This document shows positions 1 to 64,000 of a stretch of 64,000 nucleotides of DNA, in pieces. The translations under genes were made by a program, and so were the position numbers. Under the pieces are notes generated by a model. The model was not told the origin of the DNA. It saw only the letters and a program-made list of their open reading frames with translations, and did not search any database. Location: NCBI RefSeq assembly GCF_007833215.1, contig NZ_CP042239.1, forward strand, positions 992,001-1,056,000, read 5' to 3'. Numbering within the stretch: the first letter of the stretch is position 1; the number at the start of each line of letters is the position of its first letter. The stretch is from Sphingomonas suaedae (GTDB lineage: Bacteria; Pseudomonadota; Alphaproteobacteria; Sphingomonadales; Sphingomonadaceae).

Positions 1-729
1 CACCTGCCGCAGCACCCACGGTTTCCCATAGGCACCGCGCCCGATCATCACCCCATCCGCGCCCGATTGCGCGAGCGCGGTGCGCGCATCCTCGACCGTG
101 CAGATATCGCCATTGACGATCACCGGGATCGACACCGCATCCTTGACCTTGCGCACGAACGCCCAGTCGGCGCTGCCCTTGTACATCTGATTGCGGGTGC
201 GGCCATGCACCGTCACCATCTTCGCGCCCAGATCCTCGGCCACGCGCGCCAGCTCGGGCGCGTTGAGGCTGTCATGGCACCATCCCATCCGCATCTTCAC
301 CGTCACCGGCACGCTGACGGCCTTGACGCAGGCTTCAATAAGCCTCGCTGCCAGATCCGGCACCCGCATCAGCGCCGACCCGGCATCGCCGTTAGTCACC
401 TTGCGCACGGGACAGCCCATGTTGATGTCGATGATCGCCGCGCCGCGATCCGCGTTCAGCTTCGCCGCCTCGCCCATTTCATAGGGGGTACAGCCGACCA
501 GCTGCATCGACACCGGCTCCTCGATCGGATCCCATGCCGCCTTCTGCACCGACTGCCGCGTCTCGCGGATCGCCGCCTGGCTCGCGATCATCTCGGTGAC
601 GTTGAGCCCGGAGCCATAGCGCCGCACCAGCCGCCGGAACGGCAGATCGGTGACGCCCGTCATCGGCGCCAGGATCACCGGCGTCTCGACCGTCACCGGC
701 CCGACCTGGATGGGTTTCAACATCGTCAT
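1..729 (-). CDS. dusB: tRNA-dihydrouridine synthase DusB (5' part)
   Basis: This is the first 243 codons of a gene that runs off the left edge of the window. DusB is an FMN enzyme that reduces uridines in the D-loop of tRNA. The N-terminal FMN-binding stretch [13 protein letters not shown] lies at residues 21-33, the catalytic cysteine is in NMGCPVRKV (Cys106), and VKMRMGW and VTVHGRTR of the TIM barrel follow. ATG codons at 729 and 723 are both possible starts. In alphaproteobacteria dusB usually heads the ntrBC nitrogen-regulation operon and sits back to back with ispDF. The ispDF gene is indeed nearby in the divergent direction, with one extra gene between. The family call is firm; the C-terminus cannot be seen. 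Confidence 0.93.
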
Positions 730-795
730 TGTGCCTGAAATTTAGGCACGGGCCGATACAGGGGCAATGGCGGGGATGCAAGTCAGAGGTGGCAC

Positions 796-1737
796 CTATG
801 GCCTGTTCTCGGTCTGCGGCTCCTCCGCGCCCTCCAACGCACTCGCGAAGTTCCTGCGCACAGTTCCAATACTCGGCACGCACAGGAAATTTCTGCACCA
901 TGCGCGTAGCCTGATATTCTGACGGCCATCTGTTGCGGGCGGATCGAGCGCAACGACATATGCGACCCAGAGCGATCCATCACCCGGACTGGTTGTCAAA
1001 AGAACGTCGTCAGTCGTGCGGACAAGTGGGTAGAAGCTGTTCTCAGTGACCCATGCCTGCGCGCGCGCCCATTTCCGGCCGCAGTCGGAGCCCGACATAC
1101 AAGTCGCGACCAGGGTGGCCCGCTTCTTCATCTTTGAAATCTCAGCGTCGGTGATGAAGTCTTTCGACGCTTCGATGTCGCCTGGCATGTAACAGTAGGG
1201 CTTCACGTCTGGAACCGGCGCGCCTGGCGGTAACAACTCCATGCGTTGAGGGCGCCAGTCCGAACCACGGCGGAAGTCGACCAGATAATGTCCAATGCTC
1301 GCGCCCGACTGATCCCTGACTTGCCAAAGTCCGCGTGCAGTTTGCCCCCGTTTAGCATGGATCAGTGCAACCGGATCCTCGACCAACGCGGCACCAGCCG
1401 CCCGTGCGAATGGATCGGTGACCGTCCCCGATCGCGCAAGCACAGCCACACCGTTCCCGATCCAGACCGCTTTCCCATTGCTCTGAAACAGGTCGGCGAT
1501 CCTGACATTGTCGGCGCTGCGCGCTGCGGACCAGTATTTGATTACCGCTGTTTTCGCAGGAGTACCGGCGTCGCCCGCGGTAAAGTCGGCAGCCCCCAGT
1601 TTGCCGGCGAGACATTCTTGATCGGCCGCCGCCTGCACGGCGTTATATACAGCCGCGCCATAATCCTGGGCCGCCGCATCATTGATCCAAAGCAGTGCGG
1701 AAAGCAGGGCACCTGCCAGAACTCGAAATCCCACCAC
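796..1737 (-). CDS. secreted hypothetical protein
   Basis: This encodes 313 residues with a clear signal peptide (hydrophobic LAGALLSALLW, then cleavage after DAAA near residue 23), so the product is probably periplasmic. I recognise no domain. The mature part has several cysteines (in QECLAG, YCYMPG, TCMSGSDCG and WCRNFLC) that could form disulfides. The start is one of two adjacent GTG codons (1737 or 1734), placed right after a run of G that can act as ribosome binding site; the ATG two bases upstream is out of frame. Base composition is visibly richer in A and T than the neighbours, and the gene interrupts the usual ispDF/dusB arrangement, so it may be a recent arrival. The function is unknown. 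Confidence 0.7.
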   Translation of the reverse strand: MVGFRVLAGALLSALLWINDAAAQDYGAAVYNAVQAAADQECLAGKLGAADFTAGDAGTPAKTAVIKYWSAARSADNVRIADLFQSNGKAVWIGNGVAVLARSGTVTDPFARAAGAALVEDPVALIHAKRGQTARGLWQVRDQSGASIGHYLVDFRRGSDWRPQRMELLPPGAPVPDVKPYCYMPGDIEASKDFITDAEISKMKKRATLVATCMSGSDCGRKWARAQAWVTENSFYPLVRTTDDVLLTTSPGDGSLWVAYVVALDPPATDGRQNIRLRAWCRNFLCVPSIGTVRRNFASALEGAEEPQTENRP

Positions 1738-1884
1738 ATCCCCCCAAACGTGAATTCCATAATGGCGACATCAATCGGGTTGCTGCTCTGACGGGCTAAC
1801 AAGCGAGCATTTGCCGCGCAACGAGGAACGCTTTCCTACACGCGATCGCCTCGCTAGGCACATCAAATGCTTTCACCGTCGACC

Positions 1885-2051
1885 TTTCTCCGTCAGTCCA
1901 AACCGGTTGTAATCGCGTCGCCGACTAGTCGCGACACTGTCGCCTCGCTGCCCGGCCCCGTCGCCCGGCCGTCGCACCATCGACGCGCAACCGTCGCTTT
2001 CCCGTTCAAGCGTGTCGCGCCGCTGTCGCTTCGCAGTCGTCCAGGTGTCGC
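1885..2051. repeat. phased GTCGC array upstream of ispDF
   Basis: The pentamer GTCGC starts at 1917, 1928, 1939, 1960, 1971, 1993, 2014, 2025 and 2047, with one-mismatch copies at 1982 (GACGC) and 2036 (GTCGT). Steps are 11 bases, or 21-22 where a unit is degenerate (1950 and 2004). Weaker copies GTCCA (1896) and GTTGT (1906) extend the array leftward. The six bases between cores vary. The units group into a 54-base pattern of 11+10+11+11+11, seen from 1885, 1939 and 1993. The array ends three bases before the ispDF start codon. It fills most of the gene-free gap 1738-2054; the rest holds an 8-base inverted repeat (AGCATTTG at 1806, CAAATGCT at 1864). What binds it, if anything, is unknown. 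Confidence 0.75.
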
Positions 2052-2054
2052 ATC

Positions 2055-3197
2055 ATGACCACCGCCGCCATCATCGTAGCCGCCGGAAAAGGCATCCGCG
2101 CAGGCGGAACCGTCCCCAAGCAGTTCGCCCCACTCTGCAGAAAGCCCATGCTTTCTCATAGCGTTACCGCACTAACCTCCCACCCGATGATAACTCCAAC
2201 CATCATCGTCATCGGCGAAGGGCAGCAGGACCACCTCCGCGCAATACCCCTCGAAAACGTCAGCTTCGTCCAGGGCGGAACCGAGCGCCGCGACTCGGTC
2301 CGCGCCGGGCTGGAGGCGCTGGAGGGCAAGGGCGTCACCCGCGTCCTGATCCACGACGCCGCCCGCCCCTTCATCCCCGCCGCAGTGATCGACGCGCTTC
2401 TCGCCGCGCTCGACCACGCTCCCGGCGCCGTCCCCGCCCTCCCCGTCGCCGATACGCTGGCAAAGGGCGCCGAAACTCTCGGCGACAACGTCCCCCGCGC
2501 CGGACTCAACCGCATCCAGACCCCGCAGGCGTTTCACTTCGACGCCATCCTCGCCGCCCACCGCGCCTGGCCGGATACCGAAGAGGCCACCGACGACGCC
2601 CAGATGCTGCGCCGCGCGGGCCATGACGTCGCGCTGGTTCCCGGAGACCCGATGCTCGAAAAGATCACCCACCCCGCCGATTTCGCAGCCGCCGAGGCGC
2701 GCCATGCCGCCACCCTCATTTCCCGCAGTGCCATGGGTTACGATGTACATCGCCTCCAGGTGGGCGAGGAACTGTGGCTAGGCGGCGTATTGATCCCGCA
2801 CGACATGGGGCTGGCGGGGCACAGCGACGCCGATGTCGCGCTCCACGCCATCACCGACGCGCTGCTCGGCACGATCGGCGCGGGGGATATCGGGATGCAC
2901 TTCCCCCCCAGCGACCCGCAATGGCGCGGCGCCGCGTCCGACCGGTTCCTCAACCACGCCGCCAGCCTCGTTCGCGATCGGGGCGGAGTCATCGACTTCA
3001 TCGACCTCACCCTGATCTGCGAAGCACCCAAGATCGGCCCCCACCGCGATGCGATCCGCACCCGTATTGCCGCGATATTGAAGCTGCCTCTCGCACGGGT
3101 TAGCCTCAAGGCCACCACGACCGAGCGGCTGGGCTTCACCGGTCGCGGCGAAGGCATTGCTGCGCAGGCCGTCGCCACCGTCCGTTTACCGGAGTAG
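2055..3197 (+). CDS. ispDF: bifunctional IspD/IspF of the MEP pathway
   Basis: This is a fusion of 2-C-methyl-D-erythritol 4-phosphate cytidylyltransferase (about residues 1-220) and 2-C-methyl-D-erythritol 2,4-cyclodiphosphate synthase (about 225-380), two non-consecutive steps of isoprenoid precursor synthesis in the cytoplasm. The IspD half opens with the nucleotide-binding AAIIVAAGKG and has a lysine in VPKQF, then IHDAARPF. The IspF half has the metal-binding GYDVHRL and GHSDADVALHAITDALLG, and ends with KATTTERLGFTGRGEGIAA. Fused ispDF is typical of alphaproteobacteria. The ATG follows directly on the GTCGC array, and no good Shine-Dalgarno sequence is visible. The downstream secreted protein starts 3 bases after the stop. 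The next pathway enzyme present here, dxr, lies at 28.6 kb. Confidence 0.97.
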   Translation: MTTAAIIVAAGKGIRAGGTVPKQFAPLCRKPMLSHSVTALTSHPMITPTIIVIGEGQQDHLRAIPLENVSFVQGGTERRDSVRAGLEALEGKGVTRVLIHDAARPFIPAAVIDALLAALDHAPGAVPALPVADTLAKGAETLGDNVPRAGLNRIQTPQAFHFDAILAAHRAWPDTEEATDDAQMLRRAGHDVALVPGDPMLEKITHPADFAAAEARHAATLISRSAMGYDVHRLQVGEELWLGGVLIPHDMGLAGHSDADVALHAITDALLGTIGAGDIGMHFPPSDPQWRGAASDRFLNHAASLVRDRGGVIDFIDLTLICEAPKIGPHRDAIRTRIAAILKLPLARVSLKATTTERLGFTGRGEGIAAQAVATVRLPE

Positions 3198-3200
3198 CCC

Positions 3201-3728
3201 ATGCCTATCCGCCGTCTTGCCGCCACCGCCTTGCTTTGGGCGGGCGTCGCTGCCTCCACCACCGCCCAGGCGCAAACCCGCCCCTGCCTCACCGACGGCG
3301 AGGCCGAGGCGCTGTTCCAGGTGCTGTTGCCCGATATGGTGTCGGAGATGGGCCGGGTCTGCGCCACCCTGCCGCCATCCGCCTTCCTCCGCCGTCCCAA
3401 TCCGGCATTCGCAGCTCGGCTCCAGTCCGGCGTCACTCCGGCCCTCCCCGCCGCCCGTTCCGGCATTGCGAAGTTGCTCGGCCCGCAGATGCAAGGGCTC
3501 GCCGAATCGCAGTTCGTGATCCCGGCGCTCAAGGTCCTGATCGTCCCGGTCGCGGCGCAACAGATCGAGGCGAACGACTGCCCGAAGCTCGACAAGATCG
3601 TCGCCAATCTCGCGCCCCTTCCCCCGCGTAACCTTGCCGGGGTGTTCGTCGGGCTGGCGCAACTCAACGCCGATCGTCAAAAAAGCGGGCCAAGGCTGCC
3701 GCTATGCCCTATGCCCCGCCCCAAATGA
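3201..3728 (+). CDS. secreted hypothetical protein
   Basis: This encodes 175 residues starting with a signal peptide (MPIRRLAATALLW, cleavage likely after AQAQ near residue 25), so it is expected in the periplasm. No known domain is recognised. The mature protein is alpha-helical in character with three cysteines (PCLTDG, VCATLP, DCPKLD). It starts 3 bases after ispDF with GGAG of the ispDF end as ribosome binding site, and its TGA overlaps the ATG of pncC by four bases (ATGA). It is therefore almost certainly co-translated with ispDF and pncC. Small secreted proteins of this kind occur next to ispDF in sphingomonads as far as I recall, but no function is known to me. Confidence 0.8.
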   Translation: MPIRRLAATALLWAGVAASTTAQAQTRPCLTDGEAEALFQVLLPDMVSEMGRVCATLPPSAFLRRPNPAFAARLQSGVTPALPAARSGIAKLLGPQMQGLAESQFVIPALKVLIVPVAAQQIEANDCPKLDKIVANLAPLPPRNLAGVFVGLAQLNADRQKSGPRLPLCPMPRPK

Positions 3729-4261
3729 TGGACACGATTCTCCCCAAAGAGCTGGTCGACGCCGCGCGCCGCGTGGTCGAGGCCAACCGCGCCGCCGGGC
3801 GCACCGTTGCTGTGGCGGAAAGCTGCACCGGTGGCCTGGTCAGCGCCGCGATTACCGAGATTCCCGGATCGTCGGATGTGCTGATCGCCGGTTTCGTTAC
3901 CTATTCCAATGAAGCGAAGGTCAAGGAACTCAAGGTCAGCGGCGACGTGCTCGAGACCTTCGGCGCAGTCTCCGTCGCCACCGCGTGGAGCATGGCGCAG
4001 GGTGCGCTGGAAGAAAGCGACGCCGATGTCGCGGTCGCGATCACCGGCATCGCCGGACCCGGTGGCGGCAGCGAAAAAAAGCCGGTCGGCCATGTGGTGT
4101 TCGCCCGGGCGGAGAAGGATGCGGACCCGGATGTAGTGGTCGCCGACACCCGCGACTTCGGCGATATCGGCCGCGGCGGCGTCCGGCTTCAGGCGGCGTT
4201 GTGCGCGCTCGAACTGCTGCTGCCCGGCGATCCCGTCGTGCCGGAGGTCGAATCGCCATAA
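3725..4261 (+). CDS. pncC: CinA-family nicotinamide-nucleotide amidohydrolase
   Basis: This is a 178-residue stand-alone CinA C-terminal domain (PncC). It deamidates nicotinamide mononucleotide to nicotinate mononucleotide in the pyridine nucleotide cycle. Family motifs are visible in order: VAVAESCTGGLVSAAIT with the catalytic serine, SDVLIAGFVTYSNEAK, then AVAITGIAGPGGGSEKKPVG. The length matches the single-domain family, without the N-terminal COG1058 domain of full CinA. I chose the ATG at 3725 because it forms an ATGA overlap with the stop of the preceding gene; ATG at 3728 and an upstream in-frame ATG at 3704 are alternatives. The last 73 bases run antisense over the end of ratA. Confidence 0.93.
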   Translation: MMDTILPKELVDAARRVVEANRAAGRTVAVAESCTGGLVSAAITEIPGSSDVLIAGFVTYSNEAKVKELKVSGDVLETFGAVSVATAWSMAQGALEESDADVAVAITGIAGPGGGSEKKPVGHVVFARAEKDADPDVVVADTRDFGDIGRGGVRLQAALCALELLLPGDPVVPEVESP

Positions 4262-4683
4262 AGCGCTGCGGCCCGCTGCTCGAACGCACCGATCATCATC
4301 CGCAACGCGCGATCGAACACCTGCCCGGCCAGCATTTCGAACACCCGGTTCTTGAACGCGAAATCGACCTCGAAATCGACCAGCACCCCACCCTCGCCGT
4401 CGGGCCGGAATTTCCAGTCATTGTGCAGGTGCTTGAGAGGCCCTTCGAGATAGTCGACCCGGATATGCCCCGGCCGCTGCTTCTCGACCCGACTGGTAAA
4501 GGTTTCCCGCAGGCTCTTGAACCCGACCATCAGGTCCGCGACCATCTCGGTCTCGCTGTTCGACCGGACCCGCACCGCGCTGACCCAGGGCAGGAACTCG
4601 GCATATCGGCCGACATCGGCGACCAGATCGAACATCTGTTCCGGCGTATAGGGTAGCCGACGGGTTTCGACATGCTTCGGCAT
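4189..4683 (-). CDS. RatA/Coq10-type SRPBCC (START-like) protein
   Basis: This 164-residue protein belongs to the polyketide cyclase/dehydrase (SRPBCC) family that includes bacterial RatA and the mitochondrial coenzyme Q-binding protein COQ10. Typical features are the opening ETRRLPYTPEQMFDLVADV, FLPWVSAVRV, and VDFEVDFAFKNRVFE near the C-terminus. In this lineage the protein is usually linked to ubiquinone handling; the toxin role described for E. coli RatA should not be assumed. The start codon touches the lipA stop with no gap, so it is co-transcribed with lipA, a conserved alphaproteobacterial pair. A serine/glycine-rich tail of about 20 residues lies in the 73-base region that overlaps pncC antisense. 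Confidence 0.9.
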   Translation of the reverse strand: MPKHVETRRLPYTPEQMFDLVADVGRYAEFLPWVSAVRVRSNSETEMVADLMVGFKSLRETFTSRVEKQRPGHIRVDYLEGPLKHLHNDWKFRPDGEGGVLVDFEVDFAFKNRVFEMLAGQVFDRALRMMIGAFEQRAAALYGDSTSGTTGSPGSSSSSAHNAA

Positions 4684-5628
4684 TCAGGCTCCGACCGGCG
4701 CCTTCGCCAGCTTGGCATCCCGCGCCGCCTTCATCTTCGCGAAATCGTCCCCGGCATGGTAACTCGACCGCGTCAGCGGCGAGGACGCCACCAGCAGGAA
4801 CCCCTTGGCCCGCGCAATCGCGGCATAGGCGTCGAACGCCGCCGGGGTCACGAAATCCTGCACCTTGGCATGGCGCGGCGTAGGCTGAAGATACTGACCC
4901 ATCGTCAGGAAATCGATGTCGGCGCTACGCATATCGTCCATCACCTGATGGACCTCCAGCCGCTCCTCGCCCAAGCCCAGCATGATGCCCGACTTGGTGA
5001 AGATCGACGGGTCGAGCTTCTTGACCTGCTCCAGCAACCGGATCGAGGCATAATAGCGCGCGCCGGGGCGGATCGTCGGATAGAGGCGCGGGACCGTCTC
5101 CAGATTGTGGTTATAGACATCCGGCCGCGCCGCGACGATCATCTCGACGGCGGCTTCATGCTTGTTGCGGAAGTCCGGGGTCAGGATCTCGATCGTCGTC
5201 GTGGGAGACGCCTTGCGGATCGCCTCGATCACCTTGACGAACTGCTTCGCCCCGCCATCGGGCAGGTCGTCGCGATCGACCGAGGTGATGACGATATGCT
5301 CCAGCCCCATCTGCACCGCCGCGTCGGCGACGTTGTTCGGCTCCATCGGATCGACCGCGCGCGGCATCCCCGTCTTGACGTTGCAAAAGGCGCAGGCACG
5401 GGTGCAGGTGTCGCCCAGGATCATCACCGTGGCGTGCTTCTTGCTCCAGCACTCGCCGATATTCGGGCAGGCCGCTTCCTCGCACACCGTGGTCAGGCTC
5501 TTCGAGCGCATCAGCGCGCGGGTTGCGGCAAAGCCGGTGGAGGTCGGCGCCTTGACGCGGATCCAGTCAGGCTTGCGCTGGCGTGCACCGGGCTCGGCCG
5601 GGCGCGCGACGGGAGTCGGATCGTTCAT
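4684..5628 (-). CDS. lipA: lipoyl synthase
   Basis: This 314-residue radical-SAM enzyme inserts two sulfurs into octanoylated lipoyl domains of pyruvate and 2-oxoglutarate dehydrogenases. Both iron-sulfur cluster motifs are present: the auxiliary cluster [12 protein letters not shown] and the radical-[11 protein letters not shown]. The C-terminal RSSYHAG motif, with the serine that ligates the auxiliary cluster, is intact. I place the start at 5628 ([10 protein letters not shown]); an open frame continues about 20 codons upstream, but those residues are not family-like and run into the divergent carbonic anhydrase promoter area. It is translated ahead of ratA. The carbonic anhydrase gene begins 65 bases away in the opposite direction. 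Confidence 0.97.
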
Positions 5629-5693
5629 GCGGCGCAGATAGCGATGATGGCTGCCGCTTGCCAGTCCCGTAACGGCGCGGCATTGCAACGCGC

Positions 5694-6323
5694 ATGACTC
5701 ACTTCAACGATCTCATCGACGGCTATCGCCGCTTCCGCACCGCCGATTATCGGCGTCAGCACGAACGCTGGGCACAATTGGCCGAAGGACAATCGCCCAA
5801 GGTGATGGTGATCGCCTGTTCCGACAGCCGCGTCGAACCTTCCCAGATTTTCGATACCCTGCCCGGCGAAATCTTCGTTGTCCGGAACGTCGCCAATCTC
5901 GTCCCTCCGTTCGAGAGTGACGGCGGGCGCCACGGCGTTTCCGCGGCGCTGGAATTCGCCGTGACCAAGCTGGAGGTCGAGGAAGTGGTAGTGCTGGGCC
6001 ACGGTATGTGCGGCGGCGCCCATGCCGCCTTGACCGAGATGTTCCAGGACAGCCCTCCCGGCGACGGCGGCTTCGTCCATGCTTGGGTCAGCCTGCTCGA
6101 CGAAGCGCGGGACCGGGTGAAGGCGAAGTACGGCACCGGCCCCGCCGCAACGCGGGAGATGGAACTGGAAACGGTCCGCACGTCGATCCGTAACCTGCGC
6201 ACTTTCCCGTTCGTCCCGGCGCGTGAAACCGCGGGCCGCCTCACCATTCGCGGTGCCTATTTCGCGATCAGCGACGGCGTATTGCACCTGATGGATGAGG
6301 ACGGAGATTTCCGCCCGGCCTGA
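5694..6323 (+). CDS. beta-class carbonic anhydrase
   Basis: This 209-residue cytoplasmic zinc enzyme interconverts CO2 and bicarbonate. The zinc ligands and catalytic dyad of beta carbonic anhydrases are all visible: Cys42, Asp44 and Arg46 in [10 protein letters not shown], then His103 and Cys106 in [20 protein letters not shown] is also a family signature. The length is normal for the plant/bacterial beta type. It is divergent from lipA across a 65-base spacer that must contain both promoters. A small hydrophilic gene follows 51 bases downstream on the same strand. I leave the symbol blank because beta carbonic anhydrases carry several gene names. Confidence 0.95.
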
Positions 6324-6374
6324 TGCGGGAACATCGACCCGCCCTCGCCCATTGATAGCGCGAGGAGAGAGAAG

Positions 6375-6617
6375 ATGGACAACAACCGAACCGATACCGC
6401 CCGCGCGCACGACGATCGCGATCTGATCGACCGTGTCGAGCAAGCGCCTGCCGAGCAAGGCCGGGCTGGAGGTAATCTCGCGCGCGACGTTGCCACCCAG
6501 GCCGAGGAAGAGCGGGTGGATGACCCTGAAGCGCGCGAGGGGGTCACCAAAGAGGATGAAATCGCACATGGTGAGCGCGTTCCGACGAGCAAGGCGCGCG
6601 CTCCCGACGCCGGTTGA
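6375..6617 (+). CDS. small hydrophilic hypothetical protein
   Basis: This encodes 80 residues, highly charged (many Asp, Glu, Arg) and without hydrophobic segments or cysteines, probably largely unstructured and cytoplasmic. Support for being real is a strong ribosome binding site, GAGGAGAGAG, right before the ATG, and placement in a clean intergenic slot between two plus-strand genes. A competing overlapping frame (6433 onward) has no such site. I do not recognise a family. Some sphingomonad stress-related small proteins look similar in composition, but that is only an impression. Confidence 0.6.
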   Translation: MDNNRTDTARAHDDRDLIDRVEQAPAEQGRAGGNLARDVATQAEEERVDDPEAREGVTKEDEIAHGERVPTSKARAPDAG

Positions 6618-6737
6618 CGCCGATCCGCGCCGAACCGCCCCGTTGCCGCGCCGGGGCGGACTGGGCGAGCGTCCCTTCGCCGGACTATGAAATCCCCATG
6701 CGCAGCGTAGGCGCATGTGTTTGCGGGGATTATCAAC

Positions 6738-7013
6738 ATGACGGCACAGCGTTTGCTGATCGAGGGACGCGTCCAGCGCGTCGGCTATCGGGACTGGGCA
6801 GTGCGGACCGCGCGCCAGCTTGGCGTGATTGGGTGGGTCCGTAATCTTCAGGACGGCCGGGTCGAAATTCTCGCAGATGGCGAGGATGTCGCGCTCGACA
6901 CCTTTATTGATCGTTGCCGCGAAGGCCCGAACATGGCGGCGGTGGAACGGATCGATGCCCATCCAAGCGAATTGGGAAACGTCAAGGGCTTTACCAAGCG
7001 CTTCACCGCCTGA
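6738..7013 (+). CDS. acyP: acylphosphatase
   Basis: This 91-residue enzyme hydrolyses carboxyl-phosphate bonds such as in acetyl phosphate. The N-terminal substrate-binding loop is VQRVGYRDW (usual form VQGVGFR), with the essential arginine, and the catalytic asparagine is in GWVRNLQDGRVEI. The length is exactly that of the family. I start at the ATG at 6738 (MTAQRLLIEG), since the seven upstream in-frame residues from 6717 do not belong to the fold. The change of the usual glycine to arginine within the loop (VQR instead of VQG) is a mild oddity, since that loop cradles the phosphate. Confidence 0.93.
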   Translation: MTAQRLLIEGRVQRVGYRDWAVRTARQLGVIGWVRNLQDGRVEILADGEDVALDTFIDRCREGPNMAAVERIDAHPSELGNVKGFTKRFTA

Positions 7014-7071
7014 ACGGGCGTCCTGGCGGCGTCAGCAAGGCGACAGCGGCCCGGCAAAGCCCAAGATGGCT

Positions 7072-7416
7072 TTAACCCTCGACCAACTTCATCAGCCGTC
7101 GCTCAACCGGCGCCAGCACCGGGCCAAGTTCATGGCCGCGTTTCAGTACTGTCCCCGCCTCGTTGACCAGGGCCCACATCCCCTGTCGATTGCGCAGCGC
7201 CGGGCGTTTCTCGACGCGAATCTCCGGTCGCTCGGCTGTGCGGCGAAACGCAGCGAAAACCGCGGCGTCGCGGCCTAGGCCGATCGCGTAATCCTTCCAG
7301 TGTCCGGCCGCGACCATACGACCGTAGAGATCGAGAATGCGGGTCAGTTCGGCGCGATCGAACCCGACCTGTGGCGTGGCGCCGCGTACCGGGAGCGGAG
7401 TGATGCTCGCACTCAC
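7072..7416 (-). CDS. DUF2794 domain protein
   Basis: This 114-residue protein matches the alphaproteobacterial DUF2794 family, with the characteristic FDRAELTRILDLYGRMVAAG helix, a central beta region, and RLMKLVEG at the end. Its function is unknown. The start codon overlaps the stop of the serine acetyltransferase gene in an ATGA arrangement, so the two are translationally coupled. No signal peptide or membrane segment is present, so it is likely cytoplasmic. The coupling suggests, but does not show, a link to cysteine synthesis. Confidence 0.85.
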   Translation of the reverse strand: MSASITPLPVRGATPQVGFDRAELTRILDLYGRMVAAGHWKDYAIGLGRDAAVFAAFRRTAERPEIRVEKRPALRNRQGMWALVNEAGTVLKRGHELGPVLAPVERRLMKLVEG

Positions 7417-8108
7417 GCCCGGTCACGCCGCTCCGTGCTGGAGTGGGGGCCGCGCTCGGCTAGCAACGCGTCGAGCCGTTTGCGCATCGTCTCCAGCTCG
7501 CAGCGCATGATCTCCAGCTTCTGCGTCGCCGGATCGTATAACTCGCTGCACGGCGTCCCATAGGGAACGAAGTCCTTTTTCCAGGCATCCGCCTCGACCA
7601 GCGTCGATTTGGCCGGAATGCCGACCATCACCGCCCCCTCGGGCACATCGCGCGTGACCACGGCATTGGCGCCGACCCGAGCGCGCGGCCCCACCGTGAT
7701 CGGCCCCAGAACCTGAGCGCCCGACCCGATGATGACGCCATCCGACAGGGTAGGATGCCGCTTTCCAGCGACGCCGTTGTCGGGGCTGGTGCCGCCCAGC
7801 GTGACGCATTGGTAGATGGTGACATTGTCGCCGATCTCCGCCGTCTCCCCGATCACCACAAAACCGTGGTCGATGAAGAAATTGCGACCGATCTTCGCGC
7901 CCGGATGGATGTCGATCGCGGTCAACCAGCGCGAAAGATGGTTCACCGCACGCGCCAGAAAGAACAGCCGCGCGCGGAACAGCCGGTGCGCGATGCGATG
8001 CCAGAACAGCGCCCACACGCCAGGATAAAGCAGGATTTCCGCCTTGCTGCGCGGCGCCGGATCGCGCGCGCGGATCGAATCGAGATAGGCGACTAAACGT
8101 CCGAACAT
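7413..8108 (-). CDS. cysE: serine O-acetyltransferase (EpsC-like)
   Basis: This 231-residue enzyme acetylates serine to O-acetylserine, the acceptor for sulfide in cysteine synthesis. It has an N-terminal helical part (YPGVWALFWHRIAHRLF), then a left-handed beta helix of hexapeptide repeats with IDIHPGAKIGRNFFIDHG, VVIGETAEIGDNVTIYQ and GGTSPDNGVAGKRHPT, which are serine acetyltransferase signatures. The C-terminal 40 residues form a predicted helix or coiled coil. It resembles the shorter EpsC-type enzyme. The start at 8108 (MFGRLVAYLDSIRARDP) is preferred to an open extension of 30 basic residues. It is coupled to the DUF2794 gene by ATGA. Confidence 0.92.
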   Translation of the reverse strand: MFGRLVAYLDSIRARDPAPRSKAEILLYPGVWALFWHRIAHRLFRARLFFLARAVNHLSRWLTAIDIHPGAKIGRNFFIDHGFVVIGETAEIGDNVTIYQCVTLGGTSPDNGVAGKRHPTLSDGVIIGSGAQVLGPITVGPRARVGANAVVTRDVPEGAVMVGIPAKSTLVEADAWKKDFVPYGTPCSELYDPATQKLEIMRCELETMRKRLDALLAERGPHSSTERRDRA

Positions 8109-8265
8109 GCACGGCCCCTCTGGTCTTCGCCGCAATCTAGGATCGCGCGGCACGGATTTCCAGCGCCGCACGATCTTTGCTTTGGCCTGGCTAAACACGA
8201 GTTATCTTGTGGGGATTAATCCGGTGAGGCAGATGACTATGCCTGTTCCGGAGTGAAGTCGAACT

Positions 8266-9030
8266 ATGTTCGAAGCGATCGATCTTCAGGGTCTGCTGCC
8301 CTATATTGCCGTCGGTCTCGCCGCGCAGATCGTCGATGGGGCGCTCGGCATGGCGTTCGGGGTGATCTCCAGCACCTTGCTGGTCAGCGTGCTCGGCGTA
8401 CCTCCCGCCACCGCGTCTGCCGGCGTGCATCTGGTCGAATGCTTCACCACTGGCGTGTCGGGCGTATCCCATGCACTGCATCGAAATGTGAACTGGAAGC
8501 TGTTCTTTCGCCTGCTGATCCCCGGCGTCATCGGGGGCGTGGCGGGCGCCTATCTTCTCACCACGCTCGATGCTTCCCTCACCCGCCCCTTCGTCATGAG
8601 CTATTTGGCGCTGATCGGCGTCTATCTCCTCTGGCGCGGCATTCGTTTTCCGCCCCGTGCGCACAAGGAAGCCCGGATCGTCGAGCCGCTCGGCCTGATC
8701 GGCGGGTTTCTGGATGCCGCTGGCGGAGGCGGCTGGGGGCCTGTGGTGACCAGCAATTTGTTGATCCAGGGAACTCAGCCGCGCACCACGATCGGAACGG
8801 TCAACAGCGTCGAATTCTTCCTGACGCTCTCGGTTTCGATCACCTTCATTTTCGGCCTGGGCTTCGCCGCCTTTACAGAAGCAGTGGTGGGTCTGTTGAT
8901 CGGCGGACTGATCGCCGCTCCGTTCGGCGCGGTGGTGGCAAAACGGGTTCCGACAAAGGCCCTGCTCATTATGGTCGGCGCGGTGCTGACGGTCACGAGC
9001 GCTTACAGCGTCTATCGCAATTTCGCCTGA
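8266..9030 (+). CDS. TauE/SafE family permease
   Basis: This 254-residue integral membrane protein has about eight hydrophobic segments and belongs to the TauE/SafE (DUF81) family of putative sulfite, sulfoacetate or organic anion exporters. Diagnostic stretches are the N-terminal AQIVDGALGMAFGV with PPATASAGVHLVE, and the repeated C-terminal half GGFLDAAGGGGWGPVV with GTVNSVEFF. It lies next to the serine acetyltransferase gene in divergent orientation, which is compatible with sulfur traffic, but the substrate cannot be read from sequence. The 157-base spacer between them shows no promoter I would trust. Confidence 0.9.
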   Translation: MFEAIDLQGLLPYIAVGLAAQIVDGALGMAFGVISSTLLVSVLGVPPATASAGVHLVECFTTGVSGVSHALHRNVNWKLFFRLLIPGVIGGVAGAYLLTTLDASLTRPFVMSYLALIGVYLLWRGIRFPPRAHKEARIVEPLGLIGGFLDAAGGGGWGPVVTSNLLIQGTQPRTTIGTVNSVEFFLTLSVSITFIFGLGFAAFTEAVVGLLIGGLIAAPFGAVVAKRVPTKALLIMVGAVLTVTSAYSVYRNFA

Positions 9031-9070
9031 TATCGATCAGTTTCGTCTCTTTGAGTGATTGTATCGATCA
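9031..9070 (+). promoter_or_regulatory. candidate OxyR site upstream of ahpC
   Basis: TATCGATCA occurs twice in the same orientation, at 9031 and 9062, exactly 31 bases (three helical turns) apart. It lies just upstream of a possible -35 region (TTTCCC at 9090) with a 17-base spacer to TATATG at 9113. OxyR contacts four short elements spaced by about one turn over 40-45 bases immediately upstream of the -35, so position and spacing fit. The inner two elements are not recognisable. OxyR itself is encoded 2.4 kb downstream. Confidence 0.4.
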
Positions 9071-9163
9071 CATCGAGCGACTCTTCCCATTTCCCAGACT
9101 CGCCGCGCTCCCTATATGCCGCATTGCACAAGTTGCACTGCACCATTCACAGGAGAACAAGTT

Positions 9164-9727
9164 ATGGCGCTCATCGGTAGCGAACTGAAGCCGTTCACGG
9201 CGACCGCGTTCAAGCAAGGCAAGTTCGTCGACGTCACCGACGCCGACGTGCGCGGCAAGTGGGCGGTGTTCTTCTTCTACCCGGCCGATTTCACCTTCGT
9301 CTGCCCGACCGAGCTTGAGGACCTGGCGGACATCTACCCGACGCTCCAGAAAATGGGTGTCGAGGTGTACTCGGTCTCGACCGACACACATTTCAGCCAC
9401 AAGGCATGGCACGACACCTCGCCCGCGATCGGCAAGATCGACTATTATATGCTCGGCGACCAGAACCACGTCCTGGCGAAGAATTTCGACGTGCTGCGTG
9501 AAGGTCAGGGCCTGGCGGATCGTGGTACCTTCGTGATCGATCCGGAAGGCGTGATCCAGCTGGTCGAAATCACCAGCGAAGGCGTGGGCCGCAACGCGAC
9601 CGAACTGCTCCGCAAGATCAAGGCTGCGCAATATATTGCGGCGCACCCCGGCGAAGTCTGCCCGGCAAAGTGGGAAGAGGGTGAAACCACGCTCGCCCCG
9701 TCGCTCGACCTCGTCGGCAAGATCTGA
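9164..9727 (+). CDS. ahpC: alkyl hydroperoxide reductase subunit C
   Basis: This 187-residue typical 2-Cys peroxiredoxin (Prx1/AhpC group) reduces hydrogen peroxide and alkyl hydroperoxides. The peroxidatic Cys47 is in [11 protein letters not shown] and the resolving Cys166 is in GEVCPAKW. These positions match the E. coli enzyme within one residue. The ATG at 9164 follows the strong AGGAGAAC ribosome binding site. It is reduced by AhpF, encoded next, and is probably controlled by the OxyR of this locus. Two hairpins between ahpC and ahpF would let ahpC be made in excess over ahpF, as is usual for this system. Confidence 0.98.
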
Positions 9728-9738
9728 CGCGATTTAGG

Positions 9739-9765
9739 GCACCCGCCCCCCTCTGCGGGTGCTTT
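9739..9765 (+). terminator. hairpin after ahpC (first of two)
   Basis: GCACCCGC (9739-9746) pairs perfectly with GCGGGTGC (9755-9762) around an eight-base loop, followed by TTTAT. It lies 12 bases after the ahpC stop. It probably acts as a partial terminator or 3' stabiliser that lowers ahpF expression relative to ahpC. Confidence 0.7.
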
Positions 9766-9768
9766 ATG

Positions 9769-9807
9769 CGGCCCGGGGCAGTCCTTCCCGATGCCCCGGG
9801 CCGTTTT
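9769..9807 (+). terminator. rho-independent terminator between ahpC and ahpF
   Basis: CGGCCCGGGGCA (9769-9780) pairs over 12 bases with TGCCCCGGGCCG (9792-9803), followed by TTTT. This is a very stable stem only three bases after the first hairpin. The ahpF start codon is 25 bases downstream, so ahpF expression must come from read-through, or from a promoter hidden in this stretch. Confidence 0.85.
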
Positions 9808-9831
9808 GCCTCAAGACTTTAGGAAATACCC

Positions 9832-11412
9832 ATGCTCGACGCCCATCTGACGCAACAGCTTGAAGCCTATCTCGTGCATATCCGCGAGTCCGTGGAGCTC
9901 GTCGCCAGCCTGGGCGACGATCCCAAGTCCCGCGAACTGGAAACGCTGCTCGGCGAAATCGCCGCCCTGTCCGGCAAGATCACGCTGATCCGCCAGGATG
10001 ATGACAAGCGCAAGCCGAGCTTCATGATCCGCCGCGCCGGGACCGATATCGGCGTGCGTTTCGCCGGCATCCCGATGGGGCATGAATTTACCAGCCTCGT
10101 CCTCGCTTTGCTCCAGGTCGGCGGCCATCCGTCCAAGGCGGCGCAGGAGGTGATCGAGGCAGTCAAGGGCCTCGACGGCGACCTCCACTTCGAAACCTAT
10201 TTCTCGCTGTCGTGCCAGAACTGCCCCGATGTCGTTCAGGCGCTCAACCTGATGGCGGTGCTGAACCCGAAGATCAGCCACGTCGCGATCGACGGCGCGC
10301 TGTTCAAGGAAGAGGTCGACGCGCGCCAGGTGCTTGCCGTCCCCACGGTCTATCTCAACGGCGAGCTGTTCGGGTCGGGCCGGATGGAGCTGGAACAGAT
10401 CGTCGCCAGGCTCGATAGCGGTGCCGAGGCCAAGGCGGCGGAGAAGCTGGCGGCCAAGGAGCCGTTCGATGTGCTGATCGTCGGCGGTGGCCCCGCTGGT
10501 GCCGCGTCGGCCATCTACACTGCCCGCAAGGGCCTGCGCGTCGGCGTCGCCGCCGAGCGGTTCGGCGGGCAGGTGCTCGACACGATGGGCATCGAGAATT
10601 TCATCTCGGTCCCCTACACCGAAGGTCCCAAGCTCGCCGCCCAGCTCGAAGCGCACGTCAAGGAGAATGACGTCGATATCATGAACCTCCAGCGCGCGGA
10701 CAAGCTAATCCCGGCGACGCGCGAGGGCGGGCTGCATGAGGTGGTACTGGCGAACGGGGCGTCGCTGAAGGCGAAGACCGTGATCCTTTCTACCGGCGCG
10801 CGCTGGCGCCAGATGGGAGTCCCCGGCGAGGAGGAATATCGCAACAAGGGCGTGGCCTATTGCCCGCATTGCGACGGCCCGCTGTTCAAGGGCAAGCGCG
10901 TCGCGGTGATCGGCGGCGGCAATTCGGGCGTCGAAGCGGCGATCGATCTGGCCGGCATCGTCGGCCATGTCACGCTGATCGAATATGACAGCCAGCTGCG
11001 CGCCGACGCGGTGCTTCAGCGCAAGCTGGGCAGCCTGTCCAACGTCAAGGTTATCACCTCAGCGCTCACCACCCGCGTGAATGGCGCCGAGAAGGTGACG
11101 GGCCTGACCTACAAGGACCGCAATTCCGGAGACGAGCACGACATCGAACTGGAAGGCATTTTCGTCCAGATCGGGCTGGTGCCGAACACGGAGTGGCTCC
11201 AGGATGCGATCGCGCTCACCCCGCGCGGCGAGATCGAGATCGATGCGCGCGGGCAAACCAGCCAGCCGGGCATCTTCGCCGCCGGTGACGCCACCACCGT
11301 CCCCTACAAACAGATCGTAATCGCAATGGGTGCGGGCTCGACCGCTGCCTTGTCAGCTTTCGATTATCTCATCCGGCTCCCAGCCGAAGAGATCGAGGCT
11401 GCGGCAGCCTGA
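9832..11412 (+). CDS. ahpF: alkyl hydroperoxide reductase subunit F
   Basis: This 526-residue FAD-dependent disulfide reductase transfers electrons from NADH to AhpC. The N-terminal tandem thioredoxin-fold domain (about 1-200) carries the redox pair in [12 protein letters not shown]. The flavoprotein part begins with the FAD-binding [13 protein letters not shown] and contains the second redox pair in [10 protein letters not shown], then the NADH-binding [12 protein letters not shown]. The C-terminal FAD motif IFAAGDAT is complete. Length and domain order are normal. It follows ahpC after two tandem terminator-like hairpins. Confidence 0.98.
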
Positions 11413-11421
11413 CCTAAGAGA

Positions 11422-11453
11422 CGCCGCCCCTGCAAAATGCGGGGGTGGCGTTA
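11422..11453 (+). terminator. terminator after ahpF
   Basis: A 12-base stem with two wobble pairs (CGCCGCCCCTGC with GCGGGGGTGGCG, loop AAAAT) lies 10 bases after the ahpF stop and is followed by TTAT. The T tract is weak. It separates ahpF from oxyR. Confidence 0.6.
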
Positions 11454-11500
11454 TCGCGTCGATCACTTATATCCAGTCCACCAATCGGCTGGATCGATCA

Positions 11501-12415
11501 ATGGCGCAAACCTATCTTCCGACGCTCAAGCAACTCCAATATCTCGTAGCGCTCAAGGATCATGGACATTTCGGCCGCGCGGCCGAGGCGAGTTTCGTCA
11601 CCCAGTCGACATTGTCGGCGGGACTGCGCGAACTCGAGACGCTGATCGGGGTCGTGCTGGTCGAGCGCACCAGGCGCGTCGTCCGCTTCACTCCGCTGGG
11701 CGAACGGATCGTCGACAAGGCGCGCCGCGTGTTGCGCGAGGCGGACGAACTGGCCGATCTGGCGCGCGCCGCCGGGCGTCCGCTGTCGGGGGAGATGCGG
11801 ATGAGTGTCATCCCCACCATCGCTCCGTTTCTGCTCCCCCGCATCCTGCCCCGTCTGCGACGCGGCTATCCCGATCTCAAATTGTTCCTGCGCGAGGAGC
11901 CCAGCGGTGCCGCTTGCGAAAGCCTGCACACCGGGCGGACCGATTGCGTGCTGCTCGCCCTCCCCTATGCCTGTGGCGATGTCGAAACGGCCCCGCTGTT
12001 CGACGATCGCCTGTTCGTCGCCTTTCCGGAGGGTGAGTTCGAACCCGATCACAAATCGGTGACCGCAAGCGATATCGACGAGACCCGGCTGCTGCTGCTC
12101 GAAGACGGGCATTGCCTCAAGGATCACGCGCTGGCCGCGTGCAACCGGCCCGAACTACGCGCCGAGGCGACCATGCTCGGCACGTCGCTGCATACGATGG
12201 TACAGATGGTCGATAACGGGCTTGGCGTGACGATGTTGCCCGAAATGGCGATCGACGCGGGCATTCTCGACCATACGCACATCACCGCCCGCCCGCTTCA
12301 GGCCGACAACCCCTCGCGCCGCATCGCGCTGGTCTGGCGCAAGGCGAGTCCGCGCGAGCGCGATTTCCGGCTGCTGGCGGAGGTGCTGGCTCAGTCGGCG
12401 CCCGCGCCGGCTTGA
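11501..12415 (+). CDS. oxyR: LysR-family hydrogen peroxide sensor OxyR
   Basis: This 304-residue LysR-type regulator has an N-terminal winged helix-turn-helix (about 5-65, with HFGRAAEASFVTQSTLSAGL) and a C-terminal effector domain. The two redox-active cysteines of OxyR are conserved: LLLLEDGHCLKDHALAAC gives Cys205 and Cys214, equivalent to Cys199 and Cys208 of E. coli. That context makes the OxyR call firm over a generic LysR. The start at 11501 (MAQTYLPTLKQLQYL) is chosen because the 57 upstream in-frame codons lie inside the ahpF end and terminator. It probably activates ahpC and ahpF. The last 25 bases overlap moaE antisense. Confidence 0.95.
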   Translation: MAQTYLPTLKQLQYLVALKDHGHFGRAAEASFVTQSTLSAGLRELETLIGVVLVERTRRVVRFTPLGERIVDKARRVLREADELADLARAAGRPLSGEMRMSVIPTIAPFLLPRILPRLRRGYPDLKLFLREEPSGAACESLHTGRTDCVLLALPYACGDVETAPLFDDRLFVAFPEGEFEPDHKSVTASDIDETRLLLLEDGHCLKDHALAACNRPELRAEATMLGTSLHTMVQMVDNGLGVTMLPEMAIDAGILDHTHITARPLQADNPSRRIALVWRKASPRERDFRLLAEVLAQSAPAPA

Positions 12416-12852
12416 CTATCCCAGCGGGTCGCGGCCGCCACGTCACTGTTGCGTGCCTCTACCCATTGCGCCGAGCCGGCGCGATGCTCGCGCTTCCAGA
12501 AGGGCGCATCGGTTTTCAGCCGGTCGATCAGGAACCCGCACGCCTCCAGCGCCGCGCGGCGATGCGCAGCGGCGGTCGCGACGAGCACGATCCGCTCGCC
12601 GGGTTCCATCGGCCCGACCCGATGAATGACTACCGCCGATGTCAGCGCCCAGCGTTGCATCGCCTGTTCGGCGAGATCACACAGCACCGCCTCGGTCATG
12701 CCCGGATAATGTTCCAGTTCCAGGCAGGTAACGCCATCATCGTTGCGCACCACGCCGATGAAGCTCGCCACCGCGCCGGCGCCAGTCTCCTCGATCCCGG
12801 CAAGCTCGATGCCAACATCGATCGGCGCGGAATCCACCGAAACGCGGATCAT
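12391..12852 (-). CDS. moaE: molybdopterin synthase catalytic subunit MoaE
   Basis: This 153-residue large subunit of molybdopterin synthase carries the active site that inserts dithiolene sulfurs into precursor Z (cPMP). Family motifs include GAVASFIGVVR, LELEHYPGM, HRVGPMEPGE and the catalytic lysine region RLKTDAPFWKRE. It starts at 12852, where its ATG overlaps the moaD stop by four bases. The tail after residue 140 is extra and overlaps oxyR by 25 bases on the other strand. It acts as a heterotetramer with MoaD, the preceding gene. Confidence 0.96.
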   Translation of the reverse strand: MIRVSVDSAPIDVGIELAGIEETGAGAVASFIGVVRNDDGVTCLELEHYPGMTEAVLCDLAEQAMQRWALTSAVVIHRVGPMEPGERIVLVATAAAHRRAALEACGFLIDRLKTDAPFWKREHRAGSAQWVEARNSDVAAATRWDSQAGAGAD

Positions 12853-13100
12853 CCGCCCGTCACCGGCGGAAAGAGCGCGACCTCCTGTGCGGTGCCGAGT
12901 TCGCCGTCGAGCGCGACGAACTTCTGGTCCACCGCCGCCCGCAACCGTGCCGGATCTGCAAAGGCTCGGGCATGGGCGTCGCTGCGTCCCCGCAGCCAAT
13001 CGATCAGGTCGGCGACGGTGCGTACCGCCTCGGGCGGTCGGACCTCCTCCTCCGCAACGCCGATCGTTTCGCGGACCCAGGAAAAATAGAGCAGCCGCAT
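12849..13100 (-). CDS. moaD: molybdopterin synthase sulfur carrier MoaD
   Basis: This 83-residue ubiquitin-fold sulfur carrier ends in the required Gly-Gly (FPPVTGG), which is adenylated and thiocarboxylated before donating sulfur to MoaE. I place the start at 13100 (MRLLYFSWVRE); an open frame extends 25 codons into pgsA but those residues are not family-like. The start overlaps the pgsA stop by one base (TGATG) and its own stop overlaps the moaE start, so pgsA-moaD-moaE forms one tightly coupled unit. Confidence 0.95.
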   Translation of the reverse strand: MRLLYFSWVRETIGVAEEEVRPPEAVRTVADLIDWLRGRSDAHARAFADPARLRAAVDQKFVALDGELGTAQEVALFPPVTGG

Positions 13101-13654
13101 CAGCTGTCCATATGTTTGAGGCCGACGCGCAGATAGTCCCATCCGGTAATCAGCGTCAGCGCGGCGGCAGCCCACAGCATCGCCAGGCTTGCGTTATGCA
13201 CCCATGGCCATTCCGGCAGCGCCCCGGCGAGGATCAATCCGCCGAGTGAGGTGAGCTGAAGCGCCGTCTTCCACTTCGCCAGCGCCGACACCGGCACCGA
13301 CACCTGGATACCGCCCAGAAACTCGCGCAGCCCGGATACCGCGATCTCCCGCAACAGGATCACCAGCGCCGCGATCATGTGGATGTCGGGAATCACCCCC
13401 TTGGCGCAAAGGATCAGGATCACCGCGGCGACCATGATCTTGTCAGCGATCGGATCGAGGAACACCCCGAGCTTCGAGACCGTCCCGCGCGACCGGGCGA
13501 GATAGCCGTCGAAATAATCGGTAACCCCCATCATGCAGTAGGTCGCGAAACCGAGCGCATAGCCCGCCTGCCACTGTGGCCACCACAGGAAGAAGACCAG
13601 CAGCGGAACGGTGACGATTCGCGACAGCGTCAGGACGTTAGGAAGCGTCAGCAT
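13100..13654 (-). CDS. pgsA: CDP-diacylglycerol-glycerol-3-phosphate phosphatidyltransferase
   Basis: This 184-residue membrane enzyme makes phosphatidylglycerophosphate, the committed step to phosphatidylglycerol and cardiolipin. The CDP-alcohol phosphotransferase motif DYFDGYLARSRG then LGVFLDPIADK (D-G-x2-A-R-x8-G-x3-D-x3-D) lies at about residues 47-70. Four to five hydrophobic helices surround it. It begins MLTLPNVLTLSRI, a classic PgsA start. It heads the pgsA-moaD-moaE unit; the pairing with molybdopterin genes is a common alphaproteobacterial arrangement, not a functional link. Confidence 0.95.
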   Translation of the reverse strand: MLTLPNVLTLSRIVTVPLLVFFLWWPQWQAGYALGFATYCMMGVTDYFDGYLARSRGTVSKLGVFLDPIADKIMVAAVILILCAKGVIPDIHMIAALVILLREIAVSGLREFLGGIQVSVPVSALAKWKTALQLTSLGGLILAGALPEWPWVHNASLAMLWAAAALTLITGWDYLRVGLKHMDS

Positions 13655-13785
13655 GATCCTGCTCTAGCACCGCGCGGCGCCGCGAACATCCCCCGCGGCG
13701 CGATTGCGCGCGATACCGGTTGCCGCGCCCTCTACCCCCCGGCTATGCGGGTGCCGGTTTTGACGGACGAAGGCCCGCCACGCAT

Positions 13786-15075
13786 ATGAACAACGCGCTC
13801 GGACTGCTCAAGGAGCGCCGGTTTCTCCCCCTCTTCGTCACGCAGTTCCTGGGGGCGTTCAACGATAATCTGTTCAAGACCGCGATGGTGCTGTTCGCCA
13901 CCTATCAGGTGCTGAACAACCCGGAGACCGAATTCATCTTCAACGCGCTCGCCACGGGCGCAGCATTGTTACCGTTCGTCATCCTCTCGGCACTCTCGGG
14001 TCAGCTCGCCGACACCTATGACAAGGCGCAGATCATCCGGATTGTGAAGACCGCAGAGATCGGAATCATGATCTTTGGCGGCTGCGGCATCATCGTCGCG
14101 CATTTCGGATATCCGATGGTCGGGGTCGGCATGATGCTCGGCGCGGTGCTGATGCTCGGCACCCACTCAACCTTCTTTGGTCCGATCAAATATGCGATCT
14201 TGCCCCAGCATCTCAAGGAAGACGAAGTTCTCGGCGGCACCGGGATGGTCGAGGCTGCGACCTATCTTTCGATCCTGCTCGGCACCGTGGTTGCCGGATG
14301 GGTTTCGATCGAGACCGCAGGCTGGCTGACGTTGATCGTCGCCGTAATCGGCTGGTTCACCGGCCGCATGGTGCCCGCCGCACCGCGTCAGGGCGCGAAG
14401 TTGAAGCTCAATTTCAATCCCTTCACCGCATCGTGGCGGCTGATCGGCAACACGATGCACATCCCCCGGCTGTTCTGGGCGATCTGCGCGATCAGCTTCT
14501 TCTGGACGATGGGGGCGGTGCTGATCGTCATCTTCACCCCGCTTGCCAAGAATGTGCTGACCTCCACCAAGGAAGTCGCCAGCCTGATGATCGCCACCTT
14601 CTCGGTCGGTGTGGCGATCGGATCGGTCATCATCAATGCGATGCTGAAGGGCGAGATTTCGGCGAAATACTCGCCCGTCTCGGTGATCGCGATGGCGGCC
14701 TTCATCGTCGCCTTCTCGTTCGAATCGCGCTTCTGGGTCCCTGCGCCAGCGGGCGAACTCTACGATATGGTCAGCTTTATCCTGATGCCGCAGGCGTGGC
14801 TGGTGCTCGCGACATTGATGGCGATCGCGATCGCCGGCGGCATGTTCGTGGTGCCGCTCTATGCCTTCCTCACCACGACGGTGACAAAGGATCAGACCGC
14901 GCGGACGGTCGCCGCGAACAACATCGTCAACGCATTCGGCATGGTGCTGGGCGCATTGATGGTGATGGCAATTACCTGGCTGAAGGTTGCGCCCGCGAAT
15001 CAGCTGCTGTTCGTCGCGGGAATGGCCATCATCTCGGCCTGGATCGCCCAGAAGCTGCACCGCATCTGCGACTGA
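13786..15075 (+). CDS. major facilitator transporter, LplT-like
   Basis: This 429-residue protein with about 12 membrane segments resembles the lysophospholipid flippase LplT and the MFS half of fused Aas-type proteins. Recognisable stretches are LFVTQFLGAFNDNLFKTA at the N-terminus, LSGQLADTYDKA in the second loop, and GPIKYAILPQHL followed by GTGMVEAATYLSILLGT. In E. coli LplT feeds lysophosphatidylethanolamine to the acyltransferase Aas; no acyltransferase gene is adjacent here. The start at 13786 (MNNALGLLKERRFLP) is preferred over 22 extra codons upstream. It is divergent from pgsA, another phospholipid gene. Confidence 0.88.
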   Translation: MNNALGLLKERRFLPLFVTQFLGAFNDNLFKTAMVLFATYQVLNNPETEFIFNALATGAALLPFVILSALSGQLADTYDKAQIIRIVKTAEIGIMIFGGCGIIVAHFGYPMVGVGMMLGAVLMLGTHSTFFGPIKYAILPQHLKEDEVLGGTGMVEAATYLSILLGTVVAGWVSIETAGWLTLIVAVIGWFTGRMVPAAPRQGAKLKLNFNPFTASWRLIGNTMHIPRLFWAICAISFFWTMGAVLIVIFTPLAKNVLTSTKEVASLMIATFSVGVAIGSVIINAMLKGEISAKYSPVSVIAMAAFIVAFSFESRFWVPAPAGELYDMVSFILMPQAWLVLATLMAIAIAGGMFVVPLYAFLTTTVTKDQTARTVAANNIVNAFGMVLGALMVMAITWLKVAPANQLLFVAGMAIISAWIAQKLHRICD

Positions 15076-15087
15076 CCGCTGCGACCT

Positions 15088-15255
15088 TCAGAAAATGAAG
15101 GTGTAGATGCAGATGAAAAAAGCGGTGAAGCTGAGCGCAAACAGTTTGAGATCGCTATCGTCCTCACGCCTGCGGACCTCGGCGCGGACCTTTGGCAGGC
15201 TGGCACGGAACGGGTGGCTGCGGCTGGCGCCGGAGAGGATGAGTTCGCGTCGCAT
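15088..15255 (-). CDS. 55-residue single-span membrane protein
   Basis: This small gene encodes a basic N-terminal half (MRRELILSGASRSHPF, later KVRAEVRRREDD) followed by one hydrophobic C-terminal helix (LFALSFTAFFICIYTFIF). The hydrophobic tail ending directly at the stop, together with the basic cytoplasmic part, suggests a tail-anchored inner-membrane protein. It lies in the gap between the LplT-like gene and tRNA-Ala. The ribosome binding site is weak. I know no family for it. The coherent charge and hydrophobicity layout argues for a true gene, but its shortness keeps confidence moderate. Confidence 0.6.
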   Translation of the reverse strand: MRRELILSGASRSHPFRASLPKVRAEVRRREDDSDLKLFALSFTAFFICIYTFIF

Positions 15256-15351
15256 GGCCAGAAGTTAACGCGCCGGTAACGATTTCGGCCACCCCTTAAG
15301 GATCGTTAACGCCTGTCTCGAACCGGGACACGGCTGCTCCGTGCGTCGCGC

Positions 15352-15386
15352 AAAGAAAAGGCCGGATCGCGAAACGCGCCCGGCCT
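15352..15386 (-). terminator. terminator of tRNA-Ala
   Basis: Read on the minus strand, AGGCCGG pairs with CCGGCCT, with further GCGCG/CGCG-type pairing inside, and the stem is followed by TTTCTTT. It starts 15 bases after the tRNA 3' end and fits a rho-independent terminator. Confidence 0.75.
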
Positions 15387-15400
15387 GTTCTTCAAGGAGT

Positions 15401-15476
15401 TGGTGGAGCCGAGGGGGATCGAACCCCTGACCTTCGCAATGCCATTGCGACGCTCTCCCAGCTGAGCTACGGCCCC
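15401..15476 (-). tRNA. tRNA-Ala (anticodon GGC)
   Basis: This is a 76-base cloverleaf with encoded CCA. The acceptor stem GGGGCCG pairs with the CGGCTCC side before A-CCA, allowing a G-T pair. The D arm contains AGCTCAGCTGGGAGAGC. The anticodon stem TCGCA/TGCGA encloses the loop ATGGCAT, giving anticodon GGC for alanine GCC/GCU codons. The T arm GGTTCGATCC is canonical. Confidence 0.97.
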
Positions 15477-15536
15477 ATCCGTTCCGGGAAGGCGATGGCC
15501 TTTAGCAGCCATCGCGCGGTGTGCAACCGGTTTTTC

Positions 15537-15857
15537 TCAGGTTTCTTCGTCGTCGTCGCCGGTATCGACACCCAGGTCGTCGTCGCCGCCCAGATCGACG
15601 TCATCGTCGGGCGAACCCTCCGCATCCTCGTCGATGTCCAGATCGTCATCCCCCAAGTCGCTATCGTCCTTCTTGGGCTTCTCGGCCACGTCCTTGACCG
15701 CCTCGAACGGAAGCGGCTGCTTGGACTTCAGGATCGGCTCGGGTTCCCAGGCATAGCCGCAGCTGATGCAGGTGACCGGGTCGTCCTTGGTCAGATCATA
15801 AAAGCGCGTTGCGCATTTCGGGCAGCTCCGCTTCGTGCCCCATTCCGGCTTCACCAT
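15537..15857 (-). CDS. FYDLN-acid protein (TIGR02300)
   Basis: This 106-residue alphaproteobacterial protein has a zinc-ribbon-like start, KRSCPKCATRFYDL then DPVTCISCGYAWEP, with four cysteines arranged CxxC-x15-CxxC, followed by an extremely acidic tail of Asp/Glu-rich repeats. This is the TIGR02300/FYDLN_acid family (here FYDLT), conserved in the class but of unknown function. The acidic low-complexity tail may bind basic partners. It is divergent from aroA across a 110-base spacer and adjacent to tRNA-Ala; both positions are common for this gene in sphingomonads as far as I recall. Confidence 0.92.
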   Translation of the reverse strand: MVKPEWGTKRSCPKCATRFYDLTKDDPVTCISCGYAWEPEPILKSKQPLPFEAVKDVAEKPKKDDSDLGDDDLDIDEDAEGSPDDDVDLGGDDDLGVDTGDDDEET

Positions 15858-15967
15858 GTGCCGCTCTATGCCTTTTGTTCGTAATTACAGGGATGACGGG
15901 AAACTTGTCCCCGCTGAAGTGGCGGGCGCCTTGCCATAGCGCAAGCCCCCTGTCAAAGCCGCGGCCG

Positions 15968-17302
15968 ATGAGCGCACATTCTCCCGATCCCTTCGCAATT
16001 TCCGCCCGCGGCCCGCTGCGCGGCACCGTCACCGTTCCGGGTGACAAGTCGATCAGCCACCGGTCGCTTATGTTCGCGGGGCTGGCAGTGGGCGAAAGCC
16101 GGATCGAAGGGCTGCTGGAGGGCGAGGATGTGCTCGCCACCGCCGCCGCGATGCGCGCGATGGGGGCGCAGATCGAACGCGGAACCGATGGCATCTGGAC
16201 CGTCGCCGGAGTCGGAGTCGGAGCTCTCCTCCAGCCCCAGACTGCGTTGGAGATGGGTAATTCGGGCACTTCCACCCGACTTCTGATGGGACTGATCGCC
16301 AGTCACCCCATTACGGCAACGTTCACCGGCGACGCATCGCTTTCGAAGCGACCGATGGGGCGGGTGATAGATCCGCTTTCGGCGATGGGCGCGGAGTTCA
16401 CGTCGAGCCCGGGCGGTCGTCTGCCCTTGACGATGCGCGGGCTCTGCCCCGCGGTGCCGATCGATTATACGCTCCCGGTCGCTTCGGCGCAGGTCAAATC
16501 GGCGGTGCTGCTCGCCGGTCTCAACACGCCCGGCATCACCCGCGTGATCGAGCCGGTTCCGACACGCGACCATAGCGAGCGGATGCTGCGCGGGTTCGGC
16601 GCCGACCTGACCGTCGAGGAAAGCGCGCAAGGCCGGATCATCGCGATTCGCGGCGAAGCCGAGCTTAGTCCTCAGCAGATCGCCGTCCCGGGCGACCCGT
16701 CCTCAGCGGCCTTCTGGATGGTTGCCGCGTCGATCGTGCCGGGCTCGGACATTGTCATCGCCAATGTGGGCATGAACCCGACCCGCACCGGCCTCATCAC
16801 CGCGCTCAAGATGATGGGCGCCGATATCGTCGAACAGGATGCGCGCACGGTCGGCGGCGAACCGGTCGCCGATCTGCGCGTCCGCCATGCGCCCCTCTCC
16901 GCGATCGAGGTGCCGCCGCATCTCGCACCGACGATGATCGACGAGTATCCTGTATTGTTCGTTGCGGCAGCCTTTGCTCAAGGGCGTAGCGTCGCGCGGG
17001 GCGCGGAGGAATTGCGCGTCAAGGAATCGGATCGGATCGCCGCGATGGTCGCGGCGCTTGCTCCCAACGGCGTCCGCCTTGAGGAATTTGAGGATGGGCT
17101 GGCGATCACCGGCAGCGGCGGGGATCCGATGCCCGGCGGCGCACCAATCGTCTCGAATCTCGATCACCGTATCGCGATGAGCATGGCGGTGGCTGGACTT
17201 GGCGCGCGCGATGCAGTGACGATCGACGATGTCAGCCCGGTCGCGACCAGCTATCCGGGCTTTTTTCCCACTCTCGACCGACTGACCGACCGCCAGCCAT
17301 GA
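15968..17302 (+). CDS. aroA: 3-phosphoshikimate 1-carboxyvinyltransferase (EPSP synthase)
   Basis: This 445-residue enzyme is the sixth step of the shikimate pathway, joining phosphoenolpyruvate to shikimate 3-phosphate. Visible motifs are [12 protein letters not shown] near the N-terminus, [34 protein letters not shown], and the C-terminal RVKESDRI and DHRIAMS. In the active-site motif the residue after the second glycine pattern is the alanine-free form typical of class II enzymes in alphaproteobacteria. The start at 15968 ([11 protein letters not shown]) discards 53 unlikely upstream codons. The stop overlaps the cmk start in ATGA, so the two are coupled. Confidence 0.97.
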
Positions 17303-17934
17303 TCATTGCCGTCGACGGACCCGCAGCTTCCGGCAAAGGCACCATCGCCCGCGCCCTCGCCCGCCATTATGGGCTGCCGCATCTCGATACCGGGCTGCTC
17401 TATCGCGCCGTCGCGGCGACGGTGTTGCGCGACGAACTCGACCCGGCGCAGGAGGCGGACGCCGTGGCCGCCACCAGTTTCGACGATCTGCTGCTCGCCG
17501 ACGAATGGCTGCGTACCGATGAGGTCGGCAAGGCCGCCTCCGTCTCCGCGCATCCGCTCGTCCGGTCGGCGCTGCTCCAGCGGCAGAAGCGCTTCGCGAT
17601 GCAGCCCAATGGCGCGATTCTCGACGGGCGCGACATCGGCACGGTGATTGCCCCCGACGCCGACGCCAAGCTGTTCGTAAAGGCCACGCCGATGATCCGC
17701 GCCCGACGGCGCCACGCCGAGCTTCAAAAGTGCGGGTCCACCGTCAGCCTCGACCGAGTGTTGTCGGATATCCGCGCGCGTGACGATCGCGACAGCACGC
17801 GCGAACAGGCACCGCTGGTGGCCGCGCCCGACGCGGCGGTGCTGGACACCAGCTTCCTCTCGGTGGAGTCCGCAATCCAGAAGGCGATCGCGCTGGTCGA
17901 AGCGCAACTTGCCAGGAAGCGGACGACTACCTGA
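17299..17934 (+). CDS. cmk: (d)CMP kinase
   Basis: This 211-residue cytidylate kinase phosphorylates CMP and dCMP. The P-loop [13 protein letters not shown] lies at residues 5-17, followed by [12 protein letters not shown] for nucleotide binding and [20 protein letters not shown] for the substrate site. The ATG overlaps the aroA stop by four bases; aroA-cmk (often followed by rpsA) is a widespread pairing. Here rpsA is not downstream: instead a convergent gene of the ccm operon ends 8 bases inside cmk, so the usual third member has been separated. Confidence 0.95.
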
Positions 17935-18583
17935 CCGGCCGGGTTGGAGCGCCTTCGCGCTGTTGCATCGCAAGCAGCTGGTCGAGCAGAGCCAGCCGAA
18001 CCGCGATATCGCGACGATAGCCCGCTCCTTCGGGCGACAATGCCAGCGCCTTGCGCCACAATGGCCGGGCTGCGGCGAAATTCCCCGCGCGGACCTGCGC
18101 CAGGCCATAGAAGAAGGGCGGCCCCGGATGCGCGGGCGCCAGCGTCATCGCGCGGCGGAACGCCACCTCCGCGGCGGGCGACACGGTCTGGTCGTCCGCC
18201 TCGACCAATGTCATGCCGAGCCAGGTCCATAGCGCCGCGTCATTGGGGGAAGCCCGAACGCTGCCCAGCATGAGGCGCGCCGCAATATCAGGATTGCCCC
18301 CGCGCACGAGCGAATCGGCGGCAAAGAAGGACGCGTCGATCGACGAGAATCGCCCGAACATCGCCCCGCGCAGATCGCGCAGCGCGGCATCGTCGGGGCG
18401 CGTCTGCTTTGCAGCGGAGACCGGCGCCCCGGGCACGTCCGGACGCCCCTGAAGCGTATAGCCCGCCGCTCCCAGCATCAGCGCAGCCGCGCCGAAGGTC
18501 CACAGCGCACGCGGTGCGCCGAGTAGCCAGAGCAGCGCGAGCGTTGCTGCCCCCAGCCCGGCGAGAATGATCCATCCCATCAT
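17927..18583 (-). CDS. TPR cytochrome c biogenesis protein, CcmI-like
   Basis: This 218-residue protein has two N-terminal membrane helices ([18 protein letters not shown] and [17 protein letters not shown]) and a C-terminal tetratricopeptide region (about 110-205) with [23 protein letters not shown] and [20 protein letters not shown]. Position directly behind ccmH and this layout fit CcmI, the apocytochrome chaperone, though it is shorter than full-length CcmI. The start at 18583 gives an ATGA overlap with ccmH; ATG at 18580 is an alternative. It ends 8 bases inside the convergent cmk gene. Confidence 0.82.
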
Positions 18584-18957
18584 CGCCGCCTCCGCCGCAG
18601 CGTCCCCCGCACCAGCCATGCGCCGATCGCCAGCAGCAGCAGCGGGGCAAGCCATAAGGGCGCGGTTGCCCAGCTCAATGGCGGGTCATAGGTCACATAA
18701 CTGCCATAGCGGTCGATCAGCCATTGCCGCACGGCGTCGGGGTCCTCCCCCGCCGCGATCTTCTGGCGTACGATGCGGCGCATGTCCGCGGCCATATCGA
18801 CGTCGCTGTCGGCAATCGACTGGCCCTGACACACCAGACAACGCAATTCGCCCATCAGTTCGGCGGCCTGCGCCTCGCGCCTCGCGTCGGGAAGTTGGGC
18901 ATATGCCAGATCGGCGGGAGCGCTCGCGGCCAACGCCACTGCAAGCAACAGACTCAT
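18580..18957 (-). CDS. ccmH: cytochrome c maturation protein CcmH
   Basis: This 125-residue membrane-anchored thioredox protein keeps the apocytochrome CXXCH cysteines reduced for heme attachment. It has an N-terminal signal/anchor (LLLAVALAASAPADLA), the redox motif LRCLVCQGQSIADS (Cys40, Cys43), and a C-terminal membrane helix (PLWLAPLLLLAIGAWLV) followed by an arginine cluster. The length matches the short CcmH form, with the CcmI-like part encoded separately by the next gene. Its start overlaps the end of ccmG by four bases. Confidence 0.95.
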   Translation of the reverse strand: MSLLLAVALAASAPADLAYAQLPDARREAQAAELMGELRCLVCQGQSIADSDVDMAADMRRIVRQKIAAGEDPDAVRQWLIDRYGSYVTYDPPLSWATAPLWLAPLLLLAIGAWLVRGTLRRRRR

Positions 18958-19472
18958 CGCGCATCCTCCAGCGCCTTGAGCAGCTTGGGAACGTCGTCCT
19001 CGCGGATATCGCCGATATGCTGCATCGCGATCCGCCCCTGCCCGTCGATCACGAACGTCTCGGGAACCCCTGACGAACCGATGCCGATCTGCACCACCCG
19101 CTGCCCGTCGTCGCCGATCCGGGCATAGGGATCGCCATGCCGCGCGAGGAAAGCGGCGACCGCCTCCGGCGTATCGCGGATCGCGACCGCGTCAATCTGC
19201 ACCCCGGCGGCCTTGAGCTTCATCAGCTGCGGGGCCTCGGCGATGCAGGGTACACACCAGCTGGCAAAGACGTTGAGCAGGCGCGGCTGGCCGCTGGCGA
19301 GGTCGGCCCGGGTCAGGCCGGGTTTGCCCTCAACCATCGCAGGAAGCGTGAAGTCAGGCAGCGGTTTGCCGACAAGCGCCGAGCGGACCGGCGTATCGGA
19401 CGGCCGCGTCAGCCCATAGGCGACCAGCACCACCAGCGCGACGAAGGCAAGAAGCGGAAGCCAGCGCCTCAT
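18954..19472 (-). CDS. ccmG: thiol-disulfide protein CcmG/DsbE
   Basis: This 172-residue protein has one N-terminal membrane anchor (WLPLLAFVALVVLVAYGL) and a periplasmic thioredoxin-like domain with the active site FASWCVPCIAEAP (Cys73, Cys76). GSSGVPETFVIDGQGRI carries the cis-proline region specific to CcmG/DsbE. It reduces apocytochrome c cysteines or CcmH. The start at 19472 (MRRWLPLL) overlaps the ccmF stop by four bases. Confidence 0.95.
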   Translation of the reverse strand: MRRWLPLLAFVALVVLVAYGLTRPSDTPVRSALVGKPLPDFTLPAMVEGKPGLTRADLASGQPRLLNVFASWCVPCIAEAPQLMKLKAAGVQIDAVAIRDTPEAVAAFLARHGDPYARIGDDGQRVVQIGIGSSGVPETFVIDGQGRIAMQHIGDIREDDVPKLLKALEDAR

Positions 19473-21412
19473 TCCGCCTCCTCCTTGCGCCGCGCGTTGC
19501 GTCGTCCGCGCAACAGGCGCCCGACCAGCGAGATCGCCCCGCCCAGCGCGATTAGCCCGCCGCCGAACCAGATCAACGTCACCCATGGTTTCCACCACAG
19601 CCGCAATTGCCAGCGCCCCTGTGCGTCCTGGTGCCCCAGCACGGCATAGAGCTGTCCGTCGAGCCGGGTCGAGATCGCCGCCTCTGCGGTGTCGGTGGGG
19701 GGCGACGCATAGTATCGCCGTTGCGGGCGCAGCAGCACCATCGGCCCGTCGACTGGCCCCCGGCTCGCGGTCACCTTCCCCTCGACCGCCGACCAATTGT
19801 CGCCGATCGCCGGGGAAATACCGTTCAGCACCACGCGCCACGGGCCAACATAATAGGGCTGACCATATTCGGCCGCGACCAACCGCTCCTCGGTAAAGGC
19901 GCTGTCGGCCGCCATGCCCGCAAGGCTCACCGCGACGCCGAAATGGGCAACGACCATGCCCCAGGTGAACAGCGGCGTGCGGAGCAGATTGCGCCGCCAC
20001 AACGGCGCGACGCTGGCGATGGCGAGCCCGGCGGCGAGGCCGAGGCCAGCGATCTCCATCCAGCCGGTGCCGGGCGCGAAGACGAACACGGCGGCCATGA
20101 CCAGCATCGTCGCGGCGATCGGCGCGGTCAACTTGCCCAGCACCGCATTCGCATCGTCGCGCCGCCAGCGCAGCAGCGGCCCGACCAGCATCGCCGCGAC
20201 CAAAGTCAGCGCGACCGGCCCCGCAGTCTTGTTGAAAAAGGGCGGCCCGACCGACAATTGCTCGCCCATCGCCTGAGCCACGATCGGGTAGAGCGTCCCG
20301 ATCAGGACAATGCCGAGAATGACGGTCAGCAGCAGATTGTTGAGCACCAGCCCGCCCTCGCGGCTCAGCGGATCGAACCCCTGCCCCGCCTTCACCGTCC
20401 CGACCCGCGCCCCGAACAGCGCCAGCGCGCCGCCGATGTAGACCGCGAGCAGGACGAGGATGAAGGTGCCGCGCTGCGGATCGACTGCGAAGGCGTGGAC
20501 GCTGGTCAAAATGCCCGAGCGGACGAGGAACGTCCCCAGCATCGACATCGAGAAGGCGACGACCGCCAGCATCAGTGTCCAGGCGCGCAACCCGTCGCGC
20601 GCCGCTAGGACATTGACCGAATGGAGCAGCGCAGTCGCCGCGAGCCACGGCATCAGCGAGGCGTTCTCGACCGGGTCCCAGAACCACCAGCCGCCCCAGC
20701 CCAGCTCGTAATAGGCCCAATAGCTTCCCGCCGTGATGCCGATCGTCAGGAATATCCAGGCCGCGAGGACCCAGGGCCGCATCGCGCGGGCAAAGGCGGG
20801 GCCGACGTCGCGCGTCACCATCGCGCCGACTGCAAAGGAAAAGGCGACCGAAAGGCCGACATAGCCGAAATAGAGCGTCGGGGGGTGGAAGGCGAGGCCG
20901 GGGTCCTGCAACAGCGGGTTGAGCCCCAGCCCATCGACCGCCGCCGGATCGAGCCGGGTGAAGGGATTGGAGGCGATCAGCAGGAACGCATAGAAACCGA
21001 GCGCGATCGCGGCCTGCGCGCCCAGCGTCGCGATCAGCGTGCGCCGCTCCAGCTGCCGCTCCAGCCACCCAATCGCCCCGCCTGACAGCGCCAGCACGGT
21101 GACCCACAACAGCATCGACCCTTCATGATTCCCCCATGCACCCGCGATCTTGTAGAGCAGCGGCTTGGCCGAATGGCTGTTCTGCGCGACCAGCAGCACC
21201 GACATGTCGGACCTGACAAACAGCGCGATCAGGAGCGCGAAGGACAGCGCCGCGAGAATTCCCTGAACGATCGCCACCGGCCTGACGGTCGCGAACAATT
21301 GCTCGCGCACCGCCGCGTCGCCCACCCGAAGCGCCAGCCCAGCCGCGACCAGCTGGAGCAGCGCTAGCGCCGCCGCGAACCACAAGGCCGCGAGCCCAGC
21401 CTCGGCGATCAT
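19469..21412 (-). CDS. ccmF: heme lyase subunit CcmF
   Basis: This 647-residue polytopic membrane protein is the heme lyase core that attaches heme from CcmE to apocytochrome c. The tryptophan-rich WWD signature is visible as ELGWGGWWFWDPVENASL, with NHEGSMLLWV and a conserved histidine-rich LQDPGLAFHPPTLYFGYVG before it. About 14-15 hydrophobic helices are present. The length is normal. It overlaps ccmE upstream and ccmG downstream by four bases each, so stoichiometry is probably set by translational coupling. Confidence 0.97.
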   Translation of the reverse strand: MIAEAGLAALWFAAALALLQLVAAGLALRVGDAAVREQLFATVRPVAIVQGILAALSFALLIALFVRSDMSVLLVAQNSHSAKPLLYKIAGAWGNHEGSMLLWVTVLALSGGAIGWLERQLERRTLIATLGAQAAIALGFYAFLLIASNPFTRLDPAAVDGLGLNPLLQDPGLAFHPPTLYFGYVGLSVAFSFAVGAMVTRDVGPAFARAMRPWVLAAWIFLTIGITAGSYWAYYELGWGGWWFWDPVENASLMPWLAATALLHSVNVLAARDGLRAWTLMLAVVAFSMSMLGTFLVRSGILTSVHAFAVDPQRGTFILVLLAVYIGGALALFGARVGTVKAGQGFDPLSREGGLVLNNLLLTVILGIVLIGTLYPIVAQAMGEQLSVGPPFFNKTAGPVALTLVAAMLVGPLLRWRRDDANAVLGKLTAPIAATMLVMAAVFVFAPGTGWMEIAGLGLAAGLAIASVAPLWRRNLLRTPLFTWGMVVAHFGVAVSLAGMAADSAFTEERLVAAEYGQPYYVGPWRVVLNGISPAIGDNWSAVEGKVTASRGPVDGPMVLLRPQRRYYASPPTDTAEAAISTRLDGQLYAVLGHQDAQGRWQLRLWWKPWVTLIWFGGGLIALGGAISLVGRLLRGRRNARRKEEAE

Positions 21413-21843
21413 TGCGGCCTGGTCTCGGGCGCGGGCATCTTGTCGGCGATTTCGGGCGGCATGTAGCGCTCGTCATGCTTGGCGAGGAGATTGTCGGCGG
21501 TGAAGCTGCCATCGGCCTCGAACCGCCCCTCGGCGACCACGCCCGACGCTTCCTTGAACAGATCGGGGGCTACCCCGGTAAAGCGCACCGGAACCTTGCC
21601 GTCCTTGTCGGTCACGACAAAGGTGATGCTGACCCCGTCGGGCAGGCGCTTGATCGACCCGGTCTCGACCATCCCGCCCAGCCGTACTGCCTTGCCCACC
21701 GGCGGCGCCTTGGTCGTGAGATCGCTGGGGGTGTAGAAGAATGCCGCCTGATCACGCAGCGCCGACAGCGCGAGGCCGCTCGCCCCGCCCACCGCGACCA
21801 GCGCGGCCAGGCCCAGCATCAGCCGTTGATGCTTTGGCTTCAT
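21409..21843 (-). CDS. ccmE: heme chaperone CcmE
   Basis: This 144-residue periplasmic heme chaperone is anchored by an N-terminal helix (LMLGLAALVAVGGASGLALSA). The OB-fold domain carries the heme-binding histidine in LLAKHDERYMPPE (His123) with the following tyrosine conserved, so this is the classic histidine-type CcmE. Heme is handed from CcmC through CcmE to CcmF. Start and stop overlap ccmD and ccmF by four bases. Confidence 0.96.
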   Translation of the reverse strand: MKPKHQRLMLGLAALVAVGGASGLALSALRDQAAFFYTPSDLTTKAPPVGKAVRLGGMVETGSIKRLPDGVSITFVVTDKDGKVPVRFTGVAPDLFKEASGVVAEGRFEADGSFTADNLLAKHDERYMPPEIADKMPAPETRPQ

Positions 21844-21971
21844 CGCCGATCCTTCAGAGCATCGGCGGCGCGTTCCGCCTTAAGCATCGAGCGCCAGCTC
21901 GCCAGCGACAGCCCGCCGACCCCGACGATGACGACCGCATAGGCGGCAAGGATGAACGGCCAGTGGTTCAT
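21840..21971 (-). CDS. ccmD: heme exporter protein CcmD
   Basis: This 43-residue single-span protein (MNHWPFILAAYAVVIVGVGG, then the basic SWRSMLKAERAADALKDRR) has the size and layout of CcmD, which helps release holo-CcmE from CcmC. The ATG at 21971 overlaps the ccmC stop by four bases and its TGA overlaps ccmE. Position between ccmC and ccmE settles the assignment. Confidence 0.92.
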   Translation of the reverse strand: MNHWPFILAAYAVVIVGVGGLSLASWRSMLKAERAADALKDRR

Positions 21972-22684
21972 GCTGCCATCCGTCGCATCCGCGCTTCGAC
22001 CCGCTGCTGGGCCAGAATCGCGCGCATCCGCATCAGCACGATCCCGCCGAACAACAGCGAAAATCCGGTCAGCGTCATCAGCAGCGGCCAAAGCATCGAA
22101 TCATGAATGGTCGATGTGGTCAGCGTCAGGCTCTGCCCCTGATGAAGCGTGTTCCACCACACCACCGAATAGCGGATCACCGGCAGCAGCACCGTTCCCG
22201 CCATGCCGAACAACGCGGGAATCCGCCCGTCCCCGCCCCGCTCGCGATCGGCGCGCTCCAGCGCGATCCAGGCGATATAAACGAAGAACAGCAGCAGCAT
22301 CGACGTCAGCCGCCCGTCCCATTGCCACCACGTCCCCCAGGTCGGTCGGCCCCAGATCGATCCGGTGGTGAGGCATAAGGCGGCGAATACGGCCCCGACC
22401 GGCGCGATCGCCCGCGCGGCCAACGCCGCCAGCGGATGCCGCCAGACGAGATAAGTGAAACAGGCAATCGCCAGTGCGCTCCATCCTCCCATCCCCAGCC
22501 AGGCGGCGGGGACATGAATATAAAGGATGCGGACGCTTTCCTTCTGCAGATAGTCGGGCGGGGTCTGCGTCAGCCCCCCCCAGGCCCCGACAAGCACCAG
22601 CAACAACCCGCTCCAATAGAGGATGGGCGTCAACGGGCGCGCCAGTCGAAGGAAGCGCGTGGGGTTGGCGAGTGCATGGATCAC
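21968..22684 (-). CDS. ccmC: heme handling protein CcmC
   Basis: This 238-residue protein has six membrane segments and the tryptophan-rich WWD motif WGTWWQWDGRLTS at about residues 116-128. It loads heme onto CcmE. Conserved histidines flank the motif (YIHVPAAWLG and NTLHQGQSL). The start appears to be GTG at 22684, shortly after AAGGGCG. It leads the operon ccmC-D-E-F-G-H-I; ccmA and ccmB, which encode the associated ABC transporter, are not in the window and must be elsewhere if present. Confidence 0.96.
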   Translation of the reverse strand: MIHALANPTRFLRLARPLTPILYWSGLLLVLVGAWGGLTQTPPDYLQKESVRILYIHVPAAWLGMGGWSALAIACFTYLVWRHPLAALAARAIAPVGAVFAALCLTTGSIWGRPTWGTWWQWDGRLTSMLLLFFVYIAWIALERADRERGGDGRIPALFGMAGTVLLPVIRYSVVWWNTLHQGQSLTLTTSTIHDSMLWPLLMTLTGFSLLFGGIVLMRMRAILAQQRVEARMRRMAA

Positions 22685-22746
22685 GGCGTTTTGACGCCCT
22701 TAAGCGAGAAGCACGCGTCTGTCCAAGCCTTCGAGATCCCGGCGGC

Positions 22747-23079
22747 TTACCCCGCTGCGGTCAGCCGATCGAACTCGTCTTCGGTCAGCGGGATCTGGAA
22801 CTCCAGCCCGGCCTCGAAGTCGCTGGCCCAGGCGACCCGTGCGGCCCAGTGACCGATCACGGGCAATGTCAGCCAGATCACCGAATCGCGGCGCAACGCC
22901 GAATAGGTCTCGATCTTGGCGCCGTGCATCGACAGGTCGACGACCTTGCATAGCGCGCGATCGAGCCCGCCGCGACCGACCTTGGCGTCCAGCGATACCG
23001 GAGCGCGTGGACTGCGCCGCCGCCCAAGCACGGCGGGTTCGAATTCTGCTGCGAAGCTGCGCTTGCCGGTAAGAGCCAT
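22747..23079 (-). CDS. PilZ domain protein
   Basis: This 110-residue protein is a single PilZ domain, the cyclic-di-GMP receptor fold. The two nucleotide-binding signatures are visible: RRRSPR (RxxxR type, about residues 20-25) and VDLSMHGAKI (D/N-x-S-x-x-G, about 47-56), with FEAGLEFQI near the end. Both key motifs are intact, so cyclic-di-GMP binding is plausible. It precedes ccmC by 62 bases on the same strand; a short GGCGT-CAAA-ACGCC hairpin between them may separate the units. What it controls is not evident. Confidence 0.88.
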   Translation of the reverse strand: MALTGKRSFAAEFEPAVLGRRRSPRAPVSLDAKVGRGGLDRALCKVVDLSMHGAKIETYSALRRDSVIWLTLPVIGHWAARVAWASDFEAGLEFQIPLTEDEFDRLTAAG

Positions 23080-23135
23080 GCGCTGAACCTAGGCCGAGAT
23101 GCCTAATCGGGCGTTAACGCCTTTGTCTGACCGCC

Positions 23136-23176
23136 AAAAGCAAACGGCCCGCACCGGGTTCCGGAGCGAGCCGTTG
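23136..23176 (-). terminator. terminator of rpmE
   Basis: On the minus strand a stem of about 14 pairs (AACGGC-CGC-CCGG side against CCGG-GCGG-GCCGTT, loop AACC, one mismatch and one wobble) is followed by TGCTTTTGG. It lies about 35 bases after the rpmE stop. Confidence 0.8.
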
Positions 23177-23208
23177 CGGATGAACGGGCCGGGCGTGTCG
23201 CCCGCGCC

Positions 23209-23439
23209 TTACTTCTTCGAGAGCGAAAGCCCACCGAAACGCTTGTTGAAGCGCGCAACCTGACCACCCGAATCGAGCATCTGCCCGCGACCGCCGGTCC
23301 AGGCCGGGTGCGCCAGCGGATCGATTTCCAGCTGCATCAGATCGCCTTCCTTGCCCCACGTCGAACGCGTCTCATAGACGGTGCCGTCGGTCATCTGGAC
23401 CTTGATCATGTGATAATCGGGGTGCGTATCGGCCTTCAC
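23209..23439 (-). CDS. rpmE: 50S ribosomal protein L31
   Basis: This 76-residue ribosomal protein L31 opens with [19 protein letters not shown] and contains [17 protein letters not shown] and HPAWTGG, the type-A alphaproteobacterial form. It lacks the CxxC zinc motif of zinc-binding L31, consistent with the C-minus form in this class. A monocistronic unit is likely, with its own terminator directly downstream and a 114-base spacer upstream. Confidence 0.97.
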
Positions 23440-23553
23440 GGATATTTCCTTGAGTTTGAGCGCCGGTTTCCGACCGGCAACAAGAAGGCGCGGCCCCTAA
23501 CAGAGCCGCGCCGATCTTGCAATGGACTTCGGCGCCGGTGCGGCTAGGTCATC

Positions 23554-24033
23554 TCACGCCGCAGGCGGGTCCGCGATCATCGCGGTAAATTCGCATTCGG
23601 TCGCCAGATCGTCGCCGAGATAGGCCTTGCCCGCGAACTTGCAGATGCGCGCGCGCTTCTGAACGAATTCAACCTCGAGCCGCAGCAGCACGCCGGGCTC
23701 GACCGGCTTGCGGAACTTCACCCCGTCGATCGACATGAAATAGACGAGCTTGCCCGTGCCCGCGAGGCCGAGGCTTTCGACCGCGAGCACGCCCGCCGCC
23801 TGAGCCAGCGCCTCGACCTGCAGCACGCCGGGCATGATCGGCCTTCCGGGGAAATGCCCCTGGAAGAATTCCTCGTTGATCGACACCGCCTTGATCGCGA
23901 CGATCTTCTCGTCGGGGATGAGCTGCTCGACCCGATCGACGAGCAGCATGGGATAACGGTGCGGAAGCGCCGCCATCACCCGCGTCACATCGAGCGGGCC
24001 GATCGCGGCCTTTCCTTCGGCGGCCTCGCTCAC
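23554..24033 (-). CDS. fabZ: 3-hydroxyacyl-ACP dehydratase FabZ
   Basis: This 159-residue hot-dog-fold enzyme dehydrates 3-hydroxyacyl-ACP in fatty acid elongation. The catalytic histidine is in [13 protein letters not shown] and the glutamate region in [24 protein letters not shown]. In most alphaproteobacteria fabZ sits between lpxD and lpxA in the lipid A gene string; here it follows skp by a four-base overlap and is followed by rpmE, with no lpx genes on either side. Confidence 0.97.
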
Positions 24034-24653
24034 CGGCCGGTGGGGGCGGGCTGCGTCGGCTGCTGGGCCGGTTGCTGCGCTGGCTGTTGCGGCGGCGGCG
24101 CGACGGTATTGACGCTCGGCAGCTGCTGGTTGAGCGTGCTAAGCACTTGCGCGGTTATATCGACCGTCGGCGCAGCGAACAGCACGTTGCCGCGATCGAG
24201 CGCGACGGTCGCGCCGCGCTGCTTGGAAACCTGCTCAACCGCCGGAACCATCTTTTCGGCGATCTGCTGGCGCACATATTGAACGTTGCGCTGGAAGACC
24301 GACTGTCGTTCGTTCACTTGGCGCTGCGCGGCATCCTGACGGGTCTGGAATGCCTGGATGCGCTGGGTCAGGGCGGCATCGGGCTTGCCGTTGGCGGCCT
24401 TGAGTGCGGCCTGCAACGTCTGCTCTTCGGTCTGGAGCGGGGCGCCCTGCTGCTGCGCGAACTGCTGCAGCTGGGTCAGCTGGGTCTGAAGCTGCTGGTT
24501 GGCGACGACGCACGCCGCGCATTCGCGCATCACGCGCTCGGTATCGACGGTTGCGACCTTGGCGTCGGCGAGCGCCTGCGCGGTGGCAGCGCCAGCGCCA
24601 AACGTCACGCCCGCGACCGCGATCGCGGCGAGGAGGGTCTTGGTGTTACGCAT
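24030..24653 (-). CDS. skp: periplasmic chaperone Skp/OmpH
   Basis: This 207-residue secreted protein has a signal peptide ([23 protein letters not shown]) and a long helical coiled-coil region with many glutamines (about 60-140), typical of the Skp/OmpH jellyfish-shaped chaperone that delivers outer-membrane proteins to BamA. A proline/glutamine-rich tail with repeated QQPA units (about 190-207) is an unusual low-complexity addition. The start overlaps the bamA end by one base and its stop overlaps fabZ by four, so bamA-skp-fabZ are coupled. Confidence 0.92.
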
Positions 24654-27415
24654 CAGAAGGCAGTCCCTACGTTAAAGGTGAAGAGTTTCGTGTCGTCGCC
24701 CTTCTGGGTCAGGAAGGCGTGCGCGAGATCGAGCCGAAGCGGGCCAAATGGCGAGTTCCAGTTGACGCCGATACCGACCGAAAGGCGCGGCTTGGGCGAG
24801 TTGCCCAGGAAGTTTTCCAGGAACGGCGAGGTTTCGATGTTGTAGCGGCTGTTGATCGACGTTCCCGAGCACGCGCCGCCCAGCGTCGAGGAATAGCCGA
24901 TCGTACAGGTCGTCAACTGCCCCGGCGCGACCGAGTCGGTGAGCGGCACGGCGTAAAGCGCACGACCCTCCGAATCGAACTGCGGGGTCTGGATCGGCAG
25001 AAGTGAGGGCGACCCATCGGCGTTGAACAGCAAATTGCCCGATCCGTCGGTGGCCTGAGTGAAGGTGGCCGTCTTGTTCGGTTCCTTCACGCCCCAGTTC
25101 GCGCCCGCCATCAGGAAGATCGACGGACGGATGCCCATCTCGCGCGCGCCGGCGCCCAGCGGAATCTCAAGTTCCAGCTTGCCGAGATAATAGGCGCGGC
25201 CGCCGATCGCGTCGTCGAAGATCTGATCCTCGTCGGTGATCAGCGTCTGATTGCCGGCCGCGACCGTACCGGTATAGCCGATACGCTGGATGCGCGGACC
25301 GACACCGCGAATGTCGAAGCCGCGGAACTGCGGCTCGCCCAGGAAGAAACGGTCGGTGATGCGCACCGGATCGACACCGGGCGCAAGATCGCCCTCAAGG
25401 CTGTGGATATATCCACCCTCAACCCCTGCGGACAGGATGAACCCGCCGCCGACATTCCAGTATTTGTCGCCGTCGAACCGACCGCGGATATACTTGACGT
25501 CGCCACCCAGCCCGGCGAAGTCGGTGCCGACCACCAATCGCTGACCCGCGGTCGGGCGCAGGCGGCTGTTGAGACTGTCGTAGATCAGCGACAGGCCCAC
25601 CGCCGATGTCCAACGCTTGCCGATCGCCTCGCACAGATAGCGTCCGGCCTTGAGCGGATCGCAGGCGCCGTTGGTGAAGAAGGTGCTTTCGTCGAGCGAC
25701 ACCGAGTCATGCGTCAGCGAATAGCGGCCCGACAGCGTCCAATATTCGGTGAGCGGCACGCCCAGGACGATCTGCCCGCCGGTGGACACCTGTTCATAGG
25801 TCGTCCGCCGATCGGTGCCGAGATAGTTGAACGAATTATAGTCGCGGCGGAAAATCGTCCCGCCCAACGCGACATTCTGATCGAACAAATAAGGCTCGGT
25901 AAAGCCCAGTTCGACCGACTTCGAATAGCTCGAATAGTCGGCCGACAGGCGCAGGTCCTGCCCCTTGCCGCGGAAGTTGCGCTGGCGGATCGATCCCTGG
26001 AAGATGAAGCGTTCTAGGCTGGAGAAGCCCGCCGACAGCGTCAGTTCGCCGGTCGACTTCTCCTCGACATTGGCGGTCAGGATGACGCGGTCAGGCGCCG
26101 AGCCTTCCTTCTGCTCGATCTCGAACTTTTCGTCGAAATAGCCGAGCGAGTTGATGCGATCCTGCGAACGCTTGACCAGGAATGTGTTGAAGGCGTCGCC
26201 CTCTGCCAGGCGCATCTCGCGGCGGATCACCTTGTCCTGAGTCTGGGTATTGCCGGTGATGTCGATCCGCTCGACATAGGTGCGGCGCGCCTCGGCAATG
26301 TTAAAGTTGAGCGTCATCGTCAACTTCTCGCGGTCCCGCTGGAACTCGGGGCTCACATTGGCAAAGGCATAGCCGAAGGCACCGGCCGTCTCGGACAGGC
26401 TGTCGACCGTATCCTCGACCAGCTTGGCGTTGTACCAGTCGCCTTCCTTGATCGCGAGGCTCTTGGCGAGCGTCGCGTCGTCAAAGTCGCGGATATTGCT
26501 GTCGACCGTGACCGGACCGAACTTGTAGCGCGGACCTTCCTCGATCACATAGGTGATGATGAAGTCCTTCTTGTCCGGCGTCAGCTCGGCGACCGCCGAA
26601 ACGACGCGGAAGTCGGCATAACCCTCAGTCAGATAGAATTGGCGCAGCTTCTGCTGGTCATAGGCCAGCCGGTCTTGGTCGTAGCTGGTGTTGGAGCTGA
26701 AGATACTGGTGAGGCGCGCCTGCTTGGTCGCCATTTCGCCGCGCAGCTTGCCGTCCGAAAACTGCTCGTTGCCGATGATGTTGATCTGGCGGACCTTCGA
26801 CTTGGGTCCCTCACGGATCTCGAAGACGATATCGACGCGATTCTGGTCCAGGCTGACCATTTTCGGCTCGACCGATGCCGCAAACCGGCCCTGACGGCGA
26901 TAGAGTTCGACGATGCGGGCGACGTCGGCGCGCACGGCGGTACGGGTGAACATCTGGCGCGGGGCCAGTTTGATCTCCTTGACGATCTTGTCGTTCTTGA
27001 GCCGCTTGTTGCCCTCCAGGATCACCCGGTTGATGACCGGATTCTCGCGGATGCGCAGAACGATGTCGCCGGTCTCGACGCCTTCGATCGTCACGTCGGC
27101 AAGCAGTTCGCTGGCCAGCACGTCGCGGATCGCCTGGTCGAGGCTCTCGGTGGTGTAGGGCTGGCCGACGCGCAACCGCGTGTAGGACAGCACCGTATCC
27201 GGCTCCAGCCGCTGGGTCCCCTCGACCCGCAATGTGCGGATCGTCCGGGTCACCGGCGGCGTTACCGCAGGCGGCGGCGCCGTCTGCTGAGCGGCAGGCG
27301 GTGCGGGCGCGTCCTGGGCCTGGGCAGCGGAGCCAAGTCCGGACAGCATCGTCCCGGCCAAAAGCACCGCGGTGGCGCGCACGCCCATTTTCGTAACCTT
27401 GATTGCCGTCACCAT
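24653..27415 (-). CDS. bamA: outer membrane assembly factor BamA
   Basis: This 920-residue Omp85 protein inserts beta-barrels into the outer membrane. After a signal peptide (cleavage near AQAQDAPA) and a proline/alanine-rich linker come five POTRA domains (about 60-440), then the 16-strand barrel. The barrel contains FLGEPQFRGFDIRGVGPR with the conserved RGF motif of loop 6, and ends in the C-terminal beta signal FNVGTAF. The barrel has an insert near 830-890. It lies between rseP and skp, the usual alphaproteobacterial order, with 70 bases to rseP. Confidence 0.97.
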   Translation of the reverse strand: MVTAIKVTKMGVRATAVLLAGTMLSGLGSAAQAQDAPAPPAAQQTAPPPAVTPPVTRTIRTLRVEGTQRLEPDTVLSYTRLRVGQPYTTESLDQAIRDVLASELLADVTIEGVETGDIVLRIRENPVINRVILEGNKRLKNDKIVKEIKLAPRQMFTRTAVRADVARIVELYRRQGRFAASVEPKMVSLDQNRVDIVFEIREGPKSKVRQINIIGNEQFSDGKLRGEMATKQARLTSIFSSNTSYDQDRLAYDQQKLRQFYLTEGYADFRVVSAVAELTPDKKDFIITYVIEEGPRYKFGPVTVDSNIRDFDDATLAKSLAIKEGDWYNAKLVEDTVDSLSETAGAFGYAFANVSPEFQRDREKLTMTLNFNIAEARRTYVERIDITGNTQTQDKVIRREMRLAEGDAFNTFLVKRSQDRINSLGYFDEKFEIEQKEGSAPDRVILTANVEEKSTGELTLSAGFSSLERFIFQGSIRQRNFRGKGQDLRLSADYSSYSKSVELGFTEPYLFDQNVALGGTIFRRDYNSFNYLGTDRRTTYEQVSTGGQIVLGVPLTEYWTLSGRYSLTHDSVSLDESTFFTNGACDPLKAGRYLCEAIGKRWTSAVGLSLIYDSLNSRLRPTAGQRLVVGTDFAGLGGDVKYIRGRFDGDKYWNVGGGFILSAGVEGGYIHSLEGDLAPGVDPVRITDRFFLGEPQFRGFDIRGVGPRIQRIGYTGTVAAGNQTLITDEDQIFDDAIGGRAYYLGKLELEIPLGAGAREMGIRPSIFLMAGANWGVKEPNKTATFTQATDGSGNLLFNADGSPSLLPIQTPQFDSEGRALYAVPLTDSVAPGQLTTCTIGYSSTLGGACSGTSINSRYNIETSPFLENFLGNSPKPRLSVGIGVNWNSPFGPLRLDLAHAFLTQKGDDTKLFTFNVGTAF

Positions 27416-27485
27416 CCCACCCCAGTCGGATTTGAGAATATTCTGGCCGAAGCACGGGCAGATGCCCTGCCCTGCCCCAACCGCG

Positions 27486-28619
27486 TCAGCCGATCAACCC
27501 GGCCAGATTTCTCCACACGCCAAAGGCGCCCAGATCGTTGAACGTCACCAGCAGCATCAGCGCAAGGATCGCCACCATCCCGCCACGAAATGCCCATTCC
27601 ATCACCTCAGGCTCGACGGGTTTCCGGCGGAGCGCCTCGACCGCATAGAACAGAAGATGGCCGCCATCCAGCACCGGGACTGGCAACAGGTTGATGAATC
27701 CGAGATTAATCGAGATGAGCGCGATCAGGAACACGAATTCCGCCACTCCCATCGCGAACCGCTCTCCCGAAACCTGTGCGATTCGCAGCGGTCCGCCCAG
27801 TTCGTCGAGCGATCGGCGCCCGGTGATGATCTGGCCAAGCCCGTCCACGGTCATGCGAACGATGTTGGCGGTCTGGCGCAGGCCTTCGCCTGGCGCCTCC
27901 AACAGCCCAACCGGCTCCATCTCGACCGGGCCGGAGCGCACGCCCAGCACGCCGAGCCGATAGACATTGCCGAACCGGTCGCGCTCTTCGCGCACCCCCG
28001 AGGTCAATTGAAGATCGACGCGGCCACCATCGCGCTCGACCGCGACTTGCATCGCTTCTCCGGGCCGCATCGTCACATATTGGGCCAGTTCGTTGAAACT
28101 CGTGACCGCGCGCCCGCCCACCGCAACGATGCGGTCGCCGGGCCGGATCCCCGCAGAGGCAGCCGCAGTGGCAGGCTCGACCGCGCCGACCACCGGGGGC
28201 GTGCTCGGCCGCCCATAGGCCATGGCGAACGCCGCCAGGATCAGGATCGCTACCACGAAATTCGTCACCGGCCCCGCCGCGACCACGATCGCGCGCTGCC
28301 AGAGCGGCTTGGCCTGAAACGTCTGCGCGCGCTGCGCGGCGGGCAGTGCGAGCCATTCGGGGCTGGGTTGCCCCGCCGGGTTCATGTCGCCCGCGAATTT
28401 GACATAGCCACCCAGCGGCAACCAGCCGAACTTCCACCGCGTCCCGCGCCGGTCGGTAAAGCCCGCAACCTCGCGCCCGAAGCCGATCGAAAAGGCCTCC
28501 GCCTTGATCCCGAACCAGCGGCCCGCAGCATAATGCCCCAGTTCATGGACGAAAACGAGCGGCCCGATGACCAGCGCAAAGGCGAGAAGATAGAGGAGGA
28601 AACCGGGATTATCGGTCAA
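27486..28619 (-). CDS. rseP: site-2 intramembrane metalloprotease RseP
   Basis: This 377-residue M50 zinc protease cleaves membrane anti-sigma factors and remnant signal peptides. The zinc motif FVHELGHYAAGRW (His25, Glu26, His29) is in the first membrane helix and the third ligand is in NLLPVPVLDGGHL near the C-terminus. A single PDZ domain (about 115-200, with AASAGIRPGDRIVAVGG) lies between; E. coli RseP has two, so the alphaproteobacterial one-PDZ form is seen. It overlaps dxr by four bases. Confidence 0.95.
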   Translation of the reverse strand: MTDNPGFLLYLLAFALVIGPLVFVHELGHYAAGRWFGIKAEAFSIGFGREVAGFTDRRGTRWKFGWLPLGGYVKFAGDMNPAGQPSPEWLALPAAQRAQTFQAKPLWQRAIVVAAGPVTNFVVAILILAAFAMAYGRPSTPPVVGAVEPATAAASAGIRPGDRIVAVGGRAVTSFNELAQYVTMRPGEAMQVAVERDGGRVDLQLTSGVREERDRFGNVYRLGVLGVRSGPVEMEPVGLLEAPGEGLRQTANIVRMTVDGLGQIITGRRSLDELGGPLRIAQVSGERFAMGVAEFVFLIALISINLGFINLLPVPVLDGGHLLFYAVEALRRKPVEPEVMEWAFRGGMVAILALMLLVTFNDLGAFGVWRNLAGLIG

Positions 28620-29773
28620 GCGACGCAGTCCTTCACACGCTCGCCCGCCAAATGCCGCGCCTCTGCGTCGATCGCCAATACCTGATCGAGCGTGTCCGGA
28701 GCGGCCGGGTCATAGCGATCGAGTGTATCCGCGACGATTGCGGCAATTTCAAGAAAGCCGACCCGTCCCGCCAGGAAGGCGGCGACCGCCACCTCGTTCG
28801 CCGCATTCAGGATCGCCGGACGCGCTCCGCCCGCTGCCAGCGCCTCCCGCGCCAGCCTCAGACAGGGGAAGCGGACATAATCCGGCGCTTCGAAATCCAA
28901 CCGCCCGATCGTGGCGAGATCGAGGCGCTGGCACGGTGTTTCCATCCGCTGCGGCCAGGCGAGGGCGTGCGCGATCGGGACCCGCATGTCCGGCGCCCCC
29001 AGCTGCGCCAGCACCGACCCGTCGACATATTCGACCATCGAATGGATCACCGATTGACGGTGGACGATCACGTCGAGCTGCTCGGGCGTCACCGGGAACA
29101 GGTGATAGGCCTCGATCAGCTCGAGCCCCTTGTTCATCATCGTCGCCGAATCGACGCTGATCTTGGCGCCCATCGACCAGTTGGGATGCGCTACCGCCTG
29201 TTCGCGGGTGATACCGCGCATCTGCTCCAACGTGCGCGTCCGGAAGGGCCCGCCGCTGGCGGTCAGGATGATCCGGGCGATCTTGTCCGCATTGGCCTGC
29301 TCCAGGCACTGGAAGATTGCATTATGCTCTGAATCGACCGGCAGCAGCGTCGCGCCGTGGCGCCTGGCGGCCTCCATCACGACATCGCCCGCCGACACCA
29401 GCGATTCCTTGTTCGCCAGCGCCACAGCCTTGCCGCCGTCGAGCGCAGCCAGGACCGGCTTCAGCCCCGCAGTCCCGACAATTGCCGCCATCGTCCAGTC
29501 CGCACCGCGCCGTGCGGCGTCACATACGGCGCCATCGCCCGCCGCGGTCTCGATCCCCGTCCCCGCCAGCGCATCGCGCAACGCAGCGTGGCAGCTCTCA
29601 TCGGCCACCACCGCCAGTTGCGCCTTCACCCGCCTGGCCGCCGCGGCCAGCCGCTCGACATCGCAATTGGCGGTCAGCGCGACCACCTCGACCCCCTGCG
29701 GATCGCGCTCGATCAGGTCGAGCGTCGAGGTGCCGACCGAGCCGGTGGCCCCCAGAATGGTAACGGTCTTCAC
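28616..29773 (-). CDS. dxr: 1-deoxy-D-xylulose 5-phosphate reductoisomerase
   Basis: This 385-residue enzyme makes MEP, the second step of the MEP isoprenoid pathway, using NADPH. The nucleotide-binding TILGATGSVGTSTLDLIERDP opens the protein; ANKESLVSAGDVV, PVDSEHNAIFQCL and TASGGPFR form the active site with metal-binding acidic residues. The length is normal. The start overlaps the cdsA stop by four bases. The downstream enzyme IspDF is encoded 25 kb away in this window. Confidence 0.97.
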   Translation of the reverse strand: MKTVTILGATGSVGTSTLDLIERDPQGVEVVALTANCDVERLAAAARRVKAQLAVVADESCHAALRDALAGTGIETAAGDGAVCDAARRGADWTMAAIVGTAGLKPVLAALDGGKAVALANKESLVSAGDVVMEAARRHGATLLPVDSEHNAIFQCLEQANADKIARIILTASGGPFRTRTLEQMRGITREQAVAHPNWSMGAKISVDSATMMNKGLELIEAYHLFPVTPEQLDVIVHRQSVIHSMVEYVDGSVLAQLGAPDMRVPIAHALAWPQRMETPCQRLDLATIGRLDFEAPDYVRFPCLRLAREALAAGGARPAILNAANEVAVAAFLAGRVGFLEIAAIVADTLDRYDPAAPDTLDQVLAIDAEARHLAGERVKDCVA

Positions 29774-30555
29774 TGCGCCCCCAGAATCAGCACGAGCAGT
29801 GCCGCGACCGGCGCAACCGGGACCAGCCCGTCCAGCCGATCGAGCACCCCGCCATGACCCGGCAGGATCGTCCCCGAATCCTTGACCCCGGCCTGACGCT
29901 TCAAATGACTTTCATACAGGTCGCCGGCCTGTGCGAGTATGGCGAGCAGAGGTGTCGCAAGCGCCAGCATCGGCGGCAGTCCCCAATAGGTCAGGATCAT
30001 TGCGAACAGCCCAGCGCCGGTTACGCCGCCGACCAGCCCGGCCCAGGTCTTGTTCGGACTTACCCTCGGCATCAGCTTTGGCCCGCCAAAGGTACGCCCG
30101 GCGAAATAGGCGCCGATATCGCACGCCCAGACCAGCGCCATCGCCCAGAAAGCAAGCAACAGTCCCGTCTCGTGCGCGCGCAGTAAGATCAGCGCCAGCA
30201 CCGGCAGCCCGACGTAGACCGCCCCCGCCCCCAGCGCGCCGTTGCGCGTGACGATGGCGAGAAAGAAAAACGCGGCGAACACAAGGCCGAGCGCGAGGAA
30301 GCTCGCCCCCGCTGCGACCGGCGCCATGATCGCCAGGGGCACCATCAGCGCATATTGCGCCAGCTTGCGCTGACCCGGCGTCGCGCCATGCAGCCCGCCC
30401 CATTCGTGAATCATCACGATCGCGGCGACGGTAACGAGCAGCCAGAAGGCAAAACCGCCCAACCACAACGCAGCCGCCGCGATGACGATCAGCGCCAGCC
30501 CCACCGCCGCGCGCACCGGCAGATCGGCATTGGGTCGCGGCGGAACGACGTTCAT
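29770..30555 (-). CDS. cdsA: phosphatidate cytidylyltransferase
   Basis: This 261-residue membrane enzyme makes CDP-diacylglycerol from phosphatidate and CTP, feeding both PssA and PgsA encoded in this window. The family signature GVKDSGTILPGHGGVLDRLDGL lies near residues 220-241, and about seven membrane helices precede it. The start at 30555 (MNVVPPRPNADLP) overlaps the uppS stop in ATGA; an open frame extends further upstream inside uppS but is not family-like. Confidence 0.95.
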   Translation of the reverse strand: MNVVPPRPNADLPVRAAVGLALIVIAAAALWLGGFAFWLLVTVAAIVMIHEWGGLHGATPGQRKLAQYALMVPLAIMAPVAAGASFLALGLVFAAFFFLAIVTRNGALGAGAVYVGLPVLALILLRAHETGLLLAFWAMALVWACDIGAYFAGRTFGGPKLMPRVSPNKTWAGLVGGVTGAGLFAMILTYWGLPPMLALATPLLAILAQAGDLYESHLKRQAGVKDSGTILPGHGGVLDRLDGLVPVAPVAALLVLILGAQ

Positions 30556-31292
30556 AACCCGCCGAACCTCCGCTGGCGCCGTCCGAACTGCGCCAGCGCA
30601 TCGGCCAGCGCGGCGGCGTCGAAATCGGGCCACAACGTGTCGACGAACAGCAATTCGGCATAGGCCGCCTGCCACAGCAGAAAGTTGGACAGCCGCTGTT
30701 CGCCAGAGGTTCGGATCAACAGGTCGAGAGGGGGCAGGCCATGGGTGGTCAGCGCGTCGCTGAACATCGCCTCGTCGATCGCGTCGGCCGTGATCTCACC
30801 GGCCTGCGCCGCGCTCGCGAGCCGCCGCGCCGCCGCGACGATCTCCGCCTGTGCGCCATAGTTGAGCGCGATCACCAGCGTCGCGCCGGTATTGACCGAG
30901 GTTTTTGCGATCGCATCGTCGATCATCGCGACCAGATCACCCGACAGCGCCCGATAATCGCCGATCACCCGCAACCGGACATTCTCGGCGACCAGATCCT
31001 TGAGCTCGTTCTTGAGGAAATGGCGCAGCAGACCCATCAGGTCGCGCACCTCCTCCTCTGGCCGTCGCCAGTTCTCCGACGAGAAGGCGTAAAGCGTCAG
31101 CACCTCGACGCCCTGCTCGCGCGCAGCCTTGGACACGCGGCGCACGGCTTCGACGCCCTGTTTGTGCCCGGCAATGCGCGGCAGCCGCCGGGCCTTCGCC
31201 CAGCGGCCATTGCCGTCCATGATGATCGCAACATGGCGCGGGACGGGTGTGGTATCGTCCGATCGCGAATGGAGGGATTCGATCACGTCCAT
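30552..31292 (-). CDS. uppS: undecaprenyl diphosphate synthase
   Basis: This 246-residue cis-prenyltransferase makes the C55 lipid carrier for peptidoglycan and surface polysaccharide. The start of the active site, VAIIMDGNGRWAKAR, contains the catalytic aspartate; YAFSSENWRRP and DLLIRTSGEQRLSNFLLWQ complete it. The start at 31292 (MDVIESLHSRSDD) is chosen over 41 arginine-rich upstream codons. It is coupled to cdsA and lies 67 bases after frr. Confidence 0.96.
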   Translation of the reverse strand: MDVIESLHSRSDDTTPVPRHVAIIMDGNGRWAKARRLPRIAGHKQGVEAVRRVSKAAREQGVEVLTLYAFSSENWRRPEEEVRDLMGLLRHFLKNELKDLVAENVRLRVIGDYRALSGDLVAMIDDAIAKTSVNTGATLVIALNYGAQAEIVAAARRLASAAQAGEITADAIDEAMFSDALTTHGLPPLDLLIRTSGEQRLSNFLLWQAAYAELLFVDTLWPDFDAAALADALAQFGRRQRRFGGL

Positions 31293-31359
31293 GGTTCCCA
31301 AGGAGCGACCGGCCGGCCATGCCCCCGGCATGGCCTGATCCGCTGGCGCGGCTCGCCGG

Positions 31360-31917
31360 TCACTTACCCAGGATTTCCTTTTCCTTCGCCGTCGCCGCCG
31401 CATCGATCTCCGCAATCGTCGCGTCGGTCAGCTTCTGGACCTCGCCTTCCAGCCGCTTGCGCTCGTCCTCCGAATAAATGCCCTTCTTCTCGTCGGTCTT
31501 CAGGCTGTCCATCCCGTCGCGGCGCACGTTGCGCGCGGCAATGCGGGCATTCTCGGCATATTTGCTCGCGAGCTTTGCCAGTTCCTTGCGGCGCTCTTCG
31601 GTCAGGTCGGGGATCGGCAGCCGAAGCGTCTGGCCATCGTTGATCGGGTTGAGACCAAGCCCGGCCGAGCGGATCGCCTTTTCGACCGGCCCGACATTCG
31701 ACTTGTCCCACACCTGCACCGACAGCATCCGCGGCTCGGGCGCAGAAACGGTCGCCACCTGGTTGAGCGGCATATGCGCGCCATAGACCTCGACCGTCAC
31801 CGGTTCGAGCAACGTAGTGCTCGCCCGCCCGGTGCGCAGTCCGCCCAGGTCATGCTTCAGCGATTCGACGGCGCCGGCCATGCGGCGCTCCAGATCGGCC
31901 TTGTCATATGCGGCCAT
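31360..31917 (-). CDS. frr: ribosome recycling factor
   Basis: This 185-residue protein splits terminated ribosomes together with EF-G. It shows the expected long three-helix bundle: [25 protein letters not shown] at the N-terminus and [26 protein letters not shown] near the C-terminus. Standard length and position after pyrH (50-base gap). Confidence 0.97.
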
Positions 31918-31967
31918 GGTTCAGGTTCCTCTTATTCGGTCTTAAGTTGAGTCAGGCTTGAGTCGAT

Positions 31968-32699
31968 TCACGCGGCCGGGGGCGGGTTGCGGACGATGGT
32001 CGAGGTGCCTTCGCCACGCAAGACCGCCTCCAGATTGCCTTCGTCACGAATGTTGAACACCACGATCGGAATATCATTGTCGCGGCACAGCGCCACCGCC
32101 GTCGCGTCCATCACTTTAAGATTGTCGACCAGCACCCGGTCGAAGCTCAGTTCGTCATAGCGGGTCGCGCTCGCCACCTTCTTGGGATCGGCATTGTACA
32201 CGCCATCGACGCTGGTGCCCTTGAACAGCGCGTCGCAGTTCATCTCGGCGGCGCGCAATGCGGCGGTGGTGTCGGTGGTGAAGAAGGGCAGGCCCGTGCC
32301 GGCGGCAAAGATCACCACGCGGCCCTTCTCCATATGCCGCATTGCCTTGCGCCGGATATAGGGTTCGGAAACGCTCGCCATCGGGATCGCCGACTGGACG
32401 CGGGTATCGACGCCGAGCCGCTCGAGCGTGTTCTGCATCGCCAGCGCGTTCATCACGGTCGCGAGCATTCCCATATAATCCGCGCTCGCCCGCTCAAATC
32501 CCTGTGCCGCACCGGCGAGGCCGCGGAAGATGTTGCCGCCACCGACAACCATGCAGATCTCGAACCCCGCCTCGGTCGCCGCCTTCACCTCGCGCGCGAC
32601 GCGCTCGCAGGTGGCGGGATCGATCCCGAACTGCCCCTGCCCCATCAGCACTTCGCCGGAGAGTTTGAGGAGGATGCGTTTGAAGCGTGGCGCGGTCAT
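31968..32699 (-). CDS. pyrH: UMP kinase
   Basis: This 243-residue amino-acid-kinase-fold enzyme phosphorylates [14 protein letters not shown] binds phosphate at the N-terminus, GGGNIFRG binds UMP, and [26 protein letters not shown] follows. It is typically allosterically controlled by GTP and UTP. Order tsf-pyrH-frr is conserved; here an unusually long 447-base spacer with its own terminator separates it from tsf. Confidence 0.97.
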
Positions 32700-33146
32700 C
32701 TGGCCCTAATGTCTGTCGGGGGTTGGGAGCGGCGCGGACCTTAGGCGGGGGCGCGTGGGAAGCCAAGCGGGGAAACCGGCAAAGCGTGCCTCATTCCCGG
32801 GGCGCGGCGGGCGCGGGCCGGCGCGTGGCAAAGTTTACACTCGGTTGACACTATCGACGAGGTCGGCCGCGGGGCAGGCCGAGGGCATGTCGTTCGGATT
32901 TTGGCGCCCAAGCGTCGGGGCAGCGTCGCAGCGGTTGGGATCACGATGGAAAAGAGCGCGAACCAGCTGATTCGGATCGAGTTAAGCACATGAATTCCAA
33001 CATGTATCCAACAATCGGCAGGCACAGGGAGTTAGCCCCAAGCACGCGAGGGATCGCTAGCGATCAGGGCCCTGGAGTCACGACAGGCACAAAAAGGGCG
33101 CAGCCATCGCTGGCCGCGCCCTCTCTGTTTCGATCCGGAATCCGGC
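32700..33146. other. tsf-pyrH spacer, no recognised gene
   Basis: This gap holds the tsf terminator at its right end and no convincing gene. Noted features are two TTKACACT copies (TTTACACT and TTGACACT, 11 bases apart near 32834-32852), a perfect 14-base palindrome GATCGCTAGCGATC (33052-33065), and a plus-strand 15-codon open frame from 32946 (MEKSANQLIRIELST) without a family. The A/T-richer part (32830-33040) differs from its surroundings. The pyrH promoter must lie here, but no clear -35/-10 pair is visible on the minus strand. Confidence 0.5.
33091..33121 (-). terminator. terminator of tsf
   Basis: On the minus strand GGGCGCGGCCA pairs with TGGCTGCGCCC (one mismatch, loop GCGA) and is followed by TTTTT. 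It lies about 25 bases after the tsf stop. It would end most rpsB-tsf transcripts, so pyrH needs its own promoter. Confidence 0.9.
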
Positions 33147-34076
33147 TTAGCGGTTCAGGCCCGCCGTCGCCGCGACTTCGGCTGCGAAGTCGCTCTCTTC
33201 CTTCTCGATGCCCTCGCCGAGCTGAAAGCGGACATAGTCCTTCAGCACGATGGTCGTGCCCGCGTCCTTGGCAGCCTTGGCGATGACTTCGGCGACCGGG
33301 GTCTTGCCGTCCATTACGAACAGCTGGCTGAGCAGCGCGTTCTCCTTGGCGAACTTCTTCACCGCGCCCTCGACCATCTTCTCGATGATGTCGGCGGGCT
33401 TGCCGCTCTCGGCAGCCTTTTCGCGGCCAATGGCGCGCTCGCGCTCCAGCACGTCCTGGTCGAGTCCGCTTTCGTCCAGCGCCAGCGGGAAGGCAGCGGC
33501 GATGTGCATCGCGATCTGCTTGCCCAGCGGCTCGAGCACACCGACGCCGGCATCGCTTTCCAGCCCGACCAGCACGCCGATCTTGCCCAGCCCCGGGGCT
33601 GCGGCGTTGTGGACATAGGGGATCACCGCGCCGTTGGTCACTTCGACCTTCTTCGCGCGGCGCAGCACCTGGTTCTCGCCGATCGTCGAGATGTTGGCGG
33701 TCAGCACGTCCTCGACCGAGCCACCGTCGATCTTCGCGGCCTTCAGCGCGTCGACATCGTCGATGCCCTGCTCGAGCGCGACCGCAGTCACGTCACGGAC
33801 GAAGCCCTGGAAGATCTCGTTCTTCGCGACGAAGTCGGTCTGCGAATTGACCTCGACGGCGACGCCCTTGGTGCCCGCGACGGCGACGCCGACCAGGCCC
33901 TCGGCCGCAGTGCGGCTCGACTTCTTGGCGGCGGCAGCCAGGCCCTTGGCGCGCAGCCAGTCGGCCGCCGCTTCGATGTCGCCATTGTTTTCCGCAAGCG
34001 CCTTCTTGCAGTCCATCATGCCGGCGCCGCTCTTCTCGCGCAGTTCCTTGACGGCTGCTGCAGTGATCTCGGCCAT
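33147..34076 (-). CDS. tsf: translation elongation factor Ts
   Basis: This 309-residue guanine nucleotide exchange factor recycles EF-Tu. It opens with [24 protein letters not shown], the diagnostic EF-Ts N-terminus, and contains [14 protein letters not shown], the TDFV motif that contacts EF-Tu. The length is normal for the bacterial protein. It is co-transcribed with rpsB; a G/C-rich hairpin sits between the two genes. Confidence 0.98.
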
Positions 34077-34119
34077 GTTCTCTTCCTCGTGCTTAAGCTG
34101 TTTGCTTCAAATATGGTGC

Positions 34120-34153
34120 GGGCGGGGCAAAGCTCAAACGCCCTGCCCCGCCC
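34120..34153 (-). other. hairpin between rpsB and tsf
   Basis: GGGCGGGGC pairs perfectly with GCCCCGCCC around a 16-base loop, without a T tract. It may attenuate or stabilise the rpsB-tsf message. It begins about 28 bases after the rpsB stop. Confidence 0.55.
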
Positions 34154-34180
34154 CCATTACGGTTCGATGACCAGGCGCGC

Positions 34181-35026
34181 TTACGCGTCGATCTGGCGCT
34201 CGCCCTCGGCAGCCGTTTCCGGCTCGGTCGATGCGGCCGGGGCTTCCGGCTCGGCTTCGGCGGCGGGCGCCGGCTCGGCAACGGCTTCCTCGACCGGCGG
34301 TTCTTCGGCGGCGCCGAAGTCCGCGCCGCTCACGACCTGTGCGTGCTGGTTGCCGCGGGTCGCCGCAATGGCGACGGCTTCGCAGTACAGGCGAATCGCG
34401 CGGCTGGCGTCGTCATTCGCCGGAACCGGGAACGCGATGCCGTCGGGCGAAACGTTCGAATCGAGGATCGCGACGACCGGGATGCCGAGCGTGTTGGCTT
34501 CCTTGATCGCCAGCTCTTCCTTGTTGGCGTCGATCACGAACATGATGTCCGGAATGCCGCCCAGATCGCGGATACCGCCCAGCGACAGCTCGAGCTTGTC
34601 CTTCTCGCGCGTCAGGTTCAGCACTTCCTTCTTGGTCAGGCCGTGCGTGTCACCCGCCAGCTGCTCCTCAAGCGTCTTGAGGCGCTTGATCGAATTGCTG
34701 ATCGTCTTCCAGTTGGTGAGCATCCCGCCCAGCCAGCGATGGTTGACGAAATGCTGGCCCGACTTGCGCGCCGCTTCCGCGATCGCTTCCTGCGCCTGGC
34801 GCTTGGTACCGACGAACAGGACCTTGCCGCCCGAGGCGACGGTCGAGCTGATGAAGTCGAGCGCGCGCGCGAACAGCGGCACGGTCTGCGACAGGTCGAT
34901 GATGTGGACGCCGTTGCGATCGCCGAAGATATACGGCTTCATCTTGGGGTTCCACCGGTGCGTCTGGTGGCCGAAATGCGCGCCCGATTCGAGCAGCTGC
35001 TGCATGGAGACGACTGGTGCCGCCAT
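34181..35026 (-). CDS. rpsB: 30S ribosomal protein S2
   Basis: This 281-residue ribosomal protein S2 shows [34 protein letters not shown] residues (here [14 protein letters not shown]), and [19 protein letters not shown]. After about residue 235 there is an acidic alanine/proline/glutamate-rich extension ([18 protein letters not shown]), commonly seen in alphaproteobacterial S2 and likely disordered. The start at 35026 ([10 protein letters not shown]) follows GGAGTTAT; the in-frame stretch upstream is leader. rpsB and tsf form a unit. Confidence 0.97.
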
Positions 35027-35130
35027 AGGGATAACTCCTTCCGGTTGAGCCTCTGGGAAGCGAGTGACCGAAGACCTGAGCGGCCCGCGGCACCGGGTTA
35101 TGATGCTTCCCATGTGGGGTTGAGGCGGCG

Positions 35131-35159
35131 CGCATACGCGCAATCGCCGCACTGCGCAA
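35131..35159 (-). promoter_or_regulatory. candidate rpsB promoter
   Basis: On the minus strand TTGCGC (-35) is followed after 17 bases by TATGCG (-10) and then a G/C-rich discriminator, as expected for a growth-rate-controlled ribosomal promoter. It would give a leader of roughly 100 bases. No experimental support. Confidence 0.35.
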
Positions 35160-35183
35160 GTGAACAAAAGTGGAATGGCGCGC

Positions 35184-35212
35184 TTGACGGAGGAACGTTA
35201 ACGGAACATAAA
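35184..35212 (+). promoter_or_regulatory. candidate promoter of the 72-residue membrane protein
   Basis: TTGACG (-35) is followed after 17 bases by CATAAA (-10) on the plus strand, about 85 bases before the start codon of the next plus-strand gene. The -35 matches the consensus at five of six positions. It lies back to back with the rpsB promoter. Confidence 0.45.
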
Positions 35213-35299
35213 GGGTTCGCAGGGCGGACGGGGGAACCATGGCCGCTATCGGGCGTCGGGAATCATCGGATTCCAGTCGCTTAGTGAATCCGGGAGGCC

Positions 35300-35518
35300 A
35301 TGATGGTTGTTGTTCTTACGACGCTGCTCTTCGCCACCGCAGCTGCGGTGTCGCTCTGGACGATCTTCGCGACGATCGCGCCGCGGATCGATTATATCCG
35401 TTCGCTGATGCTGGGCGGGCCGGCTCTTGCGCTCACGCCCGTTGCGACGGCGCGCGTGCGGGTTATGCCGCGTCCGGCCCCGCGCCGCGCCGCGCAGGCA
35501 CTTCGCGCGGCGGCGTGA
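35300..35518 (+). CDS. 72-residue hypothetical membrane protein
   Basis: This small protein has one strong N-terminal membrane helix (VVVLTTLLFATAAAVSLWTIFATI) followed by a short region with several arginines and a C-terminal [12 protein letters not shown] ribosome binding site (GGGAGG) precedes tandem ATG codons at 35300 and 35303, and a plausible promoter lies at 35184. The last 56 bases run antisense over the 3' end of pssA. No family is recognised. A single-span inner-membrane protein with a basic cytoplasmic tail is the best description. Confidence 0.7.
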   Translation: MMVVVLTTLLFATAAAVSLWTIFATIAPRIDYIRSLMLGGPALALTPVATARVRVMPRPAPRRAAQALRAAA

Positions 35519-36260
35519 CACGCGAGCGCTGATAGGCGCGAATGCTGAACGGAAGCGTCGCGAGATAGGCGATGCAGATCACGGTCAGCGTCTGCCAGGG
35601 CGCGCTAACCAGCGCTGCCAGCATGATCGCGACAACGACCAGCGCCTCGAACCGCACATTACGCCGTAGCCGCAGCGACTTCCACGAATAGGTGGCCAGG
35701 CTCGACACCATCAGCAGCCCGACACAAGCGACCCAAGGGGTCACGATCCAGGGCGAGCGCGCCAGCGGCTCCTCGCTCCACAGCCAGATATAGAGCGGCA
35801 GCATCGCGAGGCCCGCGCCCGCAGGCGCCGGAATGCCGGTGAAGAATCCGGCCAGCTTTCGCGGCTGGGCATCGCTGTCGATCTGGGCATTGAACCGTGC
35901 GAGCCGCAATGCACAGAACACCGCATAGAGCAGAGCGACGATCCACCCCACCTTGGGCGCGTACATCAGCGCCCAGAGATACAGGATCAGCGCGGGCGCG
36001 ACGCCAAAGGAAATCGCGTCCGACAGGCTGTCCAGCTCTGCGCCGAACTTGCTCTCGCCGCGCACCATGCGCGCGACCTGCCCGTCGATCCCGTCGAGCA
36101 ACGCCGCGATCAGGATCATCAGAACCGCGCGCTCCCAATTCTCACTGATCGCGTAGCGTACGCCGGTAAGCCCCGAACAGAGCGCCAGCGCGGTGATCGC
36201 ATTGGGAGCGATCGTGCGGAGCGGGATGCCGCGGCGCTGGGGTCGCGGCCGCAAGCTCAT
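35463..36260 (-). CDS. pssA: CDP-diacylglycerol-serine O-phosphatidyltransferase
   Basis: This 265-residue membrane enzyme makes phosphatidylserine. The CDP-alcohol phosphotransferase motif [20 protein letters not shown] then LDSLSD lies at about residues 55-83, which places it in the PssA (type II) group together with the opening [22 protein letters not shown]. About eight hydrophobic helices follow. A basic tail with [12 protein letters not shown] and RSRVTPPRE is present. It is coupled to psd by a four-base overlap, giving phosphatidylethanolamine from CDP-diacylglycerol in one operon. Confidence 0.96.
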
Positions 36261-36988
36261 TGCGCCACGCCCATCGCGGCGACGCCGCCCTTGATTCCGA
36301 CCACGGTCTCCCCCGCCAGGCAGCGCTGACCCAGCGCGACCTGGGGCGCATAATCGTCGGGCAGGAACACATCGACCCGGCTCCCGAAGCGGATCAGGCC
36401 AAAGCGCTGGCCAGCAGCGACGATGTCGCCCGGCTTGACGAAGGTCACGATGCGGCGCGCGACCAGCCCCGCGATCTGCGTGAAGCCCACCCGCGTCCCG
36501 TCGCGCGTTTCCATCACGAAATGCTGACGCTCATTCTCGTCGCTCGCCTTGTCGAGGTCTGCGTTGAGGAACTTGCCAGCAATATAGACGACCTGCCGGA
36601 TCGTACCGGCCATCGGGGTGCGATTGATATGGACATCGAACACGCTCATGAAGATCGAAACGCGTATCCGCGTCGCTTCGTTCAATCCGTCCGGTCCAGC
36701 AATCTCGCGCGGCACCGGAACCCGTTCGATCATCGTCACCAGCCCGTCGGCGGGGGAGATGATCATCCCCTCACCCTGCGGCGTCACGCGGATCGGATCG
36801 CGGAAGAACGCCGCGACCCAGATCGTGACGCCGATCAGTGCGAAGCCGAGCTCATCCCAAATCGCGAACAGAAACAAGGTCGTGATCGCAGCCGAGATCA
36901 GCACATATTTGCGCCCCTCGGGATGGACGGCGGGAAAACGCCATTTGACGGTATTGGTCACGGCGGGCGGGGTTTCGAGCGATGGCAT
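36257..36988 (-). CDS. psd: phosphatidylserine decarboxylase proenzyme
   Basis: This 243-residue proenzyme belongs to the short alphaproteobacterial Psd type. Self-cleavage at the [11 protein letters not shown] motif generates the pyruvoyl group on the serine. [10 protein letters not shown] near the N-terminus and [16 protein letters not shown] for the active site are visible. One or two membrane helices lie at about 28-65. It precedes pssA with a four-base overlap; both make phosphatidylethanolamine. Confidence 0.96.
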
Positions 36989-37024
36989 GGCCGGGGTCTA
37001 GCTGTGTCACCCCCGCAACACAAT

Positions 37025-37050
37025 CCTGTGTGGTGGCCCTGTGTGGTGGC
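37025..37050. repeat. 13-base tandem duplication upstream of icd
   Basis: CCTGTGTGGTGGC occurs twice head to tail without a spacer (37025-37037 and 37038-37050). It sits in the divergent spacer between psd and icd, 97 bases before the icd start. It could be a replication-slippage duplication or a pair of binding sites. Confidence 0.9.
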
Positions 37051-37076
37051 GCGAGGCGACAGATGCCCGCCACAGC

Positions 37077-37105
37077 TTGATCGCACGCGCGCTTGCTCCT
37101 AGACG
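37077..37105 (+). promoter_or_regulatory. candidate icd promoter
   Basis: TTGATC (-35) and TAGACG (-10) are separated by 17 bases, giving a leader of about 35 bases. The -10 is only partly consensus. It lies downstream of the 13-base tandem repeat. Confidence 0.35.
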
Positions 37106-37146
37106 CACCGCCAAACCACCTCCCGACACGAACAGGAAAGCGAAGC

Positions 37147-38370
37147 ATGGCGAAGATCAAGGTGAAGAACCCGGTCGTCGAGATCGACGGCGATGAAATG
37201 ACCCGGATCATCTGGGAATGGATTCGCGAGCGCCTGATCCTCCCCTATCTCGACATCGACCTCAAATATTACGATCTCTCCGTCCAGAAGCGCGACGAGA
37301 CCAACGATCAGATCACGATCGATTCCGCCAATGCGATCAAGCAATATGGCGTTGGCGTGAAGTGCGCGACGATCACCCCGGACGAGCAGCGCGTCGAGGA
37401 TTTCGGCCTGAAGGAAATGTGGAAGTCACCCAACGGCACGATCCGCAACATCCTGGGCGGCGTCGTCTTCCGCGAGCCGATCGTCATCTCGAACGTGCCG
37501 CGCCTGATCCCCGGCTGGACCAAGCCGATCGTCGTCGGTCGCCACGCATTCGGCGACCAGTATCGCGCGACCGATTTCCGCGTCCCCGGCCCGGGCAAGC
37601 TGCGCCTGGTGTTCGAGGGCGAGAATGGCGAGACGATCGACCGCGAGGTATTCAACTTCCCGGGCGGCGGCGTCGCGATGGCGATGTACAATCTGGACGA
37701 TTCGATCCGCGATTTCGCGCGCGCATCATTCAACTACGGCCTCAACCTCGGCTGGCCGGTCTATCTGTCGACCAAGAACACCATCCTCAAGGCCTATGAC
37801 GGCCGCTTCAAGGACCTGTTCCAGGAAGTGTTCGAGACCGAGGGCTTTGATGCCAAGTTCAAGGACGCGGGCATCGTCTATGAGCATCGCCTGATCGACG
37901 ACATGGTCGCTTCAGCGCTCAAGTGGAGCGGCGAGTTCGTCTGGGCGTGCAAGAATTATGACGGCGACGTCCAGTCGGACCAGGTCGCACAGGGCTTCGG
38001 CTCGCTCGGCCTGATGACCTCGGTGCTGCTCTCGCCCGACGGCAAGACGGTGGAAGCCGAAGCCGCGCACGGCACCGTAACGCGCCACTATCGCCAGCAC
38101 CAGCAGGGCAAGGCGACGTCGACCAACCCGATCGCCTCGATCTTCGCCTGGACCGGCGGGCTCAAGTTCCGCGGCAAGTTCGACGAGACGCCCGATGTGG
38201 TGAAGTTCGCCGAAACGCTCGAGCGCGTCTGCATCGAGACCGTCGAGAGCGGCAAGATGACCAAGGATCTGGCGCTGCTGATCGGTCCCGACCAGCCCTG
38301 GATGACCACCGAACAGTTCTTCGAGGCGATCCGAGCGAACCTCGAAACCGAAATGGGCAGCTGGGCGTAA
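37147..38370 (+). CDS. icd: NADP-dependent isocitrate dehydrogenase
   Basis: This 407-residue enzyme of the TCA cycle oxidatively decarboxylates isocitrate. It is the eukaryote-like homodimeric type common in alphaproteobacteria: [20 protein letters not shown] at the start, [16 protein letters not shown] for substrate, and [14 protein letters not shown]. The conserved [11 protein letters not shown] and [11 protein letters not shown] complete the active and cofactor sites. The start at 37147 (MAKIKVKNP) is standard; 18 codons of upstream open frame are leader. A strong terminator follows. Confidence 0.98.
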
Positions 38371-38392
38371 GCCTCTCCGTCATCGGTATCCG

Positions 38393-38427
38393 AAAGGCCG
38401 CGTTCCCCCGGGGGGCGCGGCCTTTTG
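38393..38427 (+). terminator. terminator of icd
   Basis: AAGGCCGCG pairs with CGCGGCCTT over nine bases with extra C/G pairing in the loop, followed by TTTGC. It is nearly symmetric, so it may also end transcripts of the convergent monooxygenase gene, which stops 14 bases further on. Confidence 0.85.
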
Positions 38428-38440
38428 CTGTTGCGCTGTG

Positions 38441-39634
38441 TCAATCGGCCGCGGGTGAGCGGATATGCTCGCGCCGCACGCCCAGGCCGATGACGCGCGC
38501 CGGAATACGCTGAAGCAGCGTCACCCCGTCGATCATCCGCAGCGCCGCCGGGGCACGGAACGCTCCGCCCAGCGCGGCGCCGATCACCCGATCATGGGCG
38601 ATCCGCTGCATCCCCTGGATCACGCGAACCGGCAGCATCCGCCTTTGCTGTATCTTTTCCAGCAGCGGATCGGGGTCCTCCCCGCGCAGCATCGGCGCGG
38701 CGAGGATGTTCGCAGCCGCCACTGCATCCTGAATCGCAAGGTTGATCCCCACCCCCGCCACCGGCGACATCGCGTGCGCCGCATCGCCGATCGCCAGCAG
38801 ACCGGGACGCGACCATTGGGTCAGCCGGTCAAGCGAGACGCTGAGCAGCTTGATCGCGTCCCAGTCGGTCAGCGCAGCCATGCCTTCCGCCATCGCCGGG
38901 GCGGTCGCCGCGACCTCGCGCCGGAATGCCGCAATGCCCCGCGCGCGAATCGCGTCTGCCTTTCCCTTGGCGATCACGCGCGCGCCCTGAAAATAATCGC
39001 CCCGGTCGATCGCGACGATCATCTCGCCATTCTGGATATAGCCCTGTGTCTCATTCCGTCCGGTGCGCGGTTTCGGCACGCGGAACCAGAACACGTCGAT
39101 CGGCGCGCCCAGATCCTCCAGCGGAAGCCCCGCCGCCGCGCGCAACACCGATCCGCGCCCATCGGCGGCGATCACCAGCCGCGCCTCGATCGCCGCGCCG
39201 CCCGCCAGCGTCACGCCTTCGATCCGGTTGCCGCGCTCGATCACCCCCTCGACCCGCGCATTCATGCGCAGTTCGAATGCGGGATCGCGGCGCGCCGCAT
39301 CGGCGACGAAGTCCAGAAATTCCCATTGCGGCATCATCGCGATAAAGCGCCCCCGCCCCGGGAGGTGCCGGAAATCAGCGATGGTATAGCTGCGCCCGCC
39401 GATCACCGCCCCGATCCGGTCGACCCGGTCATGCGGTCGCGCCAGCAGCGCATCGAGCATCCCTAGCTCGTCGAACAGATTGAGCGTCGAGGGGTGGACC
39501 GTGTCCCCGCGAAAGTCGCGGAGGAAATCGCCATGCTTCTCCAGGACGACCGTCCGCAGCCCCGCACGCGCGAACAACAGCCCCGCCATCATCCCCGCCG
39601 GGCCACCGCCCGCAACACAAAGATCGTACCGCAT
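38441..39634 (-). CDS. FAD-dependent monooxygenase (UbiH/PHBH-like)
   Basis: This 397-residue flavoprotein has the N-terminal Rossmann motif CVAGGGPAGMMAGLLFARAG, the DG motif VIAADGRGSVLRAAAGLP, and the GD motif IGDAAHAMSPVAGVGINLAIQDA of p-hydroxybenzoate-hydroxylase-type monooxygenases. The overall layout is close to ubiquinone-synthesis hydroxylases and to small aromatic hydroxylases; the substrate cannot be told. No ubi gene is adjacent. Divergent from the antiporter gene by 47 bases. Confidence 0.88.
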   Translation of the reverse strand: MRYDLCVAGGGPAGMMAGLLFARAGLRTVVLEKHGDFLRDFRGDTVHPSTLNLFDELGMLDALLARPHDRVDRIGAVIGGRSYTIADFRHLPGRGRFIAMMPQWEFLDFVADAARRDPAFELRMNARVEGVIERGNRIEGVTLAGGAAIEARLVIAADGRGSVLRAAAGLPLEDLGAPIDVFWFRVPKPRTGRNETQGYIQNGEMIVAIDRGDYFQGARVIAKGKADAIRARGIAAFRREVAATAPAMAEGMAALTDWDAIKLLSVSLDRLTQWSRPGLLAIGDAAHAMSPVAGVGINLAIQDAVAAANILAAPMLRGEDPDPLLEKIQQRRMLPVRVIQGMQRIAHDRVIGAALGGAFRAPAALRMIDGVTLLQRIPARVIGLGVRREHIRSPAAD

Positions 39635-39681
39635 CGCACAAGCCCGGTGACAAAGTGTTTCGCCCCCGACTAGGGTAGGAT

Positions 39682-41460
39682 ATGGCCCTTGACCTGTCCA
39701 ACAGCAGTTTCAGCGACACGCTCGTCATTCTCGGCGCGGCGGGCCTGGTCATCCCGGCGTTCACGCGCTTTCGGATCAGCCCGGTGATCGGCTTCATCCT
39801 GGTCGGCGCGCTGGTCGGCCCGGCGGGCCTCGGTCAGCTGGTCGATACGATGCCGTGGCTCTATTTTCTCACCATCACCGACCCGCATTCGATCGAGCCG
39901 TTCGCGGAGTTCGGCATCGTGTTGTTGCTCTTTTCGATCGGCCTCGAACTGTCGTTCAAGCGATTATGGGCGTTGCGCGGGCTGGTGTTCGGCGTCGGCG
40001 CAGCGGAACTGCTCGGCGCCGGGGCGCTGATCGGGGTGGGACTCTATGCTATTGGCCAGCCCTGGGCCGGAGCGCTTGGCCTGGGACTCGCGCTCGCGCT
40101 GTCCTCCACCGCGCTGGTGCTACCGATCGCGGGGACGACCAGCGCGGTGGGACGATCCGCCTTTGCGATGCTGTTGTTCGAGGATCTGGCGCTGGTGCCG
40201 ATCGTGTTCCTGCTCGGCGCGCTGGCGCCGGCGGCTGGGGATGCCGGGTTCAGCGATTTCATGATGACGCTGCTACGCGGCGGGGTCGTCGTCGTGCTGC
40301 TGTTCCTGGGCGGGCGTTTCTTCCTCCCGCGGCTGTTCGCCCAGGCCGCCCGGACCAAATCGCCCGAACTGTTCCTCGCCGCCAGCCTGTTGGTGGTGAT
40401 CGTCGCCAGTCTCGCCACCACCGTTGTCGGCCTGTCGCCGATCGTCGGCGCGCTGCTCGCCGGTCTGCTGATCGCCGAAACCGAATATCACAGCGAGGTC
40501 GAGGTCATCACCGCGCCGTTCAAGGGGCTGGCGCTCGGCGTGTTCCTCATCACGGTCGGGATGCAGCTCGACCTGCGCATGGTCATTCAGGATTGGGGCC
40601 TGTTGTTCGCCGCGATCCTGGGGGTGATGGCGATCAAGGTCGGCGTGACCATGGCGCTGCTCAAACTGTCCGGCGCCCGCACCGGCACTGCGGCCGAGGT
40701 CGGCGTGCTGATGGCGAGCCCGTCGGAAACGACGCTGATCGTGCTGGGCGTCGCTGCGACCGCGGGGCTGATCCAGCCTTCGACGTCGGCGTTCTGGACC
40801 ACCGTCACCGCGATCGGTCTTACGATCACGCCGGTGCTCGCCACCGCCGGCCGCTACGTATCGCGCAAGATCGAGGAACGCGATTCGGATCGCGAGGAAG
40901 CGGGGCGGCCGGAGGTCGTTCTGGGCGGCACGGTCATCATCGGCTTTGGCCGGGTGGGGCGAACCGTCGCCGACATGCTCACCGCGCACAACCAGCCCTA
41001 TCTGGCGGTCGATGCGGATATCGATGGCGTCGCGGCGGCGCGGCGCGAAGGCTATTCGGTCATGTTCGGCGACGTCTCTCGCGCCGAACTGGTCGATCGC
41101 CTGCGGCTTGGCCATGCCAAGGCGCTGATCCTGACGATGGACGATCCGGTGCTGACCGTGCGCCTGACCCGGCGCGTGCGCAGCTGGGTGCCGGGCATTC
41201 CGATCATCGCGCGTGCGCGCGATGCCGCCCATGCCGCCGAACTCTACAAAGCGGGCGCCACCGATGCGGTACCCGAAACGCTGGAAAGCTCGCTGCAATT
41301 GTCGGAAGCCGTGCTGGTCGATCTGGGCGTCGCGGTCGGACCGGTGATCGCATCGATCCATGAGAAGCGCGACGAAATGCGCAAATCGATCAAGGAAGCG
41401 GCGGGGCTGGAGCGCGAACCGCGAATCCGCCGGGTGCGGCAGGAAGAGGCGGGGGCGTAA
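39682..41460 (+). CDS. CPA2-family cation:proton antiporter with TrkA-N domain
   Basis: This 592-residue protein has about 12 membrane helices (about 10-390) of the Na+/H+ exchanger (CPA2) fold, followed by a cytoplasmic TrkA-N/RCK nucleotide-binding domain starting at VVLGGTVIIGFGRVGRTVADML (about residue 413). That order is shared with KefB/KefC and YbaL. ILVGALVGPAGLGQL and FGIVLLLFSIGLELSFKRLW match KefB-type proteins. Potassium or sodium for proton exchange is probable; glutathione gating, as in KefB/C, cannot be inferred. It stands alone, divergent from the monooxygenase gene. Confidence 0.93.
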   Translation: MALDLSNSSFSDTLVILGAAGLVIPAFTRFRISPVIGFILVGALVGPAGLGQLVDTMPWLYFLTITDPHSIEPFAEFGIVLLLFSIGLELSFKRLWALRGLVFGVGAAELLGAGALIGVGLYAIGQPWAGALGLGLALALSSTALVLPIAGTTSAVGRSAFAMLLFEDLALVPIVFLLGALAPAAGDAGFSDFMMTLLRGGVVVVLLFLGGRFFLPRLFAQAARTKSPELFLAASLLVVIVASLATTVVGLSPIVGALLAGLLIAETEYHSEVEVITAPFKGLALGVFLITVGMQLDLRMVIQDWGLLFAAILGVMAIKVGVTMALLKLSGARTGTAAEVGVLMASPSETTLIVLGVAATAGLIQPSTSAFWTTVTAIGLTITPVLATAGRYVSRKIEERDSDREEAGRPEVVLGGTVIIGFGRVGRTVADMLTAHNQPYLAVDADIDGVAAARREGYSVMFGDVSRAELVDRLRLGHAKALILTMDDPVLTVRLTRRVRSWVPGIPIIARARDAAHAAELYKAGATDAVPETLESSLQLSEAVLVDLGVAVGPVIASIHEKRDEMRKSIKEAAGLEREPRIRRVRQEEAGA

Positions 41461-41474
41461 CCCCCGCCGCCAGC

Positions 41475-41834
41475 TCAGTCCTCCAGCGCCGGGACACGCG
41501 CGACGCAGCTTGCCAGCGCCGCGGTGGTTGCGCCGTCCTGCGCCCGCAGCCTGGATTCAAGCGTTGCCGATCGGGCCGCGACCTCGGCATCGACCGCCTT
41601 GGACGTCTTGCCCGCTGCCCGGCCCGCATCCGCCGCGGCCATGCCCCAGAAGATCAGCTGGTCGAACAGCTGCGATTCCTGTGGCGTACCCTTGCCGATC
41701 TTGGCGGCGGCATGGGTCAACGCGGCGCAGTTCAGCGCCTCCGGATAGGGCGGCAGCTTGGCCTGGGCCGAAGCGCCGGAACCGGCGAACAGGACCGCAG
41801 CGGCAATGGCGGTCGGCAATAGATGGTCACGCAG
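41475..41834 (-). CDS. secreted hypothetical protein, unusual start
   Basis: This encodes about 119 residues: a signal peptide ([19 protein letters not shown]) and a mature helical domain with two cysteines (LNCAALTH and ASCVARVP). No ATG or GTG is available near the signal peptide. CTG at 41834 has a good GAGGAG site seven bases upstream and supplies the positive residues before the hydrophobic core; TTG at 41819 lacks any such site. A longer frame reaching 41987 would read arginine-rich sequence inside alaS. The CTG start overlaps the alaS stop by eight bases, so coupling to alaS is likely. Function unknown. Confidence 0.65.
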
Positions 41835-44484
41835 CTTCTTTCTCCTCGGCAAGCGCTTGCCTGACGGCGTCGAGCGCGGCCTGGGCGTTGCCGCCCTCGG
41901 GTCCGCCACCCTGCGCCATGTCCGGCCGCCCGCCGCCGCCCTGCCCGCCCAGCGCGGATACCCCGCGCTTGACCAGCTCGACGGCACTGAAGGCGCCGGT
42001 CAGGTCGTCGGTGACACCCACCGCGATCGCTGCACGTCCTTCATTTACCGCGACAAAAGCTACAACAGCTGAACCGATCCGCCCCTTGGCCTCGTCCACC
42101 GCGCCGCGCAGCGCCTTGGAATCGAGCCCGTCGAGGATCTGACCGACGAAATTGACTCCGCCGATCTGTTCCGGCCCGGCAGGCGCGGTCGCCCCGCCGC
42201 CACCCATGGCAAGCGCCTTCCTGGCCTCGGCCAGTTCCTTCTCGAGCTTGCGCCGTTCCTCGACCAACGCCGTGACGCGCGCGCTGACCTCATCGGGAGA
42301 GGTCTTGAGCGTCGCCGCCACCTCGCGCAGTTTCGCGTCGCGATCCGCCAGCCACAGTCGCGCCGCCTCACCGGTCAGCGCCTCGATCCGGCGCACGCCG
42401 CTCGACACCGCGCTCTCGCTGACGATCTTGAACAGCGCGATGTCGCCCGTCGCATTGACATGGGTGCCGCCGCACAGCTCGACCGAATAATGTTTCTCGG
42501 TCAGCCGTCCCATCGACAGGACGCGGACCTCGTCGCCATATTTCTCGCCGAACAGCGCCAGAGCGCCCGCCGCGACCGCATCGTCGGGGGTCATCAGCCG
42601 CGTGCCTACCGTCTCGTTGGCGCGGATTTCGGCATTCACATCCGCCTCGATGTCCGCAATTTCCTGCGGCGTCAGCGCCGAGGGGTGCGAAAAGTCGAAC
42701 CGCAGGCGATCGGGCGCGACCAGCGAGCCCTTTTGCGAGACATGCCCGCCCAGGCGGTTGCGCAGCGCAGCGTGCAAAAGGTGCGTCGCCGAGTGATTGG
42801 CACGGATCGCGTCGCGGCGTTCGACGTCGATCGCCAGCTTCACCGTGTCGCCGACCGCGATCTCGCCGCTCTCGATCGTCGCCTGATGCGCGTGCAGCCG
42901 CCCGAGCGGCTTGCTCGTATCGCTGACGCTCGCCCTCACCTTGTCGCCGGTGATCGTGCCCGCATCGCCCATCTGGCCGCCGCTTTCGCCGTAAAACGGG
43001 GTCTGGTTGGTGAGGATCGTGACCTCGGCGCCCGCCCCCGCGCGCTCTACGCGCACGCCATCCTTGACCAGCGCGACGACCTGCCCCTCGCCCTCGGTCG
43101 AGCTGTAGCCGGTGAACTCCGTGCTCCCCAGCTCCTCGGCGATATCGAACCAGACATCGTCGCTGGCCTTGGCGCCCGATCCCTTCCACGCGGCGCGCGC
43201 GGCGGCCTTTTGCTGCGCCATCGCCGCGTCGAACCCGGCGCGGTCGACCTTCATCCCCTGCGGACGCAGCGCATCCTCGGTCAGGTCATAGGGGAAGCCA
43301 TAGGTGTCGTAGAGCTTGAACGCGGTCTCGCCGGGCAGGGTATCGCCCTCGCCCATCGATCCGGTCGCCTCATCCAGCAGCTTGAGCCCGTTCGCCAGCG
43401 TCTGGCGGAAGCGGGTTTCCTCCTGCAACAGCGTCGCCTCGATCAGCGGCTGGGCGCGGACGAGTTCGGGGAAGGCTGCGCCCATTTCGGCGACCAGGCT
43501 CGGCACCATGCGGTGCATCAACGGCTCCTTGGCGCCCAGGATATGCGCGTGACGCATTGCGCGGCGCATGATCCGGCGCAGCACATAGCCGCGACCTTCA
43601 TTGGCCGGCAGCACGCCGTCGGCGACGAGGAAGCCGGAGGTGCGGATATGGTCGGCGATTACGCGATGGCTCGCCTGATTCTCGCCGGTCGTCGCCGAAT
43701 GCGTCAGCGCCCCGCTCTCGGCGATCAGCGCCTTGAACGTGTCGGTGTCGTAATTGTCGTGCACGCCCTGCATCACTGCGGCGATGCGTTCCAGACCCAT
43801 GCCGGTGTCGATGCTCGGCCGGGGAAGCTCGCCGATCTGGACGTCATTCTCCTGCAGATATTGCATGAAGACGAGGTTCCAGATCTCGACGAAGCGGTCG
43901 CCATCCTCTTCCGGGCTGCCCGGAGGCCCACCCCAGATATGGTCGCCATGGTCGTAGAAGATTTCCGAACACGGCCCGCACGGCCCGTCCGACCCCATCG
44001 CCCAGAAATTGTCCTTGGTCGCGATGCGGATGATGCGCTCTTCGGGCAGACCAGCGATCTTCTTCCACAGATCGAACGCCTGATCGTCGGTGTGATAGAC
44101 GGTCGCGGTCAGCTTCTCGGCGGGCAGGCCCCATTCCTTTGTCAGCAGCGTCCAGGCATGGAGGATCGCCTGCTCCTTGAAATAATCGCCGAAGCTGAAA
44201 TTCCCGAGCATTTCGAAGAAGGTATGATGCCGCGCGGTATAACCGACATTGTCGAGGTCGTTATGCTTGCCACCCGCGCGGACGCATTTCTGCGACGACA
44301 CCGCGGTCTTGTACGGCCGCGTCTCCAGCCCGGTGAACACATTCTTGAACGGCACCATGCCCGCATTGACGAACATCAGTGTCGGATCGTTGTGCGGCAC
44401 CAGCGGAGCGGAGGGAACGCGCGCATGGCCCTGGCCCTCGAAATAGTCGAGGAAGCTGCGGCGGATATCATTGGTCGAGGTCAT
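41827..44484 (-). CDS. alaS: alanyl-tRNA synthetase
   Basis: This 885-residue class II synthetase has the catalytic domain (about 1-240, with [20 protein letters not shown] and [19 protein letters not shown]), the tRNA-recognition region, the editing domain with zinc ligands in [12 protein letters not shown] and [12 protein letters not shown], and the C-Ala domain ending [13 protein letters not shown]. All motifs are complete. The tRNA-Ala gene is 26 kb upstream. The next gene overlaps its stop. Confidence 0.98.
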
Positions 44485-44572
44485 TTTCGCGACTTAAGCG
44501 CGCGCGGGCGTTCGCTCAAGCGAAACGGTTCGATCAGGGTGATTGGGGCAGCGCAGAGTATGAGCGGGATGC

Positions 44573-44833
44573 TTAGCTAAGCAACCGCGTAAGACCAAAC
44601 GCTGCCCCTCCCAACGCAAAATGGGCGAGCGTGCGAGTAGCCAGCATCAATGGAAAGACCGAGAGTCGGCCCTCCTCATTTGCGCGCATTACAAAAGAGT
44701 AACCGGGGCCATTGGATATCGAGAACGCACCCGCCACGAACGCCGGAATTGCGACCCACCAAAATGAAAAATAGTCGAAGCCAGCGGCTATAGCAGCGGC
44801 GATTACTGCCAAAACAGAGATGCATCCTATCAT
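44573..44833 (-). CDS. 86-residue hypothetical membrane protein
   Basis: This small protein has three hydrophobic segments (SVLAVIAAAIAAGFDYFSF, WWVAIPAFVAGAFSI, and LATRTLAHFALGGAAFGL). No family is recognised. Base composition is noticeably more A/T rich than neighbouring genes, which suggests different ancestry or weaker selection. A perfect 12-base palindrome GCTTAGCTAAGC (44571-44582) covers its stop codon. It stands alone between alaS and the M24 peptidase gene. Confidence 0.6.
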   Translation of the reverse strand: MIGCISVLAVIAAAIAAGFDYFSFWWVAIPAFVAGAFSISNGPGYSFVMRANEEGRLSVFPLMLATRTLAHFALGGAAFGLTRLLS

Positions 44834-44850
44834 GCCCGCCCCCTATATGC

Positions 44851-46101
44851 TCACCCGATAGGCGCCTCGATCGACGTGGGCGGCGCACTGAACCATTTCT
44901 GCCCCGCCGCGGTCATGTGGAAGCAATCCTCCAGCCGCACGCCGAATTGGCCGGGCAGATACAGGCCGGGTTCGTTCGAAAAGCACATCCCCGGCGCGAG
45001 CTTGGTCGCTTCGCCGCGGACCAGATTGATCGGCTCGTGCCCGTCCATGCCGATGCCATGGCCGGTGCGGTGCGACAGGCCGGGGAGCTTATAGTCGGGG
45101 CCATAGCCGAGCGTCGCATACCAGCCGCGCACCGCATCATCGACGCTGCCCGCGCTCGCGCCCAGTTTGGCGGCGGCGAAGGCGCGTTGCTGGCCCATGC
45201 GCACCTGTTCCCACACCTTGCGCTGTTCGGCGTTCGGCGTGCCGTGGACAAAGGTGCGGCTGATGTCGCTTTCATAGTCATAGACCACCGCGCCACAATC
45301 CATCAGCACGATCTCGTCCCTCGCCACCCGCTGCGGCTTGCCCGATCCGTGCGGATAGGCCGAAGCTTCGCCCAGCAGGATCAGGTTGAACGCCACCTGC
45401 CCGCCCAGCTTTACCGTCGCGGCGCTCATCAGCGCGGCGATGTCCTTGGGCGTCATCCCGGCTTCGATCCGGGGATGGGTCCAGCGATAGGCGGCCATCG
45501 TCACGTCCGCCGCCTTCTGCATCAGCGCGATTTCGGTCGGGCTTTTGAACATCCGGCATCCGCGCACGACCGGGTTGGCCGACACGATCTTCACGCCCGC
45601 GAGCGCGCGCCACATGCCATCAACCGCAAAGAAGCGCGCGGTTTCCTCGATCCCCAGCGGGCGGCCGAGCAGCTTTTTCTCGCGCAGGAAGCCCGCGACG
45701 ACCGCGAACGGATCTTCATGCTCCTGCCACACGCGCACATCCGCCGGGATGCCGAGCGATTCGCGGACCGAAGGCTCTTCAAAAAACGGCGTGACGATCA
45801 CCGGATCGCCCTCGACCGGGATGATCGCGGCGGTCAGCCGTTCGCTGCGCCACCAGCGCACGCCGGTGAAATAGACGAGGCTCGCGCCCGGCTCGATCAG
45901 CACCGCGCCGATGCCGTTCGCTTTCATAAGCGCCTGTGCGCGGGCGAGCCGCGCGGCGCGCTCCTCGCGCCCGATCGGCACCGCGTCCCCCGTGATCGGC
46001 TGGAGTGCCGACAAGTCCGGCTCGGCCGCGCGCGCCACGGTGGAAAGGCCGATCGGCGCCAGCGCCCCAGCCGCGAGCAACCCGCGCCGGGTCAGCCTCA
46101 T
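44851..46101 (-). CDS. Tat-exported M24 metallopeptidase (Xaa-Pro type)
   Basis: This 416-residue pita-bread-fold peptidase opens with a twin-arginine signal (MRLTRRGLLAAGALAPIG, then cleavage near ARAAEP), so it should fold in the cytoplasm and act in the periplasm. Metal ligands of the M24 family are present: LMDCGAVVYDYESDISRT (two aspartates), LSHRTGHGIGMDGHE (histidine), FSNEPGLYLPG and VRLEDCFHM (glutamates). The N-terminal creatinase-like domain spans about 40-180. The start at 46101 overlaps the end of the symporter gene by four bases, so the two are coupled. Proline-containing peptides are the likely substrates. Confidence 0.9.
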   Translation of the reverse strand: MRLTRRGLLAAGALAPIGLSTVARAAEPDLSALQPITGDAVPIGREERAARLARAQALMKANGIGAVLIEPGASLVYFTGVRWWRSERLTAAIIPVEGDPVIVTPFFEEPSVRESLGIPADVRVWQEHEDPFAVVAGFLREKKLLGRPLGIEETARFFAVDGMWRALAGVKIVSANPVVRGCRMFKSPTEIALMQKAADVTMAAYRWTHPRIEAGMTPKDIAALMSAATVKLGGQVAFNLILLGEASAYPHGSGKPQRVARDEIVLMDCGAVVYDYESDISRTFVHGTPNAEQRKVWEQVRMGQQRAFAAAKLGASAGSVDDAVRGWYATLGYGPDYKLPGLSHRTGHGIGMDGHEPINLVRGEATKLAPGMCFSNEPGLYLPGQFGVRLEDCFHMTAAGQKWFSAPPTSIEAPIG

Positions 46102-47408
46102 GGTTTGACCTCGACCGGCTCCTTCTCCCCCGCCGACACGATCGTCGCGAGCACGAGGTCGCCGATGACATTCAGCACCGTGCGGCACATGTCGAGGAAG
46201 CGGTCGACGCCGAGCACCAGCCCGATTCCCGCAGGCGGCACGCCGACCATGCCCAGGATCAGCGCGATCACCGGCAGCGATCCCGCAGGCACGCCCGCCG
46301 TCCCGATGCCGCCGAGGATACAGACCAGCATCACCGTGATCTGCTGCCCCAATGTCAGGTCGACGCCAAAGAATTGCGCGAGAAAGATTACCGTCACCCC
46401 CTCAAACATCGCGGTGCCGTTCTGGTTCGCGGTCGCGCCGATCGTGAGCACGAAGCGCGACACCTTGGGCGGCAGCTTGAGCTTGTTTTCCGCCACGCGC
46501 AGCGCGGTCGGCAGCGTCGCATTGGACGACGCGGTAGAGAAAGCCATCACCGCCGCCTCCTGCGTCTCGCGGAAAAAGGCGAGCGGGCTCTTGCGCGCGA
46601 GCAGCAGCAACAGGATCGGGAAGACGACGAACATCTGCGTGCCGAGCGCCGCCAGCACCACGCCGACAAACGCCAGCAACCGCACCAGCAACTCCCAGCC
46701 GAACAGCGCGGCAAGGTTGAACATGAAGCAGAACACCGCAATCGGCGCGAGGCGGATGACGATGCCGATCAACCGCATCGAGACTTCGAAAATCCCCTCG
46801 ATGCCGGTCTTGAGCGTCTGGACGTGCGGCTTGTCGAGCGTCAGCAGGATGCCGATGCCGAAGAACAGCGCGAAGAACATGATCGCGAGAATGTCGTTCG
46901 CGGTCATCGCGGCGACGATATTGCTGGGCACGATATTGAGGATCGCATCGATGCCGCTGGGGGTGCTGGCGGTGCGGTCGAGGATTGCGCCGGCACTGTC
47001 GCCCGACGCCGCGAGCAGCGCCTGTGCCTCGCCCCGGTCGACACCCGCACCGGGCTGGAACAGGTTCACCAGCGCAAGGCTGACGATCACCGCGATACTC
47101 GACACGCAGATGGTGAGAATGAGAGTGCGCAGGCCGACCCGCTTGAGCGCGCGGATCTCCCCCATCTCGGCGATGCCGACGACGAGCGCGGAGAAGAGCA
47201 GCGGGATCACCAGCATGAACAACAGGCGCAGGAAAATCTGGCCGATCGGACCGGTGACGTTGGTCGTCACCCACACGACCCATTTTGCATCGGCCGCCGC
47301 GAAATGCACGAACAGGCCGAGCGCCAGGCCCAGCACGAAGCCGCCCAGCATCTGCCATTGCAGCGTCGATTCGCGCCGCACCTCCGTCATCGCCTCTTCG
47401 CCCGCCAT
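46098..47408 (-). CDS. dicarboxylate/amino acid:cation symporter
   Basis: This 436-residue protein belongs to the DAACS (GltP/DctA/SLC1) family. It has eight membrane helices with re-entrant hairpins; the serine-rich HP1 region is TASSNATLPTALRV and the HP2/TM7 region carries GATANQNGTAMFEGV with the NxNGT-type motif. LGMVGVPPAGIGLVLGVDRFLDM is also typical. The substrate could be glutamate, aspartate or C4-dicarboxylates. It is co-translated with the exported peptidase gene, consistent with uptake of released amino acids. Confidence 0.92.
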   Translation of the reverse strand: MAGEEAMTEVRRESTLQWQMLGGFVLGLALGLFVHFAAADAKWVVWVTTNVTGPIGQIFLRLLFMLVIPLLFSALVVGIAEMGEIRALKRVGLRTLILTICVSSIAVIVSLALVNLFQPGAGVDRGEAQALLAASGDSAGAILDRTASTPSGIDAILNIVPSNIVAAMTANDILAIMFFALFFGIGILLTLDKPHVQTLKTGIEGIFEVSMRLIGIVIRLAPIAVFCFMFNLAALFGWELLVRLLAFVGVVLAALGTQMFVVFPILLLLLARKSPLAFFRETQEAAVMAFSTASSNATLPTALRVAENKLKLPPKVSRFVLTIGATANQNGTAMFEGVTVIFLAQFFGVDLTLGQQITVMLVCILGGIGTAGVPAGSLPVIALILGMVGVPPAGIGLVLGVDRFLDMCRTVLNVIGDLVLATIVSAGEKEPVEVKP

Positions 47409-47433
47409 GCTTGCCCCTCAGATTGTTGCGCGC

Positions 47434-48069
47434 TCACGCATAGGCATAGGGGCCGCCTTTGGCGAGGGCCGTCTGATAGGCGGGGCGCGCATGAACCTTG
47501 TTCAGCCAGGCGATCGTCGCGGGCCGCGATTCGTCAAGCCCGCCCCGCGATCGCGCCGCCTCCAGCGGGAAGCTCATCATCACATCGGCGGCAGTCATCG
47601 ACTCGCCCGCGAACCAGGGGCGGCGCGCCAGTTCGGCCTCGACGAAGTCGAGATGGACGTCGATCATCGGCTGGATGCGCTTCTGCGCCGCCTTGCCGAA
47701 GATCGGCACGCGCGTCAGCACCAGCTTGACCAGCAAGGGCGGCATCAGCGACCCTTCGGCATAATGGAGGAACTGGCGGTACAGCAGCGCCGATTCGCGA
47801 TGCGCGGGGGCGCCGAGCCGTCCGTCCGCCATCTCGACCAGATATTCGACGATTGCACCGGTCTCGGCGACCGTGCGGGTCGTATCGCCGCTGGTATCGA
47901 CGATCACCGGCGATTTGCCCAGCGGATGGACGGCGCGCAGTTCCGGCGGCGCCAGCATCGTCTTGGGATTCCGCGCGTAGCGGCGGATTTCATAGGGCAG
48001 CCCCAGTTCCTCAAGCAGCCAGAGCACGCGCTGCGAACGCGAATTTTCGAGATGATGGACGGTAATCAT
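47434..48069 (-). CDS. glutathione S-transferase family protein
   Basis: This 211-residue protein has the N-terminal thioredoxin-like domain (1-80) with the catalytic serine in ITVHHLENSRSQRVLWLLEE and the glutathione-binding VHPLGKSPVI and ETGAIVEYL, followed by the helical C-terminal domain with GESMTAADVMMSFPLE. Start at 48069. The overall form is that of the bacterial beta-like/YfcG-type group; the substrate is unknown. It lies 26 bases upstream of the symporter on the same strand. Confidence 0.92.
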   Translation of the reverse strand: MITVHHLENSRSQRVLWLLEELGLPYEIRRYARNPKTMLAPPELRAVHPLGKSPVIVDTSGDTTRTVAETGAIVEYLVEMADGRLGAPAHRESALLYRQFLHYAEGSLMPPLLVKLVLTRVPIFGKAAQKRIQPMIDVHLDFVEAELARRPWFAGESMTAADVMMSFPLEAARSRGGLDESRPATIAWLNKVHARPAYQTALAKGGPYAYA

Positions 48070-48375
48070 GATGCGCTCCGACAGGATTGGGGGACTATCG
48101 GAGCATAAGGTGCGCGGATGCGGCGCAAATGGAAAGGCCCGGCGCAGCCACGCCGGGCCTTCCAGTGGGAGCCTCGTCCCTTGACCGCCGCCGTCCCCAG
48201 GGATCGGCACGGCCCGCGATACATGCGGTTCTGCCCGCTCATCCTTGCCGGGGGATTAACCCCGCTATCCGTAGAATCCGGTTCGAGAGGGTCGGGTCAG
48301 CAACGCTGAACCGAGGGCCGGTGCAGCGATTCAGCGCGGCTCAATCCGACTAAAAGACCCCTCCGAAACGTCGGG
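48070..48375. other. recA-GST spacer, hairpins but no gene
   Basis: I see no coding region. The spacer contains a strong hairpin (AAGGCCCGGCG with CGCCGGGCCTT, 48134-48161), a weaker inverted pair CGCTGAA (48304-48310) and TTCAGCG (48330-48336), and the recA terminator at its right edge. A promoter for the glutathione transferase gene is expected near 48090, but none is clear. Confidence 0.55.
48133..48163. terminator. strong symmetric hairpin
   Basis: AAGGCCCGGCG pairs over 11 bases with CGCCGGGCCTT around CAGCCA. It lacks a long T tract but has TTCC or TTTCC after the stem on either strand. It lies about 215 bases after recA and 65 bases before the glutathione transferase start. Confidence 0.55.
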
Positions 48376-48378
48376 TCA
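48352..48378 (-). terminator. terminator overlapping the recA stop codon
   Basis: On the minus strand GAC-CCGA-CGTT-TCGG-(AG)-GGTC forms an interrupted stem that begins within the TGA stop codon of recA, and is followed by TTTTAG. The stem is imperfect, so confidence is moderate. Confidence 0.55.
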
Positions 48379-49446
48379 GAGATCGTCCTCGGCATCCGGT
48401 CCCGTCATCATCTCTTCGGCGACCTGATCGGTACGTCCACGGATCGCCGCTTCCAGTCGCGCGCAGACGTCCGGATTTTCCTTGAGGAAGGTCTTGGCGT
48501 TCTCCCGCCCCTGGCCGATGCGGATGCTGTCATAGCTGAACCATGCGCCCGCCTTCTCGACCAGCCCGGCCTTGACGCCCAGGTCCAGAATCTCGCCGAT
48601 CTTCGAAACGCCCTCGCCATACATGATGTCGAATTCGACTTGCTTGAACGGCGGCGCCACCTTGTTCTTCACCACCTTCACGCGCGTGGCATTGCCGATG
48701 ATATCGTCGCGGTCCTTGATCTGTCCGGTGCGGCGGATGTCGAGCCGGACCGACGCGTAGAATTTCAACGCATTGCCGCCGGTCGTGGTCTCGGGATTGC
48801 CGTACATCACGCCGATCTTCATGCGCAGCTGATTGATGAAGATCACCATGCAACGCGAACGGCTGATCGATCCGGTCAGCTTGCGCAGCGACTGCGACAT
48901 CAGCCGCGCCTGAAGTCCGACATGGCTGTCGCCCATCTCGCCCTCGATCTCCGCGCGCGGCACCAGCGCGGCGACCGAGTCGACCACCAGCACGTCGATC
49001 GCGTTCGACCGGACCAGCGTGTCGACGATCTCAAGCGCCTGTTCGCCGGTATCCGGCTGCGACACGATCAGCTCGTCGATATTGACCCCCAGCTTCTTGG
49101 CGTAAACGGGATCGAGCGCGTGTTCGGCATCGACGAACGCAGCGACCCCGCCCGTCTTCTGCGCCTCGGCGATGGTGTGCAGCGCCAGCGTGGTCTTGCC
49201 CGAGCTTTCCGGGCCATAGATCTCGATTACGCGCCCGCGCGGCAGGCCGCCGACGCCAAGGGCGATGTCGAGCCCGAGCGAGCCGGTCGAGATCGCTTCG
49301 ACCTGCATCGTCTCCTTAGAGCCGAGCTTCATCGCGCTACCCTTGCCGAATGCGCGGTCGATCTGTGCCAGCGCTGCGTCGAGCGCCTTTTGCTTGTCCG
49401 GAGAAATGCCCATCTTTCCTTCGATCACCTTGAGGGAAGCTGCCAT
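48376..49446 (-). CDS. recA: recombinase RecA
   Basis: This 356-residue protein drives strand exchange in homologous recombination and triggers LexA self-cleavage. The Walker A motif [16 protein letters not shown], the Walker B region, the L2 loop region [16 protein letters not shown], and [21 protein letters not shown] are all present. The acidic C-terminal tail ([10 protein letters not shown]) is normal. An SOS box lies about 90 bases upstream, and tag is transcribed divergently. Confidence 0.98.
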
Positions 49447-49536
49447 CGATAGTCTCCGTCGCTAGAGGCTTTACGCGTTGTCTTCAACACGCTCTCGCCG
49501 ATCTCTGTTTGCTTGCGTATAGCATTTGTTCCAGTA

Positions 49537-49551
49537 GAACAAGCGGGGAAC
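49537..49551 (-). promoter_or_regulatory. LexA (SOS) box between recA and tag
   Basis: GAAC-N7-GAAC reads GTTC-CCCGCTT-GTTC on the recA strand, the direct-repeat SOS box known from alphaproteobacteria (GTTCN7GTTC). An extra GTTC at 49528 forms GTTC-N5-GAAC, and another lies at 49563. On the recA strand the box overlaps a possible -35 (TTGTTC) with TATACG 15 bases further. It is 91 bases from the recA start and 35 bases before the tag start. Confidence 0.8.
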
Positions 49552-49585
49552 GATCTTTTTTTGTTCTCATCGCAGAGAGGCGCCG

Positions 49586-50155
49586 ATGACCGAGGTAATA
49601 CGCTGCCGATGGGCACAGGGCGACGCGCTGATGACCGCCTATCACGACGCCGAATGGGGCGTACCGGTATATGATTCCCGGCTGCTGTGGGAAATGCTGA
49701 TGCTGGAGGGATTTCAGGCGGGGCTGTCCTGGTCGATCATCCTGAAGCGCCGCGGCGGCTTCCACACCGCCTTTGCGCAATGGGACCCGGTGAACGTGGC
49801 GGCGTTCGGCCCGAGCGATATCGCGCGGCTGATGAACGATCCCGGCATCATCCGTGCACGCGCCAAGATCGAAGCGACGATCGGAAATGCCCGGGCCTAT
49901 CTCGCTTTCGCCGATCGCGGCGAGGATTTCGGCGCCTGGGCCTGGGATCTGGCAGGCGGGACGCCGGTGATCGGCGACGGCACGACCGTTCCGACCAAAA
50001 CCACCACCTCGGAAGCCATGTCCAAAGCGCTGAAGGCACGGGGATTCAAGTTTGTCGGGCCCGTCATCGTCTATGCCTGGATGCAGGCGGTCGGCATGGT
50101 CAACGATCACAGCATCGACTGTTTTCGCCGCGATCTGGTGAGCGCGCCGACTTGA
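49586..50155 (+). CDS. tag: DNA-3-methyladenine glycosylase I
   Basis: This 189-residue zinc-containing glycosylase removes 3-methyladenine from alkylated DNA. Diagnostic stretches are [20 protein letters not shown] at the start, [21 protein letters not shown], and the C-terminal [17 protein letters not shown] with zinc-binding His and Cys. Length and motifs are normal. It is divergent from recA, with the LexA box between them only 35 bases upstream, so it may be damage-inducible here. Confidence 0.96.
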
Positions 50156-50167
50156 CTGTCGCCATTT

Positions 50168-50190
50168 CATGTAACATCGAATGTTGCATG
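50168..50190 (+). promoter_or_regulatory. inverted-repeat operator covering the Rrf2 start codon
   Basis: CATGTAACAT (50168-50177), CGA, then ATGTTGCATG (50181-50190) match at nine of ten positions as an inverted repeat. The last ATG is the start codon of the Rrf2-family gene. Such a perfect-length dyad at the start of a regulator gene strongly suggests autoregulation. Confidence 0.7.
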
Positions 50191-50638
50191 ATTCGCGACA
50201 GCCGCCTTTCGGGCGTCCTCCACCTGCTGCTCCACCTCGCCGACCATGAGGGGCCGATGCCTTCGGACCAGCTGGCCCGGGCGATGGGCACGAACGCGAC
50301 GGTCATCCGCCGTATCCTGGCGGGGTTGCGCGAGCGCGGACATGTCCGATCGGAAAAGGGCCATGGCGGGGGCTGGACGCTCGCCCGCCCGCTCGCCGAA
50401 TTGACCCTGCACGATATCTATGACGCGCTCGGTCGCCCTTCCCTGCTCGCGATCGGCAACCGGTCTCAGGCACCGCAATGCCTTGTGGAACAGGCGGTCA
50501 ATGCCGCGCTCGACGAGACGTTCGACGCAGCCGAAACGCTGCTGCTCGATCGGCTGGGCCGCATCACGCTCGCCGATCTCCAGGCCGATTTCCGTGCGCG
50601 GCTCGCCGCGCACCCATATTGTAGCAAGGACCCTAGCC

Positions 50639-50649
<11 letters not shown>
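50188..50649 (+). CDS. Rrf2-family transcriptional regulator
   Basis: This 153-residue regulator has the Rrf2 winged helix at the N-terminus ([18 protein letters not shown], then [37 protein letters not shown]) with the wing glycine run. The C-terminal part has a single cysteine near the middle (APQCLVEQ) and one near the end (YCSKDP), not the three-cysteine iron-sulfur cluster of IscR/NsrR/RsrR. It is therefore probably a non-cluster Rrf2 (YwnA-like). The start overlaps the operator, and the next gene, a methyltransferase, begins 11 bases before its stop. Confidence 0.9.
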
Positions 50650-52390
<1,741 letters not shown>

Positions 52391-52391
<1 letters not shown>

Positions 52392-52909
52392 TGCCGGTCT
52401 TTACGCCGATCGGGCATGAGCAGCTGGTGGCAGACGTGCTGGCCATTGCTGCGGCGGTCCATGCCGATCGCGACTGGCGGCCCGACTTCATCATCGGTAT
52501 CGGGCGCGGCGGCCTCGCTCCTGCGGTCTATCTCAGCCATGCGACGGGCATCGCGATGCTCTCGGTCGATCACAGCTCGCAGGTGCATGATTTCGCCGAC
52601 GCTCCGCTCGAACGGCTCGCCGAGCGCACCCGGGCTGGCGAAAAGCTGCTGTTCCTCGACGATATCAACGACAGCGGCGCGACCATCGCGAAGCTGCGGA
52701 CCAAACTCGCCGATGCGGGCGCGGTGGCGGGCGCGATCCGGTTCGCGACATTGCTCGACAATCGCGTTTCATCGCAGCGCGTGGATTATGCCGCGCGCGA
52801 GATCGACCGCACGGTGACCAAGGACTGGTTCGTCTTCCCGTGGGAGGCGGTCGCCTCCGCCGCGTCGATCGCTGCCGACGCCGCCGAGGTTCCCGACCGG
52901 ATCAGATAG
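52391..52909 (+). CDS. purine phosphoribosyltransferase
   Basis: This 172-residue type I phosphoribosyltransferase has the PRPP loop KLLFLDDINDSGATIAKLRT and the hood/lead-in GIGRGGLAPAVYLSHATG. It resembles the xanthine/hypoxanthine (Gpt-like) group by size. Being coupled to adenine deaminase by TGATG, it is expected to take hypoxanthine to IMP, completing adenine salvage. The exact base preference is inferred from context only. Its last 8 bases overlap the convergent receiver gene. Confidence 0.88.
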
Positions 52910-53264
52910 AGCGCGACAGCGAGTCCAGCGCCTGCTCGACCGCGTCCATGGTGAATGGCTTGGCGAGGACCGGACGGTCCTTATAGCCATCGGCGACCAT
53001 ATCGCCGCTCCCCCCGGTCGCCAGCACGAACGGGATATCCGCCGCCGCCAGCGCATCGGCCACCGGCCAGCTCTTTTCGCCCGCAGCGAGATTCACGTCG
53101 AGAATCGCCGCGTCGATCCCGCCATCGGCGATTACGGACAGCGCCGTCGCCACGCTGTCCGCCGATCCGGCGAGTTGCTTGCCGAGCAGTTCGAGGAAAT
53201 CCTCGAGCATCATGGCGATCAGGGGTTCGTCCTCGACAATGAGGATACGCTGGGGGGCGGTCAT
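52902..53264 (-). CDS. single-domain response regulator, FAT GUY type
   Basis: This 120-residue stand-alone receiver has the acidic pocket in LIVEDEPLIAMML (Glu11, Asp12, Glu13), the phosphoacceptor Asp56 in AAILDVNL, Thr83 in FVLATGGSG and Lys102 in LAKPF. The PF-x-x-ATGG-type sequence around Thr83 is the mark of the FAT GUY family, stand-alone receivers of alphaproteobacteria such as Sma0114 and, in sphingomonads, SdrG of the general stress response. It lies next to cckA but has no output domain. SdrG identity cannot be shown here. Confidence 0.82.
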   Translation of the reverse strand: MTAPQRILIVEDEPLIAMMLEDFLELLGKQLAGSADSVATALSVIADGGIDAAILDVNLAAGEKSWPVADALAAADIPFVLATGGSGDMVADGYKDRPVLAKPFTMDAVEQALDSLSRSI

Positions 53265-53317
53265 TTTCCCCGATTGCCGGACTCTTTGCGCGTCGCCAAG
53301 TCCTTATTTGCGCGATG

Positions 53318-55705
53318 CTATTTGGCCGTCATCACCGCGCGCGCCAGTTCGGCCAGTTGCTGGACCGAGAATGGCTTGGGCAGGAACGCCACCTTGTCGA
53401 TGTCGATCGACTTGCGCAGCTGCTCCTCGGCATAGCCCGACATGAAGATGATCTTGAGATCGGGATATTTCTTGCGGGCATGACGTACCATGGTCGGGCC
53501 GTCCATGGTCGGCATCACCACGTCGCTGATCAGCAGGTCGGGCTTGTCGCTGGTCTCCAGCAGCTCCAGCGCCGCCTCGCCATTCTCCGCAGTCAACACC
53601 GTATAGCCCTGCCGCGTCAGCGCCCGTTCGGCGACCGCGCGCACCATCGCCTCATCCTCGACCAGCAGGATCGTGCCGCTTCCCCACAGGTCGCCCTGCA
53701 CGGCTTTGGATGCGGACAACAGGGTCGCAGGCTCAGGCGCGTCATGGACGGGAAGGTAGATGGTGAAGACCGCGCCCGTGCCGATCCCGCTTTCCGCGAA
53801 GATGAAGCCACCCGATTGCTTGATGATGCCATAGACGGTCGACAGGCCCAGGCCCGTTCCCTTCCCCACTTCCTTGGTGGTGAAAAACGGCTCCCAGATA
53901 TGCGGCAGCGCATCCTCGGGAATGCCATTGCCTGTGTCGGAGATGCGCAGCGCCGTATAGTCGCCGAGCGGCAGCACATCGTCGTCCATCGCGCGCACCT
54001 CATGCGCGGGGACGCTGAACGTCTCGATCGTCAGCGTGCCACCGCCGCTCGGATTCTTCGCCAGCATCGCATCGCGCGCATTGACCGCAAGGTTGACGAC
54101 GACCTGTTCCAGCTGGCCGGGATCGGCGCGTACCGGTCCCAGGTTGCGGCCATGATTGACCACCAGCTCCACCGTCTCGCCCAGCAGCCGCTTGAGCAGG
54201 TTCGACACCTCCGAAATCACGTCCGGCAGTTGCAGCACCTGCGGCCGCAACGTCTGCTGGCGTGAAAAGGCGAGCAGCTGGCGGGTCAGCGCGGCGGCAC
54301 GGTTGGAGTTGAGCAGAATCTGCTGGATATCGTCATAATCGCTGTCGCCCGGTGCGTGGCGCATCAGCATCAGGTCGCAATGGCCGATGATCGCGGTCAG
54401 GATGTTGTTGAAATCATGCGCCACGCCGCCCGCAAGCTGGCCCACCGCCTGCATCTTGGTCGCCTGCGCCACCTGGCGCTTGAGCTGCCCCTCCTCGCCC
54501 GCGTCGCGCAGGCTCAGCAGCACGGCGGAATCGCCGAGCCCACGGGCCGAAGCGATCGAGATCGACGCCGCCTCGTCCGGCGCCGGAGTGAATCGGACGG
54601 TGAGGTCCATCGAATGCGCGGCGCCAGCCGCAAAGCGGCGAACCGCATCGGCCAGCGCGCTCTTGTCCTCCCGCACGACCAGATCGCCGGGATAGAGCGG
54701 CGGCGCATCGGTATTGACGTGCGCGGCGCGGATGAAGGCGTCGTTCATGTATACGAACCGCCCGTCGCCACCGACCAGCGCGATGCCCGTGGGCAGCAGC
54801 GCGATCAGCGAGCGGACATGCGTCGCCGACTCGGCGCCCGCTTCATCGCTGGGCGGCGCATAATCCTCGTCCAGCAAGGCGACGAGCATCGGCGAATGAT
54901 CGCCGTCGAGGAAAGGGATTTCGAGCACGCGGATCGGCGTGCCCGACAGCCCCTCGCGCTCGAACCGCACGGTGCCGCGATTGTCGGTAATGAGGTAACG
55001 GGTCAGGTCGCGCCCCTCGATCATCGCCTGCTCGTCGCCCGCAGCGCGCAGCCGCAGCACGCGGTTCGCCGCGCGCACCCGACCGTCGGCGCCGACAAGG
55101 GCCATCATGATCCCCGCCTGCCCCAGCCGGTCGCCGGACTTTCCCGCGACCAGCCCCTGCGCCTGTTTCGCCAGGTCGATCGCGTCGACGCCCGCAAAGC
55201 GCCATACCAGCATCGAATCGCCGACCCGGGTGACATGCGCGCTGAGCTTGGTCCCGCCCGCGTCAAACGTCCCGCTCGATGCCTGCCCGTCGCGCCAGGC
55301 CGCGCGCCCCGCGCTGCCAAGCTGGGACGCGGCCCAGTCGCCGATCACAACGCCCGGCGGCGCGGGATAACCGGGGAACAGCGTCCCGAACCGCTCGTTC
55401 GCGCAGACCATCCGCCCTGCGCGGTCGGTCACCGCGATCGCATCGGGACTCATCGACGCCAGGACATGGGCGACCGTCCAGTCGCCACCGTCGCCCTCGG
55501 CGCTCTCCGCCGGCGCGGGCGAGCGACGCAGCAACAGCGCAGCGAGCGCGATCAGTACCGCCGTCGCGGCGAACCCGGCCGCGACCGTCACCGACTCGAT
55601 CGTCCAGAACACAACGCCCGCCGCGACGCCCCCCGCGACCAGCGCGGCGATCAACGCCCCGGTGAAGGACGGAGACTCGTCAGGGGATGCGGAAATGGCG
55701 GGCAT
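53318..55705 (-). CDS. cckA: hybrid histidine kinase CckA
   Basis: This 795-residue hybrid kinase matches CckA, the bifunctional kinase that controls the alphaproteobacterial master regulator CtrA through ChpT. It has two membrane helices (about 15-60), PAS-like domains (about 75-400), a HisKA domain with the phosphorylated His430 in [17 protein letters not shown], an ATPase domain ending near 660, and a C-terminal receiver with Asp728 in [34 protein letters not shown] is characteristic of CckA. The gene sits next to a stand-alone receiver gene, and no chpT or ctrA is in the window. Confidence 0.95.
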
Positions 55706-55743
55706 CGCCCCCTTTCCCGCTCCCCTGCCAAGCCGTCAAGCGC

Positions 55744-57789
55744 TCACCAGATGCGAACGCGCTTTGCCGGGTCCAGATACAGCTTCTCGCCCGGCTTCGC
55801 ATCGAACGCACCATACCAGGGGTCGAGGTTGCGGACGACCCAGGCGCGCTGGACCGACGGGCTGTGTGGATCGGTCAGCAGCCGCTGGCGCAAATTGGCT
55901 TCGCGATAGTTGCGCCGCCACACCTGCGCCCAGCCGAGATAGAAGCGCTGGTCGCCGGTGAAGCCGTCGATCACCGGCGCCTCCTTGCCGCCCAGCGAAT
56001 GCTTATAGGCATCATAGGCGATGGTGAGGCCGGCAAGGTCGCCGATATTCTCGCCCAGCGTGAACTCGCCCTTCACATGCTCGCCCGGCAGCGGCTCATA
56101 GGCGTCATACTGCGCGACCAGCTGTTTGCTTGCAGCCTCGAACGCCTTGACGTCCTCCGGCGTCCACCAGTCGCTCAGTTCGCCCTTCTCATTATATTTC
56201 GCACCCTGATCGTCGAAATGGTGGCTGATCTCATGCCCGATCACCGCGCCGATGCCGCCATAATTGACCGCCGGATCCGCCTTCGGATCGAAGAAGGGCG
56301 GCTGGAGGATGGCTGCGGGGAACACGACCTCCATCATGCCGAAATTGGCATAGGCGTTCACCGTCTGGGGCAGCATCCCCCACTCCCATCTACGGACCGG
56401 CTCGCCCAGCTTGTCGAGCATATATTGATAGTCGAACCGGTTCGAACGCACCGCATTGCCGAACAGATCGTCGGCCCTGACCTCCAGCCCCGTATAGTCG
56501 CGCCAGCGATCGGGGTAGCCGACCTTGACGGTGAAATTGGCGAGCTTCGCCTTCGCCCGCGCCTTGGTCTGCGGCTGCATCCATTCGAGCGCGTCGATCC
56601 GCCGCCCCATCGCGTCGAGGACATTGGCGACCAGCTTGTTCATCTCCGCCTTGTATTCGGCGGGGAAGTAGCGCGCGGCATATTCCTTGCCGACCGCTTC
56701 GCCCAGCGCGCCTTCGGTGAAGGCGACCGCACGCTTCCACCGCTCCTCGCGCTCGGGCGTGCCCTGCAGCGTCGTGCCGTAGAAGGCGAAGTTCGTGTCC
56801 GAAATCGCGTCGGGCAAATAGTTGGACAGCGCGCCGAGGCTGCGCAGCAGCATCTGGTCCTTCAGCACAGCGAGCGGCGCCGCATCCAGCGCCTGGGCGA
56901 TGCCCTTCACCGCGCTCGGCTGGCTGATCAGCACTTCGGTGATCTTGGGACTCAGCGCGGCCAGCGTCGCCGGCATGTTCAGCGTAGGAGAGGAGAATTG
57001 CGCCGTCTGGGCCAGGGTATATTTGTTATAGGTCTTGGTCGCGTCGCTCGACTCTTCGCGCGTCCACTGGACCTTGGCGATCTGGGTCTCCAGCGCCATC
57101 ACCGCCTTGGCGCGCGCCTCCGCATCGGCTTCGCCCGCAAGCGTCAGCATCTTTGCCAGATAGTCGACATAGGCGGTGCGGATCGCCGCCATCTTGGGAT
57201 TGTCGACCAGATACATGTCGCGATCGGGAAGGCCCGTGCCGCCCTGATAGAGCGTGAAGATATAGCGGTCGGGATGCTTGTCGTCCTGGCCGACATAGCC
57301 ACCGAACGGTCCCGGAACGCCCATCTTCGCGCCCTCGACCACCAGCGCGCCATAGTCCGCCTTGTCGTCGAGCGCCTTGATCTTGCCCAACCAGGGCTGG
57401 ATCGGAGCCAGCCCGCGCGCCTCGACCGTCGCGGTATCGAGATAGCTGGTGTACGCCCGACCGACCATGCTGGCCGGATCATCCTTCACTTCGTCCAGGA
57501 TTCCGCGAACCCGCTCGTTCGACAGGTCGGCAAGCGCGGTGAACATGCCATAGTTGGACTTGTCCGCCGGGATCGGCGTGTTCTTCGCCCAAGTGCCGTT
57601 GGCATATTCGTAGAAATCATTGCCCGGCGCGACGCTGCGATCCATTCCCGCCGCGTCGAAGCCGAAGCTGCCCAGTTCGGGCTTCGCGGTCACGGGCGCG
57701 ACGGCGGGCGCTTCCGAGGTCGCGGTCGGCGCACAGCCCGCAAGAGCGGTACCGGCAAGAAGGGCGGAGACGAGGAGGAGACGCATCAT
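55744..57789 (-). CDS. M13-family zinc metallopeptidase, lipoprotein
   Basis: This 681-residue neprilysin-like peptidase starts with a lipoprotein signal (ALLAGTALAGC lipobox, cysteine near residue 18), so it is anchored in the outer or inner membrane and faces the periplasm. The zinc motif GHEISHHFDDQGA (His519, Glu520, His523) and the third ligand region GENIGDLAGL (Glu580) are intact, with NAYANFGMMEVVFPAAIL as the substrate-binding region. It degrades peptides or small proteins. ATG codons at 57789 and 57786 are equivalent starts after AAAGG. Confidence 0.93.
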   Translation of the reverse strand: MMRLLLVSALLAGTALAGCAPTATSEAPAVAPVTAKPELGSFGFDAAGMDRSVAPGNDFYEYANGTWAKNTPIPADKSNYGMFTALADLSNERVRGILDEVKDDPASMVGRAYTSYLDTATVEARGLAPIQPWLGKIKALDDKADYGALVVEGAKMGVPGPFGGYVGQDDKHPDRYIFTLYQGGTGLPDRDMYLVDNPKMAAIRTAYVDYLAKMLTLAGEADAEARAKAVMALETQIAKVQWTREESSDATKTYNKYTLAQTAQFSSPTLNMPATLAALSPKITEVLISQPSAVKGIAQALDAAPLAVLKDQMLLRSLGALSNYLPDAISDTNFAFYGTTLQGTPEREERWKRAVAFTEGALGEAVGKEYAARYFPAEYKAEMNKLVANVLDAMGRRIDALEWMQPQTKARAKAKLANFTVKVGYPDRWRDYTGLEVRADDLFGNAVRSNRFDYQYMLDKLGEPVRRWEWGMLPQTVNAYANFGMMEVVFPAAILQPPFFDPKADPAVNYGGIGAVIGHEISHHFDDQGAKYNEKGELSDWWTPEDVKAFEAASKQLVAQYDAYEPLPGEHVKGEFTLGENIGDLAGLTIAYDAYKHSLGGKEAPVIDGFTGDQRFYLGWAQVWRRNYREANLRQRLLTDPHSPSVQRAWVVRNLDPWYGAFDAKPGEKLYLDPAKRVRIW

Positions 57790-57841
57790 ATACCTTTCGG
57801 GGGTCAAGGATGCGCGTGTCTTACGCCGATGATACGCTGGA

Positions 57842-58414
57842 TCAAGTCTCGGACGAAACTTTCATGCGGAGCATCACGCGCTTGCGCCATTTGCGCCCGA
57901 CCCATGCGCGCCACACCAGGATCGACATGCCATAGCCCGCCGCGGCGGTCGCGACCGAGATCACGAGCAGGCCGATCACCAGCGCCGGCGCGGCCTGGGA
58001 AAACAGCCAGTCGAACCACTGGCCGATGCTCGCATGTTGCTCGATCAGCGCCATGAACCCCGACACATCGGCATGACGGCCCAGCATCGCATTGCCGGTA
58101 TAGACCGACCCGTAAAGGATGAACGGCGTGGTCGCGGGGTTGCTCAGGAACGTCATCGCCGCCGCGATCGGCACATTGGCGCGGAACGGCAGCGCCAGCA
58201 TCGCCGCCCCCGCGATCTGCAGTCCCGGGATCAGCAGGAAGATACCGACCAGCAGCCCGAGCGCCACGCCGCGCGGCACCGACCGGCGGGTAAAGCGCCA
58301 CAGCTCCGGCGCGAGCACGCGATGCGCGACCGGGCGCAGCCAGCGAATCTGCTCGATCGAGTCGCGGGTCGGCATGTTGCGATGCCACCAGGCGCTGAGG
58401 CGACCCCGCTTCAT
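57842..58414 (-). CDS. DUF2062 membrane protein
   Basis: This 190-residue protein has a DUF2062 domain: RRSVPRGVALGLLVGIFLLIPGLQIAGAAMLALPFRANVPIAAA-type features with the NPATTPF motif (FLSNPATTPFILYGSVY), and three or four membrane helices. The function is unknown. I start at 58414 (MKRGRLSAWWHRN), one base after the smpB stop region; the frame continues 39 codons upstream into smpB, but those residues are arginine/serine-rich and unlikely. Confidence 0.88.
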   Translation of the reverse strand: MKRGRLSAWWHRNMPTRDSIEQIRWLRPVAHRVLAPELWRFTRRSVPRGVALGLLVGIFLLIPGLQIAGAAMLALPFRANVPIAAAMTFLSNPATTPFILYGSVYTGNAMLGRHADVSGFMALIEQHASIGQWFDWLFSQAAPALVIGLLVISVATAAAGYGMSILVWRAWVGRKWRKRVMLRMKVSSET

Positions 58415-58415
58415 G

Positions 58416-58898
58416 TCAGCCGCGATCGCGGAGGATCCGCCCCTGTTCACGCTTCCAGTCCCGTTCCTTGATCGACTCGCGCTTGTCGTGAGTCTTCTTG
58501 CCCTTCGCCAGCGCCAGCTCGACCTTCGCACGGCCGCGACCGTTGAAGTAGATCGACATCGGGATCAGCGTCATGCCCTCCCGCGCGACCGCGCCATGCA
58601 GCTTTTCTACCTGGCGTTGATGAAGGAGCAATTTACGGGGACGCTTGGGTTCGTGATTGAATCGATTTCCGTGCGAAAATTCCGGGATGTTCGCGTTGAC
58701 CAGCCATGCCTCGCCATTACGCACCTCGGCATAGCTTTCGGCGATCGAGCCCTCGCCGAAGCGCAGCGCCTTCACCTCGGTCCCGTGCAGCGCAATGCCC
58801 GCCTCGAAAAATTCCTCGAGGAAATATTCGTAGCGCGCCTTGCGGTTCTCCGCGACGACCTTTTTCTTGTCGAATTCTGTGGGGCGAGGACGTGCCAT
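58416..58898 (-). CDS. smpB: SsrA-binding protein SmpB
   Basis: This 160-residue RNA-binding protein delivers tmRNA to stalled ribosomes. [22 protein letters not shown], the nucleic-acid-binding [17 protein letters not shown] and [20 protein letters not shown] are all characteristic. The C-terminal basic tail ([22 protein letters not shown]) is complete. It precedes dapA by 48 bases on the same strand. tmRNA itself is not seen in the window. Confidence 0.97.
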
Positions 58899-58946
58899 GG
58901 GACGCGCGATGTAGGGCGGCGGCGGGAGAAAGGAAAGCGGACGGCG

Positions 58947-59828
58947 TCAGATAATCCCCGCCGCCTTCATCGCCGCATCGACCGCCGCCTTGCTCGCCTC
59001 ATTCGGCGCGACCATCGGCAGGCGCAGTTCGGCGGAAATCTCGGGGCGCAGCTTGTTCACGGCGTACTTGACCGGACCTGGCGAGGCGTCGGTGAACAGC
59101 GCCAGATGCAGGGCGAACAGCCGGTCGTGCAGCGCCAGCGCAATGGCGGTGTTACCCTCCGCCCAGGCCGCCTGGAACTGCGCACACAGCTTCGGCGCGA
59201 CATTTGCGGCGACCGAGATGCACCCCACCCCGCCCATCGCGTTGAAGGCCAGCGCGGTCTCGTCATTGCCCGAAAGCTGCGCGAACCCGCTGCGCAGCGC
59301 GGCGCGGTGCTTCGACACCCGGGCGAGATCCCCGCTCGCATCCTTGATCGCGACGAACTTGCCGGGAAACGCCTGAACGATGCGGATCACCGTCTCGGGA
59401 TGGATATCGGTCGCCGTCCGTGCCGGAACATTATAAAGGATGATCGGCAGGTCGCACTCCGCCGCCACCGCCTCGAAATGGCGAAAAATCCCCTCCTGGC
59501 TTGGCCGGTTGTAATAGGGCGGGACCATCAGCACAGCGTCCGCGCCGGCCTCCCTCGCCGCTTTCACATTGCCGATCGCGACGCGCGTATCGTTCGACCC
59601 CGCGCCCGCAATCACCGGCACCCGCCCGCGCACCTGGTCGGCGCAAACGCGCACCACCTCGAAATGCTCGTCTTTCGACAGCGTCGCCGCCTCACCCGTC
59701 GTGCCCACCGGCACCAGCGCGGACGATCCCTCGCCGATCTGCCATTCGACGAAATCGCGGAAAACGTCCTCGGCAAAGCTGCCGTTACGGAATGGGGTGA
59801 TGAGCGCGGGGATCGATCCGGAGAACAT
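58947..59828 (-). CDS. dapA: 4-hydroxy-tetrahydrodipicolinate synthase
   Basis: This 293-residue TIM-barrel aldolase condenses pyruvate with aspartate semialdehyde in lysine and meso-diaminopimelate synthesis. VPVGTTGEAATLSKDEH binds substrate, and the Schiff-base lysine lies in FVAIKDASGDLARV, with the catalytic tyrosine in IILYNVPARTATDI. The length is normal. I start at 59828 (MFSGSIPALITPF). The divergent slt gene begins 64 bases away. Confidence 0.96.
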   Translation of the reverse strand: MFSGSIPALITPFRNGSFAEDVFRDFVEWQIGEGSSALVPVGTTGEAATLSKDEHFEVVRVCADQVRGRVPVIAGAGSNDTRVAIGNVKAAREAGADAVLMVPPYYNRPSQEGIFRHFEAVAAECDLPIILYNVPARTATDIHPETVIRIVQAFPGKFVAIKDASGDLARVSKHRAALRSGFAQLSGNDETALAFNAMGGVGCISVAANVAPKLCAQFQAAWAEGNTAIALALHDRLFALHLALFTDASPGPVKYAVNKLRPEISAELRLPMVAPNEASKAAVDAAMKAAGII

Positions 59829-59891
59829 ATGCGTCAAAATGCCCCAAAGGTCAGAAAATATGGGGTGGCGCATAGGCCCGGATTCCGTATC

Positions 59892-61913
59892 ATGTCCAGC
59901 ATGCTTGCCTCTTTGTTCAGAAGCGGGCTTCTGCTCGCCGGCGTATCGGGTGTCGCGGTCTCATCGCAGGTCGTGCAGGACGGTGCAGAATGGTATCGCG
60001 CGCAATTCGCTGCGCTCGCGTCGCAGGTCCTGCCTGCCGCGCCACCGTCTGCCGCGAGCCTCCAATATACGATCGATCAGTGGAAGCGGCTCCAGCAGTC
60101 CGATCGCTGGCCGTTCGGCGACTATGCCAATTTCATGCTTGCCCATCCCGGCTGGCCGGGAGAGATGAGCCGCCGCGCCGCTGCCGAAACGTCGCTGGGG
60201 TCAGGCACCGACTCCCCCTCCCTGGCGATCCGCTTCTTCGAGCGGTTTCCGCCGCTGACCGCCGCGGGCCGCGTCCGCTATGCCGAGGCGCTCGCCATTT
60301 CGGGCCGCCGCGCGGAAGCCGACGAACAGGCCCGCCGCGCCTGGCGCAGCGGCGCGATGCGGCCCGATGACGAAACCGCGCTGATCGGCGCCTTCTCCGC
60401 CGCCCTCTCCCCCGCCGACCATGACGCGCGGATGGACGCGCTGCTCTGGCAGGATGCGCGCACCGCCGCCGCACGCCAGCTCGGCTTCACCTCGCCGCAA
60501 CGGCGCGCGCTGTTCGATGCGCGTCTCGCGCTTCAGTCCAACGCCCCGGATGCCTCATCCAAGGCTGCGGCGGTCGAAGCGCTGGGCGCCCGCGACCCCG
60601 GCTTCATCGCCGATCGCGCCATGTGGTATCGCGCCAATGGCGCCAGCCATTCCGCCCGCTCGCTGCTCGCCCGCAGCCGTACGCTCGACAGCCGCCCCGG
60701 CAATGTCGAGGAATGGTATGAGGTGCTGCTCACCAACGCGCGCGCCGCCGAGTCCGACCGGCAATATGCGCTCGCCTATGCGATCGCGAGCCAGGTCGAC
60801 GACGCGTTCGCGCCGGGCACCGACGTCTCCGACATGGGGCTCGGAATCCGCGACGATTATACCAGCCTCGTCTGGCTTGCCGGCACGGTGGCGATGCAGA
60901 AGCTCAACCGTCCCGCCGATGCGGTCGGCATGTTCGACCGCTATTCGCGCGGATCGCGTACCCCGACGACGCAGTCCAAGGGCATCTACTGGGCCGGTCG
61001 CGCCGCCGAAGCTGCAGGCCAGTCGGCCGCCGCCCGCGCCTATTACGAACGCGCCGCCGCCTATTCGGACCTCTATTACGGCCAGCTCGCCGCTGAACGG
61101 CTGGGCCGCGACCTCAAGGCGCCACCGCCGGTCGACACCCGCAAGGTCAGCGGCGAGGCGCGCACTGCCTTCTACAATCGCGAGGTCGTGCGGGCCGCGC
61201 AGATGCTCGGCACGCTCGGCCGTACCGAGGACCAGGGCTATTTCCTGCGCCAGATCGCGGCCGACGCAACCAGCGAAGAGGACCATGTCCTCGCCACCGA
61301 ACTCTCGCGCACCATCGGTCGCCCCGACCTTGGCGTCATGGTCGGGCGCAGCGCGCTGCTCAACGGTCTGAGCGATTACACCGTCGCGGGCTATCCATCG
61401 GTCCGGGTGCCGCCCGGGCAGGAATCGAACTTCACGATGATCCACGCCATCGCGCGCCAGGAAAGCCAGTTCGACAAGGCGGCGATCAGCCATGCGGGCG
61501 CGCGCGGCCTGATGCAGCTGATGCCCGGCACCGCGCGCGAAGTCGCGGGGAAGCTCGGCCTCAGCTATGATCGCGCCGCGCTCACCACCGACACGGATTA
61601 CAATATCCGCCTGGGGTCGAGCTACATCCAGCGGATGCTCGACTATTATGGCGGCAGCTACCCGCTCGCTGTCGCCGCCTACAATGCCGGGCCGGGCAAT
61701 GTGAACAAATGGATCCGCGCCAATGGCGACCCGCGCACGTCCGGCGTCGACATGCTCGAATGGATCGAGAATATTCCGATCTACGAGACCAAAAACTACG
61801 TCCAGCGCGTGCTGGAGAATGCCGTGGTGTACGACATGCTTCACCCCCGGCACTCCCGCTCGCGCGGACCGCACCGGATCAGCTGGTATCTGGGGAAGAA
61901 CCGCCCGGGGTGA
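59892..61913 (+). CDS. slt: soluble lytic transglycosylase (Slt family)
   Basis: This 673-residue periplasmic peptidoglycan lyase has an N-terminal signal segment (MLASLFRSGLLLAGVSGVAVS), a long alpha-solenoid region with tetratricopeptide-like helices (about 60-480), and a C-terminal SLT domain. The catalytic glutamate is in IARQESQFDKAAISHAGARG, followed by MQLMPGTAREVAGKL and AAYNAGPGNVNKWI. ATG codons at 59892 and 59901 are both possible. Its stop overlaps the GTG start of the acetyltransferase gene (GTGA), opening the chain slt-GNAT-greB. Confidence 0.94.
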   Translation: MSSMLASLFRSGLLLAGVSGVAVSSQVVQDGAEWYRAQFAALASQVLPAAPPSAASLQYTIDQWKRLQQSDRWPFGDYANFMLAHPGWPGEMSRRAAAETSLGSGTDSPSLAIRFFERFPPLTAAGRVRYAEALAISGRRAEADEQARRAWRSGAMRPDDETALIGAFSAALSPADHDARMDALLWQDARTAAARQLGFTSPQRRALFDARLALQSNAPDASSKAAAVEALGARDPGFIADRAMWYRANGASHSARSLLARSRTLDSRPGNVEEWYEVLLTNARAAESDRQYALAYAIASQVDDAFAPGTDVSDMGLGIRDDYTSLVWLAGTVAMQKLNRPADAVGMFDRYSRGSRTPTTQSKGIYWAGRAAEAAGQSAAARAYYERAAAYSDLYYGQLAAERLGRDLKAPPPVDTRKVSGEARTAFYNREVVRAAQMLGTLGRTEDQGYFLRQIAADATSEEDHVLATELSRTIGRPDLGVMVGRSALLNGLSDYTVAGYPSVRVPPGQESNFTMIHAIARQESQFDKAAISHAGARGLMQLMPGTAREVAGKLGLSYDRAALTTDTDYNIRLGSSYIQRMLDYYGGSYPLAVAAYNAGPGNVNKWIRANGDPRTSGVDMLEWIENIPIYETKNYVQRVLENAVVYDMLHPRHSRSRGPHRISWYLGKNRPG

Positions 61914-62323
61914 TCGCGATCCTTCCCTACGCCGAGGCGCAGTTCGCGGAGGTGGACGCGCTGTGGCGCACCGTCTTTCCCGAGGATCCTCCGCACAGCC
62001 ACGCCGCGGTCGCGATTCCGCAAAAGCTGGCCGTGCAGCGCGATCTGCTGCTGGTCGCACAGGAGGACGGCCACGTCCTCGGCACGATCATGGCGGGCTA
62101 TGACGGGCATCGCGGCTGGCTCTACAAGCTCGCGGTACATCCCAAGGCGCGCGGCTGCGGCATCGCGCATTCGCTCGTCCGCAGTGCCGAGCGCGCGCTG
62201 ACCGATCTGGGCTGCACCAAGGTCAATCTGCAGGTCCGCGACACCAACCGCGACGCCGCCGCCTTCTGGGCGCATATGGGCTATGCGGTCGAGCCGCGAA
62301 TCAGCATGGGCCGCACGCTTTGA
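61910..62323 (+). CDS. GNAT-family N-acetyltransferase
   Basis: This 137-residue acetyltransferase has the GNAT core with the acetyl-CoA loop LAVHPKARGCGIAHSLVRSAE and the following KVNLQVRDTNRDAAAFWAHMGY. It resembles YpeA-type enzymes and could act on a protein or small amine. The GTG start at 61910 overlaps the slt stop; no ATG exists near the family-like N-terminus (IAILPYAEAQFAEV). Its TGA overlaps the TTG start of greB by four bases (TTGA), so the three are translationally coupled. Confidence 0.9.
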   Translation: MIAILPYAEAQFAEVDALWRTVFPEDPPHSHAAVAIPQKLAVQRDLLLVAQEDGHVLGTIMAGYDGHRGWLYKLAVHPKARGCGIAHSLVRSAERALTDLGCTKVNLQVRDTNRDAAAFWAHMGYAVEPRISMGRTL

Positions 62324-62808
62324 CCGACCGTCCGAACTACATCACCCCATCGGGCTATTCGGCGCTCAAGGCCGAATATGACACACTATTTTCCACCGAG
62401 CGCCCTGCGCTGGTCGAGACGATCGCCTGGGCAGCGGGCAATGGCGACCGCAGCGAGAACGGCGATTACATCTACGGCCGCAAGCGGTTGCGCGAGATCG
62501 ACCGGCGGCTCGGCTGGCTGGCGCGGCGGATGAAGGCGGCCAAGGTCGTCGATCCGACGCGGCAGGAGGACCATTCCAAGGTCTGGTTCGGCGCCACCGT
62601 CACCATCGCCGACGAGGACGACAACCACCGCACGCTGACGCTGGTCGGCGATGACGAAGCGGATGCGGGCGCGGGCCGGATCGGCTGGAACTCGCCCCTC
62701 GCCCGCGCGCTGCGGGGCGCAGCTGTCGGCGATCTGCGCCGCGTGCTGCTCCCGGCTGGCGAGAAGGAATATGAGATCGTGGAAATCCGCTACCCGGCCC
62801 AGGTGTAG
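62320..62808 (+). CDS. greB: transcript cleavage factor GreB
   Basis: This 162-residue factor enters the secondary channel of stalled RNA polymerase to stimulate cleavage of backtracked RNA. The N-terminal coiled-coil carries acidic tip residues (GNGDRSENGDYIYGRKRLREI), and the C-terminal FKBP-like domain has WFGATVTIADEDDNHRTL and IGWNSPLARALRGA. The start is TTG at 62320, coupled to the preceding stop. The TAG stop is formed at the border of the palindromic element that follows: TA is the flanking dinucleotide and G the first base of its inverted repeat. Confidence 0.94.
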   Translation: MTDRPNYITPSGYSALKAEYDTLFSTERPALVETIAWAAGNGDRSENGDYIYGRKRLREIDRRLGWLARRMKAAKVVDPTRQEDHSKVWFGATVTIADEDDNHRTLTLVGDDEADAGAGRIGWNSPLARALRGAAVGDLRRVLLPAGEKEYEIVEIRYPAQV

Positions 62809-62973
62809 AGTCGTTTTCAGTTAGGCGGCACCGGCCCGCTCCCCCACGGGGTCCCCGCAAAGTAGTACTTTGCGGGGCTACCCCCACCCGGCCACCCAAC
62901 GACAGTGTATCCTATGGGTGGTCGGGTGGGGGAGCGGGCCGGTGCCGATTCAGCTCTGCTGAAAACGACTCTA
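62806..62973. mobile_element. MITE-like nested palindromic element
   Basis: GAGTCGTTTTCAG (62808-62820) and its exact complement CTGAAAACGACTC (62959-62971) form terminal inverted repeats bounded by TA on both sides (62806-62807 and 62972-62973), as in IS630/Tc1-type insertions; the flanking GGTG on both sides is an alternative 4-base duplication. Inside lie a second, perfect 21-base inverted pair (62827-62847 with 62926-62946), a hairpin CCCCGCAAAGTA/TACTTTGCGGGG (62853-62877), and an 18-base pair CCCCCACCCGGCCACCCA (62881-62898) with its complement at 62915-62932 (one G-T pair). Nearly the whole element can pair. No transposase is encoded. It separates the convergent greB and DUF1206 genes. 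Confidence 0.8.
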
Positions 62974-63738
62974 GGTGAGCCGGTCGACCGGCACGGATTG
63001 GAGTATCCGCCAACGCGCCTCGACCAGGCTGAAGATGCCAAATCCGAACAGGCCCAATGCGACGATCACGTCGACCGGGCTTTCAAGCCATGAAAGCGCT
63101 GCGTCCATCCCGCCGACCCCGCTGGACGTCGTGTCCAGGCCAGCCGCGACCAGGAAATAGCCGACGATCAGAAACACAATGCCGCGCGCCGCATAACCTG
63201 CCCGCCCGCTCCACTTCACCCATGTCCGACGCGCCATCTTCGGCTCGAGATGGCGCAGGAACGAACCCTTCCAGGCTCGCACCAACTGAACGACGCCGAC
63301 CACCAGAACGACCGCCCCGGCAAGCAGGATCGCAACGCCGCCCCCGGGAAAGGTCAACGCGGTGCGCGCGCTATCCTGCACGCTGTTGCCATCGGACGAC
63401 ACGCCCTGCACCAGCTGGATCGCCTGCCAGGTCAGAAACAGATGGGCGAGTCCGCTCAGCGCGGCACCCGCCCGCTCCATCGCGCCCTTTTTGTCGGCCT
63501 CGTGATCTTCGATATTGAGCGCGGCGTCGGCCAGTCGCCACATTCCATAGGCCAGCAGCCCTACAGCCATGACACTTAGCAGCACCTTGCCCGACCCCTC
63601 GCTCAGATAGTCGAGCGCCCCGCCTGGACCCTCGGCGCGGCCGGTCCGGATCACCAGATATGCGATGACGCTGTACAGCACGCCGCGCGTCGCAAATCCG
63701 ATCCGTGTCAGTGTCGTAAGGCGTGTGCTGGCAGTCAT
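62971..63738 (-). CDS. DUF1206 membrane protein
   Basis: This 255-residue protein is made of three tandem DUF1206 repeats, each with two membrane helices and the glycine-rich opening (RIGFATRGVLYSVIAYLVI, LSGLAHLFLTWQAIQLV and WSGRAGYAARGIVFLIVGYFLVA). The family function is unknown. The ATG at 63738 (MTASTRLTTLTR) is chosen over an eight-residue extension. Its TAG stop coincides with the right border of the palindromic element, mirroring greB on the other side. Confidence 0.9.
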   Translation of the reverse strand: MTASTRLTTLTRIGFATRGVLYSVIAYLVIRTGRAEGPGGALDYLSEGSGKVLLSVMAVGLLAYGMWRLADAALNIEDHEADKKGAMERAGAALSGLAHLFLTWQAIQLVQGVSSDGNSVQDSARTALTFPGGGVAILLAGAVVLVVGVVQLVRAWKGSFLRHLEPKMARRTWVKWSGRAGYAARGIVFLIVGYFLVAAGLDTTSSGVGGMDAALSWLESPVDVIVALGLFGFGIFSLVEARWRILQSVPVDRLT

Positions 63739-63827
63739 CGTCTCTCTCCCGATCGCGTGCAAACGGATCGGGAGAGCCGGCGTTCCTGGCCGCTACAAAT
63801 CATGTGAACGCGGTCAGGTGTCGGCGC

Positions 63828-64000
63828 TCAACACGCCACAACATTCACCGCCAGCCCACCCTGCGCGGTCTCCTTGTATTTCGAGCGCATGTCCTCGCCG
63901 GTCTGGCGCATCGTTTCGATCACCGCGTCCAGACTGACGACATGGCTGCCATCGCCATGCATCGCCAGATAGGCGGCGTTGATCGCCTTGATCGCGCCCA
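63828..64000 (-). CDS. sdaA: L-serine ammonia-lyase (3' end)
   Basis: Only the last 57 codons are in the window; the rest runs off the right edge. The sequence [19 protein letters not shown], then [20 protein letters not shown] and [13 protein letters not shown] before the stop, matches the C-terminus of iron-sulfur L-serine dehydratase (single-chain SdaA). The terminal cysteine (followed directly by TGA) is the conserved tail residue that docks in the active site in the SdaA family. The enzyme deaminates serine to pyruvate. Confidence 0.9.

Follow-up and report, generated by a model that had tools for sequence, protein, structure and literature searches.

The window analysed here, a 64-kb stretch of a Sphingomonas chromosome, carries upstream of ispDF a short leader ORF that contains a GTCGC array and is preceded by promoter-like elements (Table 1). 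Exact GTCGC copies start at positions 1917, 1928, 1939, 1960, 1971, 1993, 2014, 2025 and 2047 (successive spacings of 11, 11, 21, 11, 22, 21, 11 and 22 bp), while the one-mismatch units, GACGC at 1982 and GTCGT at 2036, keep the register. The counts and the span reproduce those of the original prediction. The frequency of GTCGC across the window predicts ~0.5 copies in a 135-bp stretch, and in 200 first-order Markov 64-kb windows the maximum per 135 bp was mostly 4 copies and reached 6 once, so that the observation stands.

Table 1. Features at the ispDF locus (positions within the window)
Feature	Position	Strand	Basis
CTTTCCTACA motif in the -35 region of a putative promoter; type B 5' module, reverse of TGTWGGA	1831..1840	+	genome-wide pattern counts
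-10-like element GCTAGGCA, 14 nt 5' of the leader ATG	1853..1860	+	
Leader ORF, 63 codons, ATG to TGA; TGA overlaps the ispDF start (TCATGACC)	1867..2058	+	
GTCGCN6 array, 9 exact and 2 one-mismatch units	1917..2051	+	sequence
ispDF, 380 aa; gene name taken from the original prediction	2055..3197	+	ORF

The ispDF repeat is one of many 11-base-period arrays scattered over Sphingomonas chromosomes. In the 4.15-Mb one-contig genome a three-unit GTCGC pattern (units 10–11 bp apart) gives 17 matches at 12 places and none in the reversed control; 11 of these places belong to arrays of ~60–200 bp with the same period, and one (L012) is weak. With a further array (L213) and a second weak one (L207), the genome-wide search for (GTCGCN6)n arrays that had been proposed as a check returned more than ten places, ispDF counted among them. 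The 11 arrays are intergenic by our home-made gene caller, two of them (L017, L019) starting inside the tail of an HTH gene that the caller missed. Array positions (0.21, 0.22, 0.26, 0.99, 1.34, 1.35, 2.33, 2.38, 2.40, 2.41, 2.58, 3.08 and 3.46 Mb) show no obvious bias towards origin or terminus (a dnaA-like ORF, by eye, lies at the contig start; the sampled GC skew is noisy). The arrays sit 5' or 3' of many unrelated genes, and some have no gene following on their strand. The ispDF gene itself has a homologue in 30/30 genomes searched. With arrays beside so many other genes, and none at ispDF in 11 of the 19 array-bearing genomes examined at this locus, the particular link to ispDF implied by the original prediction does not hold up. 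At L018 and L061, in two genomes, the array precedes a gene that looks by eye like rho.

Among relatives the arrays are unevenly distributed. The three-unit pattern rises well above its control in only a few of 61 relatives, and a four-unit array occurs in 21/295 genomes of the same genus, the reversed control giving one match in one genome; the 21 include a near-perfect tandem (G259) and a match left unresolved by the script (G254). An order-wide draw of 296 genomes returned 6 with a match vs 2 with a control match, the six comprising five of the window's genus and one (G536) of another genus of the family.

Spacings between exact copies were tabulated over 65 arrays, many of them orthologues. 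The commonest is 11 bp (293); the remainder are 22 (81), 21 (19), 33 (19), 32 (5), 10 (5), 5/6 (72), 16/17 (21) and a few more, while 12, 23 or 34 never occurs in the set. Because the array-finding seeds favoured 10–11 bp spacing, only the contrasts of 21 vs 23 and 32 vs 34 are free of this bias. A spacing one base short is tolerated and one base long is absent, which fits a helical face of ~10.5–11 bp. Of 132 degenerate units, 126 keep the first G, 104 keep C3, 99 G4, 79 C5 and 66 T2.

The cores are also held between species. In the ispDF leaders of five genomes that align at equal length and without gaps, GTCGC columns differ by 9–13% and spacers by 42–51% (shifted-column controls at least 16%), and in the corresponding thiD leaders of five equal-length genomes cores differ by 4–6% and spacers by 20–26% (shifted controls at least 7%). 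The random drift of the pentamers in relatives, named beforehand as the outcome that would count against the array, is not what is seen at ispDF; judged on these alignments, core conservation at both loci speaks for the array.

Many arrays are framed by further modules. On the 5' side, the only side scanned, lies a module with TGTWGG[AG] or the reversed motif TCCTACA. Of the 32 TGTWGG[AG] loci listed, 13 have a start codon (ATG or GTG) exactly 30 nt after the motif and 4 have one 29 nt after it, in each case with a frame that runs on through the array; of the 23 TCCTACA loci listed, 15 have such a start 33–38 nt after the motif. The CTTTCCTACA motif has 20 matches in this genome (control 3) and 23, 14 and 8 in three other array genomes (controls 2, 1 and 1), vs 1, 4, 0, 1 and 0 in five array-lacking genomes (controls 2, 4, 0, 1 and 5). 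After many arrays follows a 3' module of two 9-bp repeats that varies between species (GTCAGCTTCGTCGGAC, GTCAACTTCGTCAACC, CTCCACTTTCTCCACTT, GCAACTTCCGCAACTTCG and others); the repeat pair is species-specific, and both halves tend to change together. The search pattern YGTCMRSTTCGTCMRR for this module was discarded as too loose (control about equal to signal), and a further pattern, AATGTTGGA, was overly stringent, with 3 matches across 9 genomes. Read in frame, the 3' module would give a conserved small protein with a VxFV end; this was rejected as a general protein, stops or frame changes occurring at some loci and the end being unconserved.

At six arrays (L017, L019, L034, L043, L057, L066) the first part overlaps the tail of a small HTH gene. 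Its product is ~100 aa, and the window's genome has two strong copies, at 2.576 Mb (ORF at about 2,576,371–2,576,637, minus strand) and 3.457 Mb, each with its own array 3' of it. The gene and the arrays tend to occur together: in 60 genomes hand-picked from the surveyed lists, a match above 70 bits was found in 20 of the 22 genomes with arrays (the four-unit genomes, 21 in number, and the weakly arrayed G028) vs 3 of 38 array-lacking ones (p = 8e-11, kinship ignored), with one or two strong copies per genome. The exceptions are G234 and G254, arrayed without a strong match, and G005, G062 and G078, which have one without arrays; G005 and G062 also carry GTCGC-bearing stretches 3' of their HTH genes. 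Outside the genus, G536, which is arrayed, matches strongly (116 bits); among nine relatives lacking four-unit GTCGC arrays three have strong matches (127–143 bits) and six have paralogues only.

When 84,980 species genomes were scanned for exact peptides, 39 HTH loci came up in Sphingomonas, Sphingobium, Hephaestia and MAGs, 38 of them long enough for analysis (36 of this HTH type and 2 distant paralogues). In 35/36 loci the stretch 3' of the HTH gene is periodic at 11 bp beyond every one of 20 mononucleotide shuffles, L262 being the exception; the best lag among 6–30 is 11 or 22 in 34/36 and 9 in the other two. The two paralogues show no 11-bp periodicity above shuffles after the gene. In a merged, partly overlapping set, which leaves out the two paralogues (missed by the pattern) and one locus that was too short, 42/43 tested loci exceed all 30 shuffles (exception L239).

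For this protein Pfam returns HTH_1, HTH_IclR, HTH_18 and HTH_29, all below cut-off; source annotations read LysR-family, AraC-like, HTH or hypothetical protein; and the HTH domain matches phrog_4044, a terminase small subunit (E 6e-6), and resembles Sf6 TerS. The predicted model is all-helical and without strands, with four helices up to residue 76 and a low-confidence tail thereafter. Foldseek gave no match to the PDB at E <= 0.001, and the single match by sequence to a solved structure has E 0.26. No description of the arrays or the HTH protein was found in search listings and abstract openings from a largely open-access body of papers.

The repeat unit changes together with the recognition helix. 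At 41 loci the helix reads GM/GI-S[RPQ]xSA and the units are GTCGC, GGCGC or weaker forms, the six loci with P at the second place having the least clear units. Two loci, L290 (GMTSRSAH) and L292 (GMTARSAH), with TSRSAH or TARSAH in place of SRSSAH, have units of the type GACGyAnrTGg (GACnnAnnTG). Dispersed variant arrays were predicted for both genomes and then found, with 95 and 11 three-unit matches at 14 and 5 listed places; in G562 the array belonging to the HTH gene accounts for one of these places. The three-unit variant pattern is absent from the reversed control and from seven other genomes. Two variant copies examined also have the TCCTACA motif and a 9-bp-repeat 3' module. This change of unit with helix is the strongest evidence that the HTH protein would read the array, although the two variant loci are related.

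Taken together, the array is probably a docking track for a small HTH protein whose own gene bears the same kind of array, and the cooperative protein-binding array offered as one option in the original prediction is well supported by the partner gene, the helical phasing, the conserved cores and the shift of unit with helix. That the HTH protein binds the arrays is very probable on comparative grounds. Each helical turn would take one protomer, with G-T/G-C-G-C read from the major groove, and head-to-tail protomers would coat one face of the DNA over some 6–20 turns; such a cooperative one-face filament seems to us somewhat favoured. We consider it likely that the arrays as a whole are genome-wide binding tracks for a dedicated HTH protein, the ispDF array being one of them. 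At ispDF the track would sit between a leaderless-type promoter and the gene, within the leader ORF, and might affect transcription that runs into ispDF, either as a roadblock of tunable strength or as a local nucleoprotein structure; the leader ORF would perhaps keep the leader translated and ispDF translationally coupled. An influence on ispDF transcription is put forward only tentatively; array positions between promoter and gene suggest that transcription may be affected, and those between convergent genes suggest a possible wider structural role. An unexplained repeat would thereby be tied to a specific uncharacterised protein through a genome-wide change of unit that matches its recognition helix. 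The two would form a testable protein–DNA pair, in which a natural specificity switch allows the co-evolution of an HTH protein with dozens of its sites to be studied. In a large environmental genus they would also be candidates for a new layer of control over the chromosome or its promoters.

Among alternatives to these binding tracks, the arrays could be a selfish, MITE-like repeat, in which an HTH gene with its array is the autonomous form and the short promoter–array copies are parasites without host function. This is a serious contender that we nevertheless judge to be the less probable account. It draws on the 5' (TGTWGGA/TCCTACA) and 3' modules common to the copies, on the presence of only one or two strong HTH copies per genome, and on the distribution of the thiD element: among 14 genomes compared by eye it is present in G015, G274, G241, G273, G026 and G114, with few GTCGC in G280, and is missing from G030, where the stop of the preceding gene overlaps the thiD start, and from G000, which has other DNA there. 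That pattern suggests that elements may have been gained or lost. Several copies, however, sit at orthologous places in several species, and those at ispDF and thiD keep their cores. Likeness of the 5' module to that of the genome's own HTH gene is clear only in G126 (0.82, with the nearest other genome at 0.80) and for type B modules is near background, and the HTH protein was not confirmed on any viral contig among 45 pattern matches of an exact-peptide scan. Derivation of the short copies by deletion of the HTH gene, supported by G126 only and barely there, was rejected.

A second alternative, which we regard as improbable, is that a translated leader peptide attenuating or coupled to ispDF is what is conserved, the 11-bp period being a by-product. 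The leader layout, in which an ATG stands 14 nt past GCTAGG and opens a frame leading to the ispDF start, is present in all seven genomes having at least five GTCGC copies before ispDF, and in 8/8 genomes with the layout the ORF is retained at 52–63 codons (besides the window's own genome, G015, G241, G273, G274, G114 and G026 with 5–9 copies, and G280 with 2). G030 has a 30-codon ispDF leader without an array, and at thiD the ratio of synonymous to nonsynonymous differences is 104/132 in the true frame vs 88/182 and 50/213 in the others. Yet at ispDF the same comparison gives 73/154 in frame vs 60/161 and 65/148, 11 is not a multiple of 3, and some arrays have no gene following on their strand. 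An open frame is also weak evidence, because the arrays are 8% A and hence have few stops, and because some ORF ends at the ispDF start in 8/20 other resolved genomes without an array, so that a stop overlapping this start is in itself not rare. By eye, the stop/start overlap recurs in front of genes taken for thiD, ileS and typA and, among four hppA-like loci, at L037 and L045 (L014 and L165 lack it), and is absent at L018, L038, L047, L054 and L061. The dismissal of coding constraint in the original prediction therefore stands in part: the GTCGC core has no codon-phase signature in 70 near-units of framed arrays, but an open frame to ispDF is retained. A -10-like element lies 12–16 nt 5' of the ispDF ATG itself in 16/20 genomes without an array there, and the array would therefore extend the leader of an otherwise nearly leaderless gene. 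At L009 the array-bearing leader ORF continues without a stop, in the frame of the downstream gene (ATP-grasp-like, by eye), as far as that gene's end, an arrangement that looks like an N-terminal fusion. The ispDF gene of G026 (L129) has 2 in-frame TGA codons in the genome record.

Very unlikely is a signal at the RNA level, be it a structured leader, a loading site for Rho or successive pauses of RNA polymerase. The promoter-like module, where seen, stands 5' of the GTCGC strand (the one side scanned), so that the array would be transcribed in one sense, and the low A content could also suit such a signal. The structured leader entertained in the original prediction nevertheless finds no echo in the window copy, whose RNA folds with z = -0.20 (83/200 shuffles fold as well) and which has no Rfam match up to E 1 over positions 1700–2300. 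Rut sites are C-rich, G-poor RNA, unlike the 39% C and 33% G of the 65 arrays, and both the helical-phase spacing and the way in which the unit shifts with the HTH helix indicate DNA as the carrier of the signal. Sites for a regulator of the OmpR/PhoB type, a family that uses 11-bp direct repeats (GlnR or the Pho box, for example) and so shares the spacing and the 5+6 layout, are barely credible given that the co-occurring, co-varying protein has no response-regulator domain or winged helix of that kind in Pfam, and ChvI/OmpR-type sites in particular were set aside on the same ground and because GTCGC does not appear in the entries for ChvI papers in one search listing.

The preferred HTH-protein tracks can be set against known repeat systems. 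REP/BIME elements are dispersed intergenic palindromic repeats with a partner gene, the RAYT transposase, that carries copies beside it. The present arrays share the dispersal and the partner gene with adjacent copies, but the GTCGCN6 unit is non-palindromic, is arranged in 11-bp direct repeats and shows no excess folding (z -0.20, window copy), and Pfam gives only HTH matches for the partner. The closest workings are those of ParR/parC and TerS/pac, to which the array system is likened here rather than assigned. In ParR/parC of plasmid R1, as excerpted from PMC9426499, direct repeats lie about one helical turn apart, a small protein seeds a higher-order DNA wrap, and ParR needs at least two 11-bp repeats; an array of ~11-bp direct repeats is present here as well. 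ParR, however, is typically a ribbon-helix-helix protein encoded beside ParM on a plasmid, whereas the partner here is chromosomal, has an all-alpha HTH model and goes with arrays dispersed over many loci. According to excerpts of PMC4737164, the SPP1 pac site contains direct repeats and extends across the beginning of the TerS gene, and SF6 TerS has little sequence preference. The phrog_4044 match and the resemblance to Sf6 TerS point towards this system, while the partner's length of ~100 aa and the position of the arrays next to housekeeping genes point away from it. We give about even chances to a terminase-like HTH protein having turned into a chromosomal array binder in Sphingomonadaceae, as a self-contained co-evolving system whose specificity would have switched at least once (GTCGC to GACnnAnnTG), and with it the arrays of that genome. 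Such a protein may wrap DNA in the manner of a small-terminase ring or of a plasmid centromere, and the wrapping may serve to structure the chromosome, to gate leaderless promoters or to mark DNA for packaging by a gene transfer agent.

The CTTTCCTACA motif also occurs in other settings. In the same genome it lies 5' of two further HTH genes that resemble terminase small subunits and of one gene resembling a GH108 endolysin (L206, L211 and L217, at 139 kb, 1.10 Mb and 1.82 Mb), hinting at a possible phage- or GTA-derived regulon. Leaders of the CTTTCCTACA type are found at L214, L215, L222, L224 and L225, the genes there being read by eye as ruvA, a Y-family polymerase, MOSC and trmFO; the one at L222 lacks an array and contains a short ORF that overlaps the start of the gene, and the small ORFs at L210 and L222 have no Pfam or NCBIfam match. 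Finally, the minus strand of the window bears a sister element at 32835–33015, flanked by genes that read as tsf and pyrH. It comprises TTGTTGGATACATGTTGGA, with two motif copies 11 bp apart, and then downstream GATAGTGTCAACCGAGTGTAAACTT, an 11-bp repeat, and resembles elements elsewhere in the genome (L208, L212, L214, L215 and L220).
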